From Acidobacteriota bacterium (GTDB taxonomy: Bacteria > Acidobacteriota > UBA6911 > RPQK01 > JAJDTT01): a stretch of DNA of 64,000 bases. Both the position numbers and the translations under genes were made by a program. The stretch is taken from the NCBI GenBank assembly GCA_028874215.1, contig JAPPLF010000087.1, positions 1 through 64,000 on the forward strand, given 5' to 3'. Position 1 is the first letter of the stretch; the number at the start of each line of letters is the position of its first letter. This document shows, piece after piece, positions 1 to 64,000 of the stretch. Below the pieces are notes generated by a model. It made no database searches. It had not been told where the DNA came from and saw only the letters and a program-made list of their open reading frames with translations.

Positions 1-60
1 CACGGATCAGGCTGAAGAGCCTGTACCCGCAACTTTAAGTGTTATGGGGTACTAGACGAC

Positions 61-696
61 ATGGATTTTGACTATTGGGACTCGAAATTGGACGACGGAC
101 GAATCGAGGCTTTTGAACAAGCCTTGGGGGGTGTGCGCCTATTGGCCAACAAATACAGACTTGAAACCGGGTACTATCCCAAGTTTTTGGAGATTTCCCA
201 AGCTGACTATGAAAGTGACGTGGCAAGCAACGGCAGGTTCTCGGCGGAGGTAGATTTTCTAATTCAACGGATTGAGATCGTGCCGTTACCTATGGAAACA
301 GGGGCTCGGTACCGCCGGGGTTCAGATCACGCCGAAATTCTCAAGGTAACTCCTGACGGGACAATGATGTGGATCGAACTGAAGGAGTCCCGCCACAGGT
401 TGGTGTCTAAACAACCACGAAAACGATGGTATGTCTTGCGCAATCGCTCTCGTGGGGAGGCGCTGCTAGGAGACGAAATGAGTTTCAATTCCTTCGGTGT
501 GGCTCGTTTTGTCCTCCCCACGGTGAGCTTCAATCATTTGCGACTGAATTTCACTCTGCCCTTGCAGAATCCGTCATACGGTCCCGAATGGTTCGAGGGA
601 GCAGACCTCGTGAGAATCGACATGACATATCTCGGCGTCGTTTCCAAATCGCTTCGATTGGAAAACTTCGTTATGAATCGCATATCTGGTCCGTAG
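61..696 (+). CDS. Detached copy of the C-terminal domain of the neighbouring ABC permease, probably a gene remnant
   Basis: The 211 residues match the last ~200 residues of the permease at 810-2471: both carry ELKESRHRL, a GARY-x-RGSDH-x-EIL motif and a shared ISGP/IPGP ending. No membrane segment or known catalytic motif is visible, and no ribosome-binding site precedes the ATG. The match seems to continue upstream of this start in another frame (nt 8-49, reading QAEE against SAEE of the permease). A single missing G in the GGGG run at 46-49 would join the two frames without a gap. I infer the 3' part of a tandem paralogous permease that starts left of the window and is broken by a frameshift, or by a sequencing error. 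Function of the domain is unknown to me. Confidence 0.5.
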   Translation: MDFDYWDSKLDDGRIEAFEQALGGVRLLANKYRLETGYYPKFLEISQADYESDVASNGRFSAEVDFLIQRIEIVPLPMETGARYRRGSDHAEILKVTPDGTMMWIELKESRHRLVSKQPRKRWYVLRNRSRGEALLGDEMSFNSFGVARFVLPTVSFNHLRLNFTLPLQNPSYGPEWFEGADLVRIDMTYLGVVSKSLRLENFVMNRISGP

Positions 697-809
697 GAAA
701 TTCCGGAGTTGGTTCCTATGAATCCTTCGGGAATTGTGGCCCCCATGGCCGTGGACTCAGACATTCACCCCTTGGTTGGAAACCGCCGGAATCACGGCGA
801 GGAGGCGGG

Positions 810-2471
810 ATGAATATGGTGGTGCACCTCATTCGCAAGGATCTTCGACATCTCCGCTTCTACCTGGCCGGATGGCTCGCTCTGGTGATCCTGCGCGCGG
901 CCGTGATCGGTTATGGGCCGCTTGATCCCAGCATCTGGAACTTCAGTTCTTTCAACTATTACGAGATCTTGGCCTGGTTTCCCCAGATCTGTTTGCTGGC
1001 AATCATGATCGCGCGCCTGGTGCAGGGCGATTCCCTGGTCGGTAGCACCGCTTTCTGGTTGGACCGGCCGATTACCGGTGGACAGCTTTTGTTGGGCAAA
1101 ATATCGTTTCTCGGCCTCGCCGTGATTCTTCCGCTCTTCGTGGTCGAACTCCTCCTCCTCGGCTTCCACGGAGTGACCCTGCCGGACGTCTTTCGCTCGA
1201 TTCCGCAGATTCTGGCCGTTGAACTCTTTCTGATTTCGGTTCTGTTGATGCTTGCCGCCGTAACGCGGAAGTTGGTTCACGTGGCGCTAGTGGGGCTGCT
1301 TGGTCCGATCGTTTGGATGTTGTACTACAACTTTTCGCGCAATCTCTTCTTCGAACACGTTGACCTCAGTGACGCTTTCGGCATCTCGCTGGCGACATCA
1401 CGGGAAATCGCATTCATGCTGAGCCATCTTGCCGTTGCTGGATTCGTGGTCGGCCATCAGTATCTGACTCGACGGACGGCGAGGAGCGCCACCTTGGCCT
1501 GTTCCGGATTCCTGGCCGTAGGTCTGTTCACAGTGATCTGGAGTTGGGATTTCGTGGCGTCGGCCCAACGATTGGACCGGAGGGTCGTCGATCCGGAAAT
1601 GTTGACGATCCGGATCCAGGAGGAAAGCCTGCGTTTCTTTCGACGCGTTCGGTCCCAACCATTGAAACGAAGTATGGTTCTGAACGGAAACATTGCGCTG
1701 GAGGGCTTGCCGACGGGTATTTTGGCGGTTCCCGAGCTGGTCATCTCACAGGTTTCATTCGGGTCGGCGGAAGAGGCGTTTTCCAGCAGACACGGGCACC
1801 CATACGCATACGAAGGTGACGGTTTCTGGTGGCGATTCAATCATCCGCCCAGATTGCATGAAGAGAGGGCCAATATCCTCTCGGCTGCTTTGGGCGGTGT
1901 TGACTTTCTGGACGGCGGAAGAAGGCCGATTCTCGAATACCTGCCTGAGTTGTTCTCTATCGACGAGGAGTCCTACGATTCCTACGGTGCGACTCAGGCC
2001 GATCTAACGGTCAAGGTCGGCTTTCTGGTTCAAAGGAACGATATCGCGACCTTCCCGTTGGAGCATGGCGCCCGCTACGACAGGGGGTCGGACCACGTCG
2101 AGATCCTCGGTGTGACCACGAACAAGAACAGCCTGAGAATCGAACTGAAAGAGTCGCGTCACCGGCTGATCCAGGACCGGATGAAGAGTCGGTGGTACCT
2201 GCTCCGTAACCGGGATAAGCGGCAGGCGGTTCTGAGCGAAGGATCGATCGCCTACGCCATTCTGACCCCTCCTCTGGCGCCACTTTCCTTCCCCATGCTG
2301 GGAATCAGCCATTCGAGTCTGTATTTTCAGTTGCCTTCCACCGATCCTTCCGTGGACCCGGACTGGTTTGACGACGCCGAGCTCGTCCGGATCGAGACCA
2401 GGAACCTGGGCCGGTTCTCCAAGACGATCCGAATGGAGAGCCTCGTCCTGAAAGCCATCCCCGGTCCCTGA
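810..2471 (+). CDS. ABC-2-type transporter permease with soluble C-terminal domain
   Basis: A 553-residue protein. The N-terminal ~350 residues hold several hydrophobic segments after an amphipathic start (LIRKDLRHLRFYLAGW), the arrangement of ABC-2-type permeases that work with a separate ATPase. No ATPase is visible, so it may lie left of the window. The C-terminal ~200 residues are soluble and match the detached copy at 61-696. The ATG at 810 was chosen because GGAGGCGGG sits just upstream and the membrane region starts immediately after; the reading frame is open further upstream, but that part overlaps the previous gene. The substrate cannot be read from the sequence. Confidence 0.65.
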   Translation: MNMVVHLIRKDLRHLRFYLAGWLALVILRAAVIGYGPLDPSIWNFSSFNYYEILAWFPQICLLAIMIARLVQGDSLVGSTAFWLDRPITGGQLLLGKISFLGLAVILPLFVVELLLLGFHGVTLPDVFRSIPQILAVELFLISVLLMLAAVTRKLVHVALVGLLGPIVWMLYYNFSRNLFFEHVDLSDAFGISLATSREIAFMLSHLAVAGFVVGHQYLTRRTARSATLACSGFLAVGLFTVIWSWDFVASAQRLDRRVVDPEMLTIRIQEESLRFFRRVRSQPLKRSMVLNGNIALEGLPTGILAVPELVISQVSFGSAEEAFSSRHGHPYAYEGDGFWWRFNHPPRLHEERANILSAALGGVDFLDGGRRPILEYLPELFSIDEESYDSYGATQADLTVKVGFLVQRNDIATFPLEHGARYDRGSDHVEILGVTTNKNSLRIELKESRHRLIQDRMKSRWYLLRNRDKRQAVLSEGSIAYAILTPPLAPLSFPMLGISHSSLYFQLPSTDPSVDPDWFDDAELVRIETRNLGRFSKTIRMESLVLKAIPGP

Positions 2472-2533
2472 CCGGATCGATTGTTGATTCCGGGGTATCC
2501 GGCTGCTATCAATCTCGCAAGGAGGGAGCGCCG

Positions 2534-4090
2534 ATGAGACCCGGATCAAGCCAGCAGAATCCCAAGAACCAGTTGGACCGGCGCCGTTTTATCCAGGCCG
2601 GCGCCGTCTCCGCCGTGACCGCCGCCGCTTCCTGCGCCGGACCCGGCGGCGAGTCCGCGGGCCGTGAGACGGCAATCGAGCTGGAGAACCGCAAGCCGGG
2701 CACCCGGGAATGGCAATTGACCCGGGTCTGGGTCGACCGCGGAAAGTACCGCAGCGCCCGCATCGAGGGGTACTGTTCCCACCAGTCCATCGAGGCCGGC
2801 GACACCCTCTCCCTATTCGTCAGCACCGAACCCGCCAGCCCCTTCCGCGTGGACTTCTACCGGTTGGGCTACTACGGCGGCCACGGCGGACGCCTGATGA
2901 GTTCGGCGGGGCCGCTGGAGGGCACGCCCCAACCCCTCCCCGAGGTCGGTCCCAACCGCTTGCGCGAGTGCCGGTGGGAACCGAGCCTCGAGTTCACGAT
3001 TCCCGAGGACTGGACCAGCGGAGTCTACCTGGGCAAGCTCACCACGCTCCCGGCGGGAAATGCGCCCTACTGGCAGAGCTACGTGATTTTCATCGTGCGG
3101 GACCGGCGGCCGGCGCACCTCCTCTTCCAGTGCTCGGACAACACCTGGCAGGCCTACAACCGCTGGCCCGACGACTACTCCCTCTACACCCACCCCGAGG
3201 GAGCCCATCATCCCGGCGTGGCGGGCAGCTTCGACCGGCCCTACGCCAAGTTTTCCATGTTCGCGGACTTCCCCCTGTCGGTAGGCACGGGGGAGTTCCT
3301 GCTATGGGAGTATCCCCTCTGCTACTGGCTGGAACGGGAGGGGCTGGACGTCACCTATTGCAGCAACGCTGACGTGCTGGACTCCTCGTTCGTGACCCGT
3401 TGCCGGGCCTTCGTCAGCGTCGGACACGACGAGTACTGGGATATTCGCCAGTACCGGGCCATCGAGTCAGCCATCGGAGAAGGGGTCAACGTCCTCTGGC
3501 TCAGCGCCAACGACGTCTACATGGTGAGTCCCTTCACGCCTTCCTCGACCGGCGTCCCCAACCGGATCATCACCCGGCTCCACAGCTACGGCCCGTTGCG
3601 TCCCGAAGAGATCGAGAGATACTCGGAGATCCTGGGCCCCTTCGAGGGGGCCGGCCCGGACGAGCGGAACATCATCGGAGCCCGCACCGTGGTGCCCTTC
3701 AACGGATCGGGCGACTGGATCTGCACGGCTCCCGATCACTGGATCTTCGAAGGGACCGGGATGGCGAAGGGGGACTTCATTCCCGGTCTGGTGGGCTGGG
3801 AATTTCACGGCGACCCCGACCTGGAGCGCGAGGGCCTGGAAGTCGTGGGCCAGGGGACCGTCTGGACCCATGGGGTGACTCCCGGCGAGTGGGCCGCAAC
3901 CATCTTCCCCGGTCCCAAGGGGAACTTCGTCTTCAACGCCTCCACCATCTTCTGGGCCCAGGGTCTGGACTCTCCGCCCGGGCACACTGTGCCCTGGACC
4001 CACTTCACCCGGCCCCTCGGGCCCGACCCGAGGGTTCAGCGCATCACCCGCAACCTCATCGACAGAGCCGCCGCTCCCAATCGGGCCTGA
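2534..4090 (+). CDS. Tat-exported N,N-dimethylformamidase beta-subunit-like protein
   Basis: A 518-residue protein beginning with a twin-arginine signal (RRRFIQ at residues 16-21) and a possible lipoprotein cysteine at residue 34, so it is probably exported folded. The body resembles the large subunit of N,N-dimethylformamidase and the many related proteins annotated 'DMFase beta subunit family'. Typical stretches are RVDFYRLGYYGG near residue 105, SDNTWQAYNRWP near 200 and VGHDEYW near 300. True DMFase hydrolyses formamides with mononuclear iron; no small alpha subunit is next to this gene, so the substrate is unknown. AAGGAGGG precedes the ATG. It is followed after 17 nt by a nucleotidyltransferase gene on the same strand, so the two are probably cotranscribed. 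Confidence 0.7.
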   Translation: MRPGSSQQNPKNQLDRRRFIQAGAVSAVTAAASCAGPGGESAGRETAIELENRKPGTREWQLTRVWVDRGKYRSARIEGYCSHQSIEAGDTLSLFVSTEPASPFRVDFYRLGYYGGHGGRLMSSAGPLEGTPQPLPEVGPNRLRECRWEPSLEFTIPEDWTSGVYLGKLTTLPAGNAPYWQSYVIFIVRDRRPAHLLFQCSDNTWQAYNRWPDDYSLYTHPEGAHHPGVAGSFDRPYAKFSMFADFPLSVGTGEFLLWEYPLCYWLEREGLDVTYCSNADVLDSSFVTRCRAFVSVGHDEYWDIRQYRAIESAIGEGVNVLWLSANDVYMVSPFTPSSTGVPNRIITRLHSYGPLRPEEIERYSEILGPFEGAGPDERNIIGARTVVPFNGSGDWICTAPDHWIFEGTGMAKGDFIPGLVGWEFHGDPDLEREGLEVVGQGTVWTHGVTPGEWAATIFPGPKGNFVFNASTIFWAQGLDSPPGHTVPWTHFTRPLGPDPRVQRITRNLIDRAAAPNRA

Positions 4091-4107
4091 GGGAACGACC
4101 CATCGCC

Positions 4108-5013
4108 ATGAGCCTGACGTTGCTGGTGCTGGCTGCGGGGATGGGAAGCCGCTACGGGGGCCTCAAGCAGATCGACCCGGTGGGACCCGGCGGGGAGACG
4201 CTGTTGGACTATTCCGTCTACGACGCCGTCCGCGCCGGCTTCGATCGCGTGGTCTTCATCGTGCGCGGGGATATGGAGTCCGATTTCCGGTCTGCGGTGG
4301 GGAGCAAGATCGAGCAGCAGGTTCCGGTGGAATACTGCCGCCAGGAGTTGGAAATGGTTCCCGGGTGGTTCTCCATTCCGCCCGGGCGCCGCAAGCCCTG
4401 GGGCACAGGCCATGCCGTATGGGCGGCCCGGGACGCCATCGACGGGAACTTCGCCGCCGTCAACGCCGACGACTTCTACGGCGCCGGCTCCTACCGGGAA
4501 CTGGCGGGCCACCTCCGGCAGGCGGCGGACGGCCGCCAGGGAGACTACGGCATGGTGGGGTTCCGCCTGCGCGAGACGCTCTCGGATCACGGCACGGTGG
4601 CCCGGGGGGTCTGCCGCAGCCGTCAGGGCCTTTTGAAGCAGGTCGTCGAGCTGACCCGTATCGCCAGGACCGGTGACGGAGCCGTTCATTCCGATCCGCA
4701 GGGACGGGCCCGGAACCTCTCCGGAGACGAGCTGGTCTCCATGAACATGTGGGGTTTCACTCCCGGCATCTTCGACCATCTTGAACGGGCCTTCGCCCGC
4801 TTCCTGCGAGAGCGGGGCGGGGAAGACGGGGCCGAGTTCATGATTCCCACCCTGGTCAACGACCTTGTCGCCGCTGGCCAGGCGAGGGTCCGCGTGCTCC
4901 GATCCGCCGATGCATGGTTCGGGGTCACCTACCGCGAGGACCGGGACCGGGTCACGAGTCAGATTCGGGAACTGGTGCGCCGTGGATCCTATCCGACTCC
5001 CCTTTGGCAATAA
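4108..5013 (+). CDS. Sugar-phosphate nucleotidyltransferase family protein
   Basis: A 301-residue protein. It opens with the nucleotide-binding signature LVLAAGMGSRYGGLKQ, and VNADDFYG in the middle supplies the metal-binding aspartates of GT-A-fold nucleotidyltransferases that activate sugar phosphates. The exact sugar and nucleotide are not apparent; related proteins are often annotated as UTP-glucose-1-phosphate uridylyltransferase-like. The frame is open several hundred bases upstream, but that is an overlapping shadow of the previous gene. The ATG at 4108 places the signature at the usual N-terminal position. It lies 17 nt after the DMFase-like gene. Confidence 0.75.
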   Translation: MSLTLLVLAAGMGSRYGGLKQIDPVGPGGETLLDYSVYDAVRAGFDRVVFIVRGDMESDFRSAVGSKIEQQVPVEYCRQELEMVPGWFSIPPGRRKPWGTGHAVWAARDAIDGNFAAVNADDFYGAGSYRELAGHLRQAADGRQGDYGMVGFRLRETLSDHGTVARGVCRSRQGLLKQVVELTRIARTGDGAVHSDPQGRARNLSGDELVSMNMWGFTPGIFDHLERAFARFLRERGGEDGAEFMIPTLVNDLVAAGQARVRVLRSADAWFGVTYREDRDRVTSQIRELVRRGSYPTPLWQ

Positions 5014-5184
5014 TTTGTCTATTGATAGATAATTGCGAGTCAGATTTTATTATTTATAGTAAAACCGAGTGCTATTTTGGGGACGCGGCGGATGGCGATG
5101 CAGCGCCAGAACCGGTGCGTCGCTTGACACGGATTCGGCTTCAGGGGTACCTTCCTGTGATCAATCTACACCGGTGGTGATTCC

Positions 5185-6663
5185 ATGCATCTACCTGAAA
5201 GCCCTCAACTTCCGGGGCCCAATTCCATTTCCCGGCGGCAACTTCTGGCCCGGTCCGGACTCGGTTTCGGCAGCATCGCCCTGGCCGGTCTCCTGGATTC
5301 CGAAAACCTCCTGGGAACTCCGGCGCTCGACAAGCCCGGGCGGCCCTACATGGACCTCAAGCCGCGGAAAGGTCACTTTCCGGGTCCGGCCAAGGCGGTG
5401 ATTCAACTGGTCCAGAACGGCGGACCCAGCCAGATGGATCTCTTCGACCCCAAGCCTGAGCTCACCAGGAGAGCCGGCCAGCCCCATCCCGACGGCGTCG
5501 AGATCCACCAGCCCAACAACCTGAACATCCTCATGCCCTGCCCCTACGAGTTCAAAAAACACGGGCAGTCGGGCATGGAAATCGCGGAAGTGCTGCCCCA
5601 ACTGAGCGGCGTGGCCGACGAACTCTGCATGGTCCGGTCCATGTACTCGGTGCACAACAACCATCCCGAGGGGCTCAACAACCTCCTCACCTCCCAGATC
5701 TTTCCGGGGCGTCCGGTGATGGGCTCCTGGATCAGCTACGCCCTGGGGACCGAAAACCAGAACCTTCCCGCCTACGTGGTGCTCCGGGCTCCGGAGGGGT
5801 ACAGCGTCAGCGGAAAGATCCTCTGGTCCAGCGGCTGGCTGCCGGCCCTCTACCAGGGGGTCGAGTTCAGCTCCATCGGAACCCCCGTGCATCACCTTCA
5901 GCAGGAGGTGCCCCTGCCGCCGGGCGTGCAGCGGCAGAGCCTCGACCTGTTGGCCCGTCTCAACCAACGGCATCTCGTCCATCACCCGGAAACGTCGGAG
6001 TTGGAAGCCCGGATCCAGAACTACGAGCTGGCGGCGAGGATGCAGTTGGCGGCGGCCGACATTTTGGATCTCTCCCGGGAGTCGGAGGCCACCCGAAAGA
6101 TGTACGGCCTGGACAACCCTCTGACCGCCCCCTACGCGACCCGCTGTCTCATGGCTCGGCGCCTGGTGGAATCGGGAGTCCGGTTCGTGCAGGTCTTCTC
6201 CGGCAAGGGCCAGCCCTGGGACAGCCACGACAACCTCAAGACCAATCTGGCCAAGATCTGCGCCAAGACGGACCAGCCGACGGCCGCACTGATCAAGGAC
6301 CTCAAGAGCCGGGGCCTGCTCGAGAGCACCGTCATCATGTGGGCCGGCGAGTTCGGCCGGCTCCCCACGACGCAGAACTCCGACGGGCGGGACCACAACC
6401 GCAATGCCTTCACCATCCTGTTCGCCGGTGGGGGATTCAAGCCCGGTCTGACCTACGGCGCCACCGACGAGTTCGCTTACAAGGCGGTGGAGAACCGGGT
6501 GAGTTGCCCCGACATGCAGGCCACGCTCTATCGGCTGCTGGGGATCGACCACTCTCGCCTGACCTACCGCCACGGCGGCCGGGAGGAGACGCCCACCAAC
6601 CTGGCCATCACTGGCGCCAAGGTGGTGGACGACCTCATCGAGCACCCCCTTCCCGGAGCCTGA
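5185..6663 (+). CDS. DUF1501 family Tat-exported protein
   Basis: A 492-residue protein with an N-terminal Tat signal (SRRQLLARSGLGFGSIALAG from residue 16) and the DUF1501 pattern: VIQLVQNGGPSQMDLFDPKP, MVRSMYSVHNNHPEG, and toward the end MWAGEFGRLPT and GRDHN. DUF1501 proteins belong to the alkaline-phosphatase/sulfatase superfamily and are abundant in Planctomycetota, Verrucomicrobiota and Acidobacteriota. They are nearly always encoded beside DUF1549/DUF1553 haem proteins, as here. Their substrate is not established. The next gene starts 5 nt after the stop, so the two are almost certainly one operon. The 171 nt upstream contain an AT-rich patch (5014-5080) and a TTGACA hexamer at 5124 without a convincing -10. 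Confidence 0.85.
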   Translation: MHLPESPQLPGPNSISRRQLLARSGLGFGSIALAGLLDSENLLGTPALDKPGRPYMDLKPRKGHFPGPAKAVIQLVQNGGPSQMDLFDPKPELTRRAGQPHPDGVEIHQPNNLNILMPCPYEFKKHGQSGMEIAEVLPQLSGVADELCMVRSMYSVHNNHPEGLNNLLTSQIFPGRPVMGSWISYALGTENQNLPAYVVLRAPEGYSVSGKILWSSGWLPALYQGVEFSSIGTPVHHLQQEVPLPPGVQRQSLDLLARLNQRHLVHHPETSELEARIQNYELAARMQLAAADILDLSRESEATRKMYGLDNPLTAPYATRCLMARRLVESGVRFVQVFSGKGQPWDSHDNLKTNLAKICAKTDQPTAALIKDLKSRGLLESTVIMWAGEFGRLPTTQNSDGRDHNRNAFTILFAGGGFKPGLTYGATDEFAYKAVENRVSCPDMQATLYRLLGIDHSRLTYRHGGREETPTNLAITGAKVVDDLIEHPLPGA

Positions 6664-6668
6664 CCTCC

Positions 6669-9590
6669 ATGAGATCCGGACCGGTCTTGCAAGGGGCGTT
6701 GCCGCTGCTTTTCTGCGGCGTTCTGGCCGCCGCTCCCGGGCCCACCTTCGAAAAGGACGTGCTCCCCATCTTCACGGCCCACTGCTTCGCCTGCCATGGG
6801 GGCACCTCCATGATCGGCCTGGACCTGCGCACGGCCCAGTCGGTCATGAAGGGATCTCACAACGGTCCGGTGTTGGTGCCGGGCGACTCTGCCGAAAGCC
6901 TGCTCTACCAAAAAATTTCTGCCCGGGAGATGCCGCCCAAGGCCTTCACCCTGGACCTGTCCGACGCTCAGATCGAAACCATCAAAGGCTGGATCGAGGC
7001 GGGTGCGCCTCATGAGAAGGTCCAACCTCTTCTGGCCGCGGATCAGGTGGAGCGGTTCAACCACCAGGCGCTGCCCATCTTCGAAGCCAAGTGCCTCGCC
7101 TGCCACGGTCAGGAACCCCCACCCGGAGGTCTGGATCTGAGGACGCTGGAGGCCACCCTCAAGGGGAGTGAAAACGGCCCCGTCGTCGTGGAGGGAGCGT
7201 CCGAGCTGAGCATACTGATCCGCATGGTCTCCGCCGGGAGCATGCCCCCGCCCGGAGTCGGATCTCCCCTCACCGAAGAGGAGATCGACGGTCTTCGGGC
7301 CTGGATCGATTCCTCCCGCTTCGGACCCGATCTCATCACCGAAGAGCGGGAGACCTTCAGTTTGGCGGAGGCGCCTCCCATCACCGGGGAAGATCGGAAT
7401 TTCTGGGCTTACCGCAAGCCTGTGGCCGCTCCGGTGCCTCGAGTCAAGGACCGGAAGCAGGTCCGAACTCCCATCGACGCCTTCGTCCTGGCCAGGCTGG
7501 AAGCCAAGGGTCTGGGAATTTCCCCCGAGGAGTCGCGGCCGACACTGATGCGCCGCGCTTATTTCGATCTCATCGGTCTGCCCCCGACCCCGGAGGAGAT
7601 GGAGAAGTTTCTTTCCGATTCCCGCTCGGACGCTTATGAACGCTTGGTGAACCGGCTGCTGGAGTCGCCCCACTACGGGGAGCGCTGGGGCCGCCACTGG
7701 CTGGACCTGATGGGCTATACCGACGTCACCGGATTCGACAACGATCTTCCCATCACCAACCTCTTCGAGGGAATCTGGCGGTACCGGGACTGGGTGGTGG
7801 AGGCCCTCAATCAGGACAAGCCGTATGACCGTTTCCTGACCGAACAACTGGCCGGTGACGAGCTGGTCGACTGGCGGTCCGCCCGGCAGTACACGCCGGA
7901 GACGGTCCGGCTCCTGACCGCCACCGGCTACATGCGCAGCAGCATGGACCGGACCGACTCGGACATCGTCAATCTGCCGGGCGAGAGATACTCGGTCATT
8001 TTCGACATGGTGGAGCGGGTCTCCACCGGCGTCATGGCCCTCACCGTCGGCTGCGCCCGTTGCCACTCCCACAAGTTCGATCCCATTCCCCAGCGCGACT
8101 ACTACCGGCTGATGGCCGTCTTCACCCCCGCCTTCAATCCCATGCGTTGGAAGCAGCCCAAGGACCGTTTCCTTCCCGACGTCTCCCGCGCCGACCAGAA
8201 GGACATCGAGCGGCACAACGCCGAGATCGACGCGCCTCAGAAGAAGCTGAAGGAGAAGCTGACTGCTCTGCGCAAACCTTACGAGGAGATGCTTCTGGAC
8301 AAGAAGCTGGAGCCGATCTCCCATGAGATCCGCTCCGATGTGAAGACGGCGTGGCAGATGCCCGAAGAGAAGCGCGACGAGATCCAGAAGTACCTGGCGG
8401 AGAAATTCGGGACCCTGTTGGAGGTGAAGCCGGAGGAGGTGGACCAGGCCCTCTCGGAGGAGCACAAGGCGGAGGCGGCAGGGTTTCGGAAGAAGATCGA
8501 CACCCTCGAGGGGTATCGGCGGAGCTTCAACAGGATCGAGGCGCTGTTCGACGTGGGACCTCCCCCCGTGACCCGTCTGCTGCAGCGGGGAGACATCGAG
8601 TCTCCGGGACCCCGGGTCACGCCGGGGGGGTTGGCGGTCCTGAGCCCGCCCGGCGAGGAATCGATCCGGAGACCGGAAGAGACCCGGGGAGAAACCAGCG
8701 GCTACCGCCTGGGTCTGGCCAAGTGGCTGACCAGCCGCGACCATCCCTTGACGGCCCGGGTCATGGTCAACCGGGTGTGGCACCACCTCATGGGACGGGG
8801 GATCGTGGCCACTCCCGGCAACTTCGGCCGCAACGGTTCTCCGCCCACCCATCCCGAGCTGCTGGACTGGCTGGCGGTGGACTTCATGGAGAACGGCTGG
8901 TCCGTGAAGCGGCTGATCCGAACCATCATGACCTCCAGCGTCTACCGCCAAGCCCTGCGGCAGCCGGACGGCGCGCCCGGCGAGACGGTGGATCCCGAGA
9001 ACCTGCTCCTCTGGCGCATGAACCTGAAGCGCCTGGAGGCGGAGACTCTTCGCGACGCCATCCTGGCGGCCAGCGGGAGATTGGACCGGAGTCTGGGCGG
9101 GACGCCGGCGTTGCTCGAGTTCGACGCCGCGGGCCTGCAGACCGTGGGGGGCGAAGAACCGGACACCCGGAACCCGTTGCGCCGCAGCCTCTACATTCTG
9201 GCCCGGAGGAACTACCCGCTCAATTTCCTGGAAGCCTTCGACTATCCCAAGGTCACGGTCAACTGCACCCGCAGGGTGAACTCGGTGACGCCGATCCAGT
9301 CGCTGACGCTCATGAACGATCCGTTCGTGGTGGAGGAGGCCGGCCACCTGGCGCGGAGGGTCCGGGATCTGGCCGGCGAGAGTCCCGAAGACAGAGTCCG
9401 CATGGCCTACCTCCTGACTCTTTCACGTCAACCCAAGCCGGAGGAGGTCCGGATCGGCCGGGATCATCTGCGGAAGCAGGAACGGAACTACCGTTTTGCC
9501 AATGCCACTCCGGAGAAGGCGTCCGAGGCGGCGTTGTCCAACCTCTGCCAGACGCTGTTTGCCACGAACGAATTTCTGTATCTGGAATAA
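6669..9590 (+). CDS. PSD1-type protein with planctomycete cytochrome c domains (DUF1549/DUF1553)
   Basis: A 973-residue protein with a short hydrophobic signal sequence. Two tandem cytochrome-c-like domains follow, each with a haem-binding CxxCH (C39/C42/H43 and C142/C145/H146). Then comes the DUF1549 region (RRAYFDLIGLPPTPEE, ERWGRHWLD) with a third CxxCH (C462-C465-H466), a charged helical linker near residues 520-620, and DUF1553 (NRVWHHLMGRGIV, PQSLTLMNDPFV-like ending). Such proteins are periplasmic and pair with DUF1501 partners; a role in breaking down complex polysaccharides or in electron transfer has been suggested but not shown. The ATG at 6669 was chosen for its signal sequence directly after the DUF1501 stop; the upstream open frame is an overlap. 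Confidence 0.85.
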   Translation: MRSGPVLQGALPLLFCGVLAAAPGPTFEKDVLPIFTAHCFACHGGTSMIGLDLRTAQSVMKGSHNGPVLVPGDSAESLLYQKISAREMPPKAFTLDLSDAQIETIKGWIEAGAPHEKVQPLLAADQVERFNHQALPIFEAKCLACHGQEPPPGGLDLRTLEATLKGSENGPVVVEGASELSILIRMVSAGSMPPPGVGSPLTEEEIDGLRAWIDSSRFGPDLITEERETFSLAEAPPITGEDRNFWAYRKPVAAPVPRVKDRKQVRTPIDAFVLARLEAKGLGISPEESRPTLMRRAYFDLIGLPPTPEEMEKFLSDSRSDAYERLVNRLLESPHYGERWGRHWLDLMGYTDVTGFDNDLPITNLFEGIWRYRDWVVEALNQDKPYDRFLTEQLAGDELVDWRSARQYTPETVRLLTATGYMRSSMDRTDSDIVNLPGERYSVIFDMVERVSTGVMALTVGCARCHSHKFDPIPQRDYYRLMAVFTPAFNPMRWKQPKDRFLPDVSRADQKDIERHNAEIDAPQKKLKEKLTALRKPYEEMLLDKKLEPISHEIRSDVKTAWQMPEEKRDEIQKYLAEKFGTLLEVKPEEVDQALSEEHKAEAAGFRKKIDTLEGYRRSFNRIEALFDVGPPPVTRLLQRGDIESPGPRVTPGGLAVLSPPGEESIRRPEETRGETSGYRLGLAKWLTSRDHPLTARVMVNRVWHHLMGRGIVATPGNFGRNGSPPTHPELLDWLAVDFMENGWSVKRLIRTIMTSSVYRQALRQPDGAPGETVDPENLLLWRMNLKRLEAETLRDAILAASGRLDRSLGGTPALLEFDAAGLQTVGGEEPDTRNPLRRSLYILARRNYPLNFLEAFDYPKVTVNCTRRVNSVTPIQSLTLMNDPFVVEEAGHLARRVRDLAGESPEDRVRMAYLLTLSRQPKPEEVRIGRDHLRKQERNYRFANATPEKASEAALSNLCQTLFATNEFLYLE

Positions 9591-9671
9591 CGGGTGACCG
9601 CCCCGCCCGGCTGACCTGCAACCCCATCCTTCGGGTCCGTTGGAGAATGGCCCCGGCCGAGTCGAACCATC

Positions 9672-10955
9672 ATGTCCCTGGAACTGCGAAACCGGATCTT
9701 CAAGCAATTGGACTCGATGTGGCTCATCGATCCCCACACCCACATCGACCCTCACCGGCCCGCCGCCGAAACGCTGGCCGACATCCTGGGATATCACTAC
9801 TACACGGAGCTGGCGCACTCCGCCGGCATGCCCCGGGAGGAGATCGAAGAGCCGGGGGTCGGACCCCGGGAAAAGACCAGGCGGCTGATTGCCAACCTGG
9901 GGCCGGTGGAAAATACGGTCCAGTCCAGTTGGCTGGTGGAGATGGCCCGGTCGCTGCTCGGCTTCGAAGGCGACCGAATCACGCCCGACAACTGGGAGGC
10001 GCTCTACGATACCTCAGAGCGCCTCATGTCCTCGGCGACCTGGGAACAGGACGTGCTCCGGAGGAGCCGTCTCCGGCGCGTGTTCCTGACCAGCGACTTC
10101 GACGATCCCCTGGAGGGATTCGACACGGAGTTGTACATTCCCTGTCTCAGGGCCGACGATCTGGTGTTCGGCCTCGCCGATCCTGCCGTGCGCAGGCGCC
10201 TGGAAAAAGCGGCAGGCGTCTCCGTCCACGACCCCGCAGGCTTGCGGAGAGCCCTTGGCTCCCTCTTCCGGCATTTCGCCTCCCGCAACGCCCGAGCGGC
10301 CGCGATCTCGCTGCCGCCCGACTTCACTCCTGCGAAAATCTCCGAGCGAGAGGCGGCGGCCGCTCTGGACCGCATTCTGCCGGGTAGAGAAGACGGCGGC
10401 CTCCGCTCGCGGCGATCGTTGTCCCATTTCGTTTTCTGGACCCTGGCCGAGTTCTGTGCCGAGTTCCGCTTGCCCTTCGACCTGATGATCGGGGTCAACC
10501 GGGGCGTTTACGAGGCCGGGGTCTTCCAGGGGCAGGACCTGTACGACAGCCGCGTCTCCCTGATTCAGTACCGCGAACTGTTCAACGCCTTTCCCCAGGT
10601 GACTTTCCCCATCTCGGTGCTGGCCAGCGTCACGAATCAGGAACTGACCAGCTACGCCTGGATCTTCCCCAACGTGGTGACCCACGGGCATTGGTGGTAC
10701 TCCAACGCCCCCGCCTTTCTGGAAGGGGATCTGGCGGCCCGGCTGGAGACCGTGCCGGCCACCAAGCAGATCGGGTACTACAGCGACATGTACAAGCTGG
10801 AGTTCGCGCTGCCCAAGTTCGCCATGTACAAGCGAACCTTGGCCAAGGTTCTGGCCGAGCGGTACGTCATCGATCGGGGCTGGCCGGAAGTTCGAGCCGT
10901 GGAACTGGGACGGCAGGTGTTGCGCGGCAACGTCGACGCCATCTTCGGGTTTTAG
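9672..10955 (+). CDS. Glucuronate isomerase (UxaC) family amidohydrolase-fold protein
   Basis: A 427-residue protein whose start, WLIDPHTHIDPH, gives the metal-binding H-x-H (H22, H24) of the amidohydrolase superfamily. The later pattern, including NRGVYEAGVF, VTHGHWWYSNAP and SDMYKLEFALPKF, matches the UxaC/uronate isomerase family. UxaC interconverts D-glucuronate and D-fructuronate; UxaC-like paralogues of this length are common in Acidobacteriota and Planctomycetota and need not have that substrate. No other hexuronate genes are nearby, so the specific reaction is uncertain. It is separated by 81 nt from the PSD1 gene and ends in a strong inverted repeat. Confidence 0.7.
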   Translation: MSLELRNRIFKQLDSMWLIDPHTHIDPHRPAAETLADILGYHYYTELAHSAGMPREEIEEPGVGPREKTRRLIANLGPVENTVQSSWLVEMARSLLGFEGDRITPDNWEALYDTSERLMSSATWEQDVLRRSRLRRVFLTSDFDDPLEGFDTELYIPCLRADDLVFGLADPAVRRRLEKAAGVSVHDPAGLRRALGSLFRHFASRNARAAAISLPPDFTPAKISEREAAAALDRILPGREDGGLRSRRSLSHFVFWTLAEFCAEFRLPFDLMIGVNRGVYEAGVFQGQDLYDSRVSLIQYRELFNAFPQVTFPISVLASVTNQELTSYAWIFPNVVTHGHWWYSNAPAFLEGDLAARLETVPATKQIGYYSDMYKLEFALPKFAMYKRTLAKVLAERYVIDRGWPEVRAVELGRQVLRGNVDAIFGF

Positions 10956-10981
10956 GAGGGGGGACTTTCCTGTCCCCCCTC
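10956..10981. terminator. Perfect 10-bp hairpin between convergent genes
   Basis: GAGGGGGGAC, loop TTTCCT, GTCCCCCCTC: a perfect 10-bp stem starting directly after the TAG stop of the UxaC-like gene and lying before the end of the convergent lipoprotein gene. It could end transcription from both sides, although there is no long T-run. The same GACTTTCCTGTCCCC core recurs after recA at 51463, so it may belong to a dispersed palindromic repeat family rather than being a simple terminator. Confidence 0.6.
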
Positions 10982-10992
10982 TTCACCGCCGA

Positions 10993-12042
10993 CTAGTAGC
11001 CCACAGCCTCCACCGGCTCCGGTTTCGGGATGTCCACCTTGGCCAGGTAAACGCTCGTCTTCTCCTCGTGCGTGGAGTAGTAGCTCATCCAGAGGAGCCC
11101 CTCGTGCCACACCATCCCCGCGTAGCTGGTGTCCCCGCCGGACGGGAGGCGGAGCAGCTCGGAGACGGTCCCGGCCTCGGGGTCCAGCGACCAGAGGAGG
11201 GTTCTTCTGTCTCCGTCGGGAAGATAGAGCCGGCCCGAGATCACATGGCGCCCGTCCGGCAGGACGATCAGGTTGGGGCCGCCGATGCGCTGACCCGTGT
11301 CCTTCCAGTTCCACAACGTGTAGGGCGGCTCGGAAACGCCGATCTGGGCCGAGTTGTCGGTCTTTCCGTCCCGCCGCAACAGGCAGACCGCCGTCCCGTC
11401 CTCATGGAAGACGATTTTCGACTCGTTGGGGTAGCCGCGGCTGAAGAAGACGTTCACGTGCGTCTCGTACCGGACCCCGTCTTCCGTCTTGTAGAGCCGG
11501 GCGAACTCCTGCTGGCTATTGCGATGGCTGTACGCTTCTCTTGTCGTGTAGCCGACCCCGTAGCCGGTTCCCTCATGCCAAGTCACCCTCCAGAGCCAGA
11601 AGTCCGGTTCGCCCACCGGCTCGCGGGGTGTCCACTCCTTTCCGTCCTTGGAAAAGGAGACCCAGGGATTGTAGTCCTCCTGTTCGCCGCCCAACGACTT
11701 CCGCTCCGCGGCCAGCAGCATCAGCCGGCCGTCGGGTGTGACGCCGAGCTTGGGATCCCTCAGATCGTTTCCCGGTTCAGGCTGCATGTGGACGACGGAA
11801 GACCAAACCTCCCCGTCGGCGGAGGTGATCACGCGGATGGAACCGTCATGGGAGGTGTGATCCTGGCCCTCGCGGAAGGTGCAGTACCACTGTTCCTGGA
11901 ACCGGACCAGGTCGGTGAAGGCGCTGTGGGGAGCCTGGTCCCAGATCTTCTGGACCGAAACCAGCTTGGCGCCGGAAGGTCCGCACCCCGCCGCGGCGGC
12001 CAGCACCAGCAGCAATCGACAGCAACGGCTCCAACCTGACAT
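10993..12042 (-). CDS. Sialidase-like beta-propeller lipoprotein
   Basis: A 349-residue protein with a lipoprotein signal: a hydrophobic stretch, then AAAAGC with the cysteine near residue 20. The mature part has the repeated short beta-strand pattern of sialidase/BNR-type six-bladed propellers, for example SIRVITSADGEVW and PWVSFSKDGKEW, which are degenerate Asp-boxes. It probably sits in a membrane facing the periplasm or outside. Whether it cleaves sialic acid is doubtful, because such propellers in soil and marine bacteria act on varied glycans or are non-catalytic. GGGGAGACGTA precedes the ATG. A second sialidase-like protein is encoded at 57684-58805. Confidence 0.65.
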   Translation of the reverse strand: MSGWSRCCRLLLVLAAAAGCGPSGAKLVSVQKIWDQAPHSAFTDLVRFQEQWYCTFREGQDHTSHDGSIRVITSADGEVWSSVVHMQPEPGNDLRDPKLGVTPDGRLMLLAAERKSLGGEQEDYNPWVSFSKDGKEWTPREPVGEPDFWLWRVTWHEGTGYGVGYTTREAYSHRNSQQEFARLYKTEDGVRYETHVNVFFSRGYPNESKIVFHEDGTAVCLLRRDGKTDNSAQIGVSEPPYTLWNWKDTGQRIGGPNLIVLPDGRHVISGRLYLPDGDRRTLLWSLDPEAGTVSELLRLPSGGDTSYAGMVWHEGLLWMSYYSTHEEKTSVYLAKVDIPKPEPVEAVGY

Positions 12043-12109
12043 TACGTCTCCCCTTCTTCGGTCCGAGTTGATCCAAGACCCCGCGGCCGCAGCAACCCAC
12101 CTAAAACAA

Positions 12110-12184
12110 TGGAGCCGGCGAAGGGAATTGAACCCCCAACCTACGCATTACGAATGCGCCGCTCTACCGTTGAGCTACGCCGGC
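12110..12184 (-). tRNA. tRNA-Thr (anticodon CGT)
   Basis: Reading the minus strand, the cloverleaf is complete: a 7-bp acceptor stem (GCCGGCG/CGCCGGC), a D arm GCTC/GAGC, an anticodon stem GCGCA/TGCGT with loop TTCGTAA giving anticodon CGT, and a T arm with loop TTCAATT. The CCA end is encoded in the DNA (12110-12112). A promoter with a perfect TATAAT lies just upstream. The gene is between the sialidase-like lipoprotein and the small TPR protein genes, all on the minus strand. Confidence 0.95.
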
Positions 12185-12205
12185 TCCGAGTGGAGGAAAG
12201 GACAC

Positions 12206-12235
12206 ATTATAGGTACAAGTCCCCGGGACTGCCAA
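12206..12235 (-). promoter_or_regulatory. Sigma-70 promoter of tRNA-Thr
   Basis: On the minus strand, TTGGCA (5 of 6 to consensus, 12235-12230) and TATAAT (perfect, 12211-12206) are separated by 18 nt. The -10 edge is 21 nt from the tRNA 5' end, leaving a short leader to be trimmed by RNase P. Confidence 0.65.
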
Positions 12236-12258
12236 CGAACCCGAGCCGAACCGGGAGT

Positions 12259-12582
12259 TCAGGACCGGGCTTGTTTGAGGGCGGCGGCCTGGGCCTTGGC
12301 GCCCATGTCCTCCGCTTCCTGGATCCAACCCTTCGCGTGGTAGAACATGGACAAGCTGGTGTAGGCCAACGGGTTGTCCGGTTCCACGTCCCGGTAGCGC
12401 AGGCCGTACCGGAGGGCCCGTTCCAGATCCTTGTTGTGGTAGCAGCACATGGCCGCGGCATGCAGGGCGTCGCCGTAGTCGGAGTCCTCTTCCAGCGCCC
12501 GGTCGAAGGCGGCGACCGCTTCGTCCATGCGGTCATCGGCGAAAAGGTCCATCCCCTTCAGGTAGTGGTCTTCTTTGGACAT
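12259..12582 (-). CDS. Small TPR-repeat protein
   Basis: A 107-residue protein made of about three tetratricopeptide repeats. Typical positions are visible in DRMDEAVAAFDRALEED, YGDALHAAAMCCYHNKD and DNPLAYTSLSMFYHAKGW. There is no signal peptide, so it is probably a cytoplasmic protein-protein interaction module. The ATG at 12582 was preferred to an in-frame GTG nine codons earlier because GAGGTG sits at good spacing before it. It is downstream of the two M16 peptidase genes on the same strand. No specific partner is evident. Confidence 0.7.
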   Translation of the reverse strand: MSKEDHYLKGMDLFADDRMDEAVAAFDRALEEDSDYGDALHAAAMCCYHNKDLERALRYGLRYRDVEPDNPLAYTSLSMFYHAKGWIQEAEDMGAKAQAAALKQARS

Positions 12583-12677
12583 CGGCACCTCGAAAACATC
12601 GTCCTCCACGCCCGGCGTCCAGTCAAGGCACCGGACCGGCGACCCATGGTTCGTGAAATCCCGTCGTTCCGATTCGG

Positions 12678-14033
12678 CTACTCCAGCCGATTCCCGTCCG
12701 TGTCGTAGACCGACACGGGGCCAAAACGCGCCAGGTCCTTCTCGACCTGGGAACGGTCCGCCACCACCGTGATGACGGTCCGCCCGGAATCCAGATAGGT
12801 TCGAGCCGTATCCCGGATCGTCTCCGGAGTCACCTGCTGCAGCCGCTGGACGTAGTTCCGGTAGTGGTCTTCCGGGAGTCCGTCCAGGCGGCGGCTGACC
12901 TCAAGATCCGCCACCGAATCGGAAGTCTCCAGGACGCGGATGAATCGTCCGGTCAGCTCCGCCCGGCAACGGTTCAACTCCCGGGTACCGGGCGGCTCCC
13001 GCCTCAGGCGCTCCATCTCCTTCAGGCTCTCCTGCAACGACTCGGCCGCCACGTCGCTGCGCACGTCGGCGCCCATGAGGATGACCCCGTCGCGCCGGTA
13101 CCATTTCATGACGCTGTAGGCCCCGTAGGTGTATCCCTTGTCCTCCCGCAGGTTCAGGAAGAGACGGGAGCTGGCGCTGCCCCCCAGGACCTGATTGGCC
13201 AGGAACAGGGGCGTCCCGTCCCGGTGGCCCCGGCGAAGCCCGCGCCCGGCCACGACGATCCGGGCCTGGACCGAATGAGGCCGGTGAACCAGCATCACCC
13301 GCCGTGATTCCGGGGCCGGCGGCAGCGGGACCCGGTCCTGCGGGGGCGCCTCGCCAGTCCAGCGTCCCAGGTAACGCTCGGCCAGGCGTGCGGCCCGGTC
13401 CGGTGTCACGGCTCCCGAGAAGGCAAGCAGAGCTCCGCGCGGCGACAATAGCCGCCCGTGCACTCCAAGCAACGCGTCGCGGTCCGCGTCCTCCACGTGC
13501 GACACGGGAAACGAGACTCGCGAATACGGGTGGCCGCGGTAGAGGGCGGCATGGCTCCGCTCCCGGGCCAGGAAGACCGGTTGGGATCGCTGCGACAGAA
13601 GGTGGCTTCTCCACCGGCTCCGGGCCTTCTCCAATTCCTCCTCGGGGAATGCCGGGCGCAGCACCAGGTCCGCCAACAGTTCCAGGGCCGGCTCCAGGTA
13701 GCGGACCAGCACCGTCAGGGTGAGCCGGCTCTGCTCCATTCGGACCTGGGTGCCGTAGTGAATGGCCAACTGGTCCATGAGGTCCGCGATCTGCCGGGAG
13801 TTCCGGGTCTCGGTCCCCTCTTCCAACAGCTCGACGGCCAGGCTCGTCAGGGCCAGGTTTCCGGTGGAATCGGAGGTGCGGCCGGTGGGCCAGGCCAGGC
13901 AGAGGGAAACCTTGGGAAGGGCGAATTCCTCCACCGTCAGAACCCGAAGCCCGTTCCCCAGGACGGCATCCGGAACCCTTGGATAGCCGGGTGTCGGCAA
14001 CGCCGCTATCGGTGGGGGCCGATCCGTCTTCAT
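12678..14033 (-). CDS. M16 family peptidase, non-catalytic partner subunit
   Basis: A 451-residue protein of the pitrilysin/M16 fold. The position of the zinc motif HxxEH is occupied by a sequence without histidines (SLAVELLEEG), so this subunit should not bind zinc. The C-terminal half has the well-kept SSRLFLNLREDKGYTYG stretch, whose R and Y help position substrate in the active half of two-subunit M16 enzymes. With the catalytic gene immediately upstream it probably forms a heterodimer. The start at 14033 follows GAAGGAAAGG; the longer open frame runs into the upstream gene. Confidence 0.8.
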   Translation of the reverse strand: MKTDRPPPIAALPTPGYPRVPDAVLGNGLRVLTVEEFALPKVSLCLAWPTGRTSDSTGNLALTSLAVELLEEGTETRNSRQIADLMDQLAIHYGTQVRMEQSRLTLTVLVRYLEPALELLADLVLRPAFPEEELEKARSRWRSHLLSQRSQPVFLARERSHAALYRGHPYSRVSFPVSHVEDADRDALLGVHGRLLSPRGALLAFSGAVTPDRAARLAERYLGRWTGEAPPQDRVPLPPAPESRRVMLVHRPHSVQARIVVAGRGLRRGHRDGTPLFLANQVLGGSASSRLFLNLREDKGYTYGAYSVMKWYRRDGVILMGADVRSDVAAESLQESLKEMERLRREPPGTRELNRCRAELTGRFIRVLETSDSVADLEVSRRLDGLPEDHYRNYVQRLQQVTPETIRDTARTYLDSGRTVITVVADRSQVEKDLARFGPVSVYDTDGNRLE

Positions 14034-14095
14034 GGCCTTTCCTTCACGCGTCTCCCCGGCCCGTCTCCCCGGCCGGCTTTGGGGCAAGTTCCCAC

Positions 14096-15400
14096 TCAAC
14101 CCTGTCCCGCCTGCCCCGGCTCCACCAGCAGCAGGGTGCGGTTCTCGGGGCGGAAGGTCTCGGCGGCCGCCCGGAGAATATCCTCGGAAGTCGTCTCGGC
14201 ATACCGGGACCATTCCCGGTTGATTACCCCGGCGTCTCCGTAGAACACGGCGTGGTGGGCCAGGATCTCGCCCACGTCCGACACCTTCTCCAGCCGGCGG
14301 ACGAAACGAAACGCCAACTGATTGCGCGCCTTCTCCAGCTCCTGCGGAGTCACCACCTCCCGGCACAGCCGGCCCAGCTCGGCCTCGACCAGGTCCAGGA
14401 CCGGGTCGACCGGGACGCCGTCCTGAATCTGCAGGAAGATGTCGAACATGCCCGGGCCGCGGTACTGGTTGGGTCCGGCCGACAGTCCGGCGACCCAGTT
14501 CCGTTCGTAGACCAGTTGTCGGTAGAGGCGCGAGGAGGAGCCGTCCGTCAGCAGCAGGGCGAGGATGCTCAGGGCGTAGTACTCGGGACTGCCCACGGGC
14601 GGCATGTGGTAGCCGATGATGACCAGGGGCAGCACGGCCAGGGGGTCCCCGATCGTCTCCCGTTTCTCCTCCTGTTGAGACGGCTCCCGGAATACCGGCC
14701 GTCCGGATCGTGTCCGATCCGGAATCGGGCCGAAGTACCGATGGATCGATTCCAGGGCTGCGGCCTCCTCCAGGTCTCCCGACAGGACCAGCACGGCGTT
14801 TCCCGGTCCGTAGTGCGTCCGGTGAAACTCCCTGGCGTCGGCCAGGGTCGCCCGTTTCAGGTCTTCGACGGCGCCGATGATGGGATGGGCGTATTCCCAA
14901 CTCTCGTAGGCCAGGTCGTCCAGCCTCAGAAAGGCTCGGCCGTAGGGCCGGTTGTCGTAACTCTGCTTCTTCTCTTCGATGACCGTCTGCCTCTGGTTCT
15001 CGAAATTCTCCGCCGTCACCTCCAGGGAATTCATCCGGTCCGCCTCCAGCCACAGCCCCAGGTCCAGGCAATTCGAAGGCAGCGTTTCGTGGTAGGCGGT
15101 GCGGTCCTTGCTGGTGGTGGCGTTCCAGCGTCCCCCCGCTTCGTCCACGTATCGGCCATGCTCATTTTTGGCCACGTTCCCGGATCCCTGGAACATCATG
15201 TGCTCGAAGAGGTGGGCGAGACCCGAAAGTCCCGGAACTTCGTAGGAGGAGCCGACCCGGTAGTGGAGGCTGATATGCACCAGGGGGACGCGGCGGTGGG
15301 GCCGCAAGATGACCTGGAGGCCGTTGGACAAGGTTTCCTGCCGGAACTGGACGTGTGGGATATCCAGACGTTCTCCTGCCGGGCCGGGATCCGTTTTCAT
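14096..15400 (-). CDS. M16 family zinc metallopeptidase, catalytic subunit
   Basis: A 434-residue pitrilysin-family peptidase with the inverted zinc motif HLFEH (H63, E66, H67) and the third ligand in TVIEEKKQ (E142/E143), at the usual spacing. GSSYEVPGLSGLAHLFEHM and the downstream NATTSKDRTAYHETLP are family hallmarks. No clear signal peptide is seen in the first 20 residues, so it is cytoplasmic or exported in an unusual way; related enzymes are often periplasmic. The stop lies 62 nt before the inactive partner subunit, in the pairing typical of bacterial YmxG/PqqL-like heterodimers. Confidence 0.85.
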   Translation of the reverse strand: MKTDPGPAGERLDIPHVQFRQETLSNGLQVILRPHRRVPLVHISLHYRVGSSYEVPGLSGLAHLFEHMMFQGSGNVAKNEHGRYVDEAGGRWNATTSKDRTAYHETLPSNCLDLGLWLEADRMNSLEVTAENFENQRQTVIEEKKQSYDNRPYGRAFLRLDDLAYESWEYAHPIIGAVEDLKRATLADAREFHRTHYGPGNAVLVLSGDLEEAAALESIHRYFGPIPDRTRSGRPVFREPSQQEEKRETIGDPLAVLPLVIIGYHMPPVGSPEYYALSILALLLTDGSSSRLYRQLVYERNWVAGLSAGPNQYRGPGMFDIFLQIQDGVPVDPVLDLVEAELGRLCREVVTPQELEKARNQLAFRFVRRLEKVSDVGEILAHHAVFYGDAGVINREWSRYAETTSEDILRAAAETFRPENRTLLLVEPGQAGQG

Positions 15401-15415
15401 GCGGGGATTCTACCG

Positions 15416-16072
15416 TTATCGGGCGTCGAACTCGAAGAAAACCAGAGGTTCCTTGGCCGAAAAATTGAAGACCTCGGGGAGATAAAAGCGGCTCTTGGAA
15501 AGGTTCCATCCTTCCCACGGGATTTTGTAGAAGACCACGCCGAAGTCCTTGGTGTAAGGCGCTATGAGCTTTTCGCCAAAGGATTTTTGCTCGAAGTCGG
15601 CGAGCATCTCCTCGCTGGCGACCTTTACTTTCCGGGACCCGCGGCGGCCGGGGCCCCGGGGCGGAAAATCCGAGATCGGGGGCCGCCGCTTGTTGTTCAG
15701 GTCCGCCAGCACGTCCAGGTAGTGCATCGGACGGTGCTGGGTCCCGGCGTCGTCGATCAGGAATATGGCCCGGCCGTCCAGGCTCACCACGAAATCGTTG
15801 TTGTTCTCCACCACCATGAGCACCGGGAGGATCCGCTTCTTGGCGAACTTGTCGGTGTCGAACAACTGCCGGGCCTTGTGCCGGGTGTCGCAGGGATAGG
15901 CGGCAATGATCAGATTCTGGGATTCCTGGTGGGCGGCGTACTTGCTGGCTTCTTTCGTACGGATCTCCACGGAGTCGTAGCCCGGAATCAGGGCGCCCGC
16001 CAGAAGTTGGGCGGCCAGAAGAACGTAAATTCCCGTCATTGCGCTTCGATACTCATTGTAAGCCGTGAGCAT
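15416..16072 (-). CDS. Secreted protein of unknown function
   Basis: A protein of 218 residues from the first ATG, or 207 from the internal ATG at 16039. A hydrophobic stretch (GIYVLLAAQLLAGALI) near the N-terminus looks like a signal peptide or membrane anchor. The rest is soluble and rich in charged and aromatic residues, ending with VFFEFDAR. I do not recognise a family. It ends 15 nt before the M16 catalytic gene, which suggests cotranscription. Neither start has a good ribosome-binding site. Confidence 0.6.
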   Translation of the reverse strand: MLTAYNEYRSAMTGIYVLLAAQLLAGALIPGYDSVEIRTKEASKYAAHQESQNLIIAAYPCDTRHKARQLFDTDKFAKKRILPVLMVVENNNDFVVSLDGRAIFLIDDAGTQHRPMHYLDVLADLNNKRRPPISDFPPRGPGRRGSRKVKVASEEMLADFEQKSFGEKLIAPYTKDFGVVFYKIPWEGWNLSKSRFYLPEVFNFSAKEPLVFFEFDAR

Positions 16073-16103
16073 CGCATTGTGCCGGGCAGCGGCATCTTCC
16101 CGG

Positions 16104-16661
16104 TCAGACCTCCCCCGTTCGCGATGCCCGGTCCAGGATTCGGTCCAGGCGCCGGAGGATCTCGCCTTGCAGAACCGACCGGTTCTTCCGGGTCAGTTTG
16201 ACCAGATGCACGTCCTCCCGGTCCCGAATTCGCTTCAGAACGCCGGCCCCGCGCAGCGAGATGGTGCCCAGGACCGGACAGGGCGAGTTCAGGAGATCGA
16301 GTATCGCCTCCCGCAAAGGCCGGGAGAGGAGTTCCATCTTGGCGATCTCGTCCACCACCATGAGGTCCGGCCGCTTCCGTTTCCAGTCCAGATGAGGCAG
16401 GACCAGGTTCTCCAGCATCCAGGGGTGGACGCCGTAAGGTCCCATCCGGTGTCGGGAGGTCGTTTGGTAATCCCGGTGCGCAAACACGCCTGAAGTCCCG
16501 TTCAGGGCCACCGCCCGGAATCCCGCGCGCCGCCCCCGGGTGCGGATCTCCTCGGTGTAGAAGCCGCTCATAGCCAGGTGTCCGAGGCGCTCGACAAGCT
16601 GTTTGACAAGAGTGGTCTTCCCGATTCCCGGATGTCCCGTGAGCAGCAGGTTCGTGGTCAT
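16104..16661 (-). CDS. THEP1-like nucleoside-triphosphatase
   Basis: A 185-residue P-loop protein. Walker A is GHPGIGKTT (residues 9-17) and Walker B is LMVVDEIAKMELLS. The region between them, with GFYTEEIRTRGRRAGF, is characteristic of the THEP1/YjjX-type NTPase family (nucleotide kinase-related, NTPase_1), which hydrolyses NTPs in vitro and has an unsettled role. The ATG overlaps the upstream hydrolase stop by 4 nt (ATGA), showing translational coupling. The longer open frame upstream lies inside the hydrolase gene. Confidence 0.8.
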   Translation of the reverse strand: MTTNLLLTGHPGIGKTTLVKQLVERLGHLAMSGFYTEEIRTRGRRAGFRAVALNGTSGVFAHRDYQTTSRHRMGPYGVHPWMLENLVLPHLDWKRKRPDLMVVDEIAKMELLSRPLREAILDLLNSPCPVLGTISLRGAGVLKRIRDREDVHLVKLTRKNRSVLQGEILRRLDRILDRASRTGEV

Positions 16662-17674
16662 TGCCCGCGCCCCAGGTGGCGATGCAGGTAACGGGTGATG
16701 TGCCATCCGTCCATGCAGATGAAGGGGAATCGGGCCGTCGTGTAGTGGCCGCAGGGGAGCTCGACCCGATCGAACGGGATTCCATGCTCCCGGTATCTCA
16801 GAAAGACCTGCTGCGAGAGTTCCGGGGTGAAGGTCAGATCGTAGCGGGCGGTGATCAGGAGATGGGGCCGCCGGGCCTCCCGGAGCCGGGGAATGAAGTA
16901 CCAGGGACTGATGGGCGCCCAGCAGTGCTCCAGGTCGTCCCGGGCGATGTAGCCTTCCAGGCCCCACCGAACGTATCGCGTGGCCAGTCCCGTCCAGACG
17001 ACCTGGGCGAAGGAGGAGGAGACGTGGTTGAACACGCCGGTCTCGATGAGTGGGTCATGGACGAAGGCCAGGAACGTGACGCAGGAGCCGATGCTGGTTC
17101 CCACGACCCCCACGTGTTCGTAGCCCTCGTCCCGGAGCCAGCGGGCGGCCTGCAGCACTTCCAGCACGGCTTGGCGCGTGGCCTGAAGAGTCCTGCCGAT
17201 GTTGGGGCTGACCATGTGTTCGGCCCGGACTTCCCCCGGAGGCAGCCGGTCTTCGTGGTAGGGCAGGGACAGGCGCACGGCGGTGATGCCCAGGCGTGTC
17301 AAGAGCCGGCAAAGTCCCACGTGGCTGGTGGCGTCGGCGTTCCACTGGGGGACTACGACGACGGCCCGGCGCCGATCCGGACCCGGGAAAATCCGGGCAT
17401 AGACCGTATTGTTCGCGGGATAGTCGCTCTCGACCGGGGTCTGAAAAGTGAGACGGTCGCCGGAGCGCCGGGGATTTTGCGGGGCCATGCTCTCGTAGAA
17501 GCGATGGTCCGCCAATGCCGTCCTGGCGTACCGCTTCACCTGGGAGAGGGGATCGCCGCGGCCCGCCCGGCCGAGGCACTCCAAGCCCCAGTCGAAGGGC
17601 AGGATCCGGCGGCTCGTATCCCGCAGCGTCAGGGTCCGTTCCCGGCGCTCGATCCAGCGGCCGTAGGTGTTCAT
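16658..17674 (-). CDS. Alpha/beta-hydrolase fold protein
   Basis: A 338-residue protein with a probable Ser-Asp-His triad. The nucleophile elbow is GTSIGS near residue 195, the acid may be the D in ITARYDLTF, and the histidine is in LPCGHYTT near the C-terminus. VVVVPQWNAD and VRLSLPYHEDR precede the elbow, as in abhydrolase_18-like esterases. There is no signal peptide. The gene overlaps its neighbours by 4 nt at both ends (AI-2E permease upstream, THEP1-like downstream), so the three products are made together. Substrate unknown. Confidence 0.75.
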   Translation of the reverse strand: MNTYGRWIERRERTLTLRDTSRRILPFDWGLECLGRAGRGDPLSQVKRYARTALADHRFYESMAPQNPRRSGDRLTFQTPVESDYPANNTVYARIFPGPDRRRAVVVVPQWNADATSHVGLCRLLTRLGITAVRLSLPYHEDRLPPGEVRAEHMVSPNIGRTLQATRQAVLEVLQAARWLRDEGYEHVGVVGTSIGSCVTFLAFVHDPLIETGVFNHVSSSFAQVVWTGLATRYVRWGLEGYIARDDLEHCWAPISPWYFIPRLREARRPHLLITARYDLTFTPELSQQVFLRYREHGIPFDRVELPCGHYTTARFPFICMDGWHITRYLHRHLGRGQ

Positions 17675-18765
17675 TCGGACGGCCGATCGGTCGCGCGCTG
17701 TCCGAACTCGAGTTGGAAGAGCTCCAGGAACGACAGTCCGAGAGCCACTAATATGGGACCGAAGATGAGGCCCGGCAATCCCAGGTAGGAAACTCCTCCC
17801 ATCAGGGAAAAGAAGACCAGCAGGCTGTGCATCTTCACTCTGCCCTCGATGAAGAAGGGCCGGACCACGTTGTCCAGAAGCCCGACCAGGAGGAAGAGGC
17901 CGATGAACACGAAGCCGCTGGCGCCCGAGACGGTGCCCAGAAGATAGATCGCCCAGGGAACCCAGACGATTGCCGTTCCCACGACGGGAACCAGGGAGAA
18001 GAAGGCCGTGAGCGTGCCCCAGAAAATGGCCTGGTCGATGCCCACGATCCAGAAGACCAGGCCTCCGGCGATCCCTTGGACCACCGCCGTGACCAGGCTC
18101 CCTACTACCGTAGCCGAGGCGACTTGGCGAAACGTGGACATGATCTGGCTCTGATACTCGTCCGAGAGGGGAGACAGATGCCTGAAATCCTGGGTCAGGC
18201 GGGCGCTGTCCCGGAAGAGGAAGAACATGGTGACCAGCATGATCAGGAAACTGGTGACGAAACTCAGCAGTCCGGTCACCAGTTCGGAGCTGTGTTCCAA
18301 GAGGAAGAGGCTGAGTTTCTCCAGAAGCGTGGCCAACCCCTCCCCCAGGTCGAGTTGACCCAGCCCGATCCGGTCCAGGTCGACGTACCGTTCAACGAAT
18401 TGCCGCAGTCGATCCGGGATCATGTCGTCGCTCAATTGCCAGGTGGCGCCCTCCCACTCCCTTTGGTCCAGAGCGGCCTGGAACTTGTTGTAGATCTCCT
18501 GCGCCTGGGTCGTCACCTGGGTCAGAATCAGGGCGAAAGGCAGCAGGATGAGAGCCGTCATCCCCAGGCAGGTGACCAGCGCCGCCAGTCCGTTGCGGCC
18601 CTTCAGCCTCCCGCGGATCCAGTCGAAGGCGGGATAGCACAGGCTCACCAGCACCGCGGCCAACGCCACCGGCAGCAGAAACGGCCGGAAGATCTGCACC
18701 ACGAAGTAGAAGACGGGCAGGGAAAAGAGGAGCAGAACCAGTCGCGCGTAGCGTCCCCGATACAT
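17671..18765 (-). CDS. AI-2E family (DUF20) transporter
   Basis: A 364-residue membrane protein with about eight hydrophobic segments arranged 2+1 at the N-terminus and 4-5 at the C-terminus, separated by a soluble region (residues ~85-155). The family-specific FFSLVPVVGTAIVWVPWAIY and the C-terminal GLPGLIFGPILVALGLSF are plainly present. Members export AI-2 or act as sodium/proton-coupled or other efflux proteins, so the name does not fix the substrate. It is the first gene of the overlapping trio with the hydrolase and THEP1-like NTPase. Confidence 0.85.
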   Translation of the reverse strand: MYRGRYARLVLLLFSLPVFYFVVQIFRPFLLPVALAAVLVSLCYPAFDWIRGRLKGRNGLAALVTCLGMTALILLPFALILTQVTTQAQEIYNKFQAALDQREWEGATWQLSDDMIPDRLRQFVERYVDLDRIGLGQLDLGEGLATLLEKLSLFLLEHSSELVTGLLSFVTSFLIMLVTMFFLFRDSARLTQDFRHLSPLSDEYQSQIMSTFRQVASATVVGSLVTAVVQGIAGGLVFWIVGIDQAIFWGTLTAFFSLVPVVGTAIVWVPWAIYLLGTVSGASGFVFIGLFLLVGLLDNVVRPFFIEGRVKMHSLLVFFSLMGGVSYLGLPGLIFGPILVALGLSFLELFQLEFGQRATDRPSE

Positions 18766-18925
18766 CAGTCCGAATGATACACTGAAACCCGCTTCCGCAG
18801 TCCGCGGTGAGAGTCCCGCGAAATAGCGACAGCAGTGATCACCAGGTCATGGCGGCGTCCCTTCGTCCGGCATGCGGCTTTGGTCCGGTGGTGTGACGGA
18901 TACGGTAACCAGCCAGGAAATCCCC

Positions 18926-19855
18926 ATGGATCCCTGTCCCATCTGTCGAGGTCTTGGCTGGGATCACTTCTGCTCCGTTCCGGACCGGCTCCGAAAGATC
19001 ACGGACCAGAGCTGGGAAATCTACCGTTGCCGCTCCTGCGGTTTTGGCCGGACCGAGCCCGCGCCGGGTGAGCAGGACCTCATGGCATTCTACCCTCCCG
19101 GGTACTGGGGAGACGTGGTCAAGACGGTGGAGCAGTTTCGGTCCGGACAACTCGTGTCGGCCCGTTCCTGGCGCCAGGAGGCCGAAAAGGTCCGCTTGCT
19201 GGAACGCTACTTGCGGGAAGGGTCCGTGCTGGATGTGGGTTGCGGGGACGGCAAGTTCCTCTGGGGTCTGGATTCCGGCCGCTGGCGGCGGACCGGGGTC
19301 GAACCCTCGCGGCGAGTGGTCCAACTGGTCCGCGAGCGGATTCCGGGCATCGATTTCGTAGTCGGGGACCTGTACTCGACTCGTCTGCCGCCGGGTTCCT
19401 TCGACGCCATCACGTTCTGGCACGTGCTGGAGCACATTCCGGAGCCGAGGCGAGTGATGCGCCGGGTCCGGGATCTGCTGCGGCCCGGGGGCTGGCTCAT
19501 CGTCTCGCTGCCCAATCTGAGCAGCTTGCAGGCCCGAATTTTTCGCCGGCACTGGTATGCGTTCGATGACGTCCCCCGCCACCTGTTCCACTACTCTCCG
19601 CGCTCTCTGGCGCTGCTTTTGAAACAGGAGGGATTCGAGGTCAGGGATCAGCTCGGTTTTTCCAGGATCATCGGGTTTCACTGCCTGAAGCACAGCCTGG
19701 TCAACTGGTCGGAAAGCCTCTTCGGCTCCCGGGCGCCCTACTATTCGCTGAAGCCGATCCTGCCCCTGTGCGCTCTTCTGGAACGAGTGGTGCGGCGCTC
19801 CGGAATCATGACTCTGGTCGCCCGGACTCCTGGCCGTCCGCGGCCGGGGCCTTAA
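18926..19855 (+). CDS. Class I SAM-dependent methyltransferase with N-terminal zinc-ribbon
   Basis: A 309-residue protein. The first ~40 residues contain CPIC and CRSC pairs, a zinc-ribbon-like module, followed by the SAM-binding motif SVLDVGCGDGKFLW and the post-motif HVLEHIPEPRRVMRRVR of Methyltransf_23 proteins. The C-terminal ~90 residues, with FDDVPRHLFHYSPRSL, are typical of methyltransferases in cell-surface polysaccharide or lipid clusters, but no such cluster is here. The ATG at 18926 has AGGAAA at good spacing and places CPIC at residue 3; an in-frame ATG 18 codons earlier lacks a ribosome-binding site. The TAA stop touches the TIR element. Confidence 0.8.
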   Translation: MDPCPICRGLGWDHFCSVPDRLRKITDQSWEIYRCRSCGFGRTEPAPGEQDLMAFYPPGYWGDVVKTVEQFRSGQLVSARSWRQEAEKVRLLERYLREGSVLDVGCGDGKFLWGLDSGRWRRTGVEPSRRVVQLVRERIPGIDFVVGDLYSTRLPPGSFDAITFWHVLEHIPEPRRVMRRVRDLLRPGGWLIVSLPNLSSLQARIFRRHWYAFDDVPRHLFHYSPRSLALLLKQEGFEVRDQLGFSRIIGFHCLKHSLVNWSESLFGSRAPYYSLKPILPLCALLERVVRRSGIMTLVARTPGRPRPGP

Positions 19856-20128
19856 TCCGCATTTCTCACCAGGCCGCTAAGACGTGAGGAAAAAGAACCT
19901 GTTTTTGAACATTTGCGCCAATTTTTCCAAAGTTCCTCTGGGACAGACTGCGCTGGGCGCGCGCTCGCTGGTCTTTTCGCCCTCAGCGCGCACATGCTCC
20001 CTCAAACGTAGTCACCACTACGCTCTCAGTCGCGAGCACGCGGGGATGATGAAGAGTCGGCGGCTAAAAGCCGCCGCTCCGGCGAAAATCCTGCGCGATC
20101 GTCACGCCCCCTGGTGAGAAATGCGGAT
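19855..20128. mobile_element. MITE-like element with 19-bp terminal inverted repeats
   Basis: The sequence ATCCGCATTTCTCACCAGG at 19855-19873 is the perfect reverse complement of 20110-20128, bounding a 274-bp segment. Inside are a perfect hairpin CGTAGT-CACC-ACTACG near 20009-20024 and another at 20059-20075. No transposase or convincing gene is present, although a 77-codon frame is open. The left repeat begins in the stop codon of the methyltransferase, and the right end is 44 nt before the ECF sigma ATG. Size, terminal repeats and lack of coding fit a non-autonomous element, but no clear target duplication is visible. This accounts for the 317-nt gap between genes. Confidence 0.55.
20059..20075. 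repeat. Palindromic hairpin inside the TIR element
   Basis: GGCGGCT-AAA-AGCCGCC, a perfect 7-bp stem with a triloop. Read on the minus strand it becomes GGAGCGGCGGCTTTTAGCC, which resembles the hairpins that follow the stop codons of the UxaC-like, recA and M20 peptidase genes. Confidence 0.55.
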
Positions 20129-20132
20129 GAAG

Positions 20133-20158
20133 TGAAACAGAGCCCACAACGGGACGTA
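20133..20158 (+). promoter_or_regulatory. ECF-type promoter (TGAAAC-N16-CGTA) of the sigma operon
   Basis: TGAAAC at 20133-20138 and CGTA at 20155-20158 are separated by exactly 16 nt, an exact match to the motif used by SigW-type ECF sigma factors. Transcription would begin near 20165, just before the ECF sigma ATG at 20173. This suggests that the sigma factor controls its own operon. It starts 5 nt after the TIR element. Confidence 0.65.
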
Positions 20159-20172
20159 CTGTAGGTTGGAGG

Positions 20173-20769
20173 ATGGAGAAGACCGATGCCGAGTTGGTCA
20201 TCGCGAGCCTCGAGGGCGCGCCATATGCGTTCGAGCAGATCGTCCAGCGTTACGAGCGGCTGGTCTTCAGCATCATCTACCATCAATTGGGCCGGCGGCG
20301 GGAAGTGGAGGACGTGGCTCAGGATGTCTTCCTCAAGGTCTTCAACTCCCTGGGCCGATTTGATCGCCGCCGCCCCTTGAAGGCCTGGATCGCCAAGATC
20401 ACGGTCAACCAATGCCGCGACGTATTGAGAAAGCGACGGAGTTCCAGGGTGGAGGCGTTTTCCAACTTCACCGAGGAAGAGGAGAGGAGAATCCAGTCCC
20501 TTCACGACGTTTCCGCCGGCACCGCCGCCATGACGGAGGCGGAATCCAGAGCCTGCCTCAAGCTCCTGGACCGGCTCGTGCGCCGCTTGTCTCACAAGGA
20601 CCGGACTGCATTCCTGCTCAGGGAGGTGGAGGGATTCGGATATGATGAGGTCTCCAAGGCCCTGGGAAGCAGCCAGGTGGCGGCTCGAATCCGAGTCAGC
20701 CGCACGCGCAAGCGGCTGCTTGCGGCGCTTTCTCAAGTCCTTTCCGGCGGAGCAACCTTGAAACCATGA
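20173..20769 (+). CDS. ECF-family RNA polymerase sigma factor
   Basis: A 198-residue sigma-70 protein with region 2 (YERLVFSIIYHQLGRRREVEDVAQDVFLK is split around the core-binding helix) and region 4 (LREVEGFGYDEVSKALGSS then VAARIRVSRTRKRL, the -35-binding helix-turn-helix), without regions 1 and 3. This is the ECF type that redirects RNA polymerase to stress or envelope genes. Its stop overlaps the next gene's start by 4 nt. The next gene has a zinc-binding anti-sigma motif and a membrane helix, so the pair is probably a membrane-signalled switch. An upstream TGAAAC-N16-CGTA promoter suggests autoregulation. Confidence 0.9.
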   Translation: MEKTDAELVIASLEGAPYAFEQIVQRYERLVFSIIYHQLGRRREVEDVAQDVFLKVFNSLGRFDRRRPLKAWIAKITVNQCRDVLRKRRSSRVEAFSNFTEEEERRIQSLHDVSAGTAAMTEAESRACLKLLDRLVRRLSHKDRTAFLLREVEGFGYDEVSKALGSSQVAARIRVSRTRKRLLAALSQVLSGGATLKP

Positions 20770-21188
20770 ATCGGAAACACATTCGGTTTGAAAACCTGGA
20801 GCCGAACGGGGTCCTGGATGAGGAACATTTGAAGTCATGCAGGCGGTGCCGCCGGGAATTGCGCGCCTACCGCCTGTTTCGATTTCACCTGGAGCATTTG
20901 CCCCAAATCGAACCTCCGGCCCATTTTGCCCGGACCGTGGCCCGGCTGGCCGAGGAAAGGCGGGTGGTGCCGTTTGCCCTGTTCCTGGAACGGGCCGCCC
21001 GGCAATTGGCCCCCGGTTTGATCACTCTCATGGGAGCCGTCACCATCCTGCTCTATCTGTCTTCGCAGCCGGTCGCCGTGAGCTTGACTCCGTTGGAGAG
21101 CCTGCCCGAGGAGGCTTCCCTGGAATACACCGTCGATTCCTTGATGGCGTCCTCGGAAGGGGGTTGGATCATTGACGAATCGAACTAA
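20766..21188 (+). CDS. Putative anti-sigma factor with zinc-binding HxxxCxxC motif
   Basis: A 140-residue protein. EEHLKSCRRC gives the H-x3-C-x2-C motif of ZAS-type anti-sigma factors near the N-terminus. A single hydrophobic segment near residues 80-98 (LITLMGAVTILLYLSS) follows, with a short tail probably outside the inner membrane. It overlaps the sigma gene by 4 nt (ATGA), the usual coupling of sigma and cognate anti-sigma. It probably holds the sigma factor until an envelope signal releases it. The family call rests on the short motif, the topology and the context. Confidence 0.75.
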   Translation: MNRKHIRFENLEPNGVLDEEHLKSCRRCRRELRAYRLFRFHLEHLPQIEPPAHFARTVARLAEERRVVPFALFLERAARQLAPGLITLMGAVTILLYLSSQPVAVSLTPLESLPEEASLEYTVDSLMASSEGGWIIDESN

Positions 21189-21612
21189 GGCCGTCTTCTG
21201 GATCATCTTCGTATTCCTCTCGGGCAGTTTCGTCGGCGGCGTTTTGACTCACGTCCTGATCCGGCCGGCGCAATACCATGCCGGTGGCGGCCCGGATCGG
21301 CGGCCGCCGGCGCGAGAGCCGGGACAGCCCCGCCGCAACGGGTCGCGGTTCTTCCAACACTTGGATCGGGTTCTGGATCTGGACTCGGAGCAGGAAGTCC
21401 AGGTGCGCCGGATCTTGGAGACGACTCGGAAATCGTTCCGCGAAGCGGCTGAGGAAGCTGCCAAGATGCACCGGGAGATCCGCAGCCAGGCCGGGAATCA
21501 AATTCGGGTTCTCCTCCGGCCGGAGCAGGCGGAGAAATTCGACGAGATGACCCGGCGTATGGAACGAAAATTCCGCGAAGGAAAACGTCGCAGACTCGGG
21601 CCCGTCAAATAA
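21172..21612 (+). CDS. Spy/CpxP-like periplasmic heavy-metal/stress sensor protein
   Basis: A 146-residue protein with an N-terminal membrane segment (VFWIIFVFLSGSFVGGVL), a proline/arginine-rich linker and a long charged helical region. The helical part (LDLDSEQEVQVRRILE and LLRPEQAEKFDEM) has the LTxxQ-like periodicity of Spy/CpxP/ZraP-type periplasmic chaperones. It starts with TTG behind GAAGGGGG and overlaps the anti-sigma gene by 17 nt. It would be the third member of the ECF operon and a plausible periplasmic stress component. Confidence 0.7.
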   Translation: MTNRTKAVFWIIFVFLSGSFVGGVLTHVLIRPAQYHAGGGPDRRPPAREPGQPRRNGSRFFQHLDRVLDLDSEQEVQVRRILETTRKSFREAAEEAAKMHREIRSQAGNQIRVLLRPEQAEKFDEMTRRMERKFREGKRRRLGPVK

Positions 21613-21748
21613 TTCAGTCTCGTCTTTCGAGGCGGTCCCCGCATCTTCCTGTAATAGAATGACGGCCTTTGCCCATCCGTGGCGAGAGGCGCCACAGGTT
21701 TCGACCGAACTTGTTTCCGGAAGGACGCCGGGGATATTCGTGAGAAAA

Positions 21749-22522
21749 ATGAAATCTCCGGTCAGGTTGACACGACCGTCCCCTTCTCTTTCACTTCTCT
21801 TTTCTCACTCCTCTTTCCTCGGCATGTGTTGCCTCGCACTGGTCCTGGCGGGCGGCATCGCCCAGCCGGTCCGGGGCCAGGCTGCAGCCGATTCCGATCC
21901 CAGGAAATGGGAGTTCTCGTTCCTGGCCGGGACCGGGTTCCTGTCCGGCGGGACCTTTGGGGCGGCGGCCTCCGGGAATGGTTCCGCCTTGGTCAGGCTC
22001 GACTACGATGCCGGCTACTCGCTCGCATTCGGTGTGATCGAAAACCTGGCCGAGAAGTTCGGCGCCGAGATGCGCTACGGCATCGGCAGCCTTCCGGTCG
22101 CGGCCGGCAGCCCGGCGGAGGGATCCGCGGCGCCGAAGCAGGCCCATCATGTCCATGGGCTCGTCTACAGCCTGATCGTCTACCCTCAGGGCTGGCGGCG
22201 GGGCCGGTTCGTGCCGTATGCGTTGGCCGGACTCGGAGCATCGCTGTTCCAGCCGTCCGGCAATGCCGATGCGGCCTCCCAGGCCTTGGTCCCGAAGAAC
22301 CGCTGGAAATTGGCGGGCGAAATGGGCGGTGGCGTCAAACTCTACCTGGATCCGCCGTGGAGCCTCCGTTTCGAGGTTCGCAACCGGATCACGGGAGTCC
22401 CCGATTACGGTCTTCCCCGAGTGGATTCCCAGGGGGAGGGCGCCGGTGCAGTGCCGCCGGCAAGCGGCCGCCTGCACCATTGGCAGTTCCAGGCCGGGTT
22501 CACCTACAACTTCGCCCCCTGA
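21749..22522 (+). CDS. Outer-membrane beta-barrel protein
   Basis: A protein of about 257 residues with an N-terminal signal sequence (hydrophobic core GMCCLALVLAGGIA, cleavage likely after VRGQA). Alternating-hydrophobic strands of an OmpA/OmpW-like eight-strand barrel follow, and the last residue pattern is FTYNF-A-P, close to the aromatic end needed for outer-membrane insertion. The first in-frame ATG with a sensible signal was used; a GTG at 21740 or an ATG at 21659 cannot be excluded. It is 136 nt after the Spy-like gene and may be part of the envelope-stress region. Ligand unknown. Confidence 0.65.
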   Translation: MKSPVRLTRPSPSLSLLFSHSSFLGMCCLALVLAGGIAQPVRGQAAADSDPRKWEFSFLAGTGFLSGGTFGAAASGNGSALVRLDYDAGYSLAFGVIENLAEKFGAEMRYGIGSLPVAAGSPAEGSAAPKQAHHVHGLVYSLIVYPQGWRRGRFVPYALAGLGASLFQPSGNADAASQALVPKNRWKLAGEMGGGVKLYLDPPWSLRFEVRNRITGVPDYGLPRVDSQGEGAGAVPPASGRLHHWQFQAGFTYNFAP

Positions 22523-22548
22523 TCGTCTTCCCGGAAATTTCCAACCGC

Positions 22549-22616
22549 GAGTGAGGCCGGGAGACCGGCGGGAGGATCCCTGCACCGCCCCTCTCACTCC
22601 GTCCCGTCTCTCCGGC
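22549..22616. terminator. Inverted-repeat region between convergent genes
   Basis: Nested inverted repeats fill the short gap between two convergent genes: GAGTGAG/CTCACTC and GCCGGGAGAC/GTCTC-T-CCGGC, with one bulged base. They can form alternative hairpins and may end transcription from both sides. There is no T-run, so the call is tentative. Confidence 0.35.
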
Positions 22617-22617
22617 G

Positions 22618-23400
22618 TCAGTGGGTCATGGCGTAAACGATGTAGTTGATTCCCAATTGGAAGGCCAGATTGGCGTATTTCCGAGGGTATTCTTCCACTT
22701 CGGCCCACTCCCACGCATCTCCGAGATCCACGTTGTGGTTGATCATCACCATGAGCCGGCCCCGCTCATCCATGACGCCCATGTAACGCGCGTCGTAGCC
22801 GCCCTTCTCCCAGGTTTTCCCATAGAACAGGTACTGGATTCCCGGAATCTGGATCAACTCGTCGATGTCGTAATAGCAATGGAAAACCGGGTGAGACAAA
22901 GGAAGGTCCACCGGCTCGTATTCCGGGAAGACCTTCTTGATCTGCTGGTAGAAGTTGTTCCACTCCCAGGGGCCGTGGAAGTCGTCGACCACGAGAAAAC
23001 CGCCCCGCAAGAGGTATTCCCTCAGCTTCGACGCTTCCTGGTCGGAGAGATGCATCCTCCCGACCTCCACGGCGTAGAGAAAGGGATAGTCGAACACCTC
23101 CGAGTCCAGTATGGAGAGGGCCTTGTTGCCGGAAGAGACGAAGGTGAAGTCGCTCAATTTCTCCAGGCCGTACAGGAACTGGAGATCGGCTTTGGGATAG
23201 TCGGTCTGCCAACTCCAGTTCCACCCCCGGCGCGCCCAGCCGGGACCCGAGTAGACGAGGCGCAAAAAGGTGAACTCCGAGTCATGCCGGCCTTCCGCTT
23301 CGGGCCCATGGTGATCGCCTGCGGCAGCCAGGACCAACCAGGTCGCCGGCACCGCCGCGATCAGCAGCCACATCTTTCCGAATGCCGGTCTCCTGAACAC
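22618..23400 (-). CDS. DUF4159 domain protein
   Basis: A 260-residue protein with an N-terminal signal sequence (WLLIAAVPATWLVLAAAG). The DUF4159 pattern is clear: FTFLRLVYSGPG at the start of the mature part, YLLRGGFLVVDDFHG in the middle, and VMINHNVDLGDAWEWAE before the C-terminus. DUF4159 proteins are found near MoxR/VWA and other envelope genes in Bacteroidota and Acidobacteriota; their function is unknown. It is convergent with the beta-barrel gene and divergent from the S41-like gene. Confidence 0.85.
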   Translation of the reverse strand: MFRRPAFGKMWLLIAAVPATWLVLAAAGDHHGPEAEGRHDSEFTFLRLVYSGPGWARRGWNWSWQTDYPKADLQFLYGLEKLSDFTFVSSGNKALSILDSEVFDYPFLYAVEVGRMHLSDQEASKLREYLLRGGFLVVDDFHGPWEWNNFYQQIKKVFPEYEPVDLPLSHPVFHCYYDIDELIQIPGIQYLFYGKTWEKGGYDARYMGVMDERGRLMVMINHNVDLGDAWEWAEVEEYPRKYANLAFQLGINYIVYAMTH

Positions 23401-23672
23401 GGCTAACGGCCTCGTTGCGGATAAACGGAAGCGTTCATATGAGATGCCGATTCACTGTAAGGGACCCGGGCTTCCGAGACAACTCACAAGATGTGGGATG
23501 AGGCGGGGGAGGCGGCGATCTTTCTGCTCCGTCCATCCGGCGAGACCTTCCCCACGCGGTTCGTCTCCTCGTCTTCGTTCCCACCCTCGTGTATACTCTT
23601 CCTCCCGTTGCAATAGTCCACGGGTTGCCTTTTTCTCCTTTCATCTGAAGCGTACTTGGTCGAGGAAATCTG

Positions 23673-24983
23673 ATGCAGTGGATCACGCCGATCGGTCGTA
23701 GTGGACGAGGGAATGACGGGGTGACGGTGGTCTTTGCCAAGGGCAAGTTGGCGATTCTACTGCTTTCGGCGCTGGTGGTCGGCTACGGGCTGGTGGGCGG
23801 ATCCATGGACCGGGTCGCGGCCAGAGATGCGTCATACGAGGAAATTGGCCTCTTCATGTCGGTCTTCAGGCGGGTCCGGGACGACTATGTCGAAGAACCT
23901 GTGATGAAGGACGCCCTGTTGGGGGCCCTCCACGGAATGGTCGAGGCGGTGGACCCCTACTCGAGCTACGTTCCCCAGGCCAGTTACGAGCAAGTTCAGG
24001 CGCGGACCGAAACCCAGGCCTCGCCCGGGATCTACATTTCCAAACGTTACGGGTACGCCTACGTAGTCGCAGTGGCGCGCGGCAGCCCGGCCGAGCGGGA
24101 AGGAGTGCGCACCGGTGATTGGATCGAGTCCATCGATGCCCGGAAAACGACGCAGATGAGCCGCTGGGAGGCGCAGTACATGCTCGAGGGAGCACCCGGC
24201 ACCGAGGTGAAGCTCAGGTTGATCCGGGCACGCCGGCCGCCCACCGAAATCCGGTTGGTGCGGGAGGCCCCCGTCCCCGAGAAGGTCAAGGCGGAGGTTG
24301 TGGAGACGGGGCTGGGCCAACTCCGGATTCCGAGCCTTCAAAACGGCAGTTCCGGCCAGGTGCGCAAGGGATTGCGGATGCTGCGGTCCGCCGATGTGAA
24401 GGGACTCCTGCTGGACGTACGGGGTGTGGCCGAGGGGGAGGTGGCGGAGGCCGTCGAGATCGCGGGACTCCTGCTGCCCAAGGGGAGCAAGGTGCTTACC
24501 GTCAAGGATCGTCAGGGTCGTTCCGTGGTGCACGCCACGACCGCCGAGCCCTTGCTGGCCGGCGTTCCCGCGGTGGTATTGGCCGACGGGGGAACCAGCG
24601 GGGCGGCGGAGATACTTGTGGCGGCGTTGAAGGACCACAAGGCGGCCACGGTGGTGGGTTTGAAGACCGATGGCAGGGGATCAGGACAAGAGCTTTTCCA
24701 CCTCGGAGACGGATCGGTCCTGTATCTCGCGACCAAAATCTACTATCGGCCCAACGGCAATGCGATTCAAGAGAAAAAGCTCAAGGATTCGGGAATTTCC
24801 CCCGATGTTCGAGCCCCGGACGAGGATTTCGTCTCCAGTTTTTACTTGGAGAACGTCTCGGACGACCCCGATGCGGAATTGGGAGTGGACTTTTACAAGG
24901 GTCTGGAAGAAGCTGTCCGCGAAAGGCAGTTCCAACAGGGGCTCGACAGACTGCGACGCCGCTTGGCCGAGAAAGCTGCATGA
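23673..24983 (+). CDS. S41/C-terminal processing protease homologue with degenerate catalytic dyad
   Basis: A 436-residue protein. A membrane segment (residues ~24-42) is followed by the N-terminal S41 helices (YEEIGLFMSVFRRVRDDYVEEP), a PDZ domain (~115-195) and the peptidase core (~215-365). In active CtpA/Prc the dyad is a serine three residues before the conserved Glu of SAS-E and a lysine 25 residues later. Here E313 is kept, but the serine position is Gly310, with Ser309 beside it, and the lysine position is Arg335 (TDGRG instead of TFGKG). It therefore looks catalytically impaired or inactive. GAGGAA precedes the ATG. It may act as a PDZ scaffold in the periplasm. Confidence 0.8.
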   Translation: MQWITPIGRSGRGNDGVTVVFAKGKLAILLLSALVVGYGLVGGSMDRVAARDASYEEIGLFMSVFRRVRDDYVEEPVMKDALLGALHGMVEAVDPYSSYVPQASYEQVQARTETQASPGIYISKRYGYAYVVAVARGSPAEREGVRTGDWIESIDARKTTQMSRWEAQYMLEGAPGTEVKLRLIRARRPPTEIRLVREAPVPEKVKAEVVETGLGQLRIPSLQNGSSGQVRKGLRMLRSADVKGLLLDVRGVAEGEVAEAVEIAGLLLPKGSKVLTVKDRQGRSVVHATTAEPLLAGVPAVVLADGGTSGAAEILVAALKDHKAATVVGLKTDGRGSGQELFHLGDGSVLYLATKIYYRPNGNAIQEKKLKDSGISPDVRAPDEDFVSSFYLENVSDDPDAELGVDFYKGLEEAVRERQFQQGLDRLRRRLAEKAA

Positions 24984-25036
24984 GGGTCGGGCTTGGAAGG
25001 ATCATATGATCGATCGGCAAGAAAGGAGAACCGGGA

Positions 25037-25309
25037 ATGAACAAGGCTGAGTTGATCGGATCAGTCGCCGGGAAGGCGAACCTCAGCAAGAGCGATGCCC
25101 GAGCCGCGGTGGAGGCCGTAGTGTCCACGATCCATGCGGCCATGAAAAACGGCGAAAAGGTGTCCCTCGTGGGGTTCGGCACCTTTTCGGCTCCCGTCCG
25201 CCCCGCCCGGTCAGGGCGAAACCCTCAGACCGGAGAAGCGATTCAGATTCCCGCCAGAAAAGTTCCCAAATTCACGCCCGGCAGGTCTTTGAGGGACTCG
25301 ATTCAGTAG
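25037..25309 (+). CDS. HU family DNA-binding protein
   Basis: A 90-residue histone-like protein. Family hallmarks are MNKAELIGSVAGKANLSKSDA, GFGTFSAPVRPARSGRNP with the DNA-grasping beta-arm, and IPARKVPKFTPGRSLRD at the end. It bends and compacts DNA as a dimer. AAAGGAG sits before the ATG. It follows the S41-like gene by 53 nt and may be cotranscribed with it. Confidence 0.95.
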   Translation: MNKAELIGSVAGKANLSKSDARAAVEAVVSTIHAAMKNGEKVSLVGFGTFSAPVRPARSGRNPQTGEAIQIPARKVPKFTPGRSLRDSIQ

Positions 25310-25368
25310 GGGTCGAGTCCGCCTTCGAGTCCAGGAAAATGTCGACGCACCTTCGTGGATCGGTCCCG

Positions 25369-25396
25369 CTGAGATTCGGGATTCGTGTGTTATGAT
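25369..25396 (+). promoter_or_regulatory. Probable promoter of tRNA-Val
   Basis: CTGAGA (4 of 6) and TATGAT (5 of 6) are spaced 16 nt apart, ending 8 nt before the tRNA 5' end. It may also feed the thrS operon, which starts 45 nt after the tRNA. Confidence 0.4.
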
Positions 25397-25404
25397 CGCC
25401 TCGT

Positions 25405-25479
25405 AGGTGCGTAGCTCAGGGGGAGAGCACTTCCTTGACGCGGAAGGGGTCAGCGGTTCAAATCCGCTCGCACCTACCA
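25405..25479 (+). tRNA. tRNA-Val (anticodon GAC)
   Basis: A complete cloverleaf: acceptor AGGTGCG/CGCACCT, D arm GCTC/GAGC, anticodon stem CTTCC/GGAAG with loop TTGACGC (anticodon GAC), T arm AGCGG/CCGCT with TTCAAAT. The CCA end is encoded at 25477-25479. It immediately precedes thrS. Confidence 0.95.
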
Positions 25480-25524
25480 TTTTTTTATCTTGCGGTTGGC
25501 GTTGGACTCCGGGGTTCTATCGAA

Positions 25525-27327
25525 ATGTCCGGACAGAGCATTATGAGGACCATCCATCGGGATGGGACCGTTCATGAGGTCTTCGATCCCGACGAAGCTC
25601 TGGAAACCCTGCGCCATTCCACGTCCCACCTGATGGCCCTGGCGGTCAGCCACCTCTTCCCGGAAGTGAGTCTGGGAATCGGTCCTCCCACTGGCGAAGG
25701 CTTCTACTACGATTTCCAGATGCCGCACCGGCTGACGGAGGACGATCTGCCCCGAATCGAAGCCAAGATGGAAGAGCTTAAGGCGGAGAATCTGGATTTC
25801 GAGCCGTCCATTCTGGAGCTGACCGAAGCGCTGGATTTCTTTCGCAGTCACGGCGAGGAGTTGAAGACCGAGTTGATCGAAGAGCGGAAGGGCGAGGTGC
25901 TCTCTTCCTATCGCCTGGGAGACCTGGTGGATTTCTGCACCGGGCCGCACGTGCTCTCCACGGCTCAGCTCGGCTCGTTCCGGCTGCTTTCCGTTGCCGG
26001 TTCCTATTGGAGGGGCGACGAACACCGGGAACAGTTGCAAAGGATTTACGGAACGGCGTTTTTCTCGTCCCGGGAACTGGATGACTATCTGCAGCGGCTG
26101 GAGGAAGCCAGGAACCGCGACCATCGGAAACTGGGCCGGGAACTGGATCTCTTTTCGGTTCCGGAGGGCGTCGCTCCGGGTCTCATTTTCTGGCATCCGA
26201 AGGGCGCCAAGGTTCGGGAAAAGATCGAAGAGTTCCTGCGCCAGGAGCATGAAGCGCGCGGTTACCAGTTCGTATACACGCCCCATATCGCCAAGTGCGA
26301 CCTCTGGAAGACGTCCGGCCATTACCAGTTTTTCCGGGAGAACATGTACACGTTGCCCGTGGACGACGAAGAGTACGTGCTCAAGCCCATGAACTGTCCC
26401 GGCCATATCCTCATTTACAAGTCGAGGAAACGCAGTTACCGCGAACTGCCCATCCGTCTCGCCGAGTTCGGAACGGTCTATCGGTACGAGAAGTCGGGAA
26501 CCCTCCATGGGATGCTTCGCGTTCGGGGATTCACCCAGGACGACGCGCATATTTTCTGCCGTCCGGACCAGGTTTTTTCGGAAGTGGTTGCCACCTTGGA
26601 CCTTGCAGAGCATCTTCTCAGCACGTTCGGCTTTCAGGGCCATGAGATCATGTTGGCCACCTGGGACTCGGAACACACCGAGCACTACGCCGGAAAACGT
26701 GAAGATTGGGAGAGGGCCGAGTCGGTTCTGGTCCAGGCGTTGGAGGAAAAGGGTTGGCCGTACCGCCGCCAGCCAGGCGAGGCTGCTTTCTACGGTCCCA
26801 AGATCGACATCAGTCTGATCGATGCTCTGGGGCGAACCTGGCAGGTCACCACCTTGCAGTTCGATTTCAACCTGCCGGCCCGCTTCAACATTACCTATGC
26901 CGATTCCGATTCCCGCGAACAGCAGGTCATCATGTTGCATCGGGCTCTGCTCGGTTCCATGGAGCGGTTCATGGGGATTCTGATCGAACACTATGGAGGC
27001 GCGTTTCCGCCCTGGCTGTCGCCGGTGCAGGCATCGGTGGTCCCGGTGAGCGAACGGCACCACGAATACGCGGTGGAGGTCCGCGACCGGCTGCGGGGGA
27101 CGGGCTTGCGTGTCGAGGCGGACTTGAGAAACGAGAAGTTGGGATACAAGATCAGGAGTGCCCAGATGAGCAAAGTGCCATACATGCTCGTCGTGGGCGA
27201 TCGAGAGGTGCAGGGCCGTACCGTATCGGTGCGGGATCGCCGGCGGGGCAACCAGGGGGCATGCCCGTTGGACGATTTTTCCCGGATGCTTGGTCGACAG
27301 GTGGCGCAAAGAGCGCTGGACGTCTGA
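25525..27327 (+). CDS. thrS: Threonyl-tRNA synthetase lacking the TGS domain
   Basis: A 600-residue class II synthetase that charges tRNA-Thr. The editing domain is present (RHSTSHLMAL with the H-x3-H pair near residue 30, and CTGPHV), as are motif 2 (RYEKSGTLHGMLRVRGFTQDDAH), the catalytic zinc cysteine in PMNCPGH, and the C-terminal anticodon-binding domain. About 60 residues of N-terminal TGS domain seen in E. coli-type enzymes are missing: the protein has only ~28 residues before the editing motif. ATG 25525 is the most sensible start; the frame upstream runs into the tRNA. First gene of the thrS-infC-rpmI-rplT-pheST block. Confidence 0.95.
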   Translation: MSGQSIMRTIHRDGTVHEVFDPDEALETLRHSTSHLMALAVSHLFPEVSLGIGPPTGEGFYYDFQMPHRLTEDDLPRIEAKMEELKAENLDFEPSILELTEALDFFRSHGEELKTELIEERKGEVLSSYRLGDLVDFCTGPHVLSTAQLGSFRLLSVAGSYWRGDEHREQLQRIYGTAFFSSRELDDYLQRLEEARNRDHRKLGRELDLFSVPEGVAPGLIFWHPKGAKVREKIEEFLRQEHEARGYQFVYTPHIAKCDLWKTSGHYQFFRENMYTLPVDDEEYVLKPMNCPGHILIYKSRKRSYRELPIRLAEFGTVYRYEKSGTLHGMLRVRGFTQDDAHIFCRPDQVFSEVVATLDLAEHLLSTFGFQGHEIMLATWDSEHTEHYAGKREDWERAESVLVQALEEKGWPYRRQPGEAAFYGPKIDISLIDALGRTWQVTTLQFDFNLPARFNITYADSDSREQQVIMLHRALLGSMERFMGILIEHYGGAFPPWLSPVQASVVPVSERHHEYAVEVRDRLRGTGLRVEADLRNEKLGYKIRSAQMSKVPYMLVVGDREVQGRTVSVRDRRRGNQGACPLDDFSRMLGRQVAQRALDV

Positions 27328-27342
27328 CCATGCTTTGAGGCA

Positions 27343-27915
27343 TTGTCATCATTTGTCCCCGGTGAGTTGAAATTGATTCGAAGAAGAAGAGGAGCCGATT
27401 CTATTCAGAGAGCACGAGTCAATCATCGGATAAGGGCCAGGGAAATTCGGGTCATCGACGAGAATGGGAGCCAGTTGGGCATCATGGCTCCGCCCGAGGC
27501 AAGGCGGCTGGCTCAGGAGAGGTCCCTCGACCTGGTCGAGGTCGCTCCCACCGCCAGGCCTCCGGTTTGTCGAATCATGGACTACGGGAAGTACCTGTAC
27601 CAGCAACGAAAGAAGGCTCAGGAGGCGCGAAAGCACCAGAAAGTCATTCAGGTCAAGGAAGTCAAGTTCCGGCCCAAGATCGACCAGCATGACTATGAGT
27701 TCAAGAAGAAACACATTCTGCGTTTCTTGAAGGACGAAAACAGGGTCAAGGCCACCGTCATCTTCAGGGGTCGGGAGATCACCCACTCCGAGCTGGGGGA
27801 GGAGATCCTGAACCAGCTCCGTGGCGAGCTGACCGAGGTCGCGGACGTCGAGCGGCGGCCCCGGTTGGAAGGCCACACCATGACCATGATTCTGGTGCCC
27901 AGAAAACAGCCCTGA
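27343..27915 (+). CDS. infC: Translation initiation factor IF-3
   Basis: Up to 190 residues. The IF-3 pattern is unmistakable: [20 protein letters not shown] at the N-domain, [14 protein letters not shown] before the linker, and [14 protein letters not shown] in the C-domain. IF-3 keeps ribosomal subunits apart and checks the start codon. The longest frame begins with TTG at 27343, but an ATT codon at 27376, nine bases after GGTGAG, would give a start Ile/Met-RRRRGAD. AUU starts are the known basis of infC autoregulation, so the true start may be 27376. Located between thrS and rpmI, as in many bacteria. Confidence 0.95.
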
Positions 27916-28018
27916 ATTCACTCGGAATTCTGCTTCAGACCCGGTTCCTTCAACGGCCGGGCCCGGTATTCACCAAGCCGGGCATGAGCGATCCGGGTAC
28001 ACAGCGAGGAAAACGGCG

Positions 28019-28210
28019 ATGCGATTGAAGACCAAGCGCGCGGCAGCCAAGCGATTCAAGGTCACGGGGTCGGGCAAGATCAGCCGGCGGCACAGCCATC
28101 ACAGCCACATCCTGACCAAGAAGAGTCGCAAGCGGAAGCGGAATTTGAAGGATTGGGCCGGCCTGTCCTCTGCGGACAAGAAGCGGGTCCGGAAGATGCT
28201 GCATATTTAG
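28019..28210 (+). CDS. rpmI: Ribosomal protein bL35
   Basis: A 63-residue, highly basic protein with the bL35 pattern ([18 protein letters not shown], then [14 protein letters not shown]). It belongs to the large subunit and is coexpressed with bL20 and IF-3. The 103-nt gap from infC contains a small hairpin (GCCCGG/CCGGGC, 27961-27983) of unproved function. Confidence 0.95.
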
Positions 28211-28247
28211 CGGCCGCGGGATTTTCGCGGGTGCTGGAGGTTCCATC

Positions 28248-28604
28248 ATGTCGAGGGTAAAGAGAGGGGTTAAGCGAAACCGGAGACGGAAGAAGATCCT
28301 GCGCTTGGCCAAGGGTTACTGGGGCGCCAAGGGCCGGCTTCACCGCGCAGCAAAGGAACAGGTAAACCGTTCTCTGGCCTACTCCTATCGGGACCGGCGG
28401 CAGAAGAAGCGGAACTTCCGGAGGCTCTGGATCATCCGGGTCAACGCGGCCGCGCGGCAGCACAGCCTTTCCTACAGTCAGTTCATGTACGGTCTGAAGA
28501 AGGCCGGTTTGGAGTTGAGCCGTAAGATGTTGGCAGATCTGGCCGTCAGGGATCCACAGGCCTTCGGCAAGATCGCCGACATGGCTCGCAATGCCTTGCG
28601 TTAG
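28248..28604 (+). CDS. rplT: Ribosomal protein bL20
   Basis: A 118-residue basic protein with typical bL20 features: [20 protein letters not shown] at the start, [11 protein letters not shown] and [13 protein letters not shown]. It binds 23S rRNA early in assembly and in many bacteria represses its own operon. GGAGG precedes the ATG at about 5 nt. Confidence 0.96.
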
Positions 28605-28663
28605 GTAGGCGTTCGCCCCGGATTCTCAACCTTCCTCCAAGTTCCATTCCCGGGTCCGAGTCG

Positions 28664-29689
28664 ATGAAGCCGGTAGATCCGACTCACCTCTGGCAGAGCT
28701 TTCAGGCTGAACTGCAGGAGGTCTCGTCCAAGCCGGCTCTCACCCGGCTCCGCGACCGCTATCTCAGCCGTCAAAGGGGCCTGCTGACGCTCCAGTTGAG
28801 GGGTCTGGGACGACTCGCTCCCCAGGAACGGCCCCGGGCGGGCAAGAGCCTGAACCAGATCAAGGGCCGGATCGAATCGGCCCTGGCCGAGCGGGGGCGG
28901 GAGCTTGAGGCCGAGCAGCGCCGGTCCCAGCTCGAATCGGAACGCCTGGACATTACACTGCCGGGCTATCTTCCTCCTCAGGGCCGTTCTCATCCGCTGA
29001 CACGGGTCCGGCGCGAGATGGAGGAGATCGCCGTGCGAATGGGATTCTCCGTCCTTTCGGGACCTGAACTGGAACTGGATCACTACAATTTCGAAGCGCT
29101 CAACATGCCCAAGGAGCATCCCGCCCGGGACACGCAGGATACGCTCTACATCACCGAGAACCTGCTGCTGAGGACCCATACCTCCCCCGTCCAGATCCGG
29201 ACCATGGAGCGCCAGCAGCCCCCCGTCCGCATCGTGGTTCCCGGACGCGTCTATCGCCGGGACACCGTGGACGCCACCCACAGCCCCATGTTTCACCAGA
29301 TGGAAGGCCTGGTCGTGGACGAGGGGATCACGTTCGGAGACCTGAAGGGAACTCTGGAGCTCTTCTTGCGGGAGCTCTTCTCCAGTGACCTGCGGGTGAG
29401 GTTCCGGCCCAGCTACTTCCCCTTCGTCGAGCCCGGAGCCGAGGTGGACATCGAGTGCATCTTCTGCTCGTTGCGAGGGTGCGGAGTCTGCAAGCGCACC
29501 GGATGGATCGAGATCATGGGCGCGGGCATGGTCCATCCCCGGGTGTTTTCCATGGTGGGATACGACGCCGAGCGCTACACGGGATTCGCTTGGGGAATGG
29601 GAATCGATCGGATCGCCATCCTCAAGTACCGCGTCAGCGACCTGCGGCTCTTTTTCGAAAATGACCTGAGATTTCTCCGGCAGTTCTGA
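28664..29689 (+). CDS. pheS: Phenylalanyl-tRNA synthetase alpha subunit
   Basis: A 341-residue catalytic subunit of the alpha2-beta2 enzyme. An N-terminal coiled-coil (residues ~1-95) is followed by the class II core: HPLTRVRREMEEIAVRMGF, RDTQDTLYI, HSPMFHQMEGLVVDEGITF, RFRPSYFPFVEPGAEVDI and GFAWGMGIDRIAILKY. The length is normal. It is followed by pheT after 35 nt. Confidence 0.97.
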   Translation: MKPVDPTHLWQSFQAELQEVSSKPALTRLRDRYLSRQRGLLTLQLRGLGRLAPQERPRAGKSLNQIKGRIESALAERGRELEAEQRRSQLESERLDITLPGYLPPQGRSHPLTRVRREMEEIAVRMGFSVLSGPELELDHYNFEALNMPKEHPARDTQDTLYITENLLLRTHTSPVQIRTMERQQPPVRIVVPGRVYRRDTVDATHSPMFHQMEGLVVDEGITFGDLKGTLELFLRELFSSDLRVRFRPSYFPFVEPGAEVDIECIFCSLRGCGVCKRTGWIEIMGAGMVHPRVFSMVGYDAERYTGFAWGMGIDRIAILKYRVSDLRLFFENDLRFLRQF

Positions 29690-29724
29690 CCCGGCCGCGC
29701 CGTGTTGCGCCAGACAGTGACGTC

Positions 29725-31779
29725 ATGAAGATCGGATGGAATTGGCTGCAGGACTACCTGGACCTCCAGGGAATGGATTCGGATCGGCTCTCGGTAGCTC
29801 TGGGCATGCTGGGTTTCCCCGTGGAGTCGGTGGATGAGACCGGGGACGGCCGGGTCCTGGAACTGGAAGTGACGACGAACCGGCCTGATTGCCTGAATCA
29901 CCTGGGCATCGCCCGGGAGGTGTCGGCCAGATTCGGACTGGAACTCAGAGTTCCCGACCTTTCGGAGCCTCCGGGGAGAGTCGTCGCGAATCCCGGAGCA
30001 CGGGTCTCCATTGAGGCGCCGGACCTGTGCCCAAGGTATGCGGCCCGGGTCATGTCGGGCGTCAGGATCGGCCCCTCCCCCGATTGGCTCAAGAGACGGA
30101 TCGAGTCGGTGGGGCAAAGACCCATCAACAATGTCGTCGACGTCACCAACTTCGTCCTCTACGAGTTGGGCCAACCCCTGCACGGTTTCGACCTGGACCG
30201 ATTGAGCGAGCGAAGGATCATCGTCCGCCGAGGGGCGGAAGGGGAGCGCCTGGCCACGTTGGACGGAGAGGACAGGCGCCTCGACCCGTCCATGCTGGTC
30301 ATTGCCGACGCCACTCGAGCCGTGGCTCTCGCCGGCATCATGGGAGGGATGGAAACGGAGATTTCCGGCGCGACCACCGATCTTCTTCTGGAGAGCGCCT
30401 ACTTCGAGCCGTTGTCCGTCCGCCGCACCGCCAAGCGGTTGGGAATGCGAACCGATGCCTCCTACCGTTTCGAGCGGGGCGCCGACCCGGATATGGCGAC
30501 CAAGGCCTTGAACCGGGCCTGCCGCATGATCCGGGAAATCGCCGGCGGCTCCTGCCAGGGTCCGGTGATCGACGAGTTTCCCCGGCCCATTCCCGCCCGG
30601 GAGATCCGGCTTCGAAGCGGCCGTTTGACCCAGGTGCTGGGTGTCTCGGTGGATCCGGATTTCGTCGAAGAGGTGCTGGGCCGCCTGGGCTTCGAACCGG
30701 AGCCGCAGGATGAGAGCTCCTGGAGGATTCGTGTGCCCAGCTTCCGGGCGGACGTGGCCCTCGAGGACGACCTGGTCGAGGAGGTCGCACGCGAATATGG
30801 CTATGAGCGGCTTCCGACCACCTATCCCGCCGCCGCGGCGGTCGGAAAGTTCTCCGGGTCGGAAGGTCATAAGAGGCGGGTATCGTCCTCGCTGGAGTCC
30901 TGTGGATTCTATGAAGCAGTGAACTACGCCTTCACCAATCCGGGCAGGGAGGAGATCTTTCTTGGCCGGCGGACGCCGCTGGTTCCCATAGCCAACCCAT
31001 TGTCCGAGGAACATACGCATCTGCGAAGCACGCTCCTTCCGGGACTGGCGGAATCGATTCGGCACAATCTGAATTTCGGCAACAGAAGTGTCCGTCTCTT
31101 CGAGACCGGGAAAGTCTTCTTTCGGAGAGGCGATGACCTCGAGCAAGCGCAGGAGGAGCCGTATCTGGGGCTGGCGGCAACCGGCTCGGTCCATGGTCCG
31201 TTCTGGAGCGGTGCTTCCGAGCCTTTCGGGTTTCATCACCTGAAGGGGGTCCTTCAAATGCTGTTCCGGAAATTCGGATTCGAGGTCGAATACCGCGCGG
31301 CCGCCGGGCTCCCGTTTCTTCATCCCGGTATCTCCGCTGAGATCCTGCGGGAGGGACGCCGCCTCGGCGTCTTGGGAAGACTTCACCCCCGGCTCCATGC
31401 CCACTACAAGTTCTCTCAGGACGTGCTGGTGGCGGAGCTCCGGTTGGACGAGTTGTACGGCCGGAACCTCGAGGACCCGGCGTATCAGGTGTTGACGCGG
31501 TTTCCGTCGGTGGAGCACGACTTTTCGTTTCTCGTTGACAAGAGTGTGAGTTTCGCTACACTGATAAACGCCATTCGGGGCTTGAGCATCCCGGAGCTTC
31601 GGGATATCAGGCTCATTGATCTCTATCGCGGCTCGAGTGTTCCCAAAGATAAGGTTGGCTTGACTCTGCGTCTGACCTTCGCCGATGCGGAGAGGACGCT
31701 GACTCTGCCTGAGGTCAAGCACCTTAGTGAACGGGTTTTTTCCTTTATGCGCCGGGAATTGGGCGTGGAAGGGCGTTAG
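29725..31779 (+). CDS. pheT: Phenylalanyl-tRNA synthetase beta subunit lacking the EMAPII-like domain
   Basis: A 684-residue beta subunit, more than 100 residues shorter than E. coli PheT. After the first ~40 residues (B1: NWLQDYLDLQG, LGFPVESVDETG) the sequence passes directly to LELEVTTNRPDCLNH. The ~110-residue OB-fold, EMAPII-like tRNA-binding domain (B2) is therefore absent. The B3/B4 editing region (INNVVDVTNFVLYELGQPLH), B5, the catalytic-like B6/B7 (RFERGADPD) and the C-terminal FDX-ACB anticodon domain (RFPSVEHDFSFLV) are all present, so it should be active. The short form appears elsewhere; here it accompanies a shortened ThrRS. Confidence 0.95.
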   Translation: MKIGWNWLQDYLDLQGMDSDRLSVALGMLGFPVESVDETGDGRVLELEVTTNRPDCLNHLGIAREVSARFGLELRVPDLSEPPGRVVANPGARVSIEAPDLCPRYAARVMSGVRIGPSPDWLKRRIESVGQRPINNVVDVTNFVLYELGQPLHGFDLDRLSERRIIVRRGAEGERLATLDGEDRRLDPSMLVIADATRAVALAGIMGGMETEISGATTDLLLESAYFEPLSVRRTAKRLGMRTDASYRFERGADPDMATKALNRACRMIREIAGGSCQGPVIDEFPRPIPAREIRLRSGRLTQVLGVSVDPDFVEEVLGRLGFEPEPQDESSWRIRVPSFRADVALEDDLVEEVAREYGYERLPTTYPAAAAVGKFSGSEGHKRRVSSSLESCGFYEAVNYAFTNPGREEIFLGRRTPLVPIANPLSEEHTHLRSTLLPGLAESIRHNLNFGNRSVRLFETGKVFFRRGDDLEQAQEEPYLGLAATGSVHGPFWSGASEPFGFHHLKGVLQMLFRKFGFEVEYRAAAGLPFLHPGISAEILREGRRLGVLGRLHPRLHAHYKFSQDVLVAELRLDELYGRNLEDPAYQVLTRFPSVEHDFSFLVDKSVSFATLINAIRGLSIPELRDIRLIDLYRGSSVPKDKVGLTLRLTFADAERTLTLPEVKHLSERVFSFMRRELGVEGR

Positions 31780-31802
31780 CGGCGAGTTCTGGAGCCGGAC
31801 AC

Positions 31803-32060
31803 GTGGATGTCGACCGGGCTTGGCGGGACCTGGAAGTCTCAACCGACGAGGTGGTGAGACTCCTGGTGCGCCTGCGGAATGAGAACGCTTCGCTCCTGGA
31901 GAAAATCGAACAGCTAAACCGAGAATTGGAGGAGCTGGGTAGAGACAACCAGATCAGGAATGGGGCGGTCGAGCGTCTGCGCAGCGACGTGAAATCGCGA
32001 GTGGAAAGCATCATGGAAAAGGTGTCCACCTTGGAGCAGCATCACCCCTACGGGATGTAG
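31803..32060 (+). CDS. Short coiled-coil protein (ZapB-like)
   Basis: An 85-residue protein with a GTG start. Residues ~12-75 form a heptad-like coiled-coil (VVRLLVRLRNENASLLEKI, ELEELGRDN). It lies between pheT and zapA, where coiled-coil division proteins of the ZapB type, or related small proteins, are often encoded. No membrane segment or catalytic motif is seen. The association with cell division is inferred from its neighbour. Confidence 0.55.
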   Translation: MDVDRAWRDLEVSTDEVVRLLVRLRNENASLLEKIEQLNRELEELGRDNQIRNGAVERLRSDVKSRVESIMEKVSTLEQHHPYGM

Positions 32061-32079
32061 GCAAGACCAGGCAGCCGTC

Positions 32080-32382
32080 ATGGATCAGAGCGTCAGTGTC
32101 AAGATCTTTCACCGTACGTATCGTCTTCGGAGCCGAGGTGATGCCCAACATGTCCGGGACCTGGCAGACTACGTGGACCGCCACATGGTCCGGATCTCCG
32201 ACCGGACGCCGACGGTAGACACGCTCAGGGTCGCCATTTTGGCCGCGTTGAGCATTGCCGACGAGTGCCTTTCCGCCCAAAGGCGGCTAGAAAGAGTTGA
32301 AGCGACGGTCTGCCGCAAGAGCGGAGAATTGAACGAGCTCTTGAGGTCCGCGCTGAGTCCTGAGGGTTCCGAACGGACCTGA
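32080..32382 (+). CDS. zapA: Cell division protein ZapA
   Basis: A 100-residue protein with the ZapA head (VKIFHRTYRLRSRGD, LADYVDRHMVRIS, DTLRVAILAALSIADE) and a C-terminal coiled-coil. ZapA crosslinks and stabilises FtsZ filaments at the division ring. It is 19 nt after the coiled-coil gene and directly precedes the 6S RNA candidate, a position also seen in other bacteria. Confidence 0.85.
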   Translation: MDQSVSVKIFHRTYRLRSRGDAQHVRDLADYVDRHMVRISDRTPTVDTLRVAILAALSIADECLSAQRRLERVEATVCRKSGELNELLRSALSPEGSERT

Positions 32383-32409
32383 GTGGACAGGAATGTAAGC
32401 CCGGCCCCT

Positions 32410-32597
32410 GCGATGCGCGTGATGGTTTGTGAGATTTGAGTCAACACTTATGAATCGGGAGCCTGAGTCCGGACGTCATGAGTTTCTCCGGGATCGGTGA
32501 AACCTGAGGCCGACGGCAGGGCACCCACCTGTTTTCAACAGGTTCAATCTCACGTTCCACACGGCAGAGCGGGGGTGATCCATCGCGTGCGCATCGT
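32410..32597 (+). ncRNA. ssrS: 6S RNA candidate
   Basis: A ~188-nt region between zapA and rny. Its ends can pair: GCGATGCGC and GATGG at 32410-32425 with CCATC and GCGCATCGT at 32580-32597, interrupted by a small bulge. On the 3' side is a perfect 7-bp hairpin ACCTGTT-TTC-AACAGGT (32527-32543) followed by TTCAATCTCACGTTCC and ACGGCAGAGCGGGGG, resembling the 3' central-bubble side of 6S RNAs. Length, terminal stem and placement after zapA all fit. 6S RNA binds the sigma-70 polymerase holoenzyme and is copied into pRNA. Confidence 0.75.
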
Positions 32598-32645
32598 CCC
32601 TTCCCGCATCGGTTGCTCGCCCTGGCTCCAGCAGGAGCGCATGAC

Positions 32646-34214
32646 ATGGACCAGCTATCCGGAATCATTCTGGTTCTACTGGCCGTGGTCCCGGTGGCCG
32701 CGATCGGAGGGTGGTATCTCCTCAAGACTCGCGTGGTCGACCGGCGGCTGCGAGACGCGGAACGAAACGCCCGCAGGATCAAGGAGAATGCCGCCAGGGA
32801 AGGGGAACGGATCCGCAAGGAGAGTCTCCTCGAGGCCAAGGACCAGGTCTTCAAGTGGCGCACCGAGGCGGAGCGGGAGCTTCAGGAGCGCCGGCAGCAG
32901 CGCCAAGCGGTGGAACGCCGCCTGTCCCGGCGGGAAGAAGACCTGGAGCGGCGGGACCGGCAGTTGCGCCGTCGCAATCGGGATTTCGAACAGCGTATCC
33001 GGAAGCACCAGGGGCGCGAGAGCCGGCTGGAAGAGCAGCGGAAGAGAGTTGGCGAACTGGAGCAGGAGTGCCTCGATCGGCTGGAAGCAGCCGCGGGCAT
33101 GAGCATCGAGGAGGCCAAGCAATCTCTGCTCACGTCGGTGGAATCCGAGGCCATGAAAGAGGCCGTCGTCCTGGTCAAAAACGTGGAAGACGAGGCTCGC
33201 CGGAAGGCGGATCAAGAGGCGAGGAAGATCATCACCCAAGCCATCCAGCGTTGTGCGGCCGAACACGTGGTCGCCACTACCGTATCCGCCGTGGACCTCC
33301 CCGCCGAGGACATGAAGGGCCGCATCATCGGAAGAGAGGGGCGGAACATACGAGCCTTGGAGCAGGCCACCGGGGTCGAGTTGATCGTCGACGATACGCC
33401 CGAGGCCGTTATCCTCTCGGCCTTCGATCCCTATCGCAGGGCGGTCGCCAAGATCGCCATCGAGCGGCTGATCCAGGACGGCCGTATCCACCCGGCCCGC
33501 ATCGAGGAGGTGGTCGCCCAAGTCGAACGGGACATGGAAAAACACCTGCTCCACGAGGGGGAGCAGGTGGTCTTCGAGTTGGGAATCCACAACATGGATC
33601 CGGAGCTGGTTCAGTTGCTGGGACGGCTCAAGTACCGGACCAGCTACGGACAGAACGTGCTCAACCACAGCCGCGAGGTGGCCTATCTTGCCGGCATCAT
33701 GGCCCGCGAGCTGGGAGCCGACGTCGAGGTCTGCAAGCGCGCCGGCTTGCTGCATGACGTTGGCAAGTCCATCGACCGGGACGTGGAACGAACTCACCTG
33801 CAGCTTGGCGTGGAGGTCGCCAAGAAGTGCGGAGAGAGTCCCGAAGTGGTCCACGCCATTGAGGCACATCATTTCGACGTCGAGTTCGGCACCCTGGAAG
33901 CCATGCTGGTGCAGGCTGCCGACGCCGTATCCGCGGCCCGGCCCGGGGCGCGCCGGGAGATGCTCGAGAACTACATCAAGCGGCTGGAAGACTTGGAGGC
34001 CATCGCCAATTCCTTCAAGGGCGTGTCCAAGGCCTATGCCCTGCAGGCCGGCAGGGAGGTCCGCATCATCGTCGAGAGCAGCGAAGTGTCCGACGAACAG
34101 ACTTTCTGGCTCACCAAGGACATCGCTCGGCGGATCGAGGGTGAAGTCCAGTATCCGGGTCAGGTCAAGGTGACGGTCATCCGGGAGATGAGGGTGGTGG
34201 ACTACGCCCGGTGA
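32646..34214 (+). CDS. rny: Ribonuclease Y
   Basis: A 522-residue endoribonuclease. One N-terminal membrane helix (GIILVLLAVVPVAAIGGWYL) is followed by a long coiled-coil (~30-150), the KH domain with KGRIIGREGRNIRALEQATG, and the HD domain with NVLNHSREVAYLAG and AGLLHDVGKSID. RNase Y starts mRNA decay at the inner membrane. AGGAG is well placed before the ATG at 32646. ymdB follows after 48 nt. Confidence 0.95.
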   Translation: MDQLSGIILVLLAVVPVAAIGGWYLLKTRVVDRRLRDAERNARRIKENAAREGERIRKESLLEAKDQVFKWRTEAERELQERRQQRQAVERRLSRREEDLERRDRQLRRRNRDFEQRIRKHQGRESRLEEQRKRVGELEQECLDRLEAAAGMSIEEAKQSLLTSVESEAMKEAVVLVKNVEDEARRKADQEARKIITQAIQRCAAEHVVATTVSAVDLPAEDMKGRIIGREGRNIRALEQATGVELIVDDTPEAVILSAFDPYRRAVAKIAIERLIQDGRIHPARIEEVVAQVERDMEKHLLHEGEQVVFELGIHNMDPELVQLLGRLKYRTSYGQNVLNHSREVAYLAGIMARELGADVEVCKRAGLLHDVGKSIDRDVERTHLQLGVEVAKKCGESPEVVHAIEAHHFDVEFGTLEAMLVQAADAVSAARPGARREMLENYIKRLEDLEAIANSFKGVSKAYALQAGREVRIIVESSEVSDEQTFWLTKDIARRIEGEVQYPGQVKVTVIREMRVVDYAR

Positions 34215-34262
34215 GTTCTTCTCCGTTCCCGGCATCGACTTTTCCGGAAAGCGAGTTTCCAC

Positions 34263-35063
34263 ATGAAGGTTCTTTTTGTGGGAGATATCGTGGGCAGGCG
34301 GGGCCGCAAGGTCGTTCGCCGCATGATCCCGGCTCTTCGCCGCAAGAACGACATCGACCTGATCATAGCCAACGTGGAGAACTCCGCCGGTGGATTCGGC
34401 ATCACTCCGCGCGTCGCTCGCGAGATTTTGGCCATGGGCGTGGACGTCATGACTTCGGGCAACCATATTTGGGACAAGAAGGAAGTCCTGCAGTGCATTG
34501 ATGACGAACCCCGGTTGCTGCGTCCGCACAACTATCCTCCCGGAGTCCCGGGACGCGGGGCCTATCAGGGCGTCACGGACCAGGGCGTTCGGTATGGGGT
34601 TCTGAACCTGCAGGGCCGGGTTTTCATGCCCAACATCGATTGTCCCTTCCGTTGCGCCGAGGAGCAGGTCTCTCGGCTCCGCAAGCGAACGCAGGTTCTG
34701 ATCGTCGATTTTCACGCCGAGGCCACGTCTGAGAAGCTGGCCCTGGGATGGTCCTTGGACGGCAAGGTTTCGGCCGTCCTGGGGACTCACACCCACGTTC
34801 CCACGGCGGACACGCGGCTGCTCCCGAAGGGAACGGCCTATGTCTCCGACGTGGGAATGACCGGCTGCTACGACTCGGTCATCGGTGTGAGCGTGCAGAC
34901 GGCATTGCCGCGGTTTCTGACGGCGATGCCCACGCGTTTCGCGGGGGCGACCGGATTGGCCAGCCTGGCTTCGGTCCTGCTGGACATCGACGAGGCGACC
35001 GGATTGGCCCGGTCCATCGAGAGGATCGGTCCCGACCTGCCCACACGTTGCTCCGGCGGCTAG
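34263..35063 (+). CDS. ymdB: YmdB-family metallophosphoesterase
   Basis: A 266-residue protein of the TIGR00282 family. Metal-binding stretches are visible in order: FVGDIVGRRGRK, NVENSAGGFGIT, SGNHIWDKKE, DFHAEATSEK and GTHTHVPTAD. B. subtilis YmdB is a 2',3'-cyclic-nucleotide phosphodiesterase and is encoded next to rny, as here. Dinuclear metal catalysis in the cytoplasm is expected. Confidence 0.9.
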   Translation: MKVLFVGDIVGRRGRKVVRRMIPALRRKNDIDLIIANVENSAGGFGITPRVAREILAMGVDVMTSGNHIWDKKEVLQCIDDEPRLLRPHNYPPGVPGRGAYQGVTDQGVRYGVLNLQGRVFMPNIDCPFRCAEEQVSRLRKRTQVLIVDFHAEATSEKLALGWSLDGKVSAVLGTHTHVPTADTRLLPKGTAYVSDVGMTGCYDSVIGVSVQTALPRFLTAMPTRFAGATGLASLASVLLDIDEATGLARSIERIGPDLPTRCSGG

Positions 35064-35097
35064 GCGGAGAGGGATTCCGGCGGACGAGGACTTCGAA

Positions 35098-37917
35098 TCA
35101 AGCCCGTTCCAGGGCCTGTCTCAGAAATCGCCCGGTATAGGATCCGTCGGTGCGGGCGATGGTCTCGGGGGTTCCCTCCGCCACCAGGTGCCCGCCCTTG
35201 TCCCCTCCCTCGGGACCGAGGTCGATGACCCAGTCGGCGCTGCGGATCACGTCCATGTTGTGCTCGATAATCACGACGGTGGCCTGTTTCGAGATCAACC
35301 GGTCCAGAGCTCGCAGGAGCTTCTGGATGTCGTCGAAGTGGAGTCCGGTGGTCGGCTCGTCCAGGATGAAGATCGAATCGGACCGGGTGGACTTGGCCAG
35401 GTAGGAAGCCAGCTTGATCCGTTGCGCCTCCCCTCCGGAGAGAGTGGTGGAGGGTTGGCCCAGTTTTACGTATCCGAGGCCCACGTCTTCCAGCACCTTG
35501 AGCTTTTTTGAAAGGCGGGGAAACGGCCGGAAAAACTCCAGAGCCTCAGTCACGGTCAGGCCGAGCACTTCGGCGATGTTCTTGCCCCGGTAGCCGATTT
35601 CCAGAATCGTGGACTTGTATCGCGTCCCGCGGCAGTCTTCACAGGTCAGCTCCACGTCGGCCAGGAACTGCATGTTCACCGTTGAGAAGCCCACTCCGTC
35701 ACAGGTCTCGCAGCGGCCTCCCGGTATGTTGAAGGAGAAGTGGCCGGGACGGAGGTTCTGCCGCTGCGAAGCCCGCTGCGACGCGAAGATCTGGCGAATC
35801 TCGTCGAACGCCTTGAGATAGGTGACGGGGTTGGAGCGCGGCGATTTCCCGATGGGCGACTGGTCCACCAGGAGGATCTCCTCCACCAGTTCGGCGCCTT
35901 CGATGCGGTCGAACTTTCCCACCTCGCCCTTCCATTGAGACTTCTGTTTCTTGAGGCCGGCGTAGATCACGTCCCCCACCAGGGTCGATTTTCCGGACCC
36001 TGAGACTCCCGTGATGCAGACCATCAGTCCCAGGGGCAGGCGCACATCCAAATTTTTCAGATTGTGCTGGCGGGCTCCACGGACGGTCACGAACCGGTCG
36101 CCGCAGGAACGCCGGTAGAACGGTGTGGGGACCCGGCGCTCGCCGCGGAGGTACTGCGCCGTCAGGGAGTCGGCGGCGGTCCGCAGGGAGTCCACGCCGC
36201 CGCTGTAGACCACGTGTCCGCCATGCTCCCCCGGCCCCGGGCCCAGGTCCACCACCTGATCCGCCGATTCGATCATTTCCCGTTCGTGCTCGACCACCAC
36301 GATGGTGTTGCCCAGATCCCGCAGATTTCTCAGGATGGAGATGAGGCGCCGCGTGTCTCTGGGATGGAGTCCCACGGAGGGTTCATCCAGCACGTAGAGG
36401 GTTCCGGTCAGGGACGAACCCAAGGCGGCGGCCAACTGGATCCGCTGCATTTCTCCTCCGCTCAGGGTGCTGGTGATGCGGTCCAGGGTCAGATAGTCGA
36501 GTCCCACCTTCATCAGAAAGTCGAGTCGTTGCCGGATCTCTCGGAGCAGGGAATCCGCCACTGCCCGCTGGCTCTCATTCAGGCGGAGCCGGCGAAAGAA
36601 TTTCTGGATTTCCTGAATCGGCATGGAGGTGAGCCGGGAGATGCGGCGCCCTCCCAGTTGAACGTCCCTCGCCTCCTGGCAGAGGCGTTCTCCCGAACAG
36701 TCGGGGCACCGGGTGTATCCCCGGTATCGGCTGATCAGGATCCGGATGTGCATCTTGTACTTCTTCCGTTCCAGGTAGGCGAAAAACCCCTTGACTCCGG
36801 GAAAGCCGTCGCTTCCGTCCCAGATCCGGCGCCGAACCGTCTCGGACAGATCCTGGTAGGGGACGTCCAACGGGATGCCCTCTCGAAGCGCGTACTCCTG
36901 CAGCTTCCGGCCGAATCTTCGATAGCGCGGCTTGTTGAAGGGGTCTACGGGTCCCTCGGCCAGCGTCCTCGCCGGGTCCGGAATGATGAGGTCCGGATCC
37001 AGGGTGATGGTGCTCCCGAAGCCATGGCAGGTTGGACAGGCCCCATAGGGATTGTTGAAGGAGAAGAGCCGGGGTTCCGGAACCCGGTAGGAGATCCGGC
37101 AGTACTGGCACTCCAACCGTTGGGTGAACTCCAGTTCCCGGTCGGCGCTCCGGCCGTCATTGGAAAGGATCGAGATCCGGGCAGCCCCTCCACCCTGGTG
37201 AAAACAGGTCTCCAGGGAATCGCGCAATCGCTGGCGCGCAGTGTCCCGGACCACAACTCGATCGACCAGGACCCGGGCGTTCGAAAGATCTGTGGCCGGC
37301 AGTCCGTCCTGGACCTGGACCACCCGGAGGCGTCCCGCGTCTTCCAGCACGAGGCGATGAAACCCCTGCTTCATCAGGGGGCCGGCCAGTTCCGTCAAGG
37401 GCGCGCCCGGTTCCGGCTGCAGGATCGACCCGGACAAGGAAAAACAGAGAAACAGCCGGGTCCCTTCCGGTAGCCGAAGCAACTGGAGGACCACCTGTTC
37501 CACGGTGTCGCGTTTCACCTGGCGGCCGCATCCGCGGCAGACCAGAGTGCCGATCCGGGCATAGACGAGACGCAGATGGTCGTAGATCTCGGTGACGGTT
37601 CCCACCGTCGATCTGGGGTTTCGGGAGACCGTCTTCTGCCGTATGGCGATGGCGGGACTGAGCCCGTCGATCTTCCGGACCAAGGGTTTGCGGATCCGTT
37701 CCAGGAACTGGCGGGCGTACGCCGACAGAGACTCCACGTAGCGGCGCTGGCCTTCGGCATACAAGGTGTCGAATGCCAGCGAAGACTTGCCCGATCCGCT
37801 GACTCCGGTAATCACCGTGAGCCGGTTGATGGGGATCCGAAGATCGATGTTCTTCAGATTGTTCTGGCGCGCACCCGCAATTCGGATCCAGGCGCCGTCG
37901 TGGTCTTCGCCATTCAT
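35098..37917 (-). CDS. uvrA: Excinuclease ABC subunit A
   Basis: A 939-residue DNA damage sensor of nucleotide-excision repair. It has two ABC ATPase modules: Walker A GVSGSGKSSLAFDTLY and GVSGSGKSTLVGD; signatures TLSGGEMQRIQLA and TLSGGEAQRIKLA; Walker B YVLDEPSVGLH and FILDEPTTGLH. The zinc cysteines are in LVCRGCG, YGACPTCHG and GRCETCDG. The ATG at 37917 gives the usual length, while the frame is open 30 codons more. No clear LexA-type site was recognised upstream. It is convergent with ymdB and divergent from the beta-propeller gene. Confidence 0.97.
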   Translation of the reverse strand: MNGEDHDGAWIRIAGARQNNLKNIDLRIPINRLTVITGVSGSGKSSLAFDTLYAEGQRRYVESLSAYARQFLERIRKPLVRKIDGLSPAIAIRQKTVSRNPRSTVGTVTEIYDHLRLVYARIGTLVCRGCGRQVKRDTVEQVVLQLLRLPEGTRLFLCFSLSGSILQPEPGAPLTELAGPLMKQGFHRLVLEDAGRLRVVQVQDGLPATDLSNARVLVDRVVVRDTARQRLRDSLETCFHQGGGAARISILSNDGRSADRELEFTQRLECQYCRISYRVPEPRLFSFNNPYGACPTCHGFGSTITLDPDLIIPDPARTLAEGPVDPFNKPRYRRFGRKLQEYALREGIPLDVPYQDLSETVRRRIWDGSDGFPGVKGFFAYLERKKYKMHIRILISRYRGYTRCPDCSGERLCQEARDVQLGGRRISRLTSMPIQEIQKFFRRLRLNESQRAVADSLLREIRQRLDFLMKVGLDYLTLDRITSTLSGGEMQRIQLAAALGSSLTGTLYVLDEPSVGLHPRDTRRLISILRNLRDLGNTIVVVEHEREMIESADQVVDLGPGPGEHGGHVVYSGGVDSLRTAADSLTAQYLRGERRVPTPFYRRSCGDRFVTVRGARQHNLKNLDVRLPLGLMVCITGVSGSGKSTLVGDVIYAGLKKQKSQWKGEVGKFDRIEGAELVEEILLVDQSPIGKSPRSNPVTYLKAFDEIRQIFASQRASQRQNLRPGHFSFNIPGGRCETCDGVGFSTVNMQFLADVELTCEDCRGTRYKSTILEIGYRGKNIAEVLGLTVTEALEFFRPFPRLSKKLKVLEDVGLGYVKLGQPSTTLSGGEAQRIKLASYLAKSTRSDSIFILDEPTTGLHFDDIQKLLRALDRLISKQATVVIIEHNMDVIRSADWVIDLGPEGGDKGGHLVAEGTPETIARTDGSYTGRFLRQALERA

Positions 37918-38021
37918 TGAAACACGCCAGTCTATCATCGAATGGGAACAGGATTTGCGACATGAAGATTCTGGTCCGCAAATTGAAATTCGGCCCCTTC
38001 GGCCCATGATATAGTGACCTC

Positions 38022-38990
38022 ATGAGAATCACTTCGGTCTTTCCGGGGGCGGCTCTTCCGGCGGGAATCGTCCGGATCGAGCTCGATTCTTCGGACAACG
38101 TTCCGGCCCGTTCCGTCGACGTGGGCGGAGCGGATGCCTCCATCATGGGCGCTTCGCCCCGGGCGCTGACCGTCCGCATCCCCGAAACCGCCGGGCATGG
38201 GATCGCGGTTCACAATCACGCCGTGGCCCGGGCGGAGCTGAACGTGGGCCGCGCCATCGCCTCGGATCTGCAGCCGGTTTCCAATCCGGTGGTGGACACT
38301 TTCGGGAACGTTTACGTGACCTACAGCGGGACTCGCGGGGAGAAGGTTCCATTCAGCGTTTTCGTCGTCTACACCGACGGCAGCAAGCACCCCTTTCTGG
38401 CGGACATCGTCAATCCGACCGGTCTGGCCATCGGTCCCGACGACTACCTCTACATCAGCAGCCGGCATACCGGGTCCATCTATCGATCGACGTTCGACCG
38501 CCAGGTGGAAAAATTTGCCGAGGGGTTGGGGTTGGCGTCCGGGCTGGTCTTTTCCCCCGCCGGCGACCTCTATGTGGGCGACCGGAGTGGATTCATCTAC
38601 AGGATCTCGCCGAATCGGGAAACCTCGGTGGTGTGTGAGTTGGAGCCGAGCGTCTCCGCCTACCACCTGGCGTGGGGTCCCGACGACCGGCTCTACGTCA
38701 CCGGTCCGACTCTGGCCACACAGGACTGTGTGTACCGGGTCTCGACCGAGGGAGAAGTGGAGGTCTTCTTCAAGGGCGTGGGGAGACCCCAGGGTCTGGC
38801 GTTCGACGCCGCCGGCACCCTTCATATCGCCGCTTCGTACCGGGGCAGAAGGGGCCTCTTCTCGGTGGACCGGGAGGAAGCCCGCCTGGTCGTTTCCGGT
38901 CCCATGCTGGTGGGTCTCGCATACAGTGGCGACGGACGACTGCTCTACCTGGTGGACGGATCGCACCTGTACCAGATCGAGCTGAGTTGA
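38022..38990 (+). CDS. Beta-propeller protein with N-terminal IPT/TIG-like region
   Basis: A 322-residue protein. The first ~85 residues resemble an IPT/TIG Ig-like domain (ITSVFPGAALPAGIVRIEL). The rest repeats short blades of SMP-30/NHL type, such as NPVVDTFGNVYVTYSG, NPTGLAIGPDDYLYIS, ASGLVFSPAGDLYVGD and PQGLAFDAAGTLHIA. There is no signal peptide. A TATAGT hexamer lies only 7 nt upstream of the ATG and no Shine-Dalgarno sequence is seen, so the message could be leaderless. Its stop overlaps the probable TTG start of tgt. Ligand or enzymatic role unknown. Confidence 0.7.
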   Translation: MRITSVFPGAALPAGIVRIELDSSDNVPARSVDVGGADASIMGASPRALTVRIPETAGHGIAVHNHAVARAELNVGRAIASDLQPVSNPVVDTFGNVYVTYSGTRGEKVPFSVFVVYTDGSKHPFLADIVNPTGLAIGPDDYLYISSRHTGSIYRSTFDRQVEKFAEGLGLASGLVFSPAGDLYVGDRSGFIYRISPNRETSVVCELEPSVSAYHLAWGPDDRLYVTGPTLATQDCVYRVSTEGEVEVFFKGVGRPQGLAFDAAGTLHIAASYRGRRGLFSVDREEARLVVSGPMLVGLAYSGDGRLLYLVDGSHLYQIELS

Positions 38991-40159
38991 GCCGGTCCCG
39001 TCCCTCTCTACAGAACTCTTTCCGGGTCGAGCGGAAGGACCCCTGCAGCCACGCCCGGTGCGGTGTGTTGGAGACCGCTCACGGCGCGGTCGAGACCCCG
39101 GTGTTCATGCCGGTGGGAACCGCGGCCACGGTCAAGGCCATGTCCCCGGATGTCCTGGAGGAGCTTGGGGCCGGGATCATCCTCGCCAATGCGTATCATC
39201 TTTACCTGCGTCCCGGCGAGGCCGTGGTCGGGAAGATGGCGGGTTTGCACCGCTACATGTCGTGGAATCGCGGCATTCTGACCGACAGCGGCGGGTACCA
39301 GGTCTTCAGCCACCGGAGGCTCAGAACCATTCGGGAGGATGGCGTCGAGTTCCGCTCCCACCTGGACGGAAGCCCCCATTTTCTGAGTCCGGAGGATGTG
39401 GTCCGGATCCAGGAGACTCTGGGTTCCGACATCGCCATGGTCCTGGACGAGTGCACGCCCTATCCCGTGGACCGGGAGCGGGCGCGGAGTTCCATGGACC
39501 GTTCGATGCGCTGGGCGCGCCGTTCGAAAGACAGGCACCGGGACCGCGGGCAGATGCTCTTCGGCATCGTGCAGGGAGGCATGTATCCCGACCTTCGCCG
39601 GGAGAGTCTCGAGCGGCTCGCGGAGATGGACTTTCAGGGGCTGGCGCTGGGAGGGTTCAGCGTCGGCGAACCGAAACCGCTCATGTATGACCTGGTCCAG
39701 GAGCTGGGCCCGCGCATGCCGGCGATCCTGCCGCGCTACCTGATGGGCGTGGGAACCCCTCTGGATCTTCTTTTTTGCGTCCGGCAGGGAATCGACATGT
39801 TCGATTGCGTGCTGCCGACGCGGAACGCCCGCAACGGTACACTCTTCACCTCCCGGGGACGGCTCAACATCAGGAACGCGGCCTACCGGACCCAGGAGGA
39901 GGCGTTGGACCCCGATTGCGCGTGCCGGGTCTGCCGGCGTTTCAGCCGAGCCTACCTGAGGCATCTGCACGTCGCCGGAGAGATCCTTTCCCTGGTCTTG
40001 AACACCTACCACAACCTCTACTTTTACCTTGACTTGATGCGCAAAATCCGCCAGAGTATCGCGTCCGGAACGCTCCTGGAATTGGAGAATCACTACCGGG
40101 TTCAGTACCGTGCGGCAAAGCGCGGGGATGGACCCTCTGAGGCAGACAAACAATCATGA
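38987..40159 (+). CDS. tgt: Queuine/preQ1 tRNA-guanine transglycosylase
   Basis: A 390-residue enzyme that exchanges guanine 34 of GUN-anticodon tRNAs for preQ1. Hallmarks: TPVFMPVGTAATVKAM, TDSGGYQVF with the catalytic aspartate, IVQGGMYPDLR, ALGGFSVGEP, YLMGVGTPLD, MFDCVLPTRNARNG with the nucleophile aspartate, and the zinc site CACRVC with a downstream histidine. No ATG is available at the right place; a TTG at 38987 overlapping the previous stop gives the normal length. It is followed by yajC with a 4-nt overlap. Confidence 0.95.
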   Translation: MSRSRPSLQNSFRVERKDPCSHARCGVLETAHGAVETPVFMPVGTAATVKAMSPDVLEELGAGIILANAYHLYLRPGEAVVGKMAGLHRYMSWNRGILTDSGGYQVFSHRRLRTIREDGVEFRSHLDGSPHFLSPEDVVRIQETLGSDIAMVLDECTPYPVDRERARSSMDRSMRWARRSKDRHRDRGQMLFGIVQGGMYPDLRRESLERLAEMDFQGLALGGFSVGEPKPLMYDLVQELGPRMPAILPRYLMGVGTPLDLLFCVRQGIDMFDCVLPTRNARNGTLFTSRGRLNIRNAAYRTQEEALDPDCACRVCRRFSRAYLRHLHVAGEILSLVLNTYHNLYFYLDLMRKIRQSIASGTLLELENHYRVQYRAAKRGDGPSEADKQS

Positions 40160-40452
40160 CGGAGTCACTCTTCCTGGCCCAGCAATCCGGTTCGTCCTTG
40201 ACCGGATTCCTCCCGATCCTGCTGCTGGTGGCGATCTTCTACTTCATGCTCTATCGGCCGATGCGAAAGCGGCAGAAGAATCATGAGGAGATGATCTCGT
40301 CGCTCAAGACCGGCAGTAAGGTGATCACGAGCGGCGGCGTTCATGGAACCGTCGTGGCCGTCAAGGACAATACGGTCATGTTGAAAGTGGCCGATCAGGT
40401 CAAGATCGAGGTGACCAAGAGCGCCATATCCTCGCGGCAGGTCACCGACTAG
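40156..40452 (+). CDS. yajC: Preprotein translocase accessory protein YajC
   Basis: A 98-residue protein with one membrane helix (FLPILLLVAIFYFMLYRPM) followed by RKRQKNHEEMISSLKTGSKV and the beta-rich ITSGGVHGTVVAVKDN tail typical of YajC. It associates with SecDF at the inner membrane. The start overlaps the tgt stop (ATGA), and secD follows. Confidence 0.93.
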   Translation: MTESLFLAQQSGSSLTGFLPILLLVAIFYFMLYRPMRKRQKNHEEMISSLKTGSKVITSGGVHGTVVAVKDNTVMLKVADQVKIEVTKSAISSRQVTD

Positions 40453-40487
40453 TCCGTTTGACCCCGCGGTTTTCAAGCTGAAGCAAG

Positions 40488-42074
40488 ATGAAGAGGAAAC
40501 TTCAGTACAGATTGCTCTTCGCCCTGGCCGTCTTCGCGGTCAGCGTCTATTTCTTCTACCCCCCCTCCGAGAAGGTCAAGCTGGGCCTGGACCTCAAGGG
40601 CGGAATACACCTCGTGCTTCAGGTCATCATCGACGACGCTCTCAAGGCGGAGGCGCATCTCCTGAGAGATCGCCTGGCGCGGGCGCTCGAGGATGAGGAA
40701 GCCGCGTTCCAGGAAATCCGGGTCAATCCGGAACTGGAGATCGAGATCCTCGGTGTGCCCGAGGAATCGGCCGATGCCGTCGAGGATCAACTGGACGGGT
40801 ATTCGGGGGGCTACAGCTACCGGACCCGGTACGATCAGGGCCGGCAGGACTTCACCCTCGGGATCAGTTCGGCATATCGCAAGGAGTTGGCGAACCTGAC
40901 GGTCCGTCAGGCCCGGGAGACGATCCAAAACCGGGTGGACCAGTACGGCGTCGCCGAGCCCACCATCACCGTTTACGGAAGCGGCGAGGTCCAGGATCAG
41001 ATCATCGTCGAATTGCCCGGAGTCGAAGATCCCGACCGGGTGATCAAACTCATCCGGAGCACGGCGAGGCTGGAACTGAAGCTGGTGCATCCGGCCCGGG
41101 GCGGCCCCTACGGGACTCGACAGGGGGCGGAAGACGCTTTCGACGGCTCGGTCCCGGACGAGTACGAGATTCTGCCCTATCGGAACCCCTCCGAAATCGG
41201 GAGCCAGACGCAGTACATGGTGGTCCGCAGGGCCGCGACCATCAGCGGCCAGCACATGAAGAACGCCCGGCGAACCCAGGACAGCTTCACGGGGCGCTGG
41301 AACGTCACCTTTTTTCTGAACTCGGAGGGGCGACAGTTGTTTGCGCCCGCCACCGAGCAGAACGTGGGCAATCCGCTGGCCATCGTTCTGGACGGCGAGA
41401 TCCGGACCTTTCCCAATATCAGTGAGAAGATCGACACGGAATCGGCCCAGATCACCGGGAACTATACGCCCGAAGAGGCGGAGGATCTGGCGTTGGTGCT
41501 TCGGTCGGGAGCTCTCCCTGCCTCCATCCGGATCATCGAGAACCAGATCATCGGGCCCTCTCTGGGGATGGACTCGATTCGGAGCGGCCTGTCGGCGTCC
41601 GCACTGGGACTGCTCCTGGTGATCGTCACGGTCCTGTTCATCTATCGCTTTTCCGGCGTCAACGCCGTGGTCTGCCTGGTATTGAACCTGGTGATCCTGG
41701 TGGGGGTCCTGGCCTACTTCAGGGCGACGCTGACTCTGCCGGGAATTGCCGGGGTCATCCTCACCATCGGCATGGCCATCGACGCCAACATTCTCATTTT
41801 CGAGCGGATCAAGGAGGAGCTGCGCCTGGGGAAGACGGTCCGGTCGGGGGTCGAAGCGGCGTTCGGACGCGTCTTCATCACCATTTTGGACACCAATATC
41901 ACGACCTTGATCGGAGCCCTCTTCCTGTTCCAGTTCGGTACCGGACCCATCCGTGGATTCGCGGTGACCCTTTCGGTGGGACTGGTGGCAAACATCTTCA
42001 CCGCGACCTTCGTCTCCCGCACCCTGTTCGGGCTGATTCTCCAGGGTAAACCGCGAGAGTCGCTGTCGATCTGA
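40488..42074 (+). CDS. secD: Protein translocase subunit SecD
   Basis: A 528-residue membrane protein. The first transmembrane helix and the signature VKLGLDLKGGIHLVLQV lead into the large periplasmic P1 domain. Five C-terminal transmembrane helices carry GVILTIGMAIDANILIFERI, the proton-pathway region. With SecF it uses the proton gradient to complete export of Sec substrates. It is 7 nt from secF. Confidence 0.96.
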   Translation: MKRKLQYRLLFALAVFAVSVYFFYPPSEKVKLGLDLKGGIHLVLQVIIDDALKAEAHLLRDRLARALEDEEAAFQEIRVNPELEIEILGVPEESADAVEDQLDGYSGGYSYRTRYDQGRQDFTLGISSAYRKELANLTVRQARETIQNRVDQYGVAEPTITVYGSGEVQDQIIVELPGVEDPDRVIKLIRSTARLELKLVHPARGGPYGTRQGAEDAFDGSVPDEYEILPYRNPSEIGSQTQYMVVRRAATISGQHMKNARRTQDSFTGRWNVTFFLNSEGRQLFAPATEQNVGNPLAIVLDGEIRTFPNISEKIDTESAQITGNYTPEEAEDLALVLRSGALPASIRIIENQIIGPSLGMDSIRSGLSASALGLLLVIVTVLFIYRFSGVNAVVCLVLNLVILVGVLAYFRATLTLPGIAGVILTIGMAIDANILIFERIKEELRLGKTVRSGVEAAFGRVFITILDTNITTLIGALFLFQFGTGPIRGFAVTLSVGLVANIFTATFVSRTLFGLILQGKPRESLSI

Positions 42075-42081
42075 GGGATCC

Positions 42082-43257
42082 ATGGACATCGTCAAAGAGC
42101 CCAAGATCGACTGGCTGCGCAAGAGGTGGCTCTTTCTGGGCATGTCGCTGCTTCTGATCCTGGCCGGATTGGCTTCCATCGTCACGAAGGGCGGGCTCAA
42201 GATGGGCGTCGATTTCGTCGGCGGCACGCTGGTCTACGCCCGCTTCAAGGAGGAGCCTTCACTGGATCGGATCCGGGGAGCTCTGGCGGAGGGCGGGCTC
42301 CGGGCCGAGGGAGTGACCCGGTTCGACGATCTTTCCAAGAACGAAGTCCAGATCCGCCTCGCCCGCATCGAAAGTGAAGAGACCGCCGACCTGATCCTGG
42401 AAAGCGACAACATCGCTCAAGCCCTGCGCCAGGAATACGACTCGGATTCGCAAGGGAAGGGCCGGGTGGACCTCAACAACGTCCCCCGGTCGGAACTCTC
42501 CACGCGGCTCCAGGAATGGAACCCCGAAGGGTTGCAGGAGGATTCTTCGGCAACGGGCCTTTCCGCCCACTACCAGGACGTGGCTTCCAGGATCGTCGAC
42601 CTCAGGACCAGCGTCGGACTGTTCGGAGACTACTCGGAATTGTCCGAGGCGGGTCTGGGACCGGATACGATCAAGGCGATCGAGGAGAATTCCTATCTCG
42701 GCAACTTCGTGGTGCTGAGCGTGGAAAGCGTGGGTCCCAAGGTCGGGCAGGAGATGCAGGAGAGGGCCTGGAACGCCGTCTTCTTCTCGCTGCTGGGCAT
42801 TCTGGCCTACATCACGATCCGGTTCAAATTCGTGCATGGCCTCGCGGCCATCGCGGCGTTGTTTCACGACGTGCTGATTACCGTGGGCGCCCTGTCGCTG
42901 ACGGATCGGGAATTGACATTGACGGTCGTGGCGGCGTTGCTGACCCTGGTCGGCTATTCCATCAACGACACCATCGTCGTATTCGACCGGCTGCGGGAGA
43001 ACGAGGTTCGAATGAGGCGGTCGAGTTTCTACGATCGCATCAATGCCAGCATCAATCAGATCCTGAACCGTACCATCATGACCTCCGGATCGACGTTCGT
43101 GGCGCTGCTGGCCCTCTTCCTTTTGGGAGGACCGGTGCTCAACAGCTTCTCCTTCGCCCTGGTCATAGGTATAATCGTCGGGACATACTCGTCCATCGGC
43201 GTCGCCAGCCCCATCGTTTCGGGCTGGCACAAGTTCCGGGAGTCCCGGCGCAATTGA
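42082..43257 (+). CDS. secF: Protein translocase subunit SecF with enlarged periplasmic loop
   Basis: A 391-residue partner of SecD. The first helix is followed by GVDFVGGTLVYARF, and the five C-terminal helices include VGYSINDTIVVFDRLREN and NRTIMTSGSTFVALLALF. It is about 80 residues longer than common SecF. The excess is in the periplasmic loop (residues ~100-215), which contains VDLNNVPRSELSTRL, a pattern reminiscent of a helix-hairpin-helix segment. The extension may contact exported chains or a partner; this is inference. Confidence 0.95.
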   Translation: MDIVKEPKIDWLRKRWLFLGMSLLLILAGLASIVTKGGLKMGVDFVGGTLVYARFKEEPSLDRIRGALAEGGLRAEGVTRFDDLSKNEVQIRLARIESEETADLILESDNIAQALRQEYDSDSQGKGRVDLNNVPRSELSTRLQEWNPEGLQEDSSATGLSAHYQDVASRIVDLRTSVGLFGDYSELSEAGLGPDTIKAIEENSYLGNFVVLSVESVGPKVGQEMQERAWNAVFFSLLGILAYITIRFKFVHGLAAIAALFHDVLITVGALSLTDRELTLTVVAALLTLVGYSINDTIVVFDRLRENEVRMRRSSFYDRINASINQILNRTIMTSGSTFVALLALFLLGGPVLNSFSFALVIGIIVGTYSSIGVASPIVSGWHKFRESRRN

Positions 43258-43283
43258 GAAAGCGTTTGGGTCGGATTAGACTC

Positions 43284-43312
43284 TTGACTCGCCAAAAGGT
43301 GGGTAGTAGTAT
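43284..43312 (+). promoter_or_regulatory. Sigma-70 promoter of the tonB-exbBD cluster
   Basis: TTGACT (5 of 6) at 43284-43289 and TAGTAT (4 of 6) at 43307-43312 are separated by exactly 17 nt, 65 nt before the tonB ATG. It is the clearest sigma-70 promoter in this part of the window. Confidence 0.65.
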
Positions 43313-43377
43313 CTCCGACGTGTTTTCCGGGGGGAGCTTACCTTAAGATCTTCGGGGCATAGAGAGGGCGGCTGACC

Positions 43378-44139
43378 ATGTTTGATCAACTCATTGAATC
43401 TTCGACGACACGGGAGAGCCGAGGCAAGAGCCTCGTGTTCATGTCCCTGATGATCCATCTGGTCATCGTGGCAATCCTGATCGTGATTCCTCTGATCTAC
43501 TACCAGGGGCTCCCGGAGCAGGAACTCCTGACCATGTTGGCCCCTCCGCCGCCGCCACCGCCGCCGCCGCCGCCACCGCCGCCGCCACCGGCGCCCATCA
43601 AGAGACAGCGAGTCCAGGTGGTCAAGTTGGATCCATCCCAGTTCGTAGCTCCGACCGAGGTTCCCAAGGAGATTCCCGTACCCATGGATGACATCCCCGA
43701 GGTGTCCTCTCTGAGCGGTATCACCGGAGGGATCCCGGGCGGTGTTCCGGGAGGCATCCCGGGTGGGATTCCGGGCGGCATGATCGGCGGAGTGATCGGT
43801 GCGCTTCCTTCAGAGGCGCCGCCACCGCCGCCACCGCCCAAGAAGAAGAAGGATCCGATCCGCGTGGGCGGCAACGTCCAGGCTTCAAGGCTGGTCCATC
43901 GGGTGGAGCCGGAGTATCCCGAGCTGGCCAAGCGGGCGCGGGTTTCCGGCATGGTCATTCTGCAGGTCATCGTCAGCGAGGGTGGCTCGGTCCAGGAAGT
44001 CAAGATCGTCCGGGGACATCCCTTGTTGAACGATGCCGCCACTCGTGCAGTGAGACAGTGGCGTTATTCGCCGTACCTGCTCAATGGCGAGCCAATTCCG
44101 GTCATCGCCACCGTCACGGTGAACTTCGTCCTCAGGTGA
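43378..44139 (+). CDS. Energy transducer TonB with polyproline and GGIPGG spacer
   Basis: A 253-residue protein. An N-terminal cytoplasmic tail and membrane helix (FMSLMIHLVIVAILIVIPLI) are followed by 16 consecutive prolines (residues ~57-72), a linker, a repeat of GG-x-PGG units (~120-140), a second run of 7 prolines and a KKKK. The C-terminal TonB domain (VEPEYPELAKRARVSGMVIL, AVRQWRYSPYLLNGEPI) contacts outer-membrane receptors. With the following ExbB and ExbD it passes proton-motive energy to the outer membrane. No TonB-dependent receptor gene is in the window. Confidence 0.85.
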   Translation: MFDQLIESSTTRESRGKSLVFMSLMIHLVIVAILIVIPLIYYQGLPEQELLTMLAPPPPPPPPPPPPPPPPAPIKRQRVQVVKLDPSQFVAPTEVPKEIPVPMDDIPEVSSLSGITGGIPGGVPGGIPGGIPGGMIGGVIGALPSEAPPPPPPPKKKKDPIRVGGNVQASRLVHRVEPEYPELAKRARVSGMVILQVIVSEGGSVQEVKIVRGHPLLNDAATRAVRQWRYSPYLLNGEPIPVIATVTVNFVLR

Positions 44140-44207
44140 GGGCATTTTCTTGAGATCGCTTCGGCGCGAAATCGCAAGTTATTCAGGTCATTGGGGAGGA
44201 TAGAAGG

Positions 44208-44885
44208 ATGGAAGTAGGATTTGTCGAGCTTTGGGGCCATATGGGATTCCTGGCCAAGGCGGTCGTTGTCGTTCTGGGGATACAGTCCGTGTGGTCCATC
44301 GCCGTTATGGCCGAACGGTATCTCCTGTATCGGGCGGCCCGGAAACAGTCGCAGGAGTTTGCTCCGGCAGTCGCCGAGAGTCTTGCGAACGGAAATATCC
44401 AGGAAGCCATCGAACTGTCCGAGGAAAAGAAGAAGAGCCATCTGGCCAAGGTGGTCGCTGCCGGCTTGAACGAGTTCCAGGCGCATCAGGGCTCCACGGC
44501 TACTATTTCAGGTCAGACCATCGACGCGTCTCGCCGGGCGCTGCAGCGCGCGACGGCGGTCGGAGTCGAAGAGTTCAAGCGCGGCCTGGGCGGTCTCGCC
44601 ACCATCGGCGCCACCGCGCCGTTCGTCGGACTGTTCGGAACGACGGTCGGCATCATCAATGCCTTCGCCGGCATGAGCCAAGCCGAAGACACGGGTCTGG
44701 CCGCGGTGGCCGGCGGCATCTCCGAAGCCTTGGTGGCGACGGCCATCGGTCTCTTCGTGGCGGTGCCCGCAGTCTGGATGTACAACTACTTCACGGGAAA
44801 GGTCGAATCGTTCGTGGTGGAGATGGACAACTCCTCCTCCGAGCTCATCGACTACTTCCTGAAGAGGAGTTCCGATGGCAGTTAG
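44208..44885 (+). CDS. ExbB/TolQ-type proton channel protein
   Basis: A 225-residue inner-membrane protein with three helices. The middle part carries GLGGLATIGATAPFVGLFGTTVG and the end GISEALVATAIGLFVAVPAVWMYN, the MotA/TolQ/ExbB signature. It forms the pentameric proton channel around ExbD. GGAGGA is upstream. The next gene overlaps by 11 nt. Confidence 0.9.
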   Translation: MEVGFVELWGHMGFLAKAVVVVLGIQSVWSIAVMAERYLLYRAARKQSQEFAPAVAESLANGNIQEAIELSEEKKKSHLAKVVAAGLNEFQAHQGSTATISGQTIDASRRALQRATAVGVEEFKRGLGGLATIGATAPFVGLFGTTVGIINAFAGMSQAEDTGLAAVAGGISEALVATAIGLFVAVPAVWMYNYFTGKVESFVVEMDNSSSELIDYFLKRSSDGS

Positions 44886-45309
44886 CGGAATGGGGCAGAG
44901 CGGCGTCAGCGCCGACATCAACGTGACTCCCATGGCCGACATCATGTTGGTCCTCCTGATCATCTTCATGATCACGACCCCGCTGCTGCAGGAGGGCGTC
45001 TTCGTCAACAAGGCGAAGGCCAAGAATGCGCAGGAAGCGGAAGGCGTGGAAGCGGAAGAGGCCACCACGGTGACGGTCACTCGTGATGAACTCATCTATA
45101 TGAACAAGAGGCCGGTTCCGGATGAGAATCTGATCGAACAGTTGACGGAGCGGGCCGAGCTGGCCGGCGACAGGCCGCTGTTCATCAAGAGCGACGTGGG
45201 CACCTCCTATGGGCGGATTGTGCAAGTGATCAACAGCGCCCGCGATTCCGGTTTCCAGAAGATCGGCCTGTTGGTGGACCGGGAAAAGCAGCAGGAAAGG
45301 ATATTCTGA
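44875..45309 (+). CDS. ExbD/TolR-type biopolymer transport protein, first copy
   Basis: A 144-residue protein with the ExbD start DINVTPMADIMLVLLIIFMI, in which the membrane aspartate that binds the proton is part of the helix, and a periplasmic domain (SDVGTSYGRIVQVINSARDSG). It overlaps exbB by 11 nt and is followed 3 nt later by a second exbD, so two different ExbD proteins may share one channel. Confidence 0.9.
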   Translation: MAVSGMGQSGVSADINVTPMADIMLVLLIIFMITTPLLQEGVFVNKAKAKNAQEAEGVEAEEATTVTVTRDELIYMNKRPVPDENLIEQLTERAELAGDRPLFIKSDVGTSYGRIVQVINSARDSGFQKIGLLVDREKQQERIF

Positions 45310-45312
45310 GCC

Positions 45313-45723
45313 ATGGCGATGCAATCCAGCGGCAAGGGCGCGATGGGCGACATCAACGTCACGCCGTATATTGACATCCTCCTGGTGCTCCTCATCATCT
45401 TCATGGTGATTCAGCCCACCACCCAGTACGATCTGGAGGCCAGGGTTCCTGAGAAGGCGCCCGAAGACATCCCGGAAGACGTCATCGTCAAATCGGACGC
45501 CATTGTCGTCTCAATCGATTCCCAGGGACTGTTGCGCATCAACCAGGATCCGGTGACTCTGGACCAGTTGCCCAATCGATTGTTCGACATCTACAGCGCG
45601 CGGGCCAACAAGAACATGTTCATCCAGGGGGACCCGGATCTTTCCTTCGGAGATGTGGTTCGCATCATCGACATTGCAAAAGGGTCTGGAGTCGGAGATA
45701 TCGGCCTGATGACGCCGGAGTGA
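45313..45723 (+). CDS. ExbD/TolR-type biopolymer transport protein, second copy
   Basis: A 136-residue ExbD. It opens with GDINVTPYIDILLVLLIIFM, again with the essential aspartate in the helix, followed by a periplasmic domain (QGDPDLSFGDVVRIIDIAKG). It differs from the first copy in much of its length, so it is not a recent duplicate. Two ExbD genes behind one ExbB are common in Acidobacteriota-like genomes. Confidence 0.9.
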   Translation: MAMQSSGKGAMGDINVTPYIDILLVLLIIFMVIQPTTQYDLEARVPEKAPEDIPEDVIVKSDAIVVSIDSQGLLRINQDPVTLDQLPNRLFDIYSARANKNMFIQGDPDLSFGDVVRIIDIAKGSGVGDIGLMTPE

Positions 45724-45792
45724 TCGCGCTCCCTCCGGAGCCGGCATCAGGCGGACTCCACGAAACCTGAAAGAGGCAAGGGCAGGTTTGAG

Positions 45793-46596
45793 ATGAGTCA
45801 GATGAGTAGATTCGGATGTGCATTTTTGGCTTTGGGCCTGGCTGCGAGTTCGCTGGGCTGCAACCTTTTCACGCTCCTGGACAAACTCAGCGCCCGGGAC
45901 GAACTCAACAAGGGTGTGAAAGCCTATTCCGGTCAAAAATTCGAAGAGGCGGTGACGCACCTCCAGAATGCTGTTGACCTGGACCCGGAGTTGATCGACG
46001 CCGAGTTGTATCTGGCCACGACCTACCGGGTGCAGTACCAGCCCGGCGGTCAGAGCATGGACAATCTGCAGATGGCCCAGAAGGCCATCCAGATCTTCGA
46101 GAGAGTGCTGGCGAAAGATCCGGGCAATGAGAGTTCCATCGCGAACATTTCCGGTATCTACAACAGCATGGGCGACTACGACATGGCCAAGGAGTGGTAC
46201 CGGAAGCAGATGGAAGTCAATCCAAGCAATCCGGAGCCGCTTTACGGAATCGGCACCATCGACTGGCAGCTTTCCTACGACCGGACCGGAATGACCGGCG
46301 AAAACGTGGAGAATCTGACCGACGAGGAAAAGGCCGAAGTCAACGCCACCGTCGATGAGGGCGTGGAGGCCCTGAGGAAGGCCCTGGAAATCAACCCGCA
46401 GTACACGGATGCCATGCAGTATCTGAACCTTCTCTACCGGGAGAAGGGCAAGTTGGCTACTGACGAAGAAGAGAAAGCCAACTGGGAGCTGGAAGCCGAC
46501 AAGCTGGCCCTGGAGTCTCTCGAGATGAAGAGACTGCAGGAAGAAGAGGCCGAGCGGGCCAAGCGCACATTTACCGGCGCCACCGAGGCCGAATAA
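45793..46596 (+). CDS. TPR-repeat lipoprotein
   Basis: A 267-residue protein with a lipoprotein signal (LGLAASSLGC, cysteine near residue 23). TPR units follow: KGVKAYSGQKFEEAVTHL, MAQKAIQIFERVLAKDPG, GDYDMAKEWYRKQMEVNP and ALRKALEINPQYTDAM. The C-terminus is a charged helix. It closes the TonB-ExbBDD cluster and probably acts in the periplasm as an assembly or docking factor for the complex. The partner is not known. Confidence 0.75.
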   Translation: MSQMSRFGCAFLALGLAASSLGCNLFTLLDKLSARDELNKGVKAYSGQKFEEAVTHLQNAVDLDPELIDAELYLATTYRVQYQPGGQSMDNLQMAQKAIQIFERVLAKDPGNESSIANISGIYNSMGDYDMAKEWYRKQMEVNPSNPEPLYGIGTIDWQLSYDRTGMTGENVENLTDEEKAEVNATVDEGVEALRKALEINPQYTDAMQYLNLLYREKGKLATDEEEKANWELEADKLALESLEMKRLQEEEAERAKRTFTGATEAE

Positions 46597-46892
46597 GGGA
46601 TCCTGCTCAAAGAACTGCTTTCCGGAGATTCCCCGACCGCGATTCCTGCAACGACCACTGATCGTGTGCCCGTCGGCGCCGTTCCATCCTGGCGGCGTCC
46701 GGCACCGGCTGAACCCTCCTTGAACCGGTCCCAACCGGCATCCTCGCCTCAGCCGATCGCCTCCGGCGCAGGAGATGCCTCTGCGCAGCTTCCTCCTCCG
46801 TTCCACATCCGTGCTTGCCGGAACCCGGGAGCGCCGCGTTCGTGGGTCCGTATACGGCGTGCCAAGGTGTTACAATACTGGGCACAGGCGCC

Positions 46893-49058
46893 ATGATCCG
46901 TTACGAGGACTTGGAGGAGAAGGTCCTCAACCACTATCCCAGCGCAGACCTGGAGAGTCTTCGGAAGGCGTACGTCTTCTCTGCCCGGGAGCACAAAGAC
47001 CAGGTCCGCCAGTCCGGAGAACCCTATCTTTCCCATCCCCTCGAGGTGGCCAACATCCTGGCCGAGATGCGCCTCGATGAAGCCTGTGTCAGCGTCGGCC
47101 TGCTCCATGACGTCGTCGAGGACACTCTCACCCCCATTGAGATGATCCATGACTATTTCGGCGAAGAGATCAGTCATCTGGTGGACGGCGTCACCAAAAT
47201 CAGCCGGATTCAATTTTCTTCGCGGGAACAGCGTCAGGCCGAGAACTTCCGGAAACTGCTTCTGGCCATGGTGGATGACGTCCGGGTCATCCTGGTCAAG
47301 CTGGCCGACCGGCTCCACAACATGCGGACGCTGCAGTATCTGGCTCCGAACAAGCGGCGCGACATCGCCCAGGAAACGCTCGACATCTACGCTCCGATCG
47401 CCCACCGTCTCGGCATGGCCAAGATCCGGGAAGAGTTGGAGGATCTGGCGTTCGCCAATCTGGACCAGTCCGCCTATCAGGACCTGACCGCCCAGATCGA
47501 GCAGAAGAAGATCGACAGCCGGGAGTTCATTCGGGACCTTTCGGCCCGGCTGGTGAAACAACTGGCGGAGCAGGGCATCAAGGCTCGGATCGAGAGTCGA
47601 ACCAAGCGCATCTACAGCACCTATCAGAAGATGATGCGCCAGAAGATTCCCCTGGATCAGGTCTACGACTTCATTGCCATTCGGGTCCTCGTGGATACGG
47701 TCCGCGATTGTTACTCCGTCTTGGGCCTGGTCAACAATCTCTGGCGTCCGGTGCCGAACCGCATCAAGGACTTCATCGCCATGCCCAGGGGCAACATGTA
47801 CCAGTCTCTTCATACCAGCGTCGTGGGGTCCAACGGGCAGCCGTTCGAAGTCCAGATCCGGACCTACGAAATGCATCACATAGCGGAAGAGGGAATCGCC
47901 GCTCATTGGAAATACAAGGAGGGCAGGCTTAACAACGACGACGAAGACAAACGCTTTACCTGGTTGCGCCAGCTATTGGAGACCTACCGGGAAGGCGACG
48001 ATCCCAACCAGTTCCTGAGCAACCTCAAGATCGACCTCTACCCGGAAGAGGTCTACATCTTCACACCCAAGGGGGAGGTGGTGACTCTTCCCCGCAGGGC
48101 GACGCCGGTGGACTTCGCCTACTACATTCACACCGAGGTGGGAAATCGATGCGTCGGGGCCAAAGTGAGCGGACGCATCGTTCCCCTGAAGTACGAGCTC
48201 AGGAACGGAGAGATGGTGGAGATCTCGACCTCGGGAGAGGGGCGCCCCAGCCGGGACTGGCTCACCTTCGTCAGGACCTCCCGCGCCCGTAACGCGATCC
48301 GGCGATGGCTGAATCAGCGTCAGAAGGAGGAGGCGCTGGAGCTGGGCCGCAAGCTGTTGGAGAAGGAATCCCGGAGGCTCGGGCTCAGCCTCAAGAATCT
48401 TACGTCCCGTTTGGAGAGAGTGTTCGAGGAATTCAAGGCCCCGGACGTCGAGAACCTTCTGATCAGTGTCGGGTACGGCAAGATTCGTGCCCGCCAGGTC
48501 GTCCGCCGGCTCGAGCCGGAAAAGGTTCCTCGGCAGAAGCCGGCCGACGGCATTCCGTTTGGGGGCATCACCCAAAGATCGCCGTCATCCGATTCCGATT
48601 CGACCATCCGGGTCAAGGGACACGATGACCTGCTGGTTTTCCGGGCTCGATGCTGCAATCCCATCCAGGGGGAGCCGATTGTGGGTTACATCACGCTGGG
48701 GCGGGGTATTTCGGTGCATTCCCGGAATTGTCCCAACGTGGAGAACCTGCTCCTCAATCCGGAACGGACGCTCGACGTCCAATGGAGTGACGGCGCCGGA
48801 GAGACTCGCTATCCCGTTCGTATTTCCATCTCCACCGAGGATCGTCCGGGGGTGCTGGCCGACATCACGTCCGCCGTGTCCGAATTGAAGACCAACATCG
48901 TCGACGCTCAGGCTCGCACCGTGGAAAGTCAGTTCGGTGAGATCGAAATCACCGTGGAAGTGCGAGACATGGGCCACTTGAACAAGATACTCCACTTTCT
49001 CAAGGGCATCTCCGGCGTGCACGCGGTTGACCGCACCCGGAGTGGGTCCGGGAGTTAG
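46893..49058 (+). CDS. spoT: RelA/SpoT-family bifunctional (p)ppGpp synthetase/hydrolase
   Basis: A 721-residue protein with all four classic modules: the HD hydrolase (HPLEVANILAEM, LLHDVVEDT, LADRLHNMRTL), the synthetase (RIKDFIAMPRGNMYQSLHTS, with RxKD as in bifunctional enzymes), TGS (IFTPKGEVVTLPRRATPVDF) and a C-terminal ACT-like region. The kept histidine and aspartates of the HD domain suggest it can also degrade the alarmone. The ATG at 46893 was preferred over one 26 codons earlier because the extension is not domain-like and a TACAAT hexamer lies at 46871. The 296 nt before it hold no gene. Confidence 0.93.
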   Translation: MIRYEDLEEKVLNHYPSADLESLRKAYVFSAREHKDQVRQSGEPYLSHPLEVANILAEMRLDEACVSVGLLHDVVEDTLTPIEMIHDYFGEEISHLVDGVTKISRIQFSSREQRQAENFRKLLLAMVDDVRVILVKLADRLHNMRTLQYLAPNKRRDIAQETLDIYAPIAHRLGMAKIREELEDLAFANLDQSAYQDLTAQIEQKKIDSREFIRDLSARLVKQLAEQGIKARIESRTKRIYSTYQKMMRQKIPLDQVYDFIAIRVLVDTVRDCYSVLGLVNNLWRPVPNRIKDFIAMPRGNMYQSLHTSVVGSNGQPFEVQIRTYEMHHIAEEGIAAHWKYKEGRLNNDDEDKRFTWLRQLLETYREGDDPNQFLSNLKIDLYPEEVYIFTPKGEVVTLPRRATPVDFAYYIHTEVGNRCVGAKVSGRIVPLKYELRNGEMVEISTSGEGRPSRDWLTFVRTSRARNAIRRWLNQRQKEEALELGRKLLEKESRRLGLSLKNLTSRLERVFEEFKAPDVENLLISVGYGKIRARQVVRRLEPEKVPRQKPADGIPFGGITQRSPSSDSDSTIRVKGHDDLLVFRARCCNPIQGEPIVGYITLGRGISVHSRNCPNVENLLLNPERTLDVQWSDGAGETRYPVRISISTEDRPGVLADITSAVSELKTNIVDAQARTVESQFGEIEITVEVRDMGHLNKILHFLKGISGVHAVDRTRSGSGS

Positions 49059-49083
49059 AACTCCGGATGCCTGGGGGATCGCG

Positions 49084-49281
49084 TCAGCGGATGGCGGGCT
49101 TCAGAACAAGGCCGTTTTTCAGGCACTTGGCGCAGACGTAGACTCGGCGGGTGGTCCCGTTGATATTGGCGCGGACCCTCTGCAGATTGAGGCTCCACTT
49201 GCGACGGGACCGATTGTGGGCATGGGAAACCTTGTTCCCGAATTGAGGCCTTTTATCGCAGAACTGACAAACTTTCGCCAT
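49084..49281 (-). CDS. rpmB: Ribosomal protein bL28, zinc-binding form
   Basis: A 65-residue basic protein with bL28 features (GNKVSHAHNRSRRKWSLNLQ, NGTTRRVYVCAKCLKN). VCQFC near the start and VCAKC near the end give two CxxC pairs, the zinc-dependent version of bL28. It is convergent with spoT. Confidence 0.95.
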   Translation of the reverse strand: MAKVCQFCDKRPQFGNKVSHAHNRSRRKWSLNLQRVRANINGTTRRVYVCAKCLKNGLVLKPAIR

Positions 49282-49305
49282 CGCTGAATCCGCTCGCGAG
49301 GAAGA

Positions 49306-49335
49306 GTTTTACCACTCTGGTCCGAAGGGTGTCAA
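49306..49335 (-). promoter_or_regulatory. Promoter of rpmB
   Basis: On the minus strand, a perfect TTGACA (49335-49330) is followed after 18 nt by TAAAAC (4 of 6, 49311-49306). The -10 is 24 nt before the rpmB ATG. Confidence 0.5.
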
Positions 49336-49511
49336 GCCGCTCCTCCGGTCGAAGAACCGTCACCAGCGACCGGTAGAATGGCCCGATCCAGGTCAGTCGG
49401 TTCGGCGACTCTCCCACTCCGGAGCCAGGTGGCGCCATCCGCCGGTCTTCGTGTCACGGTGATTTGCTCGTGGATCCGTTGTGGAGTTCGTTGTAGAGGT
49501 TGGAGTCCGAG

Positions 49512-50372
49512 ATGAAGATCGCTGTCATCGGGGCGGGGACCATGGGGCGTGGAATTGCGCATGTCTGTGCGGGCCACGGCCACCAGGTCGCTCTCCAGGA
49601 TGTCGATTCGGAGATCCTCGGAAACTCCATGGAATTGATCCGGCGTGGTCTGGAGAAGTCGCTGGAACGGGACTCCGGTGAAATGGGACCCGTCGCGGCG
49701 GTGCTGGATCGGATTCGGCCGACGACCGGTTGGGAGAGTACGGCCGGATCGGAGATGGTCATCGAGGCCGTCGTGGAGAAATTCGAGCTGAAGCGGGAGG
49801 TCTTTCGCAAGCTGGGCGATCTGTGCGATTCCGGAGCCATTCTGGCCAGCAACACCTCTTCCATCCCCATTACGCGTCTGGCGGCCGTGACGAAGCGTCC
49901 GGAGCGCGTCATCGGCATGCATTTCATGAATCCGGTCCCCAGGATGAAGCTGGTGGAAGTGATCCGGGGACTGCAGACGGACCAGGAGACGGTGGATTCC
50001 ACCGTCGCGCTGGCCAAGCAACTGGACAAGGTCCCGGTGGAGGTCCGGGACTTCCCCGGGTTCGTGACCAATCGGATTCTCATGCCCATGATCAATGAGG
50101 CGGTCACGGCATTGATGGAAGGGGTGGCCGAGGCGGAAGGCATCGATCGGATCATGCATTTGGGCATGAATCATCCCATGGGACCCTTGCGGCTGGCCGA
50201 CCTCATCGGTCTGGACGTCTGCCTGCACGTCATGGAGGTCCTGTTCGATGGTTTCAAGGATCCCAAGTATCGACCTTGCCCGCTGTTGAGGCAGATGGTG
50301 GACGCCGGATGGTTGGGCCGAAAGACCGGACGGGGTTTCTATACATACCCGGGTCTTGGTGAAAGACCCTGA
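49512..50372 (+). CDS. 3-hydroxybutyryl-CoA dehydrogenase family protein
   Basis: A 286-residue NAD-dependent dehydrogenase. The Rossmann motif is [18 protein letters not shown], followed by [28 protein letters not shown] with the catalytic histidine, and [17 protein letters not shown]. The C-terminal [14 protein letters not shown] is characteristic. It oxidises 3-hydroxyacyl-CoA or reduces acetoacetyl-CoA in fatty-acid or PHB/butyrate metabolism. The ATG at 49512 was preferred to a TTG four codons upstream. It stands alone, without thiolase or crotonase neighbours. Confidence 0.9.
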
Positions 50373-50428
50373 AAGGAAGGGTGATGAAAGGAAGAGTGAT
50401 GAAGGGAAAGAGGATGGGCGGTCGAGTG

Positions 50429-51454
50429 ATGGACCAGAAACAGAGGCAAAGGGCGATCGACATGGCGTTGACCCAGATCGAACGGCAGTTCGGGAAGGGT
50501 TCGATCATGAAGCTGGGAGACCGGTCCAGGATGGACATCCCGGTGATCTCTTCCGGGTCCATATCCCTGGACTCGGCGCTGGGTATCGGCGGCTTTCCCC
50601 GAGGGCGGGTGATCGAGATCTACGGACCCGAGTCCAGCGGCAAGACCACCATCGCTCTTCACGTGATCGCAGAGGCCCAGAAGGCAGGCGGGACGGCGGC
50701 ATTCATCGACGCGGAACATGCCATGGATCCCAGGTACGCCTCGAATCTGGGCGTGAAGGTGGACGACCTCCTGGTCTCCCAGCCCGACTTTGGAGAACAG
50801 GCCCTGGAAATTGCCGAGGTCCTGGTGAGAAGCGGGGCTCTGGACGTGGTCGTAGTCGATTCGGTCGCGGCGCTGGTGCCCCGGGCGGAGTTGGAGGGTG
50901 AAATGGGCGATCCTCACATGGGCTTGCAGGCCAGGCTCATGTCCCAGGCGCTCCGGAAGCTCACCGCCATCGTCTCCAAGTCCCGGACCAGCCTGGTTTT
51001 CATCAATCAGGTGCGACAGAAAATCGGCGTCATGTTCGGCAACCCCGAGACCACCACGGGGGGGCGGGCCCTCAAGTTCTACTCCTCGATCCGCCTGGAA
51101 ATCCGCCGGATCGCCGCCATCAAGGAAGGGGATCAGAACGTCGGGAACCGGACCCGGGCCAAAGTCGTGAAGAACAAGTTGGCGCCCCCGTTCCGGCAAG
51201 CCGAGTTCGACATCGCTTTCGGTTTGGGAATCTCCAAGGAAGGGGAGCTTCTGGACCTCGCCGTGGCCCAGGGGGTCGCCCAGAAGAGCGGCGCCTGGTT
51301 CTCCTACGGACCGGAACGTCTCGGCCAAGGCCGCGAGAACGCCAAGCGGTATCTCAGAGACAACCAGGAGGCTTTTCGCGAAATCGAGCACAAGGTCAAG
51401 ATCAAGCTGGGCATCATCAAACCCCTGAAAAAGGTGGAATCCGCCGGAAAATAG
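50429..51454 (+). CDS. recA: Recombinase RecA
   Basis: A 341-residue recombinase for homologous recombination and the SOS response. Walker A is [13 protein letters not shown], Walker [13 protein letters not shown], and [19 protein letters not shown] is the L2 loop region. ATG 50429 ([10 protein letters not shown]) matches the usual RecA start. Four further in-frame ATGs occur at 50381, 50384, 50399 and 50414 in a run of near-repeats (gaaaggaag-gtgatgaa), so the exact start is uncertain. The stop is followed at once by a palindromic hairpin. Confidence 0.95.
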
Positions 51455-51482
51455 GAGCGGAGACTTTCCTGTCCCCTCCCTC
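51452..51482 (+). repeat. Palindromic element at the recA stop codon
   Basis: TAGGAGCGGAGAC-TTTCCT-GTCCCCTCCC: imperfect stem, sharing the GACTTTCCTGTCCCC core with the hairpin at 10956-10981. As there, the left end supplies the TAG stop. It may work as a terminator or be a dispersed repeat. Confidence 0.5.
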
Positions 51483-51546
51483 TTCATCCGGGACGGTGGA
51501 CATTCTCCGCTCCCTGTTCATCAACGCCCACCCCAGACCGAAACCC

Positions 51547-51576
51547 TTGGCGGCTGAAGGCGGTGGCTGCTAAGAT
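51547..51576 (+). promoter_or_regulatory. Promoter of tRNA-Gln
   Basis: TTGGCG (4 of 6) at 51547-51552 and TAAGAT (5 of 6) at 51571-51576 are spaced 18 nt apart, ending 14 nt before the tRNA. Confidence 0.45.
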
Positions 51577-51590
51577 CATTCGGTCCCGGT

Positions 51591-51665
51591 TCGGGGGTCG
51601 TCCAATTGGTAGGACAGCGGCCTTTGGAGCCGCCGATCCAGGTTCGAGTCCTGGCCCCCGAGCCA
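51591..51665 (+). tRNA. tRNA-Gln (anticodon TTG)
   Basis: Acceptor TCGGGGG/CCCCCGA, D arm GTCC/GGAC, anticodon stem GCGGC/GCCGC with loop CTTTGGA giving anticodon TTG, and a T arm with loop TTCGAGT. CCA is encoded at 51663-51665. The metal-handling island starts right behind it. Confidence 0.95.
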
Positions 51666-51728
51666 TGTCTTCTTCTTGCAGATCAGGCAACGCTTCCGTT
51701 ACCCGCGGCGGTTCAGACTGAGGACCGG

Positions 51729-52097
51729 TCAGATGCACGCCGCGCAGCGACCAAAGAGAATCAGCTCGTGGCCGTCGACCTCGAAACCCTCCGGTGCCAG
51801 CTCCTCGACTTTGTCCGGACACCTGTCGACGTCGAACACCAGATCGCAAACTCGGCAGAGGAAGTGGTGGTGATGCGGACGCTCGGCCAGTTCATACCGG
51901 AGCCCGGCGCCCGGAAGCTCCACTTCCGACAACCACCCCTCGCCCGTGAGGATCTTCACGTACCGGTAGACGGTGGCCAGCCCGAGTGACGGCATCATCT
52001 GTTGGCCGTGCTTGAGGACCTCTCCGGCCGTGAGGGGGCGCCCGGCATTCATGAAAACCCGGCGGATTACTCGGCGCTGTCGGGTGTCTCGTTGCAT
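51729..52097 (-). CDS. Fur-family metal-responsive transcriptional regulator
   Basis: A 122-residue Fur-family repressor. A winged-helix DNA-binding part (residues 1-70, GLATVYRYVKILTGEGW) is followed by the metal-binding half with HHHH (75-78), CRVC (81-84) and a C-terminal CAAC (118-121), i.e. two CxxC structural zinc sites. The sequence does not decide among Fur, Zur or other metal specificities; the neighbouring MerC and permease genes would fit zinc. ATG 52097 was preferred to one 22 codons upstream because a 20-bp palindrome at 52120-52139 lies in front of it, as expected of an operator. Confidence 0.85.
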   Translation of the reverse strand: MQRDTRQRRVIRRVFMNAGRPLTAGEVLKHGQQMMPSLGLATVYRYVKILTGEGWLSEVELPGAGLRYELAERPHHHHFLCRVCDLVFDVDRCPDKVEELAPEGFEVDGHELILFGRCAACI

Positions 52098-52119
52098 CGA
52101 GGTTGGCGTTATCGATGGA

Positions 52120-52139
52120 ATCGTTTCGTGACAAACGAT
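52120..52139. promoter_or_regulatory. Palindromic operator candidate upstream of the fur-family gene
   Basis: ATCGTTT-CGTGAC-AAACGAT: perfect 7-bp arms with a 6-nt centre, 23-42 nt upstream of the chosen start. The size fits an operator for a dimeric Fur-family repressor and autoregulation. Binding is inferred only. Confidence 0.5.
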
Positions 52140-52184
52140 ATCGACAGGGGCCGAGCGACCCACCGCTGACGATCGTCGTCACTC

Positions 52185-52607
52185 TCAGCGATCTGCTTGC
52201 TCCTCGTCGGCGCATACTGCGCACGCGTCCGCCTGGCAGACACGGGCACTCTGCAACAGGGCGGCTGCCAGGATCAGACTGCCGGAAGCCGACGTGACGG
52301 TTTCCGGCAGCGGCTCGAGCCAACCGGCGAGGGAGGCTGCCCAGAGTGCTGCCCCTCCAAGGAAGGTGAGGACCACGGCAGCGTTCCGGCAAGCCGAGCC
52401 CAGCGCGAGCATGACCCCGCCGAGAAAGACCGTCCCGAACCACACGGCTCGTTCGACACCTTCGGAGAGCGCAAGTGCGGGTGTCGCCGCGACCAGGAAC
52501 GGCGTGAGTGCGCAGTGCAGGCCACACCAAGCCGCAGCACACGCCGTGAGTCGCGAGCCGGTCGCCAGATGCGTGTTCGACGGGACTGTTACGAGACTGT
52601 TCCTCAT
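52185..52607 (-). CDS. MerC domain membrane protein
   Basis: A 140-residue inner-membrane protein with about four hydrophobic segments. The first has the MerC motif WCGLHCALTP (C28, H31, C32, P36). A cysteine-rich tail (VCQADACAVC) follows. MerC proteins move mercury or, in non-mercury settings, other soft metals. With a Fur-type regulator next door, zinc or iron-like metal homeostasis is at least as likely as mercury resistance; no merA or merR is near. A Fur-box-like site lies about 52-71 nt upstream of its start. Confidence 0.75.
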   Translation of the reverse strand: MRNSLVTVPSNTHLATGSRLTACAAAWCGLHCALTPFLVAATPALALSEGVERAVWFGTVFLGGVMLALGSACRNAAVVLTFLGGAALWAASLAGWLEPLPETVTSASGSLILAAALLQSARVCQADACAVCADEEQADR

Positions 52608-52658
52608 GGTTTCGCGTCGGAGTTAGCGGCGGAAAAGCAACATGTGAATGCCTGAGTC

Positions 52659-52678
52659 GTAATGATAATTCATTCTCA
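52659..52678. promoter_or_regulatory. Fur-box-like site upstream of the MerC gene
   Basis: GTAATGATAATTCATTCTCA, close to the Fur/Zur consensus GATAATGATAATCATTATC and containing AATGA-TAAT-TCATT. It is 52-71 nt upstream of the MerC ATG. Confidence 0.5.
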
Positions 52679-52827
52679 TCTATTTGTCACGAGTGCGGAC
52701 CGCGGCGCTTCAGGTCCGCTGCGCGTGATTCCAGCACGGCACGAGTTGAGGACGAGGCTCATGGGTTCAACAAGCTTGAGTTGATCGAAGATGCCTGATT
52801 GATGGCTATGAGGCGCTATGGCTGGGT

Positions 52828-54597
52828 TTAACCGTGGTGGCCCTTGAGCGAGATCTCTCCGACGAAGCCTCTGACGCCCCGTTTCAGCAGCGAATACGTG
52901 TAGAGGCCCGCCAGCAGGATCAGGCAAAGAAGTTCCAGGTTGGCGGGAGCGCCGGCTGCGGGACCCTCCAGCGCCGTGGCCGGGATCTCGGGCAGGATCG
53001 CGTTGGTCAGATATCCCATCGCCACCGCAAGCAGGATGATGGTGACACTGAAACAGAGGGCGATCCTGCGGCCGTGGAGTTGTGCCAGGACACCGAAGGT
53101 GGTCACGTTTGTGGCGGGTCCGGTCAGGAGAAAAGCCAGCGCCGCGCCTGGGGAGACTCCCTTGAAAAGGAGGACCGCGACGAACGGGGTGGCGCTGGAG
53201 GCGCAGACGTAAGTGGGAAGCCCGAGTATGGCGAACGCCGGGATCTCCAACGCCGCGGGCAATCGCTGGAGCCAGCTCGTCGGCAGGAACGCCTCCACCA
53301 CAGCCGCCAAAACCAGGCCGAAGACGATCCAGGGTGCGGTGTGATCGACGGCATCCCCGAATCCGTTCGAGAGGCCCTGCCGAATTTTCTGACCCAGGGG
53401 TAGCGAAGCCGGGCTTCCACAATATTCCGCCGACTCGGTTTGGCTGCCAAGACGCGGCACCAGGCGTCCCACGATCCATCCCACGAGCAGGGCCACCAAG
53501 GCAGCGGCGGCGACGCGAACGATGGTCATTTTTCCCCCCAAGAGGGGGATGGAGAGAAGGACCGCATCGAGTCCCAACTCCGGTGTCGAGATGAGAAATG
53601 CCATGGCCGCCGTAGCGGGAGCACCGCTCCGGACCAGGGTCCGATACAGGGGGACCACACCACAGGAGCAGATCGGGAAGGGCAGGCCGACGGCCATTCC
53701 CCGCATCGCCTGGTTCCACTGCCGGCCGCGGCGCATCCAGGCGATGGAGGATCGGGTCAGGAAGGAGTTCATGAATCCCGCAACCAGGTAGGCGATCAGC
53801 AGTGCGGGAGCTCCCTTCAGAGCCAGTTGGAAGAAGGTCGAGACGATTCGCTCCCCGGCGGCCGCGTGAGGCATATGCTCGATCTGAAACAGGGCCGTCA
53901 GCAGAACCACTCCCAGCAACGAGCCCGCGCCCGAGACCCATCTCTGCATCCCGGATCCGGCAGGGACGAGGTCACCGATCCTGGACCGTGTCAGTTGCAG
54001 GGTCGCATGGAGCAGGAATCCCGCCGTGAGCGCCTGGAACCAATCCGCGCTCTGTCCGTACGGGTCGGCGAGGACTCCAGGTCCCCAAAAGAAGCCCAAG
54101 CCGGTGCCGAGCAGGATGGGCGCCAAAGCGCCAGCCGCTACCCAGGAGCCGTACCGCGGCCGCAACAGCCACCAGACAGTGAGACCCACTGGGAAAAGGG
54201 GCGAGACGACAACCGAAGGGAGAAGATTCCAGCCGGATTCGCCACCGTAGTCGTGTGCGCTGATGACGCCACCGTCCATCGCCGAGTGCAAACAGAGGCC
54301 CAGCAAGCCGAGAGCCAAGGCCGTCAGGTGAGCGCGAACAGTCCTCTCAGGATAGAACCGCTTGGCCAGGCCGGGAGCCAATATCCCTGCCAGAAAGAAG
54401 AAAACGGCCTCCCAGTGGCCTCGGACGAGGATCGGCAGCAGGATGCTCAGGAACAACACACCGGGCATGGTCACGAAGATGAACCCATCCAGGAGGATCT
54501 GCATCCTCCCGTGGGCTCGCGCCAAATGGCAGATGAACGGTCCCAGGCAGAGACTCAGCAAGCTGGCCAGCAGCAGTTGACTCTCGCCGGTGCTCAA
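52828..54597 (-). CDS. Permease joining a ZIP-like half to an ArsP/SO_0444-type metal efflux half
   Basis: A 589-residue membrane protein with roughly 14-16 hydrophobic segments. The C-terminal half (residues ~255-560) carries PFPICSCGVVPLYRTL (C310, C312), LPTYVCASSATP and GVSPGAALAFLLTGPATN, the signature of SO_0444-type permeases (COG0701/ArsP_1) linked to copper, zinc or organoarsenical efflux. The N-terminal ~200 residues are a separate hydrophobic unit in which LCLHSAMDGG (H104-D108) resembles the metal-binding helix of ZIP transporters. I infer a fusion of uptake-like and efflux-like domains; the ZIP assignment is tentative. It is followed by MerC and a Fur-family gene on the same strand. 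Confidence 0.7.
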   Translation of the reverse strand: MSTGESQLLLASLLSLCLGPFICHLARAHGRMQILLDGFIFVTMPGVLFLSILLPILVRGHWEAVFFFLAGILAPGLAKRFYPERTVRAHLTALALGLLGLCLHSAMDGGVISAHDYGGESGWNLLPSVVVSPLFPVGLTVWWLLRPRYGSWVAAGALAPILLGTGLGFFWGPGVLADPYGQSADWFQALTAGFLLHATLQLTRSRIGDLVPAGSGMQRWVSGAGSLLGVVLLTALFQIEHMPHAAAGERIVSTFFQLALKGAPALLIAYLVAGFMNSFLTRSSIAWMRRGRQWNQAMRGMAVGLPFPICSCGVVPLYRTLVRSGAPATAAMAFLISTPELGLDAVLLSIPLLGGKMTIVRVAAAALVALLVGWIVGRLVPRLGSQTESAEYCGSPASLPLGQKIRQGLSNGFGDAVDHTAPWIVFGLVLAAVVEAFLPTSWLQRLPAALEIPAFAILGLPTYVCASSATPFVAVLLFKGVSPGAALAFLLTGPATNVTTFGVLAQLHGRRIALCFSVTIILLAVAMGYLTNAILPEIPATALEGPAAGAPANLELLCLILLAGLYTYSLLKRGVRGFVGEISLKGHHG

Positions 54598-54831
54598 AAT
54601 TCCCGTCCAGTTCGTGGAAACGACCGATGTTTACCTATCGTCCTGTTGTCAGGAATGTGGATTATATCTGGTTGGAGACGGGATACCCACTGGTCCGGGA
54701 CCAATCTCAGGGTTCCTGCGGCAGGATCGGTAGAGCAGGAATCGAAACTCAATCCAGAAACCGGAACGTTTCTCGAACCGGAAGAATTCATCGCCCAAAG
54801 CTGGTAGTTTCCATCCAGGAGAGCGAAAACG

Positions 54832-55959
54832 ATGCGGCCGCCGTCTCTGTTTCCCACCACTGTCGTCGGCAGCCTTCCCCGGCCCCAATGGGTCATGGAC
54901 CTCTTCGCCCAGGAGATTTCGGGACAGGTCGTTCCGGAGACCTTCCAGTCCCGCCTGGACAGTGCGGTCCTCTACGCCATCCAGCTCCAGGAAATGGCCG
55001 GGGTCGACATCATCAGCGATGGCGAATACCGGCGCGAGAGCTACGTCAAGATCTTCGCGCAAAGCGTGGGGGGATTCGAGAGGGACCTGCTGGACGGCTC
55101 GGCGATTCTGGATGACGGCCAGTTCTACGACAGCCGGGCCCGCCGGGTGGTGGCGCCCTCCCAGGCCGAGTCTCCGCTTCGCTATCCGGCGGTGGTCCGC
55201 CCTGTCGAGGCCGGCCGTCCGGTGGTCCTGGACGAAGCCAGGTTCCTGCTGAGCCACACCTCGCTGCCGGTCAAGGTGACCCTGCCCTCGCCCTACATTC
55301 TGGCCCGGCGCCTCTGGCATCCCGATTATTCCCGCGACGCCTATCCGACCCGGCAGGATTTTCTGAATGACATCATCCCGGTTCTGCGCCGGGAAGTGCG
55401 TGAGCTGGAGGCCCTGGGGGTCTATTTCATCCAGTTGGACGATCCGTGGCTCTCGCTCTTTGTGGACGAAGGCTACCGGAGCCATTTCGAAGCCGTGGAG
55501 CGGGAGATCCAAACCAGCATCGACTGCATCAACCAGGTCGTTTCGGACACCCGGCAGGCCAAGACCGGAGTCCACTTCTGCCGGGCCCATTACAATCGCA
55601 GTACCGGGTTCAGAGGAGACTATTCCTATCTCCTCCCCTACCTGAAGGACCTTCGAGTCGACCAGTTGGTCATGGAATTCGCTCTGCCCAACGCCGGATC
55701 TCTGGAGGTTCTGGAGGCGTTTCCGGAACATCTGGAATTGGGACTGGGTTGCGTCGACGTCCGGGCCGAGGAAATTCCCCCGCCCGCCCGGATCGTGGAG
55801 ATGGTGCGCCAGGCGGTCCGCTACGTGGGGCGCGAGAGGATCACTCTGAATCCCGATTGCGGCTTCGCTCCCTCCAACACCAACCCGATTCCCGTGGACG
55901 AAGCGTACCGCAAGCTCAAGGCCATGGCCGAGGCGGCCCGCCGGCTGAGAGAGGAGTAA
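54832..55959 (+). CDS. Cobalamin-independent methionine synthase (MetE C-terminal) family protein
   Basis: A 375-residue TIM-barrel protein of the MetE-C/UROD superfamily. TTVVGSLPRP at the start, GVDIISDGEYRRE, FIQLDDPWLSLF, VHFCRAHYNRS (zinc H and C) and NPDCGFAPS (zinc C) are the usual positions. Such stand-alone short proteins may move methyl groups between thiols and other donors; they are not full MetE. GGAGAG before the ATG fixes the start. No cobalamin or SAM riboswitch was seen in the 234-nt upstream gap. Confidence 0.8.
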   Translation: MRPPSLFPTTVVGSLPRPQWVMDLFAQEISGQVVPETFQSRLDSAVLYAIQLQEMAGVDIISDGEYRRESYVKIFAQSVGGFERDLLDGSAILDDGQFYDSRARRVVAPSQAESPLRYPAVVRPVEAGRPVVLDEARFLLSHTSLPVKVTLPSPYILARRLWHPDYSRDAYPTRQDFLNDIIPVLRREVRELEALGVYFIQLDDPWLSLFVDEGYRSHFEAVEREIQTSIDCINQVVSDTRQAKTGVHFCRAHYNRSTGFRGDYSYLLPYLKDLRVDQLVMEFALPNAGSLEVLEAFPEHLELGLGCVDVRAEEIPPPARIVEMVRQAVRYVGRERITLNPDCGFAPSNTNPIPVDEAYRKLKAMAEAARRLREE

Positions 55960-55999
55960 TGGAGTTGCCACGGGGTGAAGAGGAGGCCTGTAGCAGGTG

Positions 56000-57325
56000 A
56001 TGGAGAAACAACCCCTTCAAACCGGGTCCGGCGCCGGTCGTGGACATCCGGATCGAAGCGTCGTCATCCACAGTCACCTCCTGGCGGACGGCGTTTCCGG
56101 CAGTTCCCGGAGGGGCCGGGCGTTGCTGGTGCGTGAGGGCCGCATCCAAGCCGTAGGCGCCAGGGAAGAAATCCTGAAGTCGGCGCCACCGGAGACGTCC
56201 GTCATCGACCTGGGACGCGCGTGCCTGGCTCCCGGGCTGATCGACAGCCACACGCATCTGAGCCTGGCGGGCGACGGCCGCCACTATGCGGATATGTTCT
56301 CCGACTCCGACGAGATGATGGTGCTCACAGGCGCCATGAACATGAAAAAGCACCTGGACGCGGGAATCACCACCATCCGGGAGCACGGCGCCCGAAACCG
56401 GGTCGGATTCACTCTCAAGTCGGGACTCGCGCGCGGCTATATCCCGGGTCCCAGGATGCTGGTCAGCGGGCGCCCCATCACCTGCACCGGCGGTCATTTC
56501 CACATGTGCAACGAGGTGGCCGACGGAGAGGCGGAGATCCGCAGGTCGGTCCGCCGGTTGGTCCACGAGGGCGCGGACTACATCAAGATCATGGCCTCCG
56601 GCGGCGGGACGGTGGGAACCATTCCGGGAGTGGCCACCTATACCGTCGAGGAACTCCACGCCGCTGCCCACGAGGCCCACCATTTCCATCGGCTGACGGC
56701 GGCCCACTGCCGGGCCAAGGAGTCCATGCGCCGGGCCGTGGAGGCGGGCATCGACCTGATGGAGCACGCCGAGTTCCTGGACCCGGACGACAGAATGCGG
56801 TTCGATCCCAAGATCGCCGAGATGATGGCGGAATCGGGCATCTGGATCAGCCCGACCCTGCAGACCTGGTGCAATTATCCCCGGGTTCTGGAGCTGAGGC
56901 GGAAGCGGGATTCGGGTGAGGCCGCGCCCGGGGAGGAGAGCGAACTGGATCGTCTCGAGGAGCGAATGGAGCGGCGCCTGGAGGTCATGCGCCGCATGCT
57001 GGACTACTGTCTGCGCGAGCGCATCGTTCCCGGGACCGATTCGGGAGTCTTCAACATCGCCTTCGGACACCTGGACTACGATCTGCAGATTCTCCACAAG
57101 GTCGGATTCACCCCTTCCGAGTGCCTGGCTTCCGCCACTCGAATCTCGGCCGAGGCCATCGGGCTTCAGGACGAGATCGGCACCATCGAACCGGGAAAAC
57201 GGGCCGACCTGGTGGCCCTGGATGGTGACCCCAATCAGGACGTGACCGCATTCAGCCGGGTCGTGGCCGTCTTCCAGGCCGGAAGGCGGGTCTGGATCGG
57301 AGGGAAGGACGCTTCCTCTGCATGA
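56000..57325 (+). CDS. Metal-dependent amidohydrolase (imidazolonepropionase-like)
   Basis: A protein of about 441 residues. Amidohydrolase metal ligands occur in order: LIDSHTHLS (H-x-H), YIKIMASGGG with the bridging lysine, TAAHCR and DLMEHAEF with histidines, and VPGTDSG with the aspartate. The N-terminal strand and the C-terminal GKRADLVALDGDP are typical of imidazolonepropionase-like and prolidase-like amidohydrolases. It probably cleaves an amide or lactam. A GTG directly before the ATG is an alternative start. It follows the MetE-C-like gene by 40 nt. Confidence 0.8.
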   Translation: MEKQPLQTGSGAGRGHPDRSVVIHSHLLADGVSGSSRRGRALLVREGRIQAVGAREEILKSAPPETSVIDLGRACLAPGLIDSHTHLSLAGDGRHYADMFSDSDEMMVLTGAMNMKKHLDAGITTIREHGARNRVGFTLKSGLARGYIPGPRMLVSGRPITCTGGHFHMCNEVADGEAEIRRSVRRLVHEGADYIKIMASGGGTVGTIPGVATYTVEELHAAAHEAHHFHRLTAAHCRAKESMRRAVEAGIDLMEHAEFLDPDDRMRFDPKIAEMMAESGIWISPTLQTWCNYPRVLELRRKRDSGEAAPGEESELDRLEERMERRLEVMRRMLDYCLRERIVPGTDSGVFNIAFGHLDYDLQILHKVGFTPSECLASATRISAEAIGLQDEIGTIEPGKRADLVALDGDPNQDVTAFSRVVAVFQAGRRVWIGGKDASSA

Positions 57326-57651
57326 CGGCCCGAAAAGCATCCGGCGCCTGGCAGGGGGTCTACGCGCTGGTTCGGAGGATTCCGGAGGGCAAGGTCATGA
57401 ACTACGGGCAGATCGCCCATCTCCTGGACCGTCCGTTGTCGGCGCGCGCGGTCGGCTGGGCCATGCACTCCTGCCCTCCCGGCATTCCCTGGCATCGGGT
57501 AGTCAGCGCCACGGGCGAGTGCTCCACCGATCGGCTCGATTCCCATCCTCAGGGACTCCAAAGGGCTTTGCTGGAAGCCGAGGGTGTCCGCTTCGGGCCC
57601 TCGGGCCGGGTGGATATGAAGCGTTTCCGGTGGAACCCGGAAGAGGGATGA
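57322..57651 (+). CDS. Alkyltransferase-like (ATL) protein
   Basis: A 109-residue MGMT-fold protein. The methyl-accepting cysteine of PCHR is replaced by tryptophan (PWHR, residues 56-59), the mark of ATL proteins. These bind O6-alkylguanine and hand the lesion to nucleotide-excision repair instead of reversing it. IPEGKVMNYGQIAHLL is the helix-turn-helix entry. It overlaps the amidohydrolase stop by 4 nt; uvrA is elsewhere in this window. Confidence 0.88.
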   Translation: MTARKASGAWQGVYALVRRIPEGKVMNYGQIAHLLDRPLSARAVGWAMHSCPPGIPWHRVVSATGECSTDRLDSHPQGLQRALLEAEGVRFGPSGRVDMKRFRWNPEEG

Positions 57652-57683
57652 ATTTGACCTGTGCCATGGATTCCCGTGTTGGC

Positions 57684-58805
57684 TCAGACCCGGACCCGGG
57701 CCCAGTGGACGCTGAGGCGGCGTTCGTTCTCGCCGGCGTAGTAGGCGAGCAGAAGCAGATCGTCTTCCAACAGGACCGCTGCGGGGTGCCCGAAGGTCCA
57801 CTTCACCATGTCGTCCCAGAACCCGCTCAGATCCTCCCGATCGCCCATACCCCGCTCTTTGGGCCCTCCTGAGGCGTAGACGATCATCTCCTTCGACAGA
57901 TCCCAGGTCCTGCCCCCATCCCGCGACAGCACCAACCGCAGGCTGGCCGGAGGGTGGCGGTGAACGTAGAAGAGCCCCAGCCGGCCGTCGGGCAGCGGCA
58001 CCGGGACGGCGATCTGCCCCCGGATCCCGGTGGAGAAAGGGGGCTCCCAAGTCAGAGTCTCCGGGTCTCCCCAGGACAAGTGGATCTCCAGGTCCTTCCG
58101 TGAGAGGCGGTCGTAGGTCCAGAAGGCGGCCACCGGACGTCCCGTCCGCGGGCAGACGGCCTGGCGCTGGTCGTAGAAGAAGAGGCGGTCCGACGGATCT
58201 CTGGCCACGTCGATGACCTGATTGAAGATCCCCTCCTCCTCCGCCAGCAGGGCATGAGCCGAGTGAAGGCTCGCCCCTCCCGGCACTTCCGGTTCCTGCC
58301 GTTCGAACGGCACCACCCAACCGCGGTCCGGAACCCGTATCGGACTTCCCGCAAGCACCGGAAAGTTCCACGGCGACGTGTCGAGGACTTCGTAGCCGGA
58401 CCAGGTCGCGCCTCCATCCGTGGAGCGCGCCCGGATGATGCGGCACGGCGCCACGTGATCTCCCTCGCTGTCGTACAAGGGCCGCACGCCCGACCGGTGA
58501 AGCCAGGTGAGAAATGCCAGCAGGCTGCCGTCGGAAAGAGGAATGATCTCGGCCGACCGCACCTCTCCCGGGACGCCGGTGAAGCCGGGACGAAAGCTGT
58601 CGGAGACGATCCGCCAATGTCGGCCTCCGTCGGCACTGGAGGCGATCAGGCAGTTGCCGTCCGCCGACTCCTTGTCGCTTCCGCGGCGGAAGGTGGCCAG
58701 CACTCGTCCGCCCGGCAGCCGGCAGAGGGAGGTGAAGCAATGGGACCTCTTGCCTCCCACCAAATTCTCGGCATCGACGATGGTGCCCCTCTCCACGATT
58801 TCCAT
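57684..58805 (-). CDS. Sialidase-like protein with three Asp-boxes
   Basis: A 373-residue six-bladed propeller protein with clear Asp-boxes: SSADGGRHW, STDGGATW and SRDGGRTW. It has no signal peptide with the ATG at 58805, so it is probably cytoplasmic; GGGGA precedes that start. The frame upstream belongs to the amidohydrolase gene. Substrate unknown. It is cotranscribed with, and 17 nt after, the Tat-exported amidohydrolase. Confidence 0.75.
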   Translation of the reverse strand: MEIVERGTIVDAENLVGGKRSHCFTSLCRLPGGRVLATFRRGSDKESADGNCLIASSADGGRHWRIVSDSFRPGFTGVPGEVRSAEIIPLSDGSLLAFLTWLHRSGVRPLYDSEGDHVAPCRIIRARSTDGGATWSGYEVLDTSPWNFPVLAGSPIRVPDRGWVVPFERQEPEVPGGASLHSAHALLAEEEGIFNQVIDVARDPSDRLFFYDQRQAVCPRTGRPVAAFWTYDRLSRKDLEIHLSWGDPETLTWEPPFSTGIRGQIAVPVPLPDGRLGLFYVHRHPPASLRLVLSRDGGRTWDLSKEMIVYASGGPKERGMGDREDLSGFWDDMVKWTFGHPAAVLLEDDLLLLAYYAGENERRLSVHWARVRV

Positions 58806-58822
58806 GACGGTCCCCGTGCTCC

Positions 58823-60016
58823 CTACCCGGCGACGCGGTAGATTCGCGCCGCGTTCCCTCCCAGGACCAGACTGCGGTCCTCGTCGGTCATGAACTCCGT
58901 GTGGTGGCGGATGGTGTCGATGCACTGCTTGTAGGTGCAGGCTCGCCCCGCCCAGGGCATGTCGGCTCCCCAGACCATCACCCGGGCCCCGAAGCGCTCG
59001 TAGATTCTCCGGATCATCTCCTTGTGCCGCGGGTAGGGGAATTCCGAATCTCTCGCTCCCCAGACCGCCTCGTTCTCCCAGGCCAGGACGTAGCCGAACT
59101 CCAGGTGGAAGTTGCCCAGCTTGAAGAGCTCGAAGAACTCGGTCGGGTTGTCCACGTGGTTGGGATCGGAGGGCGGCAGCACGTTGCTGCCCTGGTGAGC
59201 GTTCACCACCTGGAGCTCCGGGAACCGGCGGCAGACGTTTTCGATCTCTCCGATCTCCCGGAGGTAGTCCGCCTTGGAGTTGAAGCCGGTGTCCAGAAAT
59301 ACCGGGATCTGCAAGCGGACGCAGGCCTTCCAGAGGGCGTCGGCGCGGGAGTCGTCCCGGGGTTGCCCCTTGGGCATGTGGGAGCAGAGTCCACGATAAC
59401 CGAGCTCTTCGACGGCTCGTTGCAGGGTTTCCAACTCGCCCGCCAAATGCCGGTCGTCCTTGGTCAGGTCGTAGTCGATGTCGGTGGTTCCGATGAAACG
59501 GTCGGGCCAGCGGCGAATGCAGTCGGCGTAGTAGACTTCCCGGCCCCACACCTTGGCCATGTATCCGGTCTGGATCACTCCCATGTCCACGCCCACGATG
59601 TCCATGTGGGCCAACATCTGCTCGGGCTCATGGATGGGGTCGGTCATGGTCTGGGGCCCGCGGCGGATCCAGCAGTCCTCACCATGTTTCCGCCATCTCC
59701 AGATGCCGTATTTCCCCTGTGTGAACCCGACCTCCTCGTCCGGTTCCGGGATGTACCTGGGATCGGTGTGGCTGGCGACGAACCTCCCCCAGAGGCTCCG
59801 GACGGCGCCCTGCATGATGCGACTGTGTGTATTCGGGTCGTCGTATCCCAGGGCTCCGGTCTGGTCGGGAAAGACGTGCAGGTGATGGTCGATGACCACG
59901 GAGCGCCCGGGAGTTTCCGGGGAGCAACCCGAGGCCGTCCAGCTTCCGGCGAAACCGGGGACCGCCAGAGCGGCCGATCCGGTCAGAAAACGGCGTCGAT
60001 CCAGATCCTGATTCAT
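58823..60016 (-). CDS. Tat-exported amidohydrolase-2 family protein
   Basis: A 397-residue protein with a Tat signal (RRRFLTGSAALAVPG, residues 7-21) and possible lipidation at SGC near residue 31. VIDHHLHVFPD supplies the H-x-H-like site, VFLDTGFNSKAD and VVNAHQGSN later ligand positions, and VMVWGADMPW the aspartate of the COG2159 amidohydrolase family. These act on aromatic or lactone acids by hydrolysis or decarboxylation. AGAGGAACC precedes the ATG. Divergent from the flavin oxidoreductase gene. Confidence 0.8.
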   Translation of the reverse strand: MNQDLDRRRFLTGSAALAVPGFAGSWTASGCSPETPGRSVVIDHHLHVFPDQTGALGYDDPNTHSRIMQGAVRSLWGRFVASHTDPRYIPEPDEEVGFTQGKYGIWRWRKHGEDCWIRRGPQTMTDPIHEPEQMLAHMDIVGVDMGVIQTGYMAKVWGREVYYADCIRRWPDRFIGTTDIDYDLTKDDRHLAGELETLQRAVEELGYRGLCSHMPKGQPRDDSRADALWKACVRLQIPVFLDTGFNSKADYLREIGEIENVCRRFPELQVVNAHQGSNVLPPSDPNHVDNPTEFFELFKLGNFHLEFGYVLAWENEAVWGARDSEFPYPRHKEMIRRIYERFGARVMVWGADMPWAGRACTYKQCIDTIRHHTEFMTDEDRSLVLGGNAARIYRVAG

Positions 60017-60143
60017 GGCAGCGGTTCCTCTTGGTTCTTCGGTTTCAGATATCTTGTGCCCTCGCGGAACGTGACCTATCATGATGGACGGTCGGCCGCA
60101 AGCGAGCGTGCCGGGACTCCGGGACGCCAACGGGAGGGAATCC

Positions 60144-61247
60144 ATGGACGCCATCGACACCGGCATTTTCATCATGCCCTTTCACCCCCCGGACAAGCCT
60201 CGGGCGCAATGCCATGAAGAAGATCTGGAGCTGATCGTTCGGGCCGAGGACCTCGGGTTCGGCGAGTTCTGGATCGGTGAGCATCACACCATGAAATACG
60301 AGAACATCGTGATGCCCGAGATCTTCATCGCCCGGGCCTTGGGGGAGACCAGCCGGATTCGGCTGGGCCCGGCTCCGGTCTGTCTCAATCAGCATCATCC
60401 GGCCCACGTGGCCTGCCGGCTGGCGTTTCTGGATGACCTTTCCAAGGGGCGGCTCAATCTCTGCTTCGGCCCGGGCAGCGTGCCGGCGGATCAGATATTG
60501 TACGGCGCGGAGCCCAAGAACGCCGCGAAGATGGCGGCCGAAGCCACCGACATCATCTTGAAGCTCTGGGAATCGGATCCTCCGTATGAGTACGACGGGG
60601 AATTCTGGTCCATCCGCCTCGACGATCACGTCGACGAGGAGACGGGAGTCGGCTTCATTCCCAAGCCGTTCCAGCGGCCTCATCCCCCCATCGCGGCACC
60701 GGGCACGAGCCGCAATTCGGGGACCATGAAGGCAGCGGGAAAAAGAGGATTTCAGCCCTTCGGACATTGCCTGGTGACGTCCAACGTACTGCGGGATTTA
60801 TGGGAGACCTACGAGGAAGCCGCTCTGGAGGCAGGGCGCACGCCGGACCGGAAGGACTTCAAGATCGCGCGATCCATCTTCCTGGCCGACAGCACCAGGG
60901 AGGCGCGCGCCCGCGCCCGGACCAATTCGGTAGCCGGCAACTACGAATACATCGGCGGCCTTCTGGACAAGGGACCGGGACGCGCGATGTACAAGCGGGA
61001 CCTCGACATGAGCGACGCCGATTGCAATCTGGATTTTCTCATGACCGAGCAGATTATCGCCGGAGACGTGGACGAAGTGCTGCGCCGGCTGTTGCTCATG
61101 GTGGAGGAGACCGGTTCCTTCGGCACCTTGATCCTCATGTGCTACGACTGGGACGACAAGGCAAGTTGGCTCCGCAACCTGGAGCTTTTCGCCAAGGAGC
61201 TCATGCCTCGGTTGAACCGGGCGGTCGGCGCGCCAGCAGTTGCCTGA
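60144..61247 (+). CDS. LLM-class flavin-dependent oxidoreductase
   Basis: A 367-residue bacterial-luciferase-like protein. LGFGEFWIGEHHTMKY, LDDLSKGRLNLCFGPGS and HPPIAAPGTSRNS are typical of FMN- or F420-linked monooxygenases of this class. GGGAGGGAA in front of 60144 decides the start; an ATG 21 codons earlier lacks one. A reductase partner is not adjacent. It could open a catabolic pathway with the neighbouring hydrolases, but the substrate is not evident. Confidence 0.85.
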   Translation: MDAIDTGIFIMPFHPPDKPRAQCHEEDLELIVRAEDLGFGEFWIGEHHTMKYENIVMPEIFIARALGETSRIRLGPAPVCLNQHHPAHVACRLAFLDDLSKGRLNLCFGPGSVPADQILYGAEPKNAAKMAAEATDIILKLWESDPPYEYDGEFWSIRLDDHVDEETGVGFIPKPFQRPHPPIAAPGTSRNSGTMKAAGKRGFQPFGHCLVTSNVLRDLWETYEEAALEAGRTPDRKDFKIARSIFLADSTREARARARTNSVAGNYEYIGGLLDKGPGRAMYKRDLDMSDADCNLDFLMTEQIIAGDVDEVLRRLLLMVEETGSFGTLILMCYDWDDKASWLRNLELFAKELMPRLNRAVGAPAVA

Positions 61248-61292
61248 GCGCCCGGATGAGCCCGCCGGGCCTGATCCGAAACCCCTGAAACA

Positions 61293-62471
61293 ATGAAGCT
61301 GAACCAGGACGTCATCGATCGTGTGAACCGGGCCGTCCGCCCGGACCGGCTGACGGAATTGGCCGTCGACCTCATCCGGATCCCCAGCCCTACCCAGCAC
61401 GCCGCCGCGGTAGCGGACCTTATGGCGGAGGTTCTGGCGGCCGAAGGTTTCGAAGTCGGCCGGCCGGAGGCCGCATGGCCCCGGTCCCCGGCCGTGGTCA
61501 CCCGGTACGAATCGGGAGTTCCGGGACGAACCCTCCAGTTCAACGGCCACCTGGATACGGTGCATCTTCCCTTCGTTCCTCCCCGCATCGAGGACGGAAT
61601 CCTCTACGGGAGCGGGGCCTCCGACATGAAAGCCGGCGTGGCCGCCATGTGCGAGGCTCTGCTGGCGGTTCGGGATTCGCACGTCTTGGAGGCCGGAGGG
61701 ATCCTGCTCACGGCTCACGACCTGCACGAGGCTCCATGGGGCCGGGGCCAGCAGTTGACGGCGCTGATCGATGCGGGGTATGTGGGAGACGCCGCGCTGT
61801 TGCCGGAATACCTCTCCAATATTCTCCCGGTCGTGGGCCGGGGCATGGCCAACGTCGAGGTGACCCTCAGCCGGGAGGGAACCCCGGTGCATGAGGTTCT
61901 GGGGGGCTTGGGGAAGCCTCGGGTCATCGTCGCCGGCGCGGACCTGGTGAACCGGCTCGAGGCCCTCGACCGGAGCTTGACCGGCAGGACGCATCCCCTG
62001 GCCGGGCGGGAGAGCGTCTTCGTCGGCAAGGTCGAGGGGGGAGAGATCTACAACCAGTCGCCCACCGAGTTTCGTCTCGCCGGCACCTGCAGGTGGTTGC
62101 CGGGGACGGCCGTTGACCAGGTTCGAAAACGGTTTCTGGAGGCCGTCGACGCGATGGAGACACCGTCCGGAATCCAGGTTGATGCCCGGTTTCACTACCG
62201 GCGGGACGCCTTCGAGATGGACCTGGAGCATCCTCTGGTCGGCGCGTTCGAGGATTCCTGCCGGGCAGTCATGGGCCGAACATTGCCGCATGGCGCCAAG
62301 CCCTTCATCGACGACGGCAATACCCTGGGGGAGCTGGCCGGTATCGAGACCATCACGCACGGTCCGCGGGCCACGGGGGCTCACACGACCGGGGAGCAGG
62401 TTCCGGTGGATGACCTGATCCGGGTGGCCAAAGTCTACGCCTGTGCCGCGGTTGCGTTCTGCGCCGGGTAG
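61293..62471 (+). CDS. M20-family metallopeptidase/deacylase
   Basis: A 392-residue protein of the ArgE/DapE/carboxypeptidase G2 family. Zinc ligands appear in FNGHLDTV and SGASDMKAG, and THGPRATGAHTTGE gives the C-terminal histidine. The usual catalytic EE region is altered: TAHDLHEAPWG replaces the common DEExG, so activity or specificity may be unusual. It probably hydrolyses an N-acyl or peptide bond of a small molecule. Cotranscribed after the LLM gene (45 nt). Confidence 0.8.
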   Translation: MKLNQDVIDRVNRAVRPDRLTELAVDLIRIPSPTQHAAAVADLMAEVLAAEGFEVGRPEAAWPRSPAVVTRYESGVPGRTLQFNGHLDTVHLPFVPPRIEDGILYGSGASDMKAGVAAMCEALLAVRDSHVLEAGGILLTAHDLHEAPWGRGQQLTALIDAGYVGDAALLPEYLSNILPVVGRGMANVEVTLSREGTPVHEVLGGLGKPRVIVAGADLVNRLEALDRSLTGRTHPLAGRESVFVGKVEGGEIYNQSPTEFRLAGTCRWLPGTAVDQVRKRFLEAVDAMETPSGIQVDARFHYRRDAFEMDLEHPLVGAFEDSCRAVMGRTLPHGAKPFIDDGNTLGELAGIETITHGPRATGAHTTGEQVPVDDLIRVAKVYACAAVAFCAG

Positions 62472-62473
62472 GA

Positions 62474-62491
62474 GGCGGTTTTCTAACCGCC
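62474..62491 (+). repeat. Palindromic hairpin after the M20 peptidase stop
   Basis: GGCGGTT-TTCT-AACCGCC, a perfect 7-bp stem. With the TAG stop it reads TAGGAGGCGGTTTTCTAACC, in the same format as the elements after the UxaC-like and recA genes. Confidence 0.5.
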
Positions 62492-62559
62492 GTATTCGAA
62501 ATGAGGAACGGGAGACTGGAAGTCGCCCCTCCTTTTTCTTTGATAGAAGAGAGGCAAGT

Positions 62560-63990
62560 GTGAAGGACAAAGAATCGTACGCACCGCGGGGGGCAAAGGA
62601 GCCGGTGGTGGCTGCCCGCACCGAATCCATTCCTGCTGAAAGGACGGGGGAGGAGCAGTTCCTGCGGCAAATCCTGGTTCGGGCCCAGATGAGCGAGTTT
62701 GCCCAGGATCCCTTCATCATGTCCCGGGCCAACGGTGTTCACTACTGGGACGTTCACGGCAAGCAGTACCTGGACGGGATCTCGGGAATCTACGTCGTCT
62801 CCGTGGGGCATTCCAATCCACGGGTCATGGACGCGATTCGCCGGCAGATGGAGGTGCTGCATTTCTCACCTACCATGCACGGCAGCAATCCTCTCGCCGT
62901 CGAGCTGGCCAATCGCCTGGTGGCCGTGGCTCCGGGAGACCTGGACGCGGTCAAGCTTCTGAGCGGAGGATCGGAGGTGACCGAAGCGGCCATCACCATG
63001 GCCCGCCAATACCATCGTTTGACCGGGAACTCCACCAAGTACAAGATCATCTCCCGCTACCAGTCGTGGCACGGATCGACCATGGGGTCCCTCTCCGCAT
63101 CGGGACTGACCAGCCGCCGGAGCATGCGGGAACCTTTGGCGCCGGGCTTCATCCACGTCTTTCCCCCCACCTGCTACCGCTGTCCCTTCGGCAAGGAATA
63201 TCCGGACTGCGAGATCACCTGCGCGAGCCTCATCGGCGACGTGATCGAGAGCGAGGGTCCGGAGACCGTCGCCGCCGTCATCGTGGAGCCCATCGGCCAC
63301 ACCGGGGGCATTATCGAACCGCCCGAGGAGTACCTGCCTCAACTGCGGGAACTTTGCGACCGGCACAACGTCCTCCTCATCTTCGACGAGATCATCACCG
63401 GTATGGGGCGGACCGGCCGGATGTTCGCCGCCGAAACCTTCGGAGTCCTTCCCGACCTCCTCTGTGTAGGGAAGGGACTGTCGGGCGGGTACGCTCCCCT
63501 GTCGGCGATGCTCTGCCGCCGGCATATCGCCGATGCCTTCTGGGGAGACCCGGCCACCAATCCGGGGTTCGTCGCCGGTCACACGTTCGAGGGGAATCCC
63601 ATTTCGTGCAGGGCCGGCCTGGCGACGCTGGCCGAGATCGTGGAGCGGGACCTCTGCGCCAACGCTCGTGAAGTGGGGGGCCATCTCCGGCGCGGACTGG
63701 AGGGACTCCGGCGCCACGGCATCATCGGCGACATTCGTGGCCGGGGTCTGTTCCTGGGCGTCGAGTTCGTCCGGAACCCGGAGACCAGGGAACCCTTCTC
63801 CGACCGGATCTCCATCGGAAAGCGCATCGGCAAGAGGGCCCTGGAACATGGTTTGCTGACCCGGTTCGATCCCAACTGGATCGCACTGGGGCCGCCGCTC
63901 ATTCTGACCCCCGCGGAGGCCGACCAGATCGTGGAGATCCTGGATCGGAGCATCGGAGAGATCCTCGCCGAATTGGAGGAAGCAAAGTGA
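62560..63990 (+). CDS. Class III (PLP-dependent) aminotransferase
   Basis: A 476-residue PLP enzyme. YLDGISGIYVVSVGHSNP at the start, LLIFDEIITGMGRTG with the cofactor aspartate, and LLCVGKGLSGGYAPLS with the Schiff-base lysine define class III aminotransferases. It uses omega-amino acids, amines or similar donors. The GTG at 62560 has GAGAGG at good spacing; a later ATG is less likely. It is the last gene of the window, and a GTG at 63987 overlaps its stop as the probable start of another gene that runs off the end. Confidence 0.85.
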   Translation: MKDKESYAPRGAKEPVVAARTESIPAERTGEEQFLRQILVRAQMSEFAQDPFIMSRANGVHYWDVHGKQYLDGISGIYVVSVGHSNPRVMDAIRRQMEVLHFSPTMHGSNPLAVELANRLVAVAPGDLDAVKLLSGGSEVTEAAITMARQYHRLTGNSTKYKIISRYQSWHGSTMGSLSASGLTSRRSMREPLAPGFIHVFPPTCYRCPFGKEYPDCEITCASLIGDVIESEGPETVAAVIVEPIGHTGGIIEPPEEYLPQLRELCDRHNVLLIFDEIITGMGRTGRMFAAETFGVLPDLLCVGKGLSGGYAPLSAMLCRRHIADAFWGDPATNPGFVAGHTFEGNPISCRAGLATLAEIVERDLCANAREVGGHLRRGLEGLRRHGIIGDIRGRGLFLGVEFVRNPETREPFSDRISIGKRIGKRALEHGLLTRFDPNWIALGPPLILTPAEADQIVEILDRSIGEILAELEEAK

Positions 63991-64000
63991 CGGACGCCGC

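Follow-up and report, generated by a model that had tools for sequence, protein, structure and literature searches.

A lineage-specific MITE with IS1380-like ends and an interior hairpin whose fold is conserved between distant bacteria

Results

The element and its insertion site

The window, as we call the whole stretch of 64,000 nucleotides of Acidobacteriota DNA analysed here, contains a methyltransferase gene (PF13489) followed by a gene for an ECF-type sigma factor (PF04542 and PF08281; TIGR02937 above cut-off). Between the two, a first-pass annotation had placed a 274-bp, MITE-like element with perfect 19-bp terminal inverted repeats (TIRs). The repeats are as described, 19855-19873 (ATCCGCATTTCTCACCAGG) being the exact reverse complement of 20110-20128, and with one mismatch tolerated the arms extend to 23 nt at 96% (19851-19873 and 20110-20132); no second inverted-repeat pair was reported between 19600 and 20400. 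The pair is not a product of chance: for the arm's 17-nt core, at up to three mismatches, 0.24 occurrences would be expected in the window and five are present, a number that none of 100 shuffles reached. The proposed limits had to be corrected: other copies set the ends at 19856-20127, making the element 272 bp long, and comparison with these copies puts TTAA before it and TGAA after it (Table 1).

The annotation had further reported that the element begins in a stop codon and that a sigma gene lies beyond its right end. Both statements agree with our analysis, as the TAA within the left TTAA closes the methyltransferase ORF at 19855, and the sigma ORF starts at 20173. A transposase was rightly said to be absent, since 272 bp, or the 240 bp of a typical copy, is too short for such a gene. 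Two perfect interior hairpins, CGTAG-6-CTACG and GGCGGCT-AAA-AGCCGCC, are present as well; the first forms the tip of the conserved core described below, and the second is part of a REP-like replacement.

Table 1. Parts of the window element, and loci of a second core subtype found elsewhere
Feature	Position	Strand	Basis or remark
Left target-duplication copy, TTAA	19852-19855		supplies the TAA stop of the upstream methyltransferase ORF
Left TIR, TCCGCATTTCTCACCAGG (family consensus CCCGCATTTCTCACCAGG)	19856-19873	+	inverted-repeat search, copy alignment
Fast-evolving subterminal domain, about 82 nt	19874-19954	+	75% mean identity among 17 genus copies
Structured core hairpin	19955-20109	-	covariance model R1, E 2.7e-10 (33 loci plus window), 8.8e-9 genome-wide
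REP-like hairpin, 38 nt, GGAGCGGCGGCTTTTAGCCGCCGA on the minus strand	20043-20080		replaces CTGAG of the 240-bp form
Right TIR	20110-20127	-	inverted-repeat search, copy alignment
Right target-duplication copy, TGAA	20128-20131		copy alignment, relatives' empty sites
Second-subtype core loci	L217 1509-1609, L206 1326-1426, L219 3229-3329, L177 3748-3836		

When the flanks were joined without the element and used as a query (564 long), an empty orthologous site was found in all three genus relatives, with gap-free matches across the junction at 96% in G003, 89% in G002 and 89% in G001 (matched stretches 1-564, 1-564 and 2-564). The empty junction reads ..CC TGAA GTGAAACAG in two relatives and ..CC GAAGTGAAACA (CC-GAAGTG) in the third, so that the target position is TGAA or CGAA, and the occupied junction in the window reads ..CC TTAA, then the element, then TGAA GTGAAACAG. 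The tetranucleotide was therefore duplicated and one of its copies has since changed. In two of the three relatives the methyltransferase frame extends about a dozen residues past the site (..EVKQSPERYVL and ..EVKQRPERDVL), and hence the insertion has shortened the C-terminus of the protein relative to these two; it is through this truncation of the methyltransferase tail that the element begins in a stop codon. In the third relative a TAA stands directly ahead of the insertion site. The comparison is that of window positions 19801-19855 with L384 and L386. With respect to the three relatives, the element inserted at a TGAA/TTAA site behind the methyltransferase gene in this lineage only.

Copies in the genome and the genus

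A search of the genome to which the window belongs gave 16 matches, ten of which are element loci (L001-L010) that are near-complete, internally deleted or reduced to end fragments; the remainder are the REP-like hairpin alone (L011-L014) and the window's own two ends. At the DNA level, matches occur in 4 of 100 related genomes, namely in all four members of the genus, our own genome included, and the other 96 gave no DNA-level match to the element. The common form measures 240 bp, and forms of about 120-130 bp, which keep both ends and differ in their internal deletions, are frequent. The exact end pattern had 0 matches in the viral contigs searched, and a blastn search of plasmids with two elements as queries found no match.

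Within this family, the window copy is an atypical derivative. It shares with only one other aligned copy, L002, the 38 nt with the REP-like hairpin in place of CTGAG, which interrupt one arm of the core and leave it partly broken; because of this replacement the core takes up 155 nt in the window, compared to 122 nt in the 240-bp form. The REP-like hairpin GGAGCGGCGGCTTTCTAGCCGCCGA also recurs alone in the genome, at L011-L014. Three further loci of the genome (L024, L037 and L041) retain only a remnant of one end, next to a CTAG-type flank, and probably date from older insertions; in the 82-nt domain of some copies a promoter-like pattern, TTGAGA..AATACA, can be made out by eye on the plus strand.

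The element is thus multicopy, bounded by TIRs and a tetranucleotide duplication, without room for a transposase and missing from the orthologous site in three of three relatives, all of which bears out a non-autonomous, MITE-like nature. The first-pass annotation had named as its counter-case a single-copy repeat with an interior conserved as an RNA gene. The first half of this does not apply; the second does in part, as the interior contains a core that is conserved as a strand-specific fold. The MITE reading is therefore supported, but it is incomplete given the conserved folded core.

Ends, targets and candidate transposases

The family terminal repeat, CCCGCATTTCTCACCAGG, and the 4-bp YTAR targets are like those of insertion sequences of the IS1380 family, which are piggyBac-like. 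We surveyed 60 elements with their flanks (25 from the genus, 35 from elsewhere), 45 of them with both ends present. Identical 4-mers flank 24 of the 45, compared to a mean of 13.7 and a maximum of 21 in 2000 shuffles of partners, and no more than one base separates the two 4-mers in 40 of the 45. The prevailing 4-mers are CTAG, TTAA and TTAG. IS1380 ends are flanked by CTAG, TTAG or TTAA, the same YTAR-type target as that of the MITEs.

A candidate transposase for the same ends, which the annotation had suggested looking for, is found with IS1380 elements of other genomes and not in the genome of the window (G000), where PF13701 (IS1380) has no match. The relatives G001, G002 and G003 hold some PF13701 matches, and IS1380 copies in relatives have ends of the same kind, for example CTAA followed by CCCGCATTTCTCACACTA in L103. 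The IS1380 element at L275 has the end CCCGCATTTCTCACCAGA behind CTAG, and its two ends share 17 and 16 of 18 bases with those of the MITE. At L271, where CTAG precedes CCCGCATTTCTCACCACT and the other end is ..TCACAAGA, 16 of 18 bases agree at both ends; this locus has an intact ORF of 480 aa, the matched stretch of which scores 400 bits with the NCBIfam IS1380 transposase model (cut-off 180). MITE-like ends also occur on the IS1380 elements L276, L294 and L365, and in G589 a MITE with another end, CCCGAATGTTTCATAAATT, has its counterpart in an IS1380 fragment with the end CCCGAATTTTTCATAAAA.

Scanning the genome collection with YTARCCCGCATTTCTCACCAGG yielded at least 120 stretches, mostly from Gammaproteobacteria; other carriers among the matches listed are Acidobacteria, Planctomycetota, Verrucomicrobia and Alphaproteobacteria. 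The analysis covered 80 of these loci (L150-L229) and left out L230-L269. PF13701 was matched at E 0.001 in 12 of 25 genomes with such stretches, and above the cut-off in 11; the corresponding numbers for 27 further core-bearing genomes are seven and three. The transposase partner is often absent, then, but many of these genomes are draft bins, which assemble insertion sequences poorly, and copies may be hidden. Another possible reason for the scarcity of PF13701 among carriers is that some of the elements are moved by other enzymes.

IS701, the target of which is YTAR, was considered as a partner and rejected: PF13546 (DDE_5) has 0 matches in G000, and IS1380 fits better. Our literature search found no paper joining IS701 with YTAR. 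Two further elements deserve mention. G002 has about seven near-identical copies of an IS1380-like element of 2.0 kb (L130 and L131); its frame measures 527 aa, and its ends, CCCGGATTATTCAT, are unlike those of the window MITE. In G011, an element of about 175 bp with the ends CCCGGATTTCTCATGGGT lies beside an IS1380 frame (L112 890-1064); it is a further MITE of the order and has no core match.

A core hairpin conserved in its fold

Distant taxa contain elements that have the same ends and measure 238-244 bp. Their sequences are unlike one another, but they share one architecture: a TIR of 18, a core of 122, a variable domain of 82 and a TIR of 18. Read on the minus strand of the window, the 122-nt core folds into one long imperfect hairpin. 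The covariance model R1, built from 12 cores with the window copy left out, recovers that copy both among 33 loci plus the window and genome-wide (Table 1).

In an alignment of 40 cores, which leans towards structure because it was fitted to the model, and which draws 29 of its cores from loci found by R1 in the gammaproteobacterial class (some of these genomes possibly being training genomes under another handle), 91.7% of 1510 cells pair and 36 of 38 pairs have changed on both sides. The covariation score of this alignment is 0.722, against 0.221 after shuffling and 0.07-0.12 with one side slid. A hand alignment of 33 rows with 27 distinct cores, from which L180 and L225 were omitted for their indels and L067 for its different frame, gave, for the minus strand, 623 cells with Watson-Crick pairs, 52 with G.T, 1 with A.C and 17 of other kinds, the cells not being independent, as related copies share changes. 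The model-fitted alignment A4 has a weaker asymmetry, with 92 G.T against 27 A.C and with slid controls ranging from 125:166 to 226:123. Of three internal loops with tandem GA/GA, two are preserved in 25 of the 27 cores each and one in 23. The large excess of G.U or G.T over A.C on one strand indicates that it is a folded single strand, and not a duplex, that is under selection; the core is selected as one folded strand, RNA or single-stranded DNA, corresponding to the minus strand of the window.

Conservation is concentrated in the same part of the element. Among 17 genus copies (L067 and L136 omitted) the core has a mean identity of 93% and the neighbouring 82-nt domain one of 75%, and in 135 of 136 pairs identity is higher in the core than in that domain; in eight gammaproteobacterial copies the values are 94% and 71%. 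Between L001 and L002, 170 of 172 positions are identical in the core half and 79% in the rest, a pattern suggesting that gene conversion between copies adds to the conservation of the core. Searches against Rfam 15 left the core unmatched in the window, in eight other loci and in nine more; weak Rfam matches in those nine loci adjoin the core, the nearest being L396 109-207.

Distribution and variety of ends

At E 1e-4, R1 detects the core in 6 of 396 genomes of the phylum, these being the four genus members, G064 and G275. In the gammaproteobacterial class of G100, a genome that supplied R1 training cores, it is detected in 40 of 369 genomes, G100 included, many of them multicopy; copy numbers per genome are lower bounds, because scoring was limited to nine candidates in each. 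The core is conserved across Acidobacteria and Gammaproteobacteria.

Most cores lie between IS1380-like ends of differing sequence (CCCGCATATTGCACCAGG, CCCTCATATCTCACCAGG, CCCGGATATTGCACCAAGG, CCCGAATGTTTCATAAATT and others). Ends that are not IS1380-like also enclose it: TGGCCTGTAT.. in three elements of about 167 bp with CTAG flanks in G064, two of which are identical over 167 bp; GGGTCGCTGRCC.. and GGGTCGCTG.. in G708; GGGCCTC.. in Thiodiazotropha (L217 4509-4630); and GGGCTGGAGCCGTCAA.. in G275 (L311). No core was found inside the IS1380 loci tested (33 loci plus the window), the sole match, at L274, being a neighbouring element.

Some loci depart from this pattern. In G275, a predicted core without recognisable terminal repeats overlaps the start of an ORF that reads as RuvA-like from its sequence (L304 1501-1615) and may be a domesticated leader. 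In G708, the core-bearing elements L387-L391 have at least two kinds of ends and adjoin hairpins of terminator-like form that carry T runs. Thiodiazotropha and other gammaproteobacteria have a second core subtype, which the model matches over about 90-101 nt and which follows GGATTTGG.TTTT (Table 1).

Gene context

By a simple longest-ORF rule, 59 of 60 elements lie outside predicted ORFs, and some predicted ORFs end within the target, at the very edge of the element. Where the neighbouring genes are co-directional, the core strand is sense in 15 elements and antisense in 14, and thus without bias; in the window it is antisense to both neighbours. These counts do not favour a role in read-through mRNA for each copy. 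Since the core abuts the TIR in most copies, leaving no room for a promoter, an RNA from the core would need read-through from outside.

Discussion

Taken together, we consider it probable that the window contains a lineage-specific MITE, mobilised in trans by IS1380, with an interior hairpin that is selected as one strand and acts as RNA. For the movement, the matching ends and targets make IS1380 the most likely agent: a bacterial, piggyBac-related transposase of the IS1380 family would act in trans on the CCCGCATTTCTCACCAGG ends and duplicate a YTAR tetranucleotide. For the core, the most likely role is that of a structured RNA helping MITEs to persist or spread. The element would be transcribed through from a flanking promoter, and the hairpin would fold as RNA into a protein-binding or processing-resistant stem that aids persistence or spread. 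If only occasional, well-transcribed copies seed new insertions, no orientation bias would be expected among copies.

Strand-specific folding and covariation fit single-stranded DNA as well as they fit RNA. It is conceivable that the strand, exposed in replication or transfer, folds and is bound by the transposase or a host protein, which would time or direct transposition; the lack of a gene-orientation bias is compatible with this, as is the lack of promoter space upstream of the core on its own strand, given that the core starts at the TIR in most copies. We know, however, of no need for a folded strand in DDE transposition of the IS1380/piggyBac type, and the core also occurs between ends that are not IS1380-like, so that unrelated enzymes would all have to use one and the same transposase-specific signal in single-stranded DNA. 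We regard this alternative as unlikely, albeit the strongest of the competitors.

Less plausible still is a terminator or stabiliser of mRNA 3' ends, a hairpin brought to gene ends by a YTAR target that contains TAA or TAG. The near-complete restriction of the elements to DNA outside predicted ORFs (59 of 60), the several junctions at which a predicted ORF stops exactly at the element, in the target, and the G708 copies next to terminator-like hairpins with T runs are in line with such a function; yet the copies read have no T run behind the core, strand-asymmetric pairing would not result from a device that works on both strands, and termination has no need of conserved tandem G.A loops. A plain MITE, an IS deletion derivative whose passive interior owes its conservation to recent spread and gene conversion, would account for the multiple copies, the TIRs, the target duplication, the empty sites and the internally deleted forms of about 120-130 bp that retain both ends, but is very improbable and, for the core, already contradicted by compensatory changes at 36 of 38 pairs in 40 cores, by the occurrence of one core within different TIRs, by the recurrence of the 18+122+82+18 geometry in distant taxa and by the tested IS1380 loci, which, one adjacent element excepted, have no internal core.

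Returning to the core as a folded strand that serves the MITE, a wider interpretation is that it constitutes a mobile, structured nucleic-acid module, which has been joined to the ends of several unrelated transposon families and whose folded strand, probably RNA, aids the spread or persistence of MITEs across phyla. We put this forward tentatively, as a possibility of somewhat less than even weight; if true, the module would correspond in kind to SINE-like selfish RNAs, with the difference that this bacterial form is moved as DNA. The window copy is an atypical and partly broken member, and the family with its core is the main finding. The shape of its hairpin, rather than the letters, is common to similar elements in distant bacteria, which suggests that the hairpin has a function. 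MITEs are usually regarded as passive deletion leftovers; a core shape that is conserved across phyla and reused with different ends points to selection on MITE interiors, and the idea that bacterial MITEs spread by means of an RNA (or single-stranded DNA) device of their own becomes open to testing. The covariance model, moreover, can find many unannotated intergenic repeats.

The accessible portions of the literature on IS1380, MITEs, non-autonomous repeats and conserved structure or covariation, including those of PMC10969869, PMC3281130, PMC4133298, PMC2267715 and PMC10813416, hold no description recognisable as this MITE family, and the search found none of a conserved hairpin in non-autonomous transposons. 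Relationships to several known systems are nevertheless apparent. piggyBac has TTAA targets and CCC.. ends, and IS1380 transposases have been used as its outgroup, according to PMC10813416; the window family has the ends starting with CCC and the TTAA-like 4-bp targets of the IS1380/piggyBac group, and 16-17 of 18 end bases match IS1380 copies in related or co-resident genomes. Unlike IS1380, it is a MITE without a transposase, and none of the IS1380 loci tested has its folded core in the interior. The Correia/NEMIS, ERIC and QMITE repeats are short, TIR-bounded, intergenic MITEs with stable stem-loops that act on mRNA, as described in a review (PMC10969869) that does not mention IS1380. The window family is equally short, intergenic, TIR-bounded and stem-loop-forming, but has a separate core inside its TIRs, which covaries across phyla. 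REP/BIME palindromes, which are moved by RAYT (Y1) transposases, also consist of strand-specific hairpins in intergenic DNA, and the window copy itself contains a REP-like hairpin; the core differs from them in its length of 122 nt and its location within TIR-bounded elements with 4-bp duplications. Finally, the attC sites of integrons, which carry RYYYAAC/GTTRRRY boxes, are, like the core, long imperfect hairpins folded from one strand, whereas copies of the window family stand singly between TIRs.

Follow-up and report, generated by a model that had tools for sequence, protein, structure and literature searches.

A ZIP-derived domain fused to an ArsP_1/SO_0444-type permease in Acidobacteriota and other bacteria

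SO_0444-type permeases (NCBIfam NF033936; Pfam ArsP_1, PF03773) form a Cu/Zn efflux family that has been characterized chiefly through expression data and the fitness of mutants. The Shewanella gene SO_0444 is required for growth under zinc or copper stress, a role shown for SO_0444 only (PMC3219624), and a member of the family in Nitratiruptor is induced by cadmium and copper (PMC10092412). ZIP proteins (Pfam PF02535) belong to a family known for uptake. The ligands in BbZIP are M99, H177, N178, E181, Q207, D208, E211, and E240 (PMC9873690), and the zinc-coordinating set consists of H177, E181, Q207, and E211 (PMC9278863). Here we describe a gene that joins relatives of both families in one chain. 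No description of a ZIP/ArsP fusion was found in one open-access literature library; such a search does not prove absence, and the architecture is apparently undescribed.

The two-part gene and its permease half

The gene lies in a stretch of 64,000 nucleotides from an Acidobacteriota bacterium (GCA_028874215.1, contig JAPPLF010000087.1, positions 1 to 64,000), here called the window. Its parts are as follows.

52828-54597, minus strand: fusion gene, 589 amino acids, TTG start; architecture repeated in loci L006, L007, and L008
53875-54597, minus strand: ZIP-like domain, residues 1-241; eight predicted transmembrane (TM) helices, assigned by hhalign to a ZIP profile and by structural match to BbZIP
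54271-54288, minus strand: TM4 motif HSAMDG, residues 104-109; aligns to BbZIP H177-N-L-P-E181-G
54184-54204, minus strand: TM5 motif SPLFPVG, residues 132-138; family form LHRxPVG or LHRxPEG
53851-53883, minus strand: interdomain linker, residues ~239-249; short in the window copy, predicted periplasmic
52978-53865 (for residues 245-540), minus strand: ArsP_1/SO_0444-type permease domain, residues ~245-580; Pfam ArsP_1 match at 251-532
53659-53670, minus strand: CSCG, residues 310-313
53185-53220, minus strand: LPTYVCASSATP, residues 460-471
53107-53121, minus strand: GPATN, residues 493-497
52858-52941, minus strand: C-terminal extra helix, residues 553-580; the short tail behind it ends in KGHHG

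A preliminary description of this DNA had reported a 589-residue protein with HSAMDG, CSCG, LPTYVCASSATP, and GPATN, and every one of these motifs is present, in a gene on the minus strand whose surrounding open frame spans 600 codons. Its hydrophobic N-terminal unit of about 200 residues is real and proved to be longer, with eight helices over residues 3 to 241. A single open frame of this kind could in principle arise by misassembly or by chance read-through of two neighboring genes, but we saw nothing in favor of either. Because the two-part gene recurs in a genome of the same genus (90% identity to the window copy) and, with an aligned N-domain, in two other families of the order, we dismiss an assembly or frame artifact; the open fusion is repeated in dozens of genomes from several phyla, the fused C-halves cluster together, and we regard the chance of such an error as negligible. 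The fusion of two metal-transporter halves in one chain is real and recurrent, and the search for other two-part proteins that the preliminary description had proposed found the arrangement to be common.

The C-terminal half belongs to the ArsP_1 family, with a match over residues 251 to 532 (E 4e-44; 151 bits against a cut-off of 32.3), and carries the CSCG, VCAS, and GPATN motifs of the SO_0444 group. The SO_0444 model aligns to it nearly over its full length, but the scores of 212 bits for the whole protein and 215 bits for the C-half lie below the NF033936 equivalog cut-off of 300. Motif-intact fused C-halves score 199 to 240 bits against the same cut-off, and two gammaproteobacterial ones score 152 and 23 bits. 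The fusion further differs from the SO_0444 family in occupying its own side of the tree and in having an extra ZIP-like N-domain and linker. Since the fused C-halves score under the NF033936 cut-off, a zinc or copper substrate would be assigned to them by analogy. SaoE efflux transporters (NF040736) and other ArsP_1 permeases share the superfamily, but the fusion scores 152 against a SaoE cut-off of 325. A structure search with residues 245 to 540 returned AbgT-family YdaH (Z 13.5), NaDC3/NaCT (13.2 and 13.1), and ArsB (12.7), and the permease half is predicted to adopt an elevator-type fold.

Added domains occur on other SO_0444-type permeases as well. In contrast to the fusion described here, the added part is a C-terminal HMA metal-binding domain (L132 and L134) or an HflK-like SPFH domain (L131 and L137, same phylum), placed at the opposite end. 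The window's own genome has a permease-SPFH fusion similar to those in L131 and L137 on contig C31 (L004:10754-12337, minus strand), in which the SO_0444-type permease end is cut by the contig end; nearby are two further SPFH genes and a gene for a Peripla_BP_6 protein, and a stand-alone ZIP-like protein is encoded at a distance of about 4 kb.

ZIP kinship and predicted fold of the N-terminal half

The preliminary description had guessed the ZIP assignment from the short HSAMDG motif, and the N-half might instead have been the additional helices that SO_0444 permeases usually have, with a chance likeness to ZIP. In favor of that explanation, the N-half of the window copy escapes ordinary annotation, because no Pfam or NCBIfam model, Pfam Zip (PF02535) and its curated cut-off included, picks up its first 202 residues at E values up to 1. 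Direct comparison of the window protein with PDB sequences gave no relevant match.

Profile and family searches gave a different answer. Fused homologs were found in other families of the order and short stand-alone homologs in the same genus, one of them in the window's own genome. A profile of eight N-domains from fused and stand-alone relatives (A1), searched across 396 genomes of the phylum, retrieved proteins of about 245 amino acids at E 4e-12 and weaker, and the four of these that were scanned are Pfam Zip proteins at 65 to 91 bits. Alignment of the N-domain profile with a ZIP profile by hhalign covered residues 6 to 242 with a probability of 99.2% (E 9e-20). Taken individually, 33 N-domains gave 23 matches to Pfam Zip (best E 2.6e-10), none of them from the window copy. 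The fused protein L093, from Myxococcota, exceeds the curated Pfam cut-offs for both halves in one chain (ArsP_1, 171 bits against 32.3; Zip, 36.2 against 35.1). Searches of PDB sequences with profiles A2, A3, and A4 did not reach BbZIP; L093 reaches it weakly by sequence (E 0.007), and the ZIP of the window's own genome matches it strongly. When A1 was aligned by hhalign to this one ZIP sequence, the probability was 1.8, from a thin profile.

Structure prediction on the N-half separately, as had been suggested, yielded an eight-helix ZIP fold. The AlphaFold model has a pLDDT of 87.5 for the whole protein and 90.5 for the N-domain (N-domain pTM 0.85) and has eight helices spanning residues 3 to 241. 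In a VIA search, the top eight matches to the N-domain model were all BbZIP (Z 9.4 to 10.1, 190 to 212 residues aligned); the next fold followed at Z 7.4, which leaves BbZIP as the sole strong structural match, extending over residues 1 to 241. Foldseek ranked BbZIP entries first to eighth (probability 0.94 to 1.00) with E values never below 0.001, and the fold call accordingly leans on this ranking and on the sequence evidence. Loops assigned to the cytoplasm hold 7.7 Lys plus Arg per protein versus 1.2 in loops assigned to the periplasm, and both ends of the N-domain are therefore placed outside. Both domain ends of BbZIP likewise lie outside.

Profile, family, and fold tests thus all give ZIP, the SO_0444 model starts past the N-half, and the domain is missing from stand-alone SO_0444 proteins, so that extra helices with a fortuitous likeness are very improbable. 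Descent of the N-half from a ZIP transporter is supported. The initial guess was right on grounds broader than its motif: HSAMDG is a retained landmark and merely one of several. Shared with ZIP proteins are the eight helices, TM4 H-x3-D/E-G, TM5 H-x-x-P, TM2 landmarks resembling BbZIP D89 and P110, and, in most members of the fusion family, the TM7 His (H275). The fusion family differs in the loss of the second metal site (M2), the usual loss of the TM5 Glu, an extra TM7 His (H197), and the attached permease.

Metal-site residues, decay, and spread

In alignments with BbZIP, H104 corresponds to H177, D108 to E181, position 133 to Q207, 134 to D208, 137 to E211, T165 to E240, and 201 to H275. 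By these positions, the fusion family keeps three positions of the first site (M1) as His, Asp, and His and has lost M2, in which N178 is replaced by Ala or Ser, D208 by Arg, and E240 by Thr. TM4 H-x3-D-G and TM5 H-R-x-P make up a one-metal site that is retained in most members. At position 137, Val or Ile predominates, with Glu in L093 and five Gemmatimonadota fusions; L093 and L191 to L195 show all four M1 positions as H, D, H, and E (TM5 HRLPEG). Among twenty loci chosen by profile, H104, D108, and H133 occur in all 20 and Glu137 in 6, one of which (L202) is an outlying stand-alone ZIP-like protein. For a set of 80 loci, the search patterns themselves contained a stretch of TM5 along with the TM7 His, which biases counts at 137 and 197.

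The window copy keeps H104 and D108 of the M1 ligands but has Pro at 133 and Val at 137. The preliminary description had linked the two halves to uptake and efflux in one polypeptide. This does not follow, as the TM5 Glu is absent in most copies and the TM5 His is also absent here, and simultaneous uptake and efflux by the window copy is unlikely on its residues. For the family at large, a bifunctional carrier would import through the ZIP half and export through the permease half, or combine them in one relay, with metal flowing both ways. Fusions with the full HRLPEG motif exist (L093 and L191 to L195), loop charges place both domain ends outside as in a ZIP importer, and elevator folds are found in both halves; against this, the TM5 Glu is missing from most members, the window copy included, other residues occupy the second metal site, and two carriers working against each other within a chain would dissipate the gradient if they were not gated. 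We consider such a carrier unlikely in general and plausible solely in members that retain the full set of four M1 ligands. Judging by the residues, the ZIP half may be competent for transport in the Glu137-keeping Gemmatimonadota and one Myxococcota fusion. It is unlikely that both halves are active carriers in these HRLPEG-type members, which would make each chain a valve for metal in both directions, with a periplasmic linker between its ZIP importer and its SO_0444-type exporter.

The fused ZIP half is probably decaying in the window's genus while the permease half is kept. Three lines of evidence suggest this: H133P and R134L, an excess of dN in residues 86 to 204, and a deletion in a third same-genus genome (G002). 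Relative to the sister gene, SPLFPVG in the window copy reflects point substitutions at three residues, where Leu became Ser, His became Pro, and Arg became Leu, and no indel. Identity to the sister gene is 76% over residues 86 to 204 versus 95% over the permease half, with dN of 0.134 versus 0.027 and dS of 0.287 versus 0.088; because dS is raised alongside dN, this one pair does not separate faster local divergence or recombination from relaxed selection. The copy in G002 (L009) has lost residues ~57 to 195 in frame, together with the permease end. Stand-alone paralogs in the genus keep the ZIP metal site.

Some members could show the opposite division, in which the ZIP half does the work and the ArsP_1 half is a scaffold or relic. 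Copies from Shewanella, Psychromonas, Moritella, and Motilimonas have lost CSCG, the TPE Glu, and GPATN and keep H104, D108, H133, R134, and H197; a shortened permease beside an intact ZIP-like half is found in L032, L033, L037, L049, L054, L058, L061, L064, and other Shewanella loci. ZIP-site positions are kept in nearly every alignment row, even where the permease lacks CSCG and GPATN, and N-domains also occur alone. The window's genus shows the reverse, with intact permease motifs and a broken ZIP site. For the gammaproteobacterial branch, the pattern of retained residues makes it likely that the ZIP half works and the permease is spent; as an account of many members this is rather unlikely.

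Fused forms occur in Acidobacteriota, Gemmatimonadota, Myxococcota, Binatota, Latescibacterota, marine Gammaproteobacteria, and one Planctomycetes-labeled MAG. Among 64 genomes of the Gemmatimonadota phylum group, 17 have a strong match, which in almost every case lies within a long fused frame. In the C-half tree, fused sequences group on their own side (support 86/54; 85% of bootstrap trees), a topology that is compatible with a single ancient fusion event without proving it. In the N-domain tree, a stand-alone group joins a fused Gemmatimonadota sequence (100/100), which suggests later loss of the permease half in that group. Among the loci examined, no stand-alone N-domain directly adjoins a stand-alone SO_0444 gene.

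Linkers, neighboring genes, and proposed function

Interdomain linkers average 18% His and 20% Asp plus Glu, versus 4% and 6% in the whole proteins, a mean weighted heavily by one Moritella linker with GHDDHV repeats and one Psychromonas linker with 54 His. Long His/Asp/Glu repeat linkers of 195 and 103 residues are present in L047 and L028, and many members have His/Cys-rich C-terminal tails.

Downstream of the fusion gene in the window, on the same strand, lie merC and then fur, with a Fur-box-like repeat upstream of both.

52663-52678, no strand: Fur-box-like inverted repeat TGAgAAT-GA-ATTaTCA (TGAGAATGAATTATCA), between the fusion gene and merC
52185-52607, minus strand: MerC-like membrane protein, 140 amino acids; 27.2 bits, just below the Pfam cut-off of 27.6
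51729-52163, minus strand: Fur-family regulator; Pfam FUR, 8.6e-20; NCBIfam models all under cut-off

The repeat is matched in the sister contig L016 as TGAGAATCGATTATCA. Its position between the fusion gene and merC supports control of merC-fur and not directly of the fusion gene, and no match to it was seen in the intergenic stretch between the fusion gene and the divergent gene on its other side (54832-55959, plus strand), which encodes a cobalamin-independent methionine-synthase-type catalytic domain. The L009 remnant adjoins the same methionine-synthase-like gene. Neighbor genes of relatives outside the window's genus revealed no shared metal operon and no fixed metal neighbors. A CDF cation exporter immediately precedes one stand-alone ZIP-like protein (L181:3074-4769, minus strand), which lies downstream of it, and another such protein (L176) lies near OEP and HlyD-type efflux genes.

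A role in metal handling is proposed on the basis of the His-rich linkers and tails, the merC-fur adjacency, the CDF-adjacent N-domain, the zinc/copper phenotype of SO_0444, and the HMA-bearing relatives. On balance, we lean toward a single-chain metal efflux permease of the Zn/Cu type with a ZIP-derived metal-binding module. The C-terminal half would be the transporter proper, and the metal that it exports via CSCG, VCAS, and GPATN would be thiophilic or divalent, of the Zn/Cu type. A typical ZIP-derived half would bind one metal ion and deliver it to, or gate, the exporter, acting as a metal-binding module rather than a full importer and perhaps also as a dimer scaffold, and the linker may serve as a metal sink or relay. 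In the window copy, whose ZIP half is probably decaying, what is left would be an efflux permease, and the role of the N-domain would be largely structural.

The fusion ties a domain derived from an uptake family to an efflux-type permease. Its members present graded states, from the full ZIP motif through loss of the Glu and loss of the His to deletion of the domain, with a mirror series in the decay of the permease motifs, and these states let mutation tell which half does what. Knock-out is feasible because members occur in culturable Shewanella, strain ANA-3 included, and Psychromonas, and the fusion offers a way into the question of how metal reaches the SO_0444-type permeases, which have been little studied.
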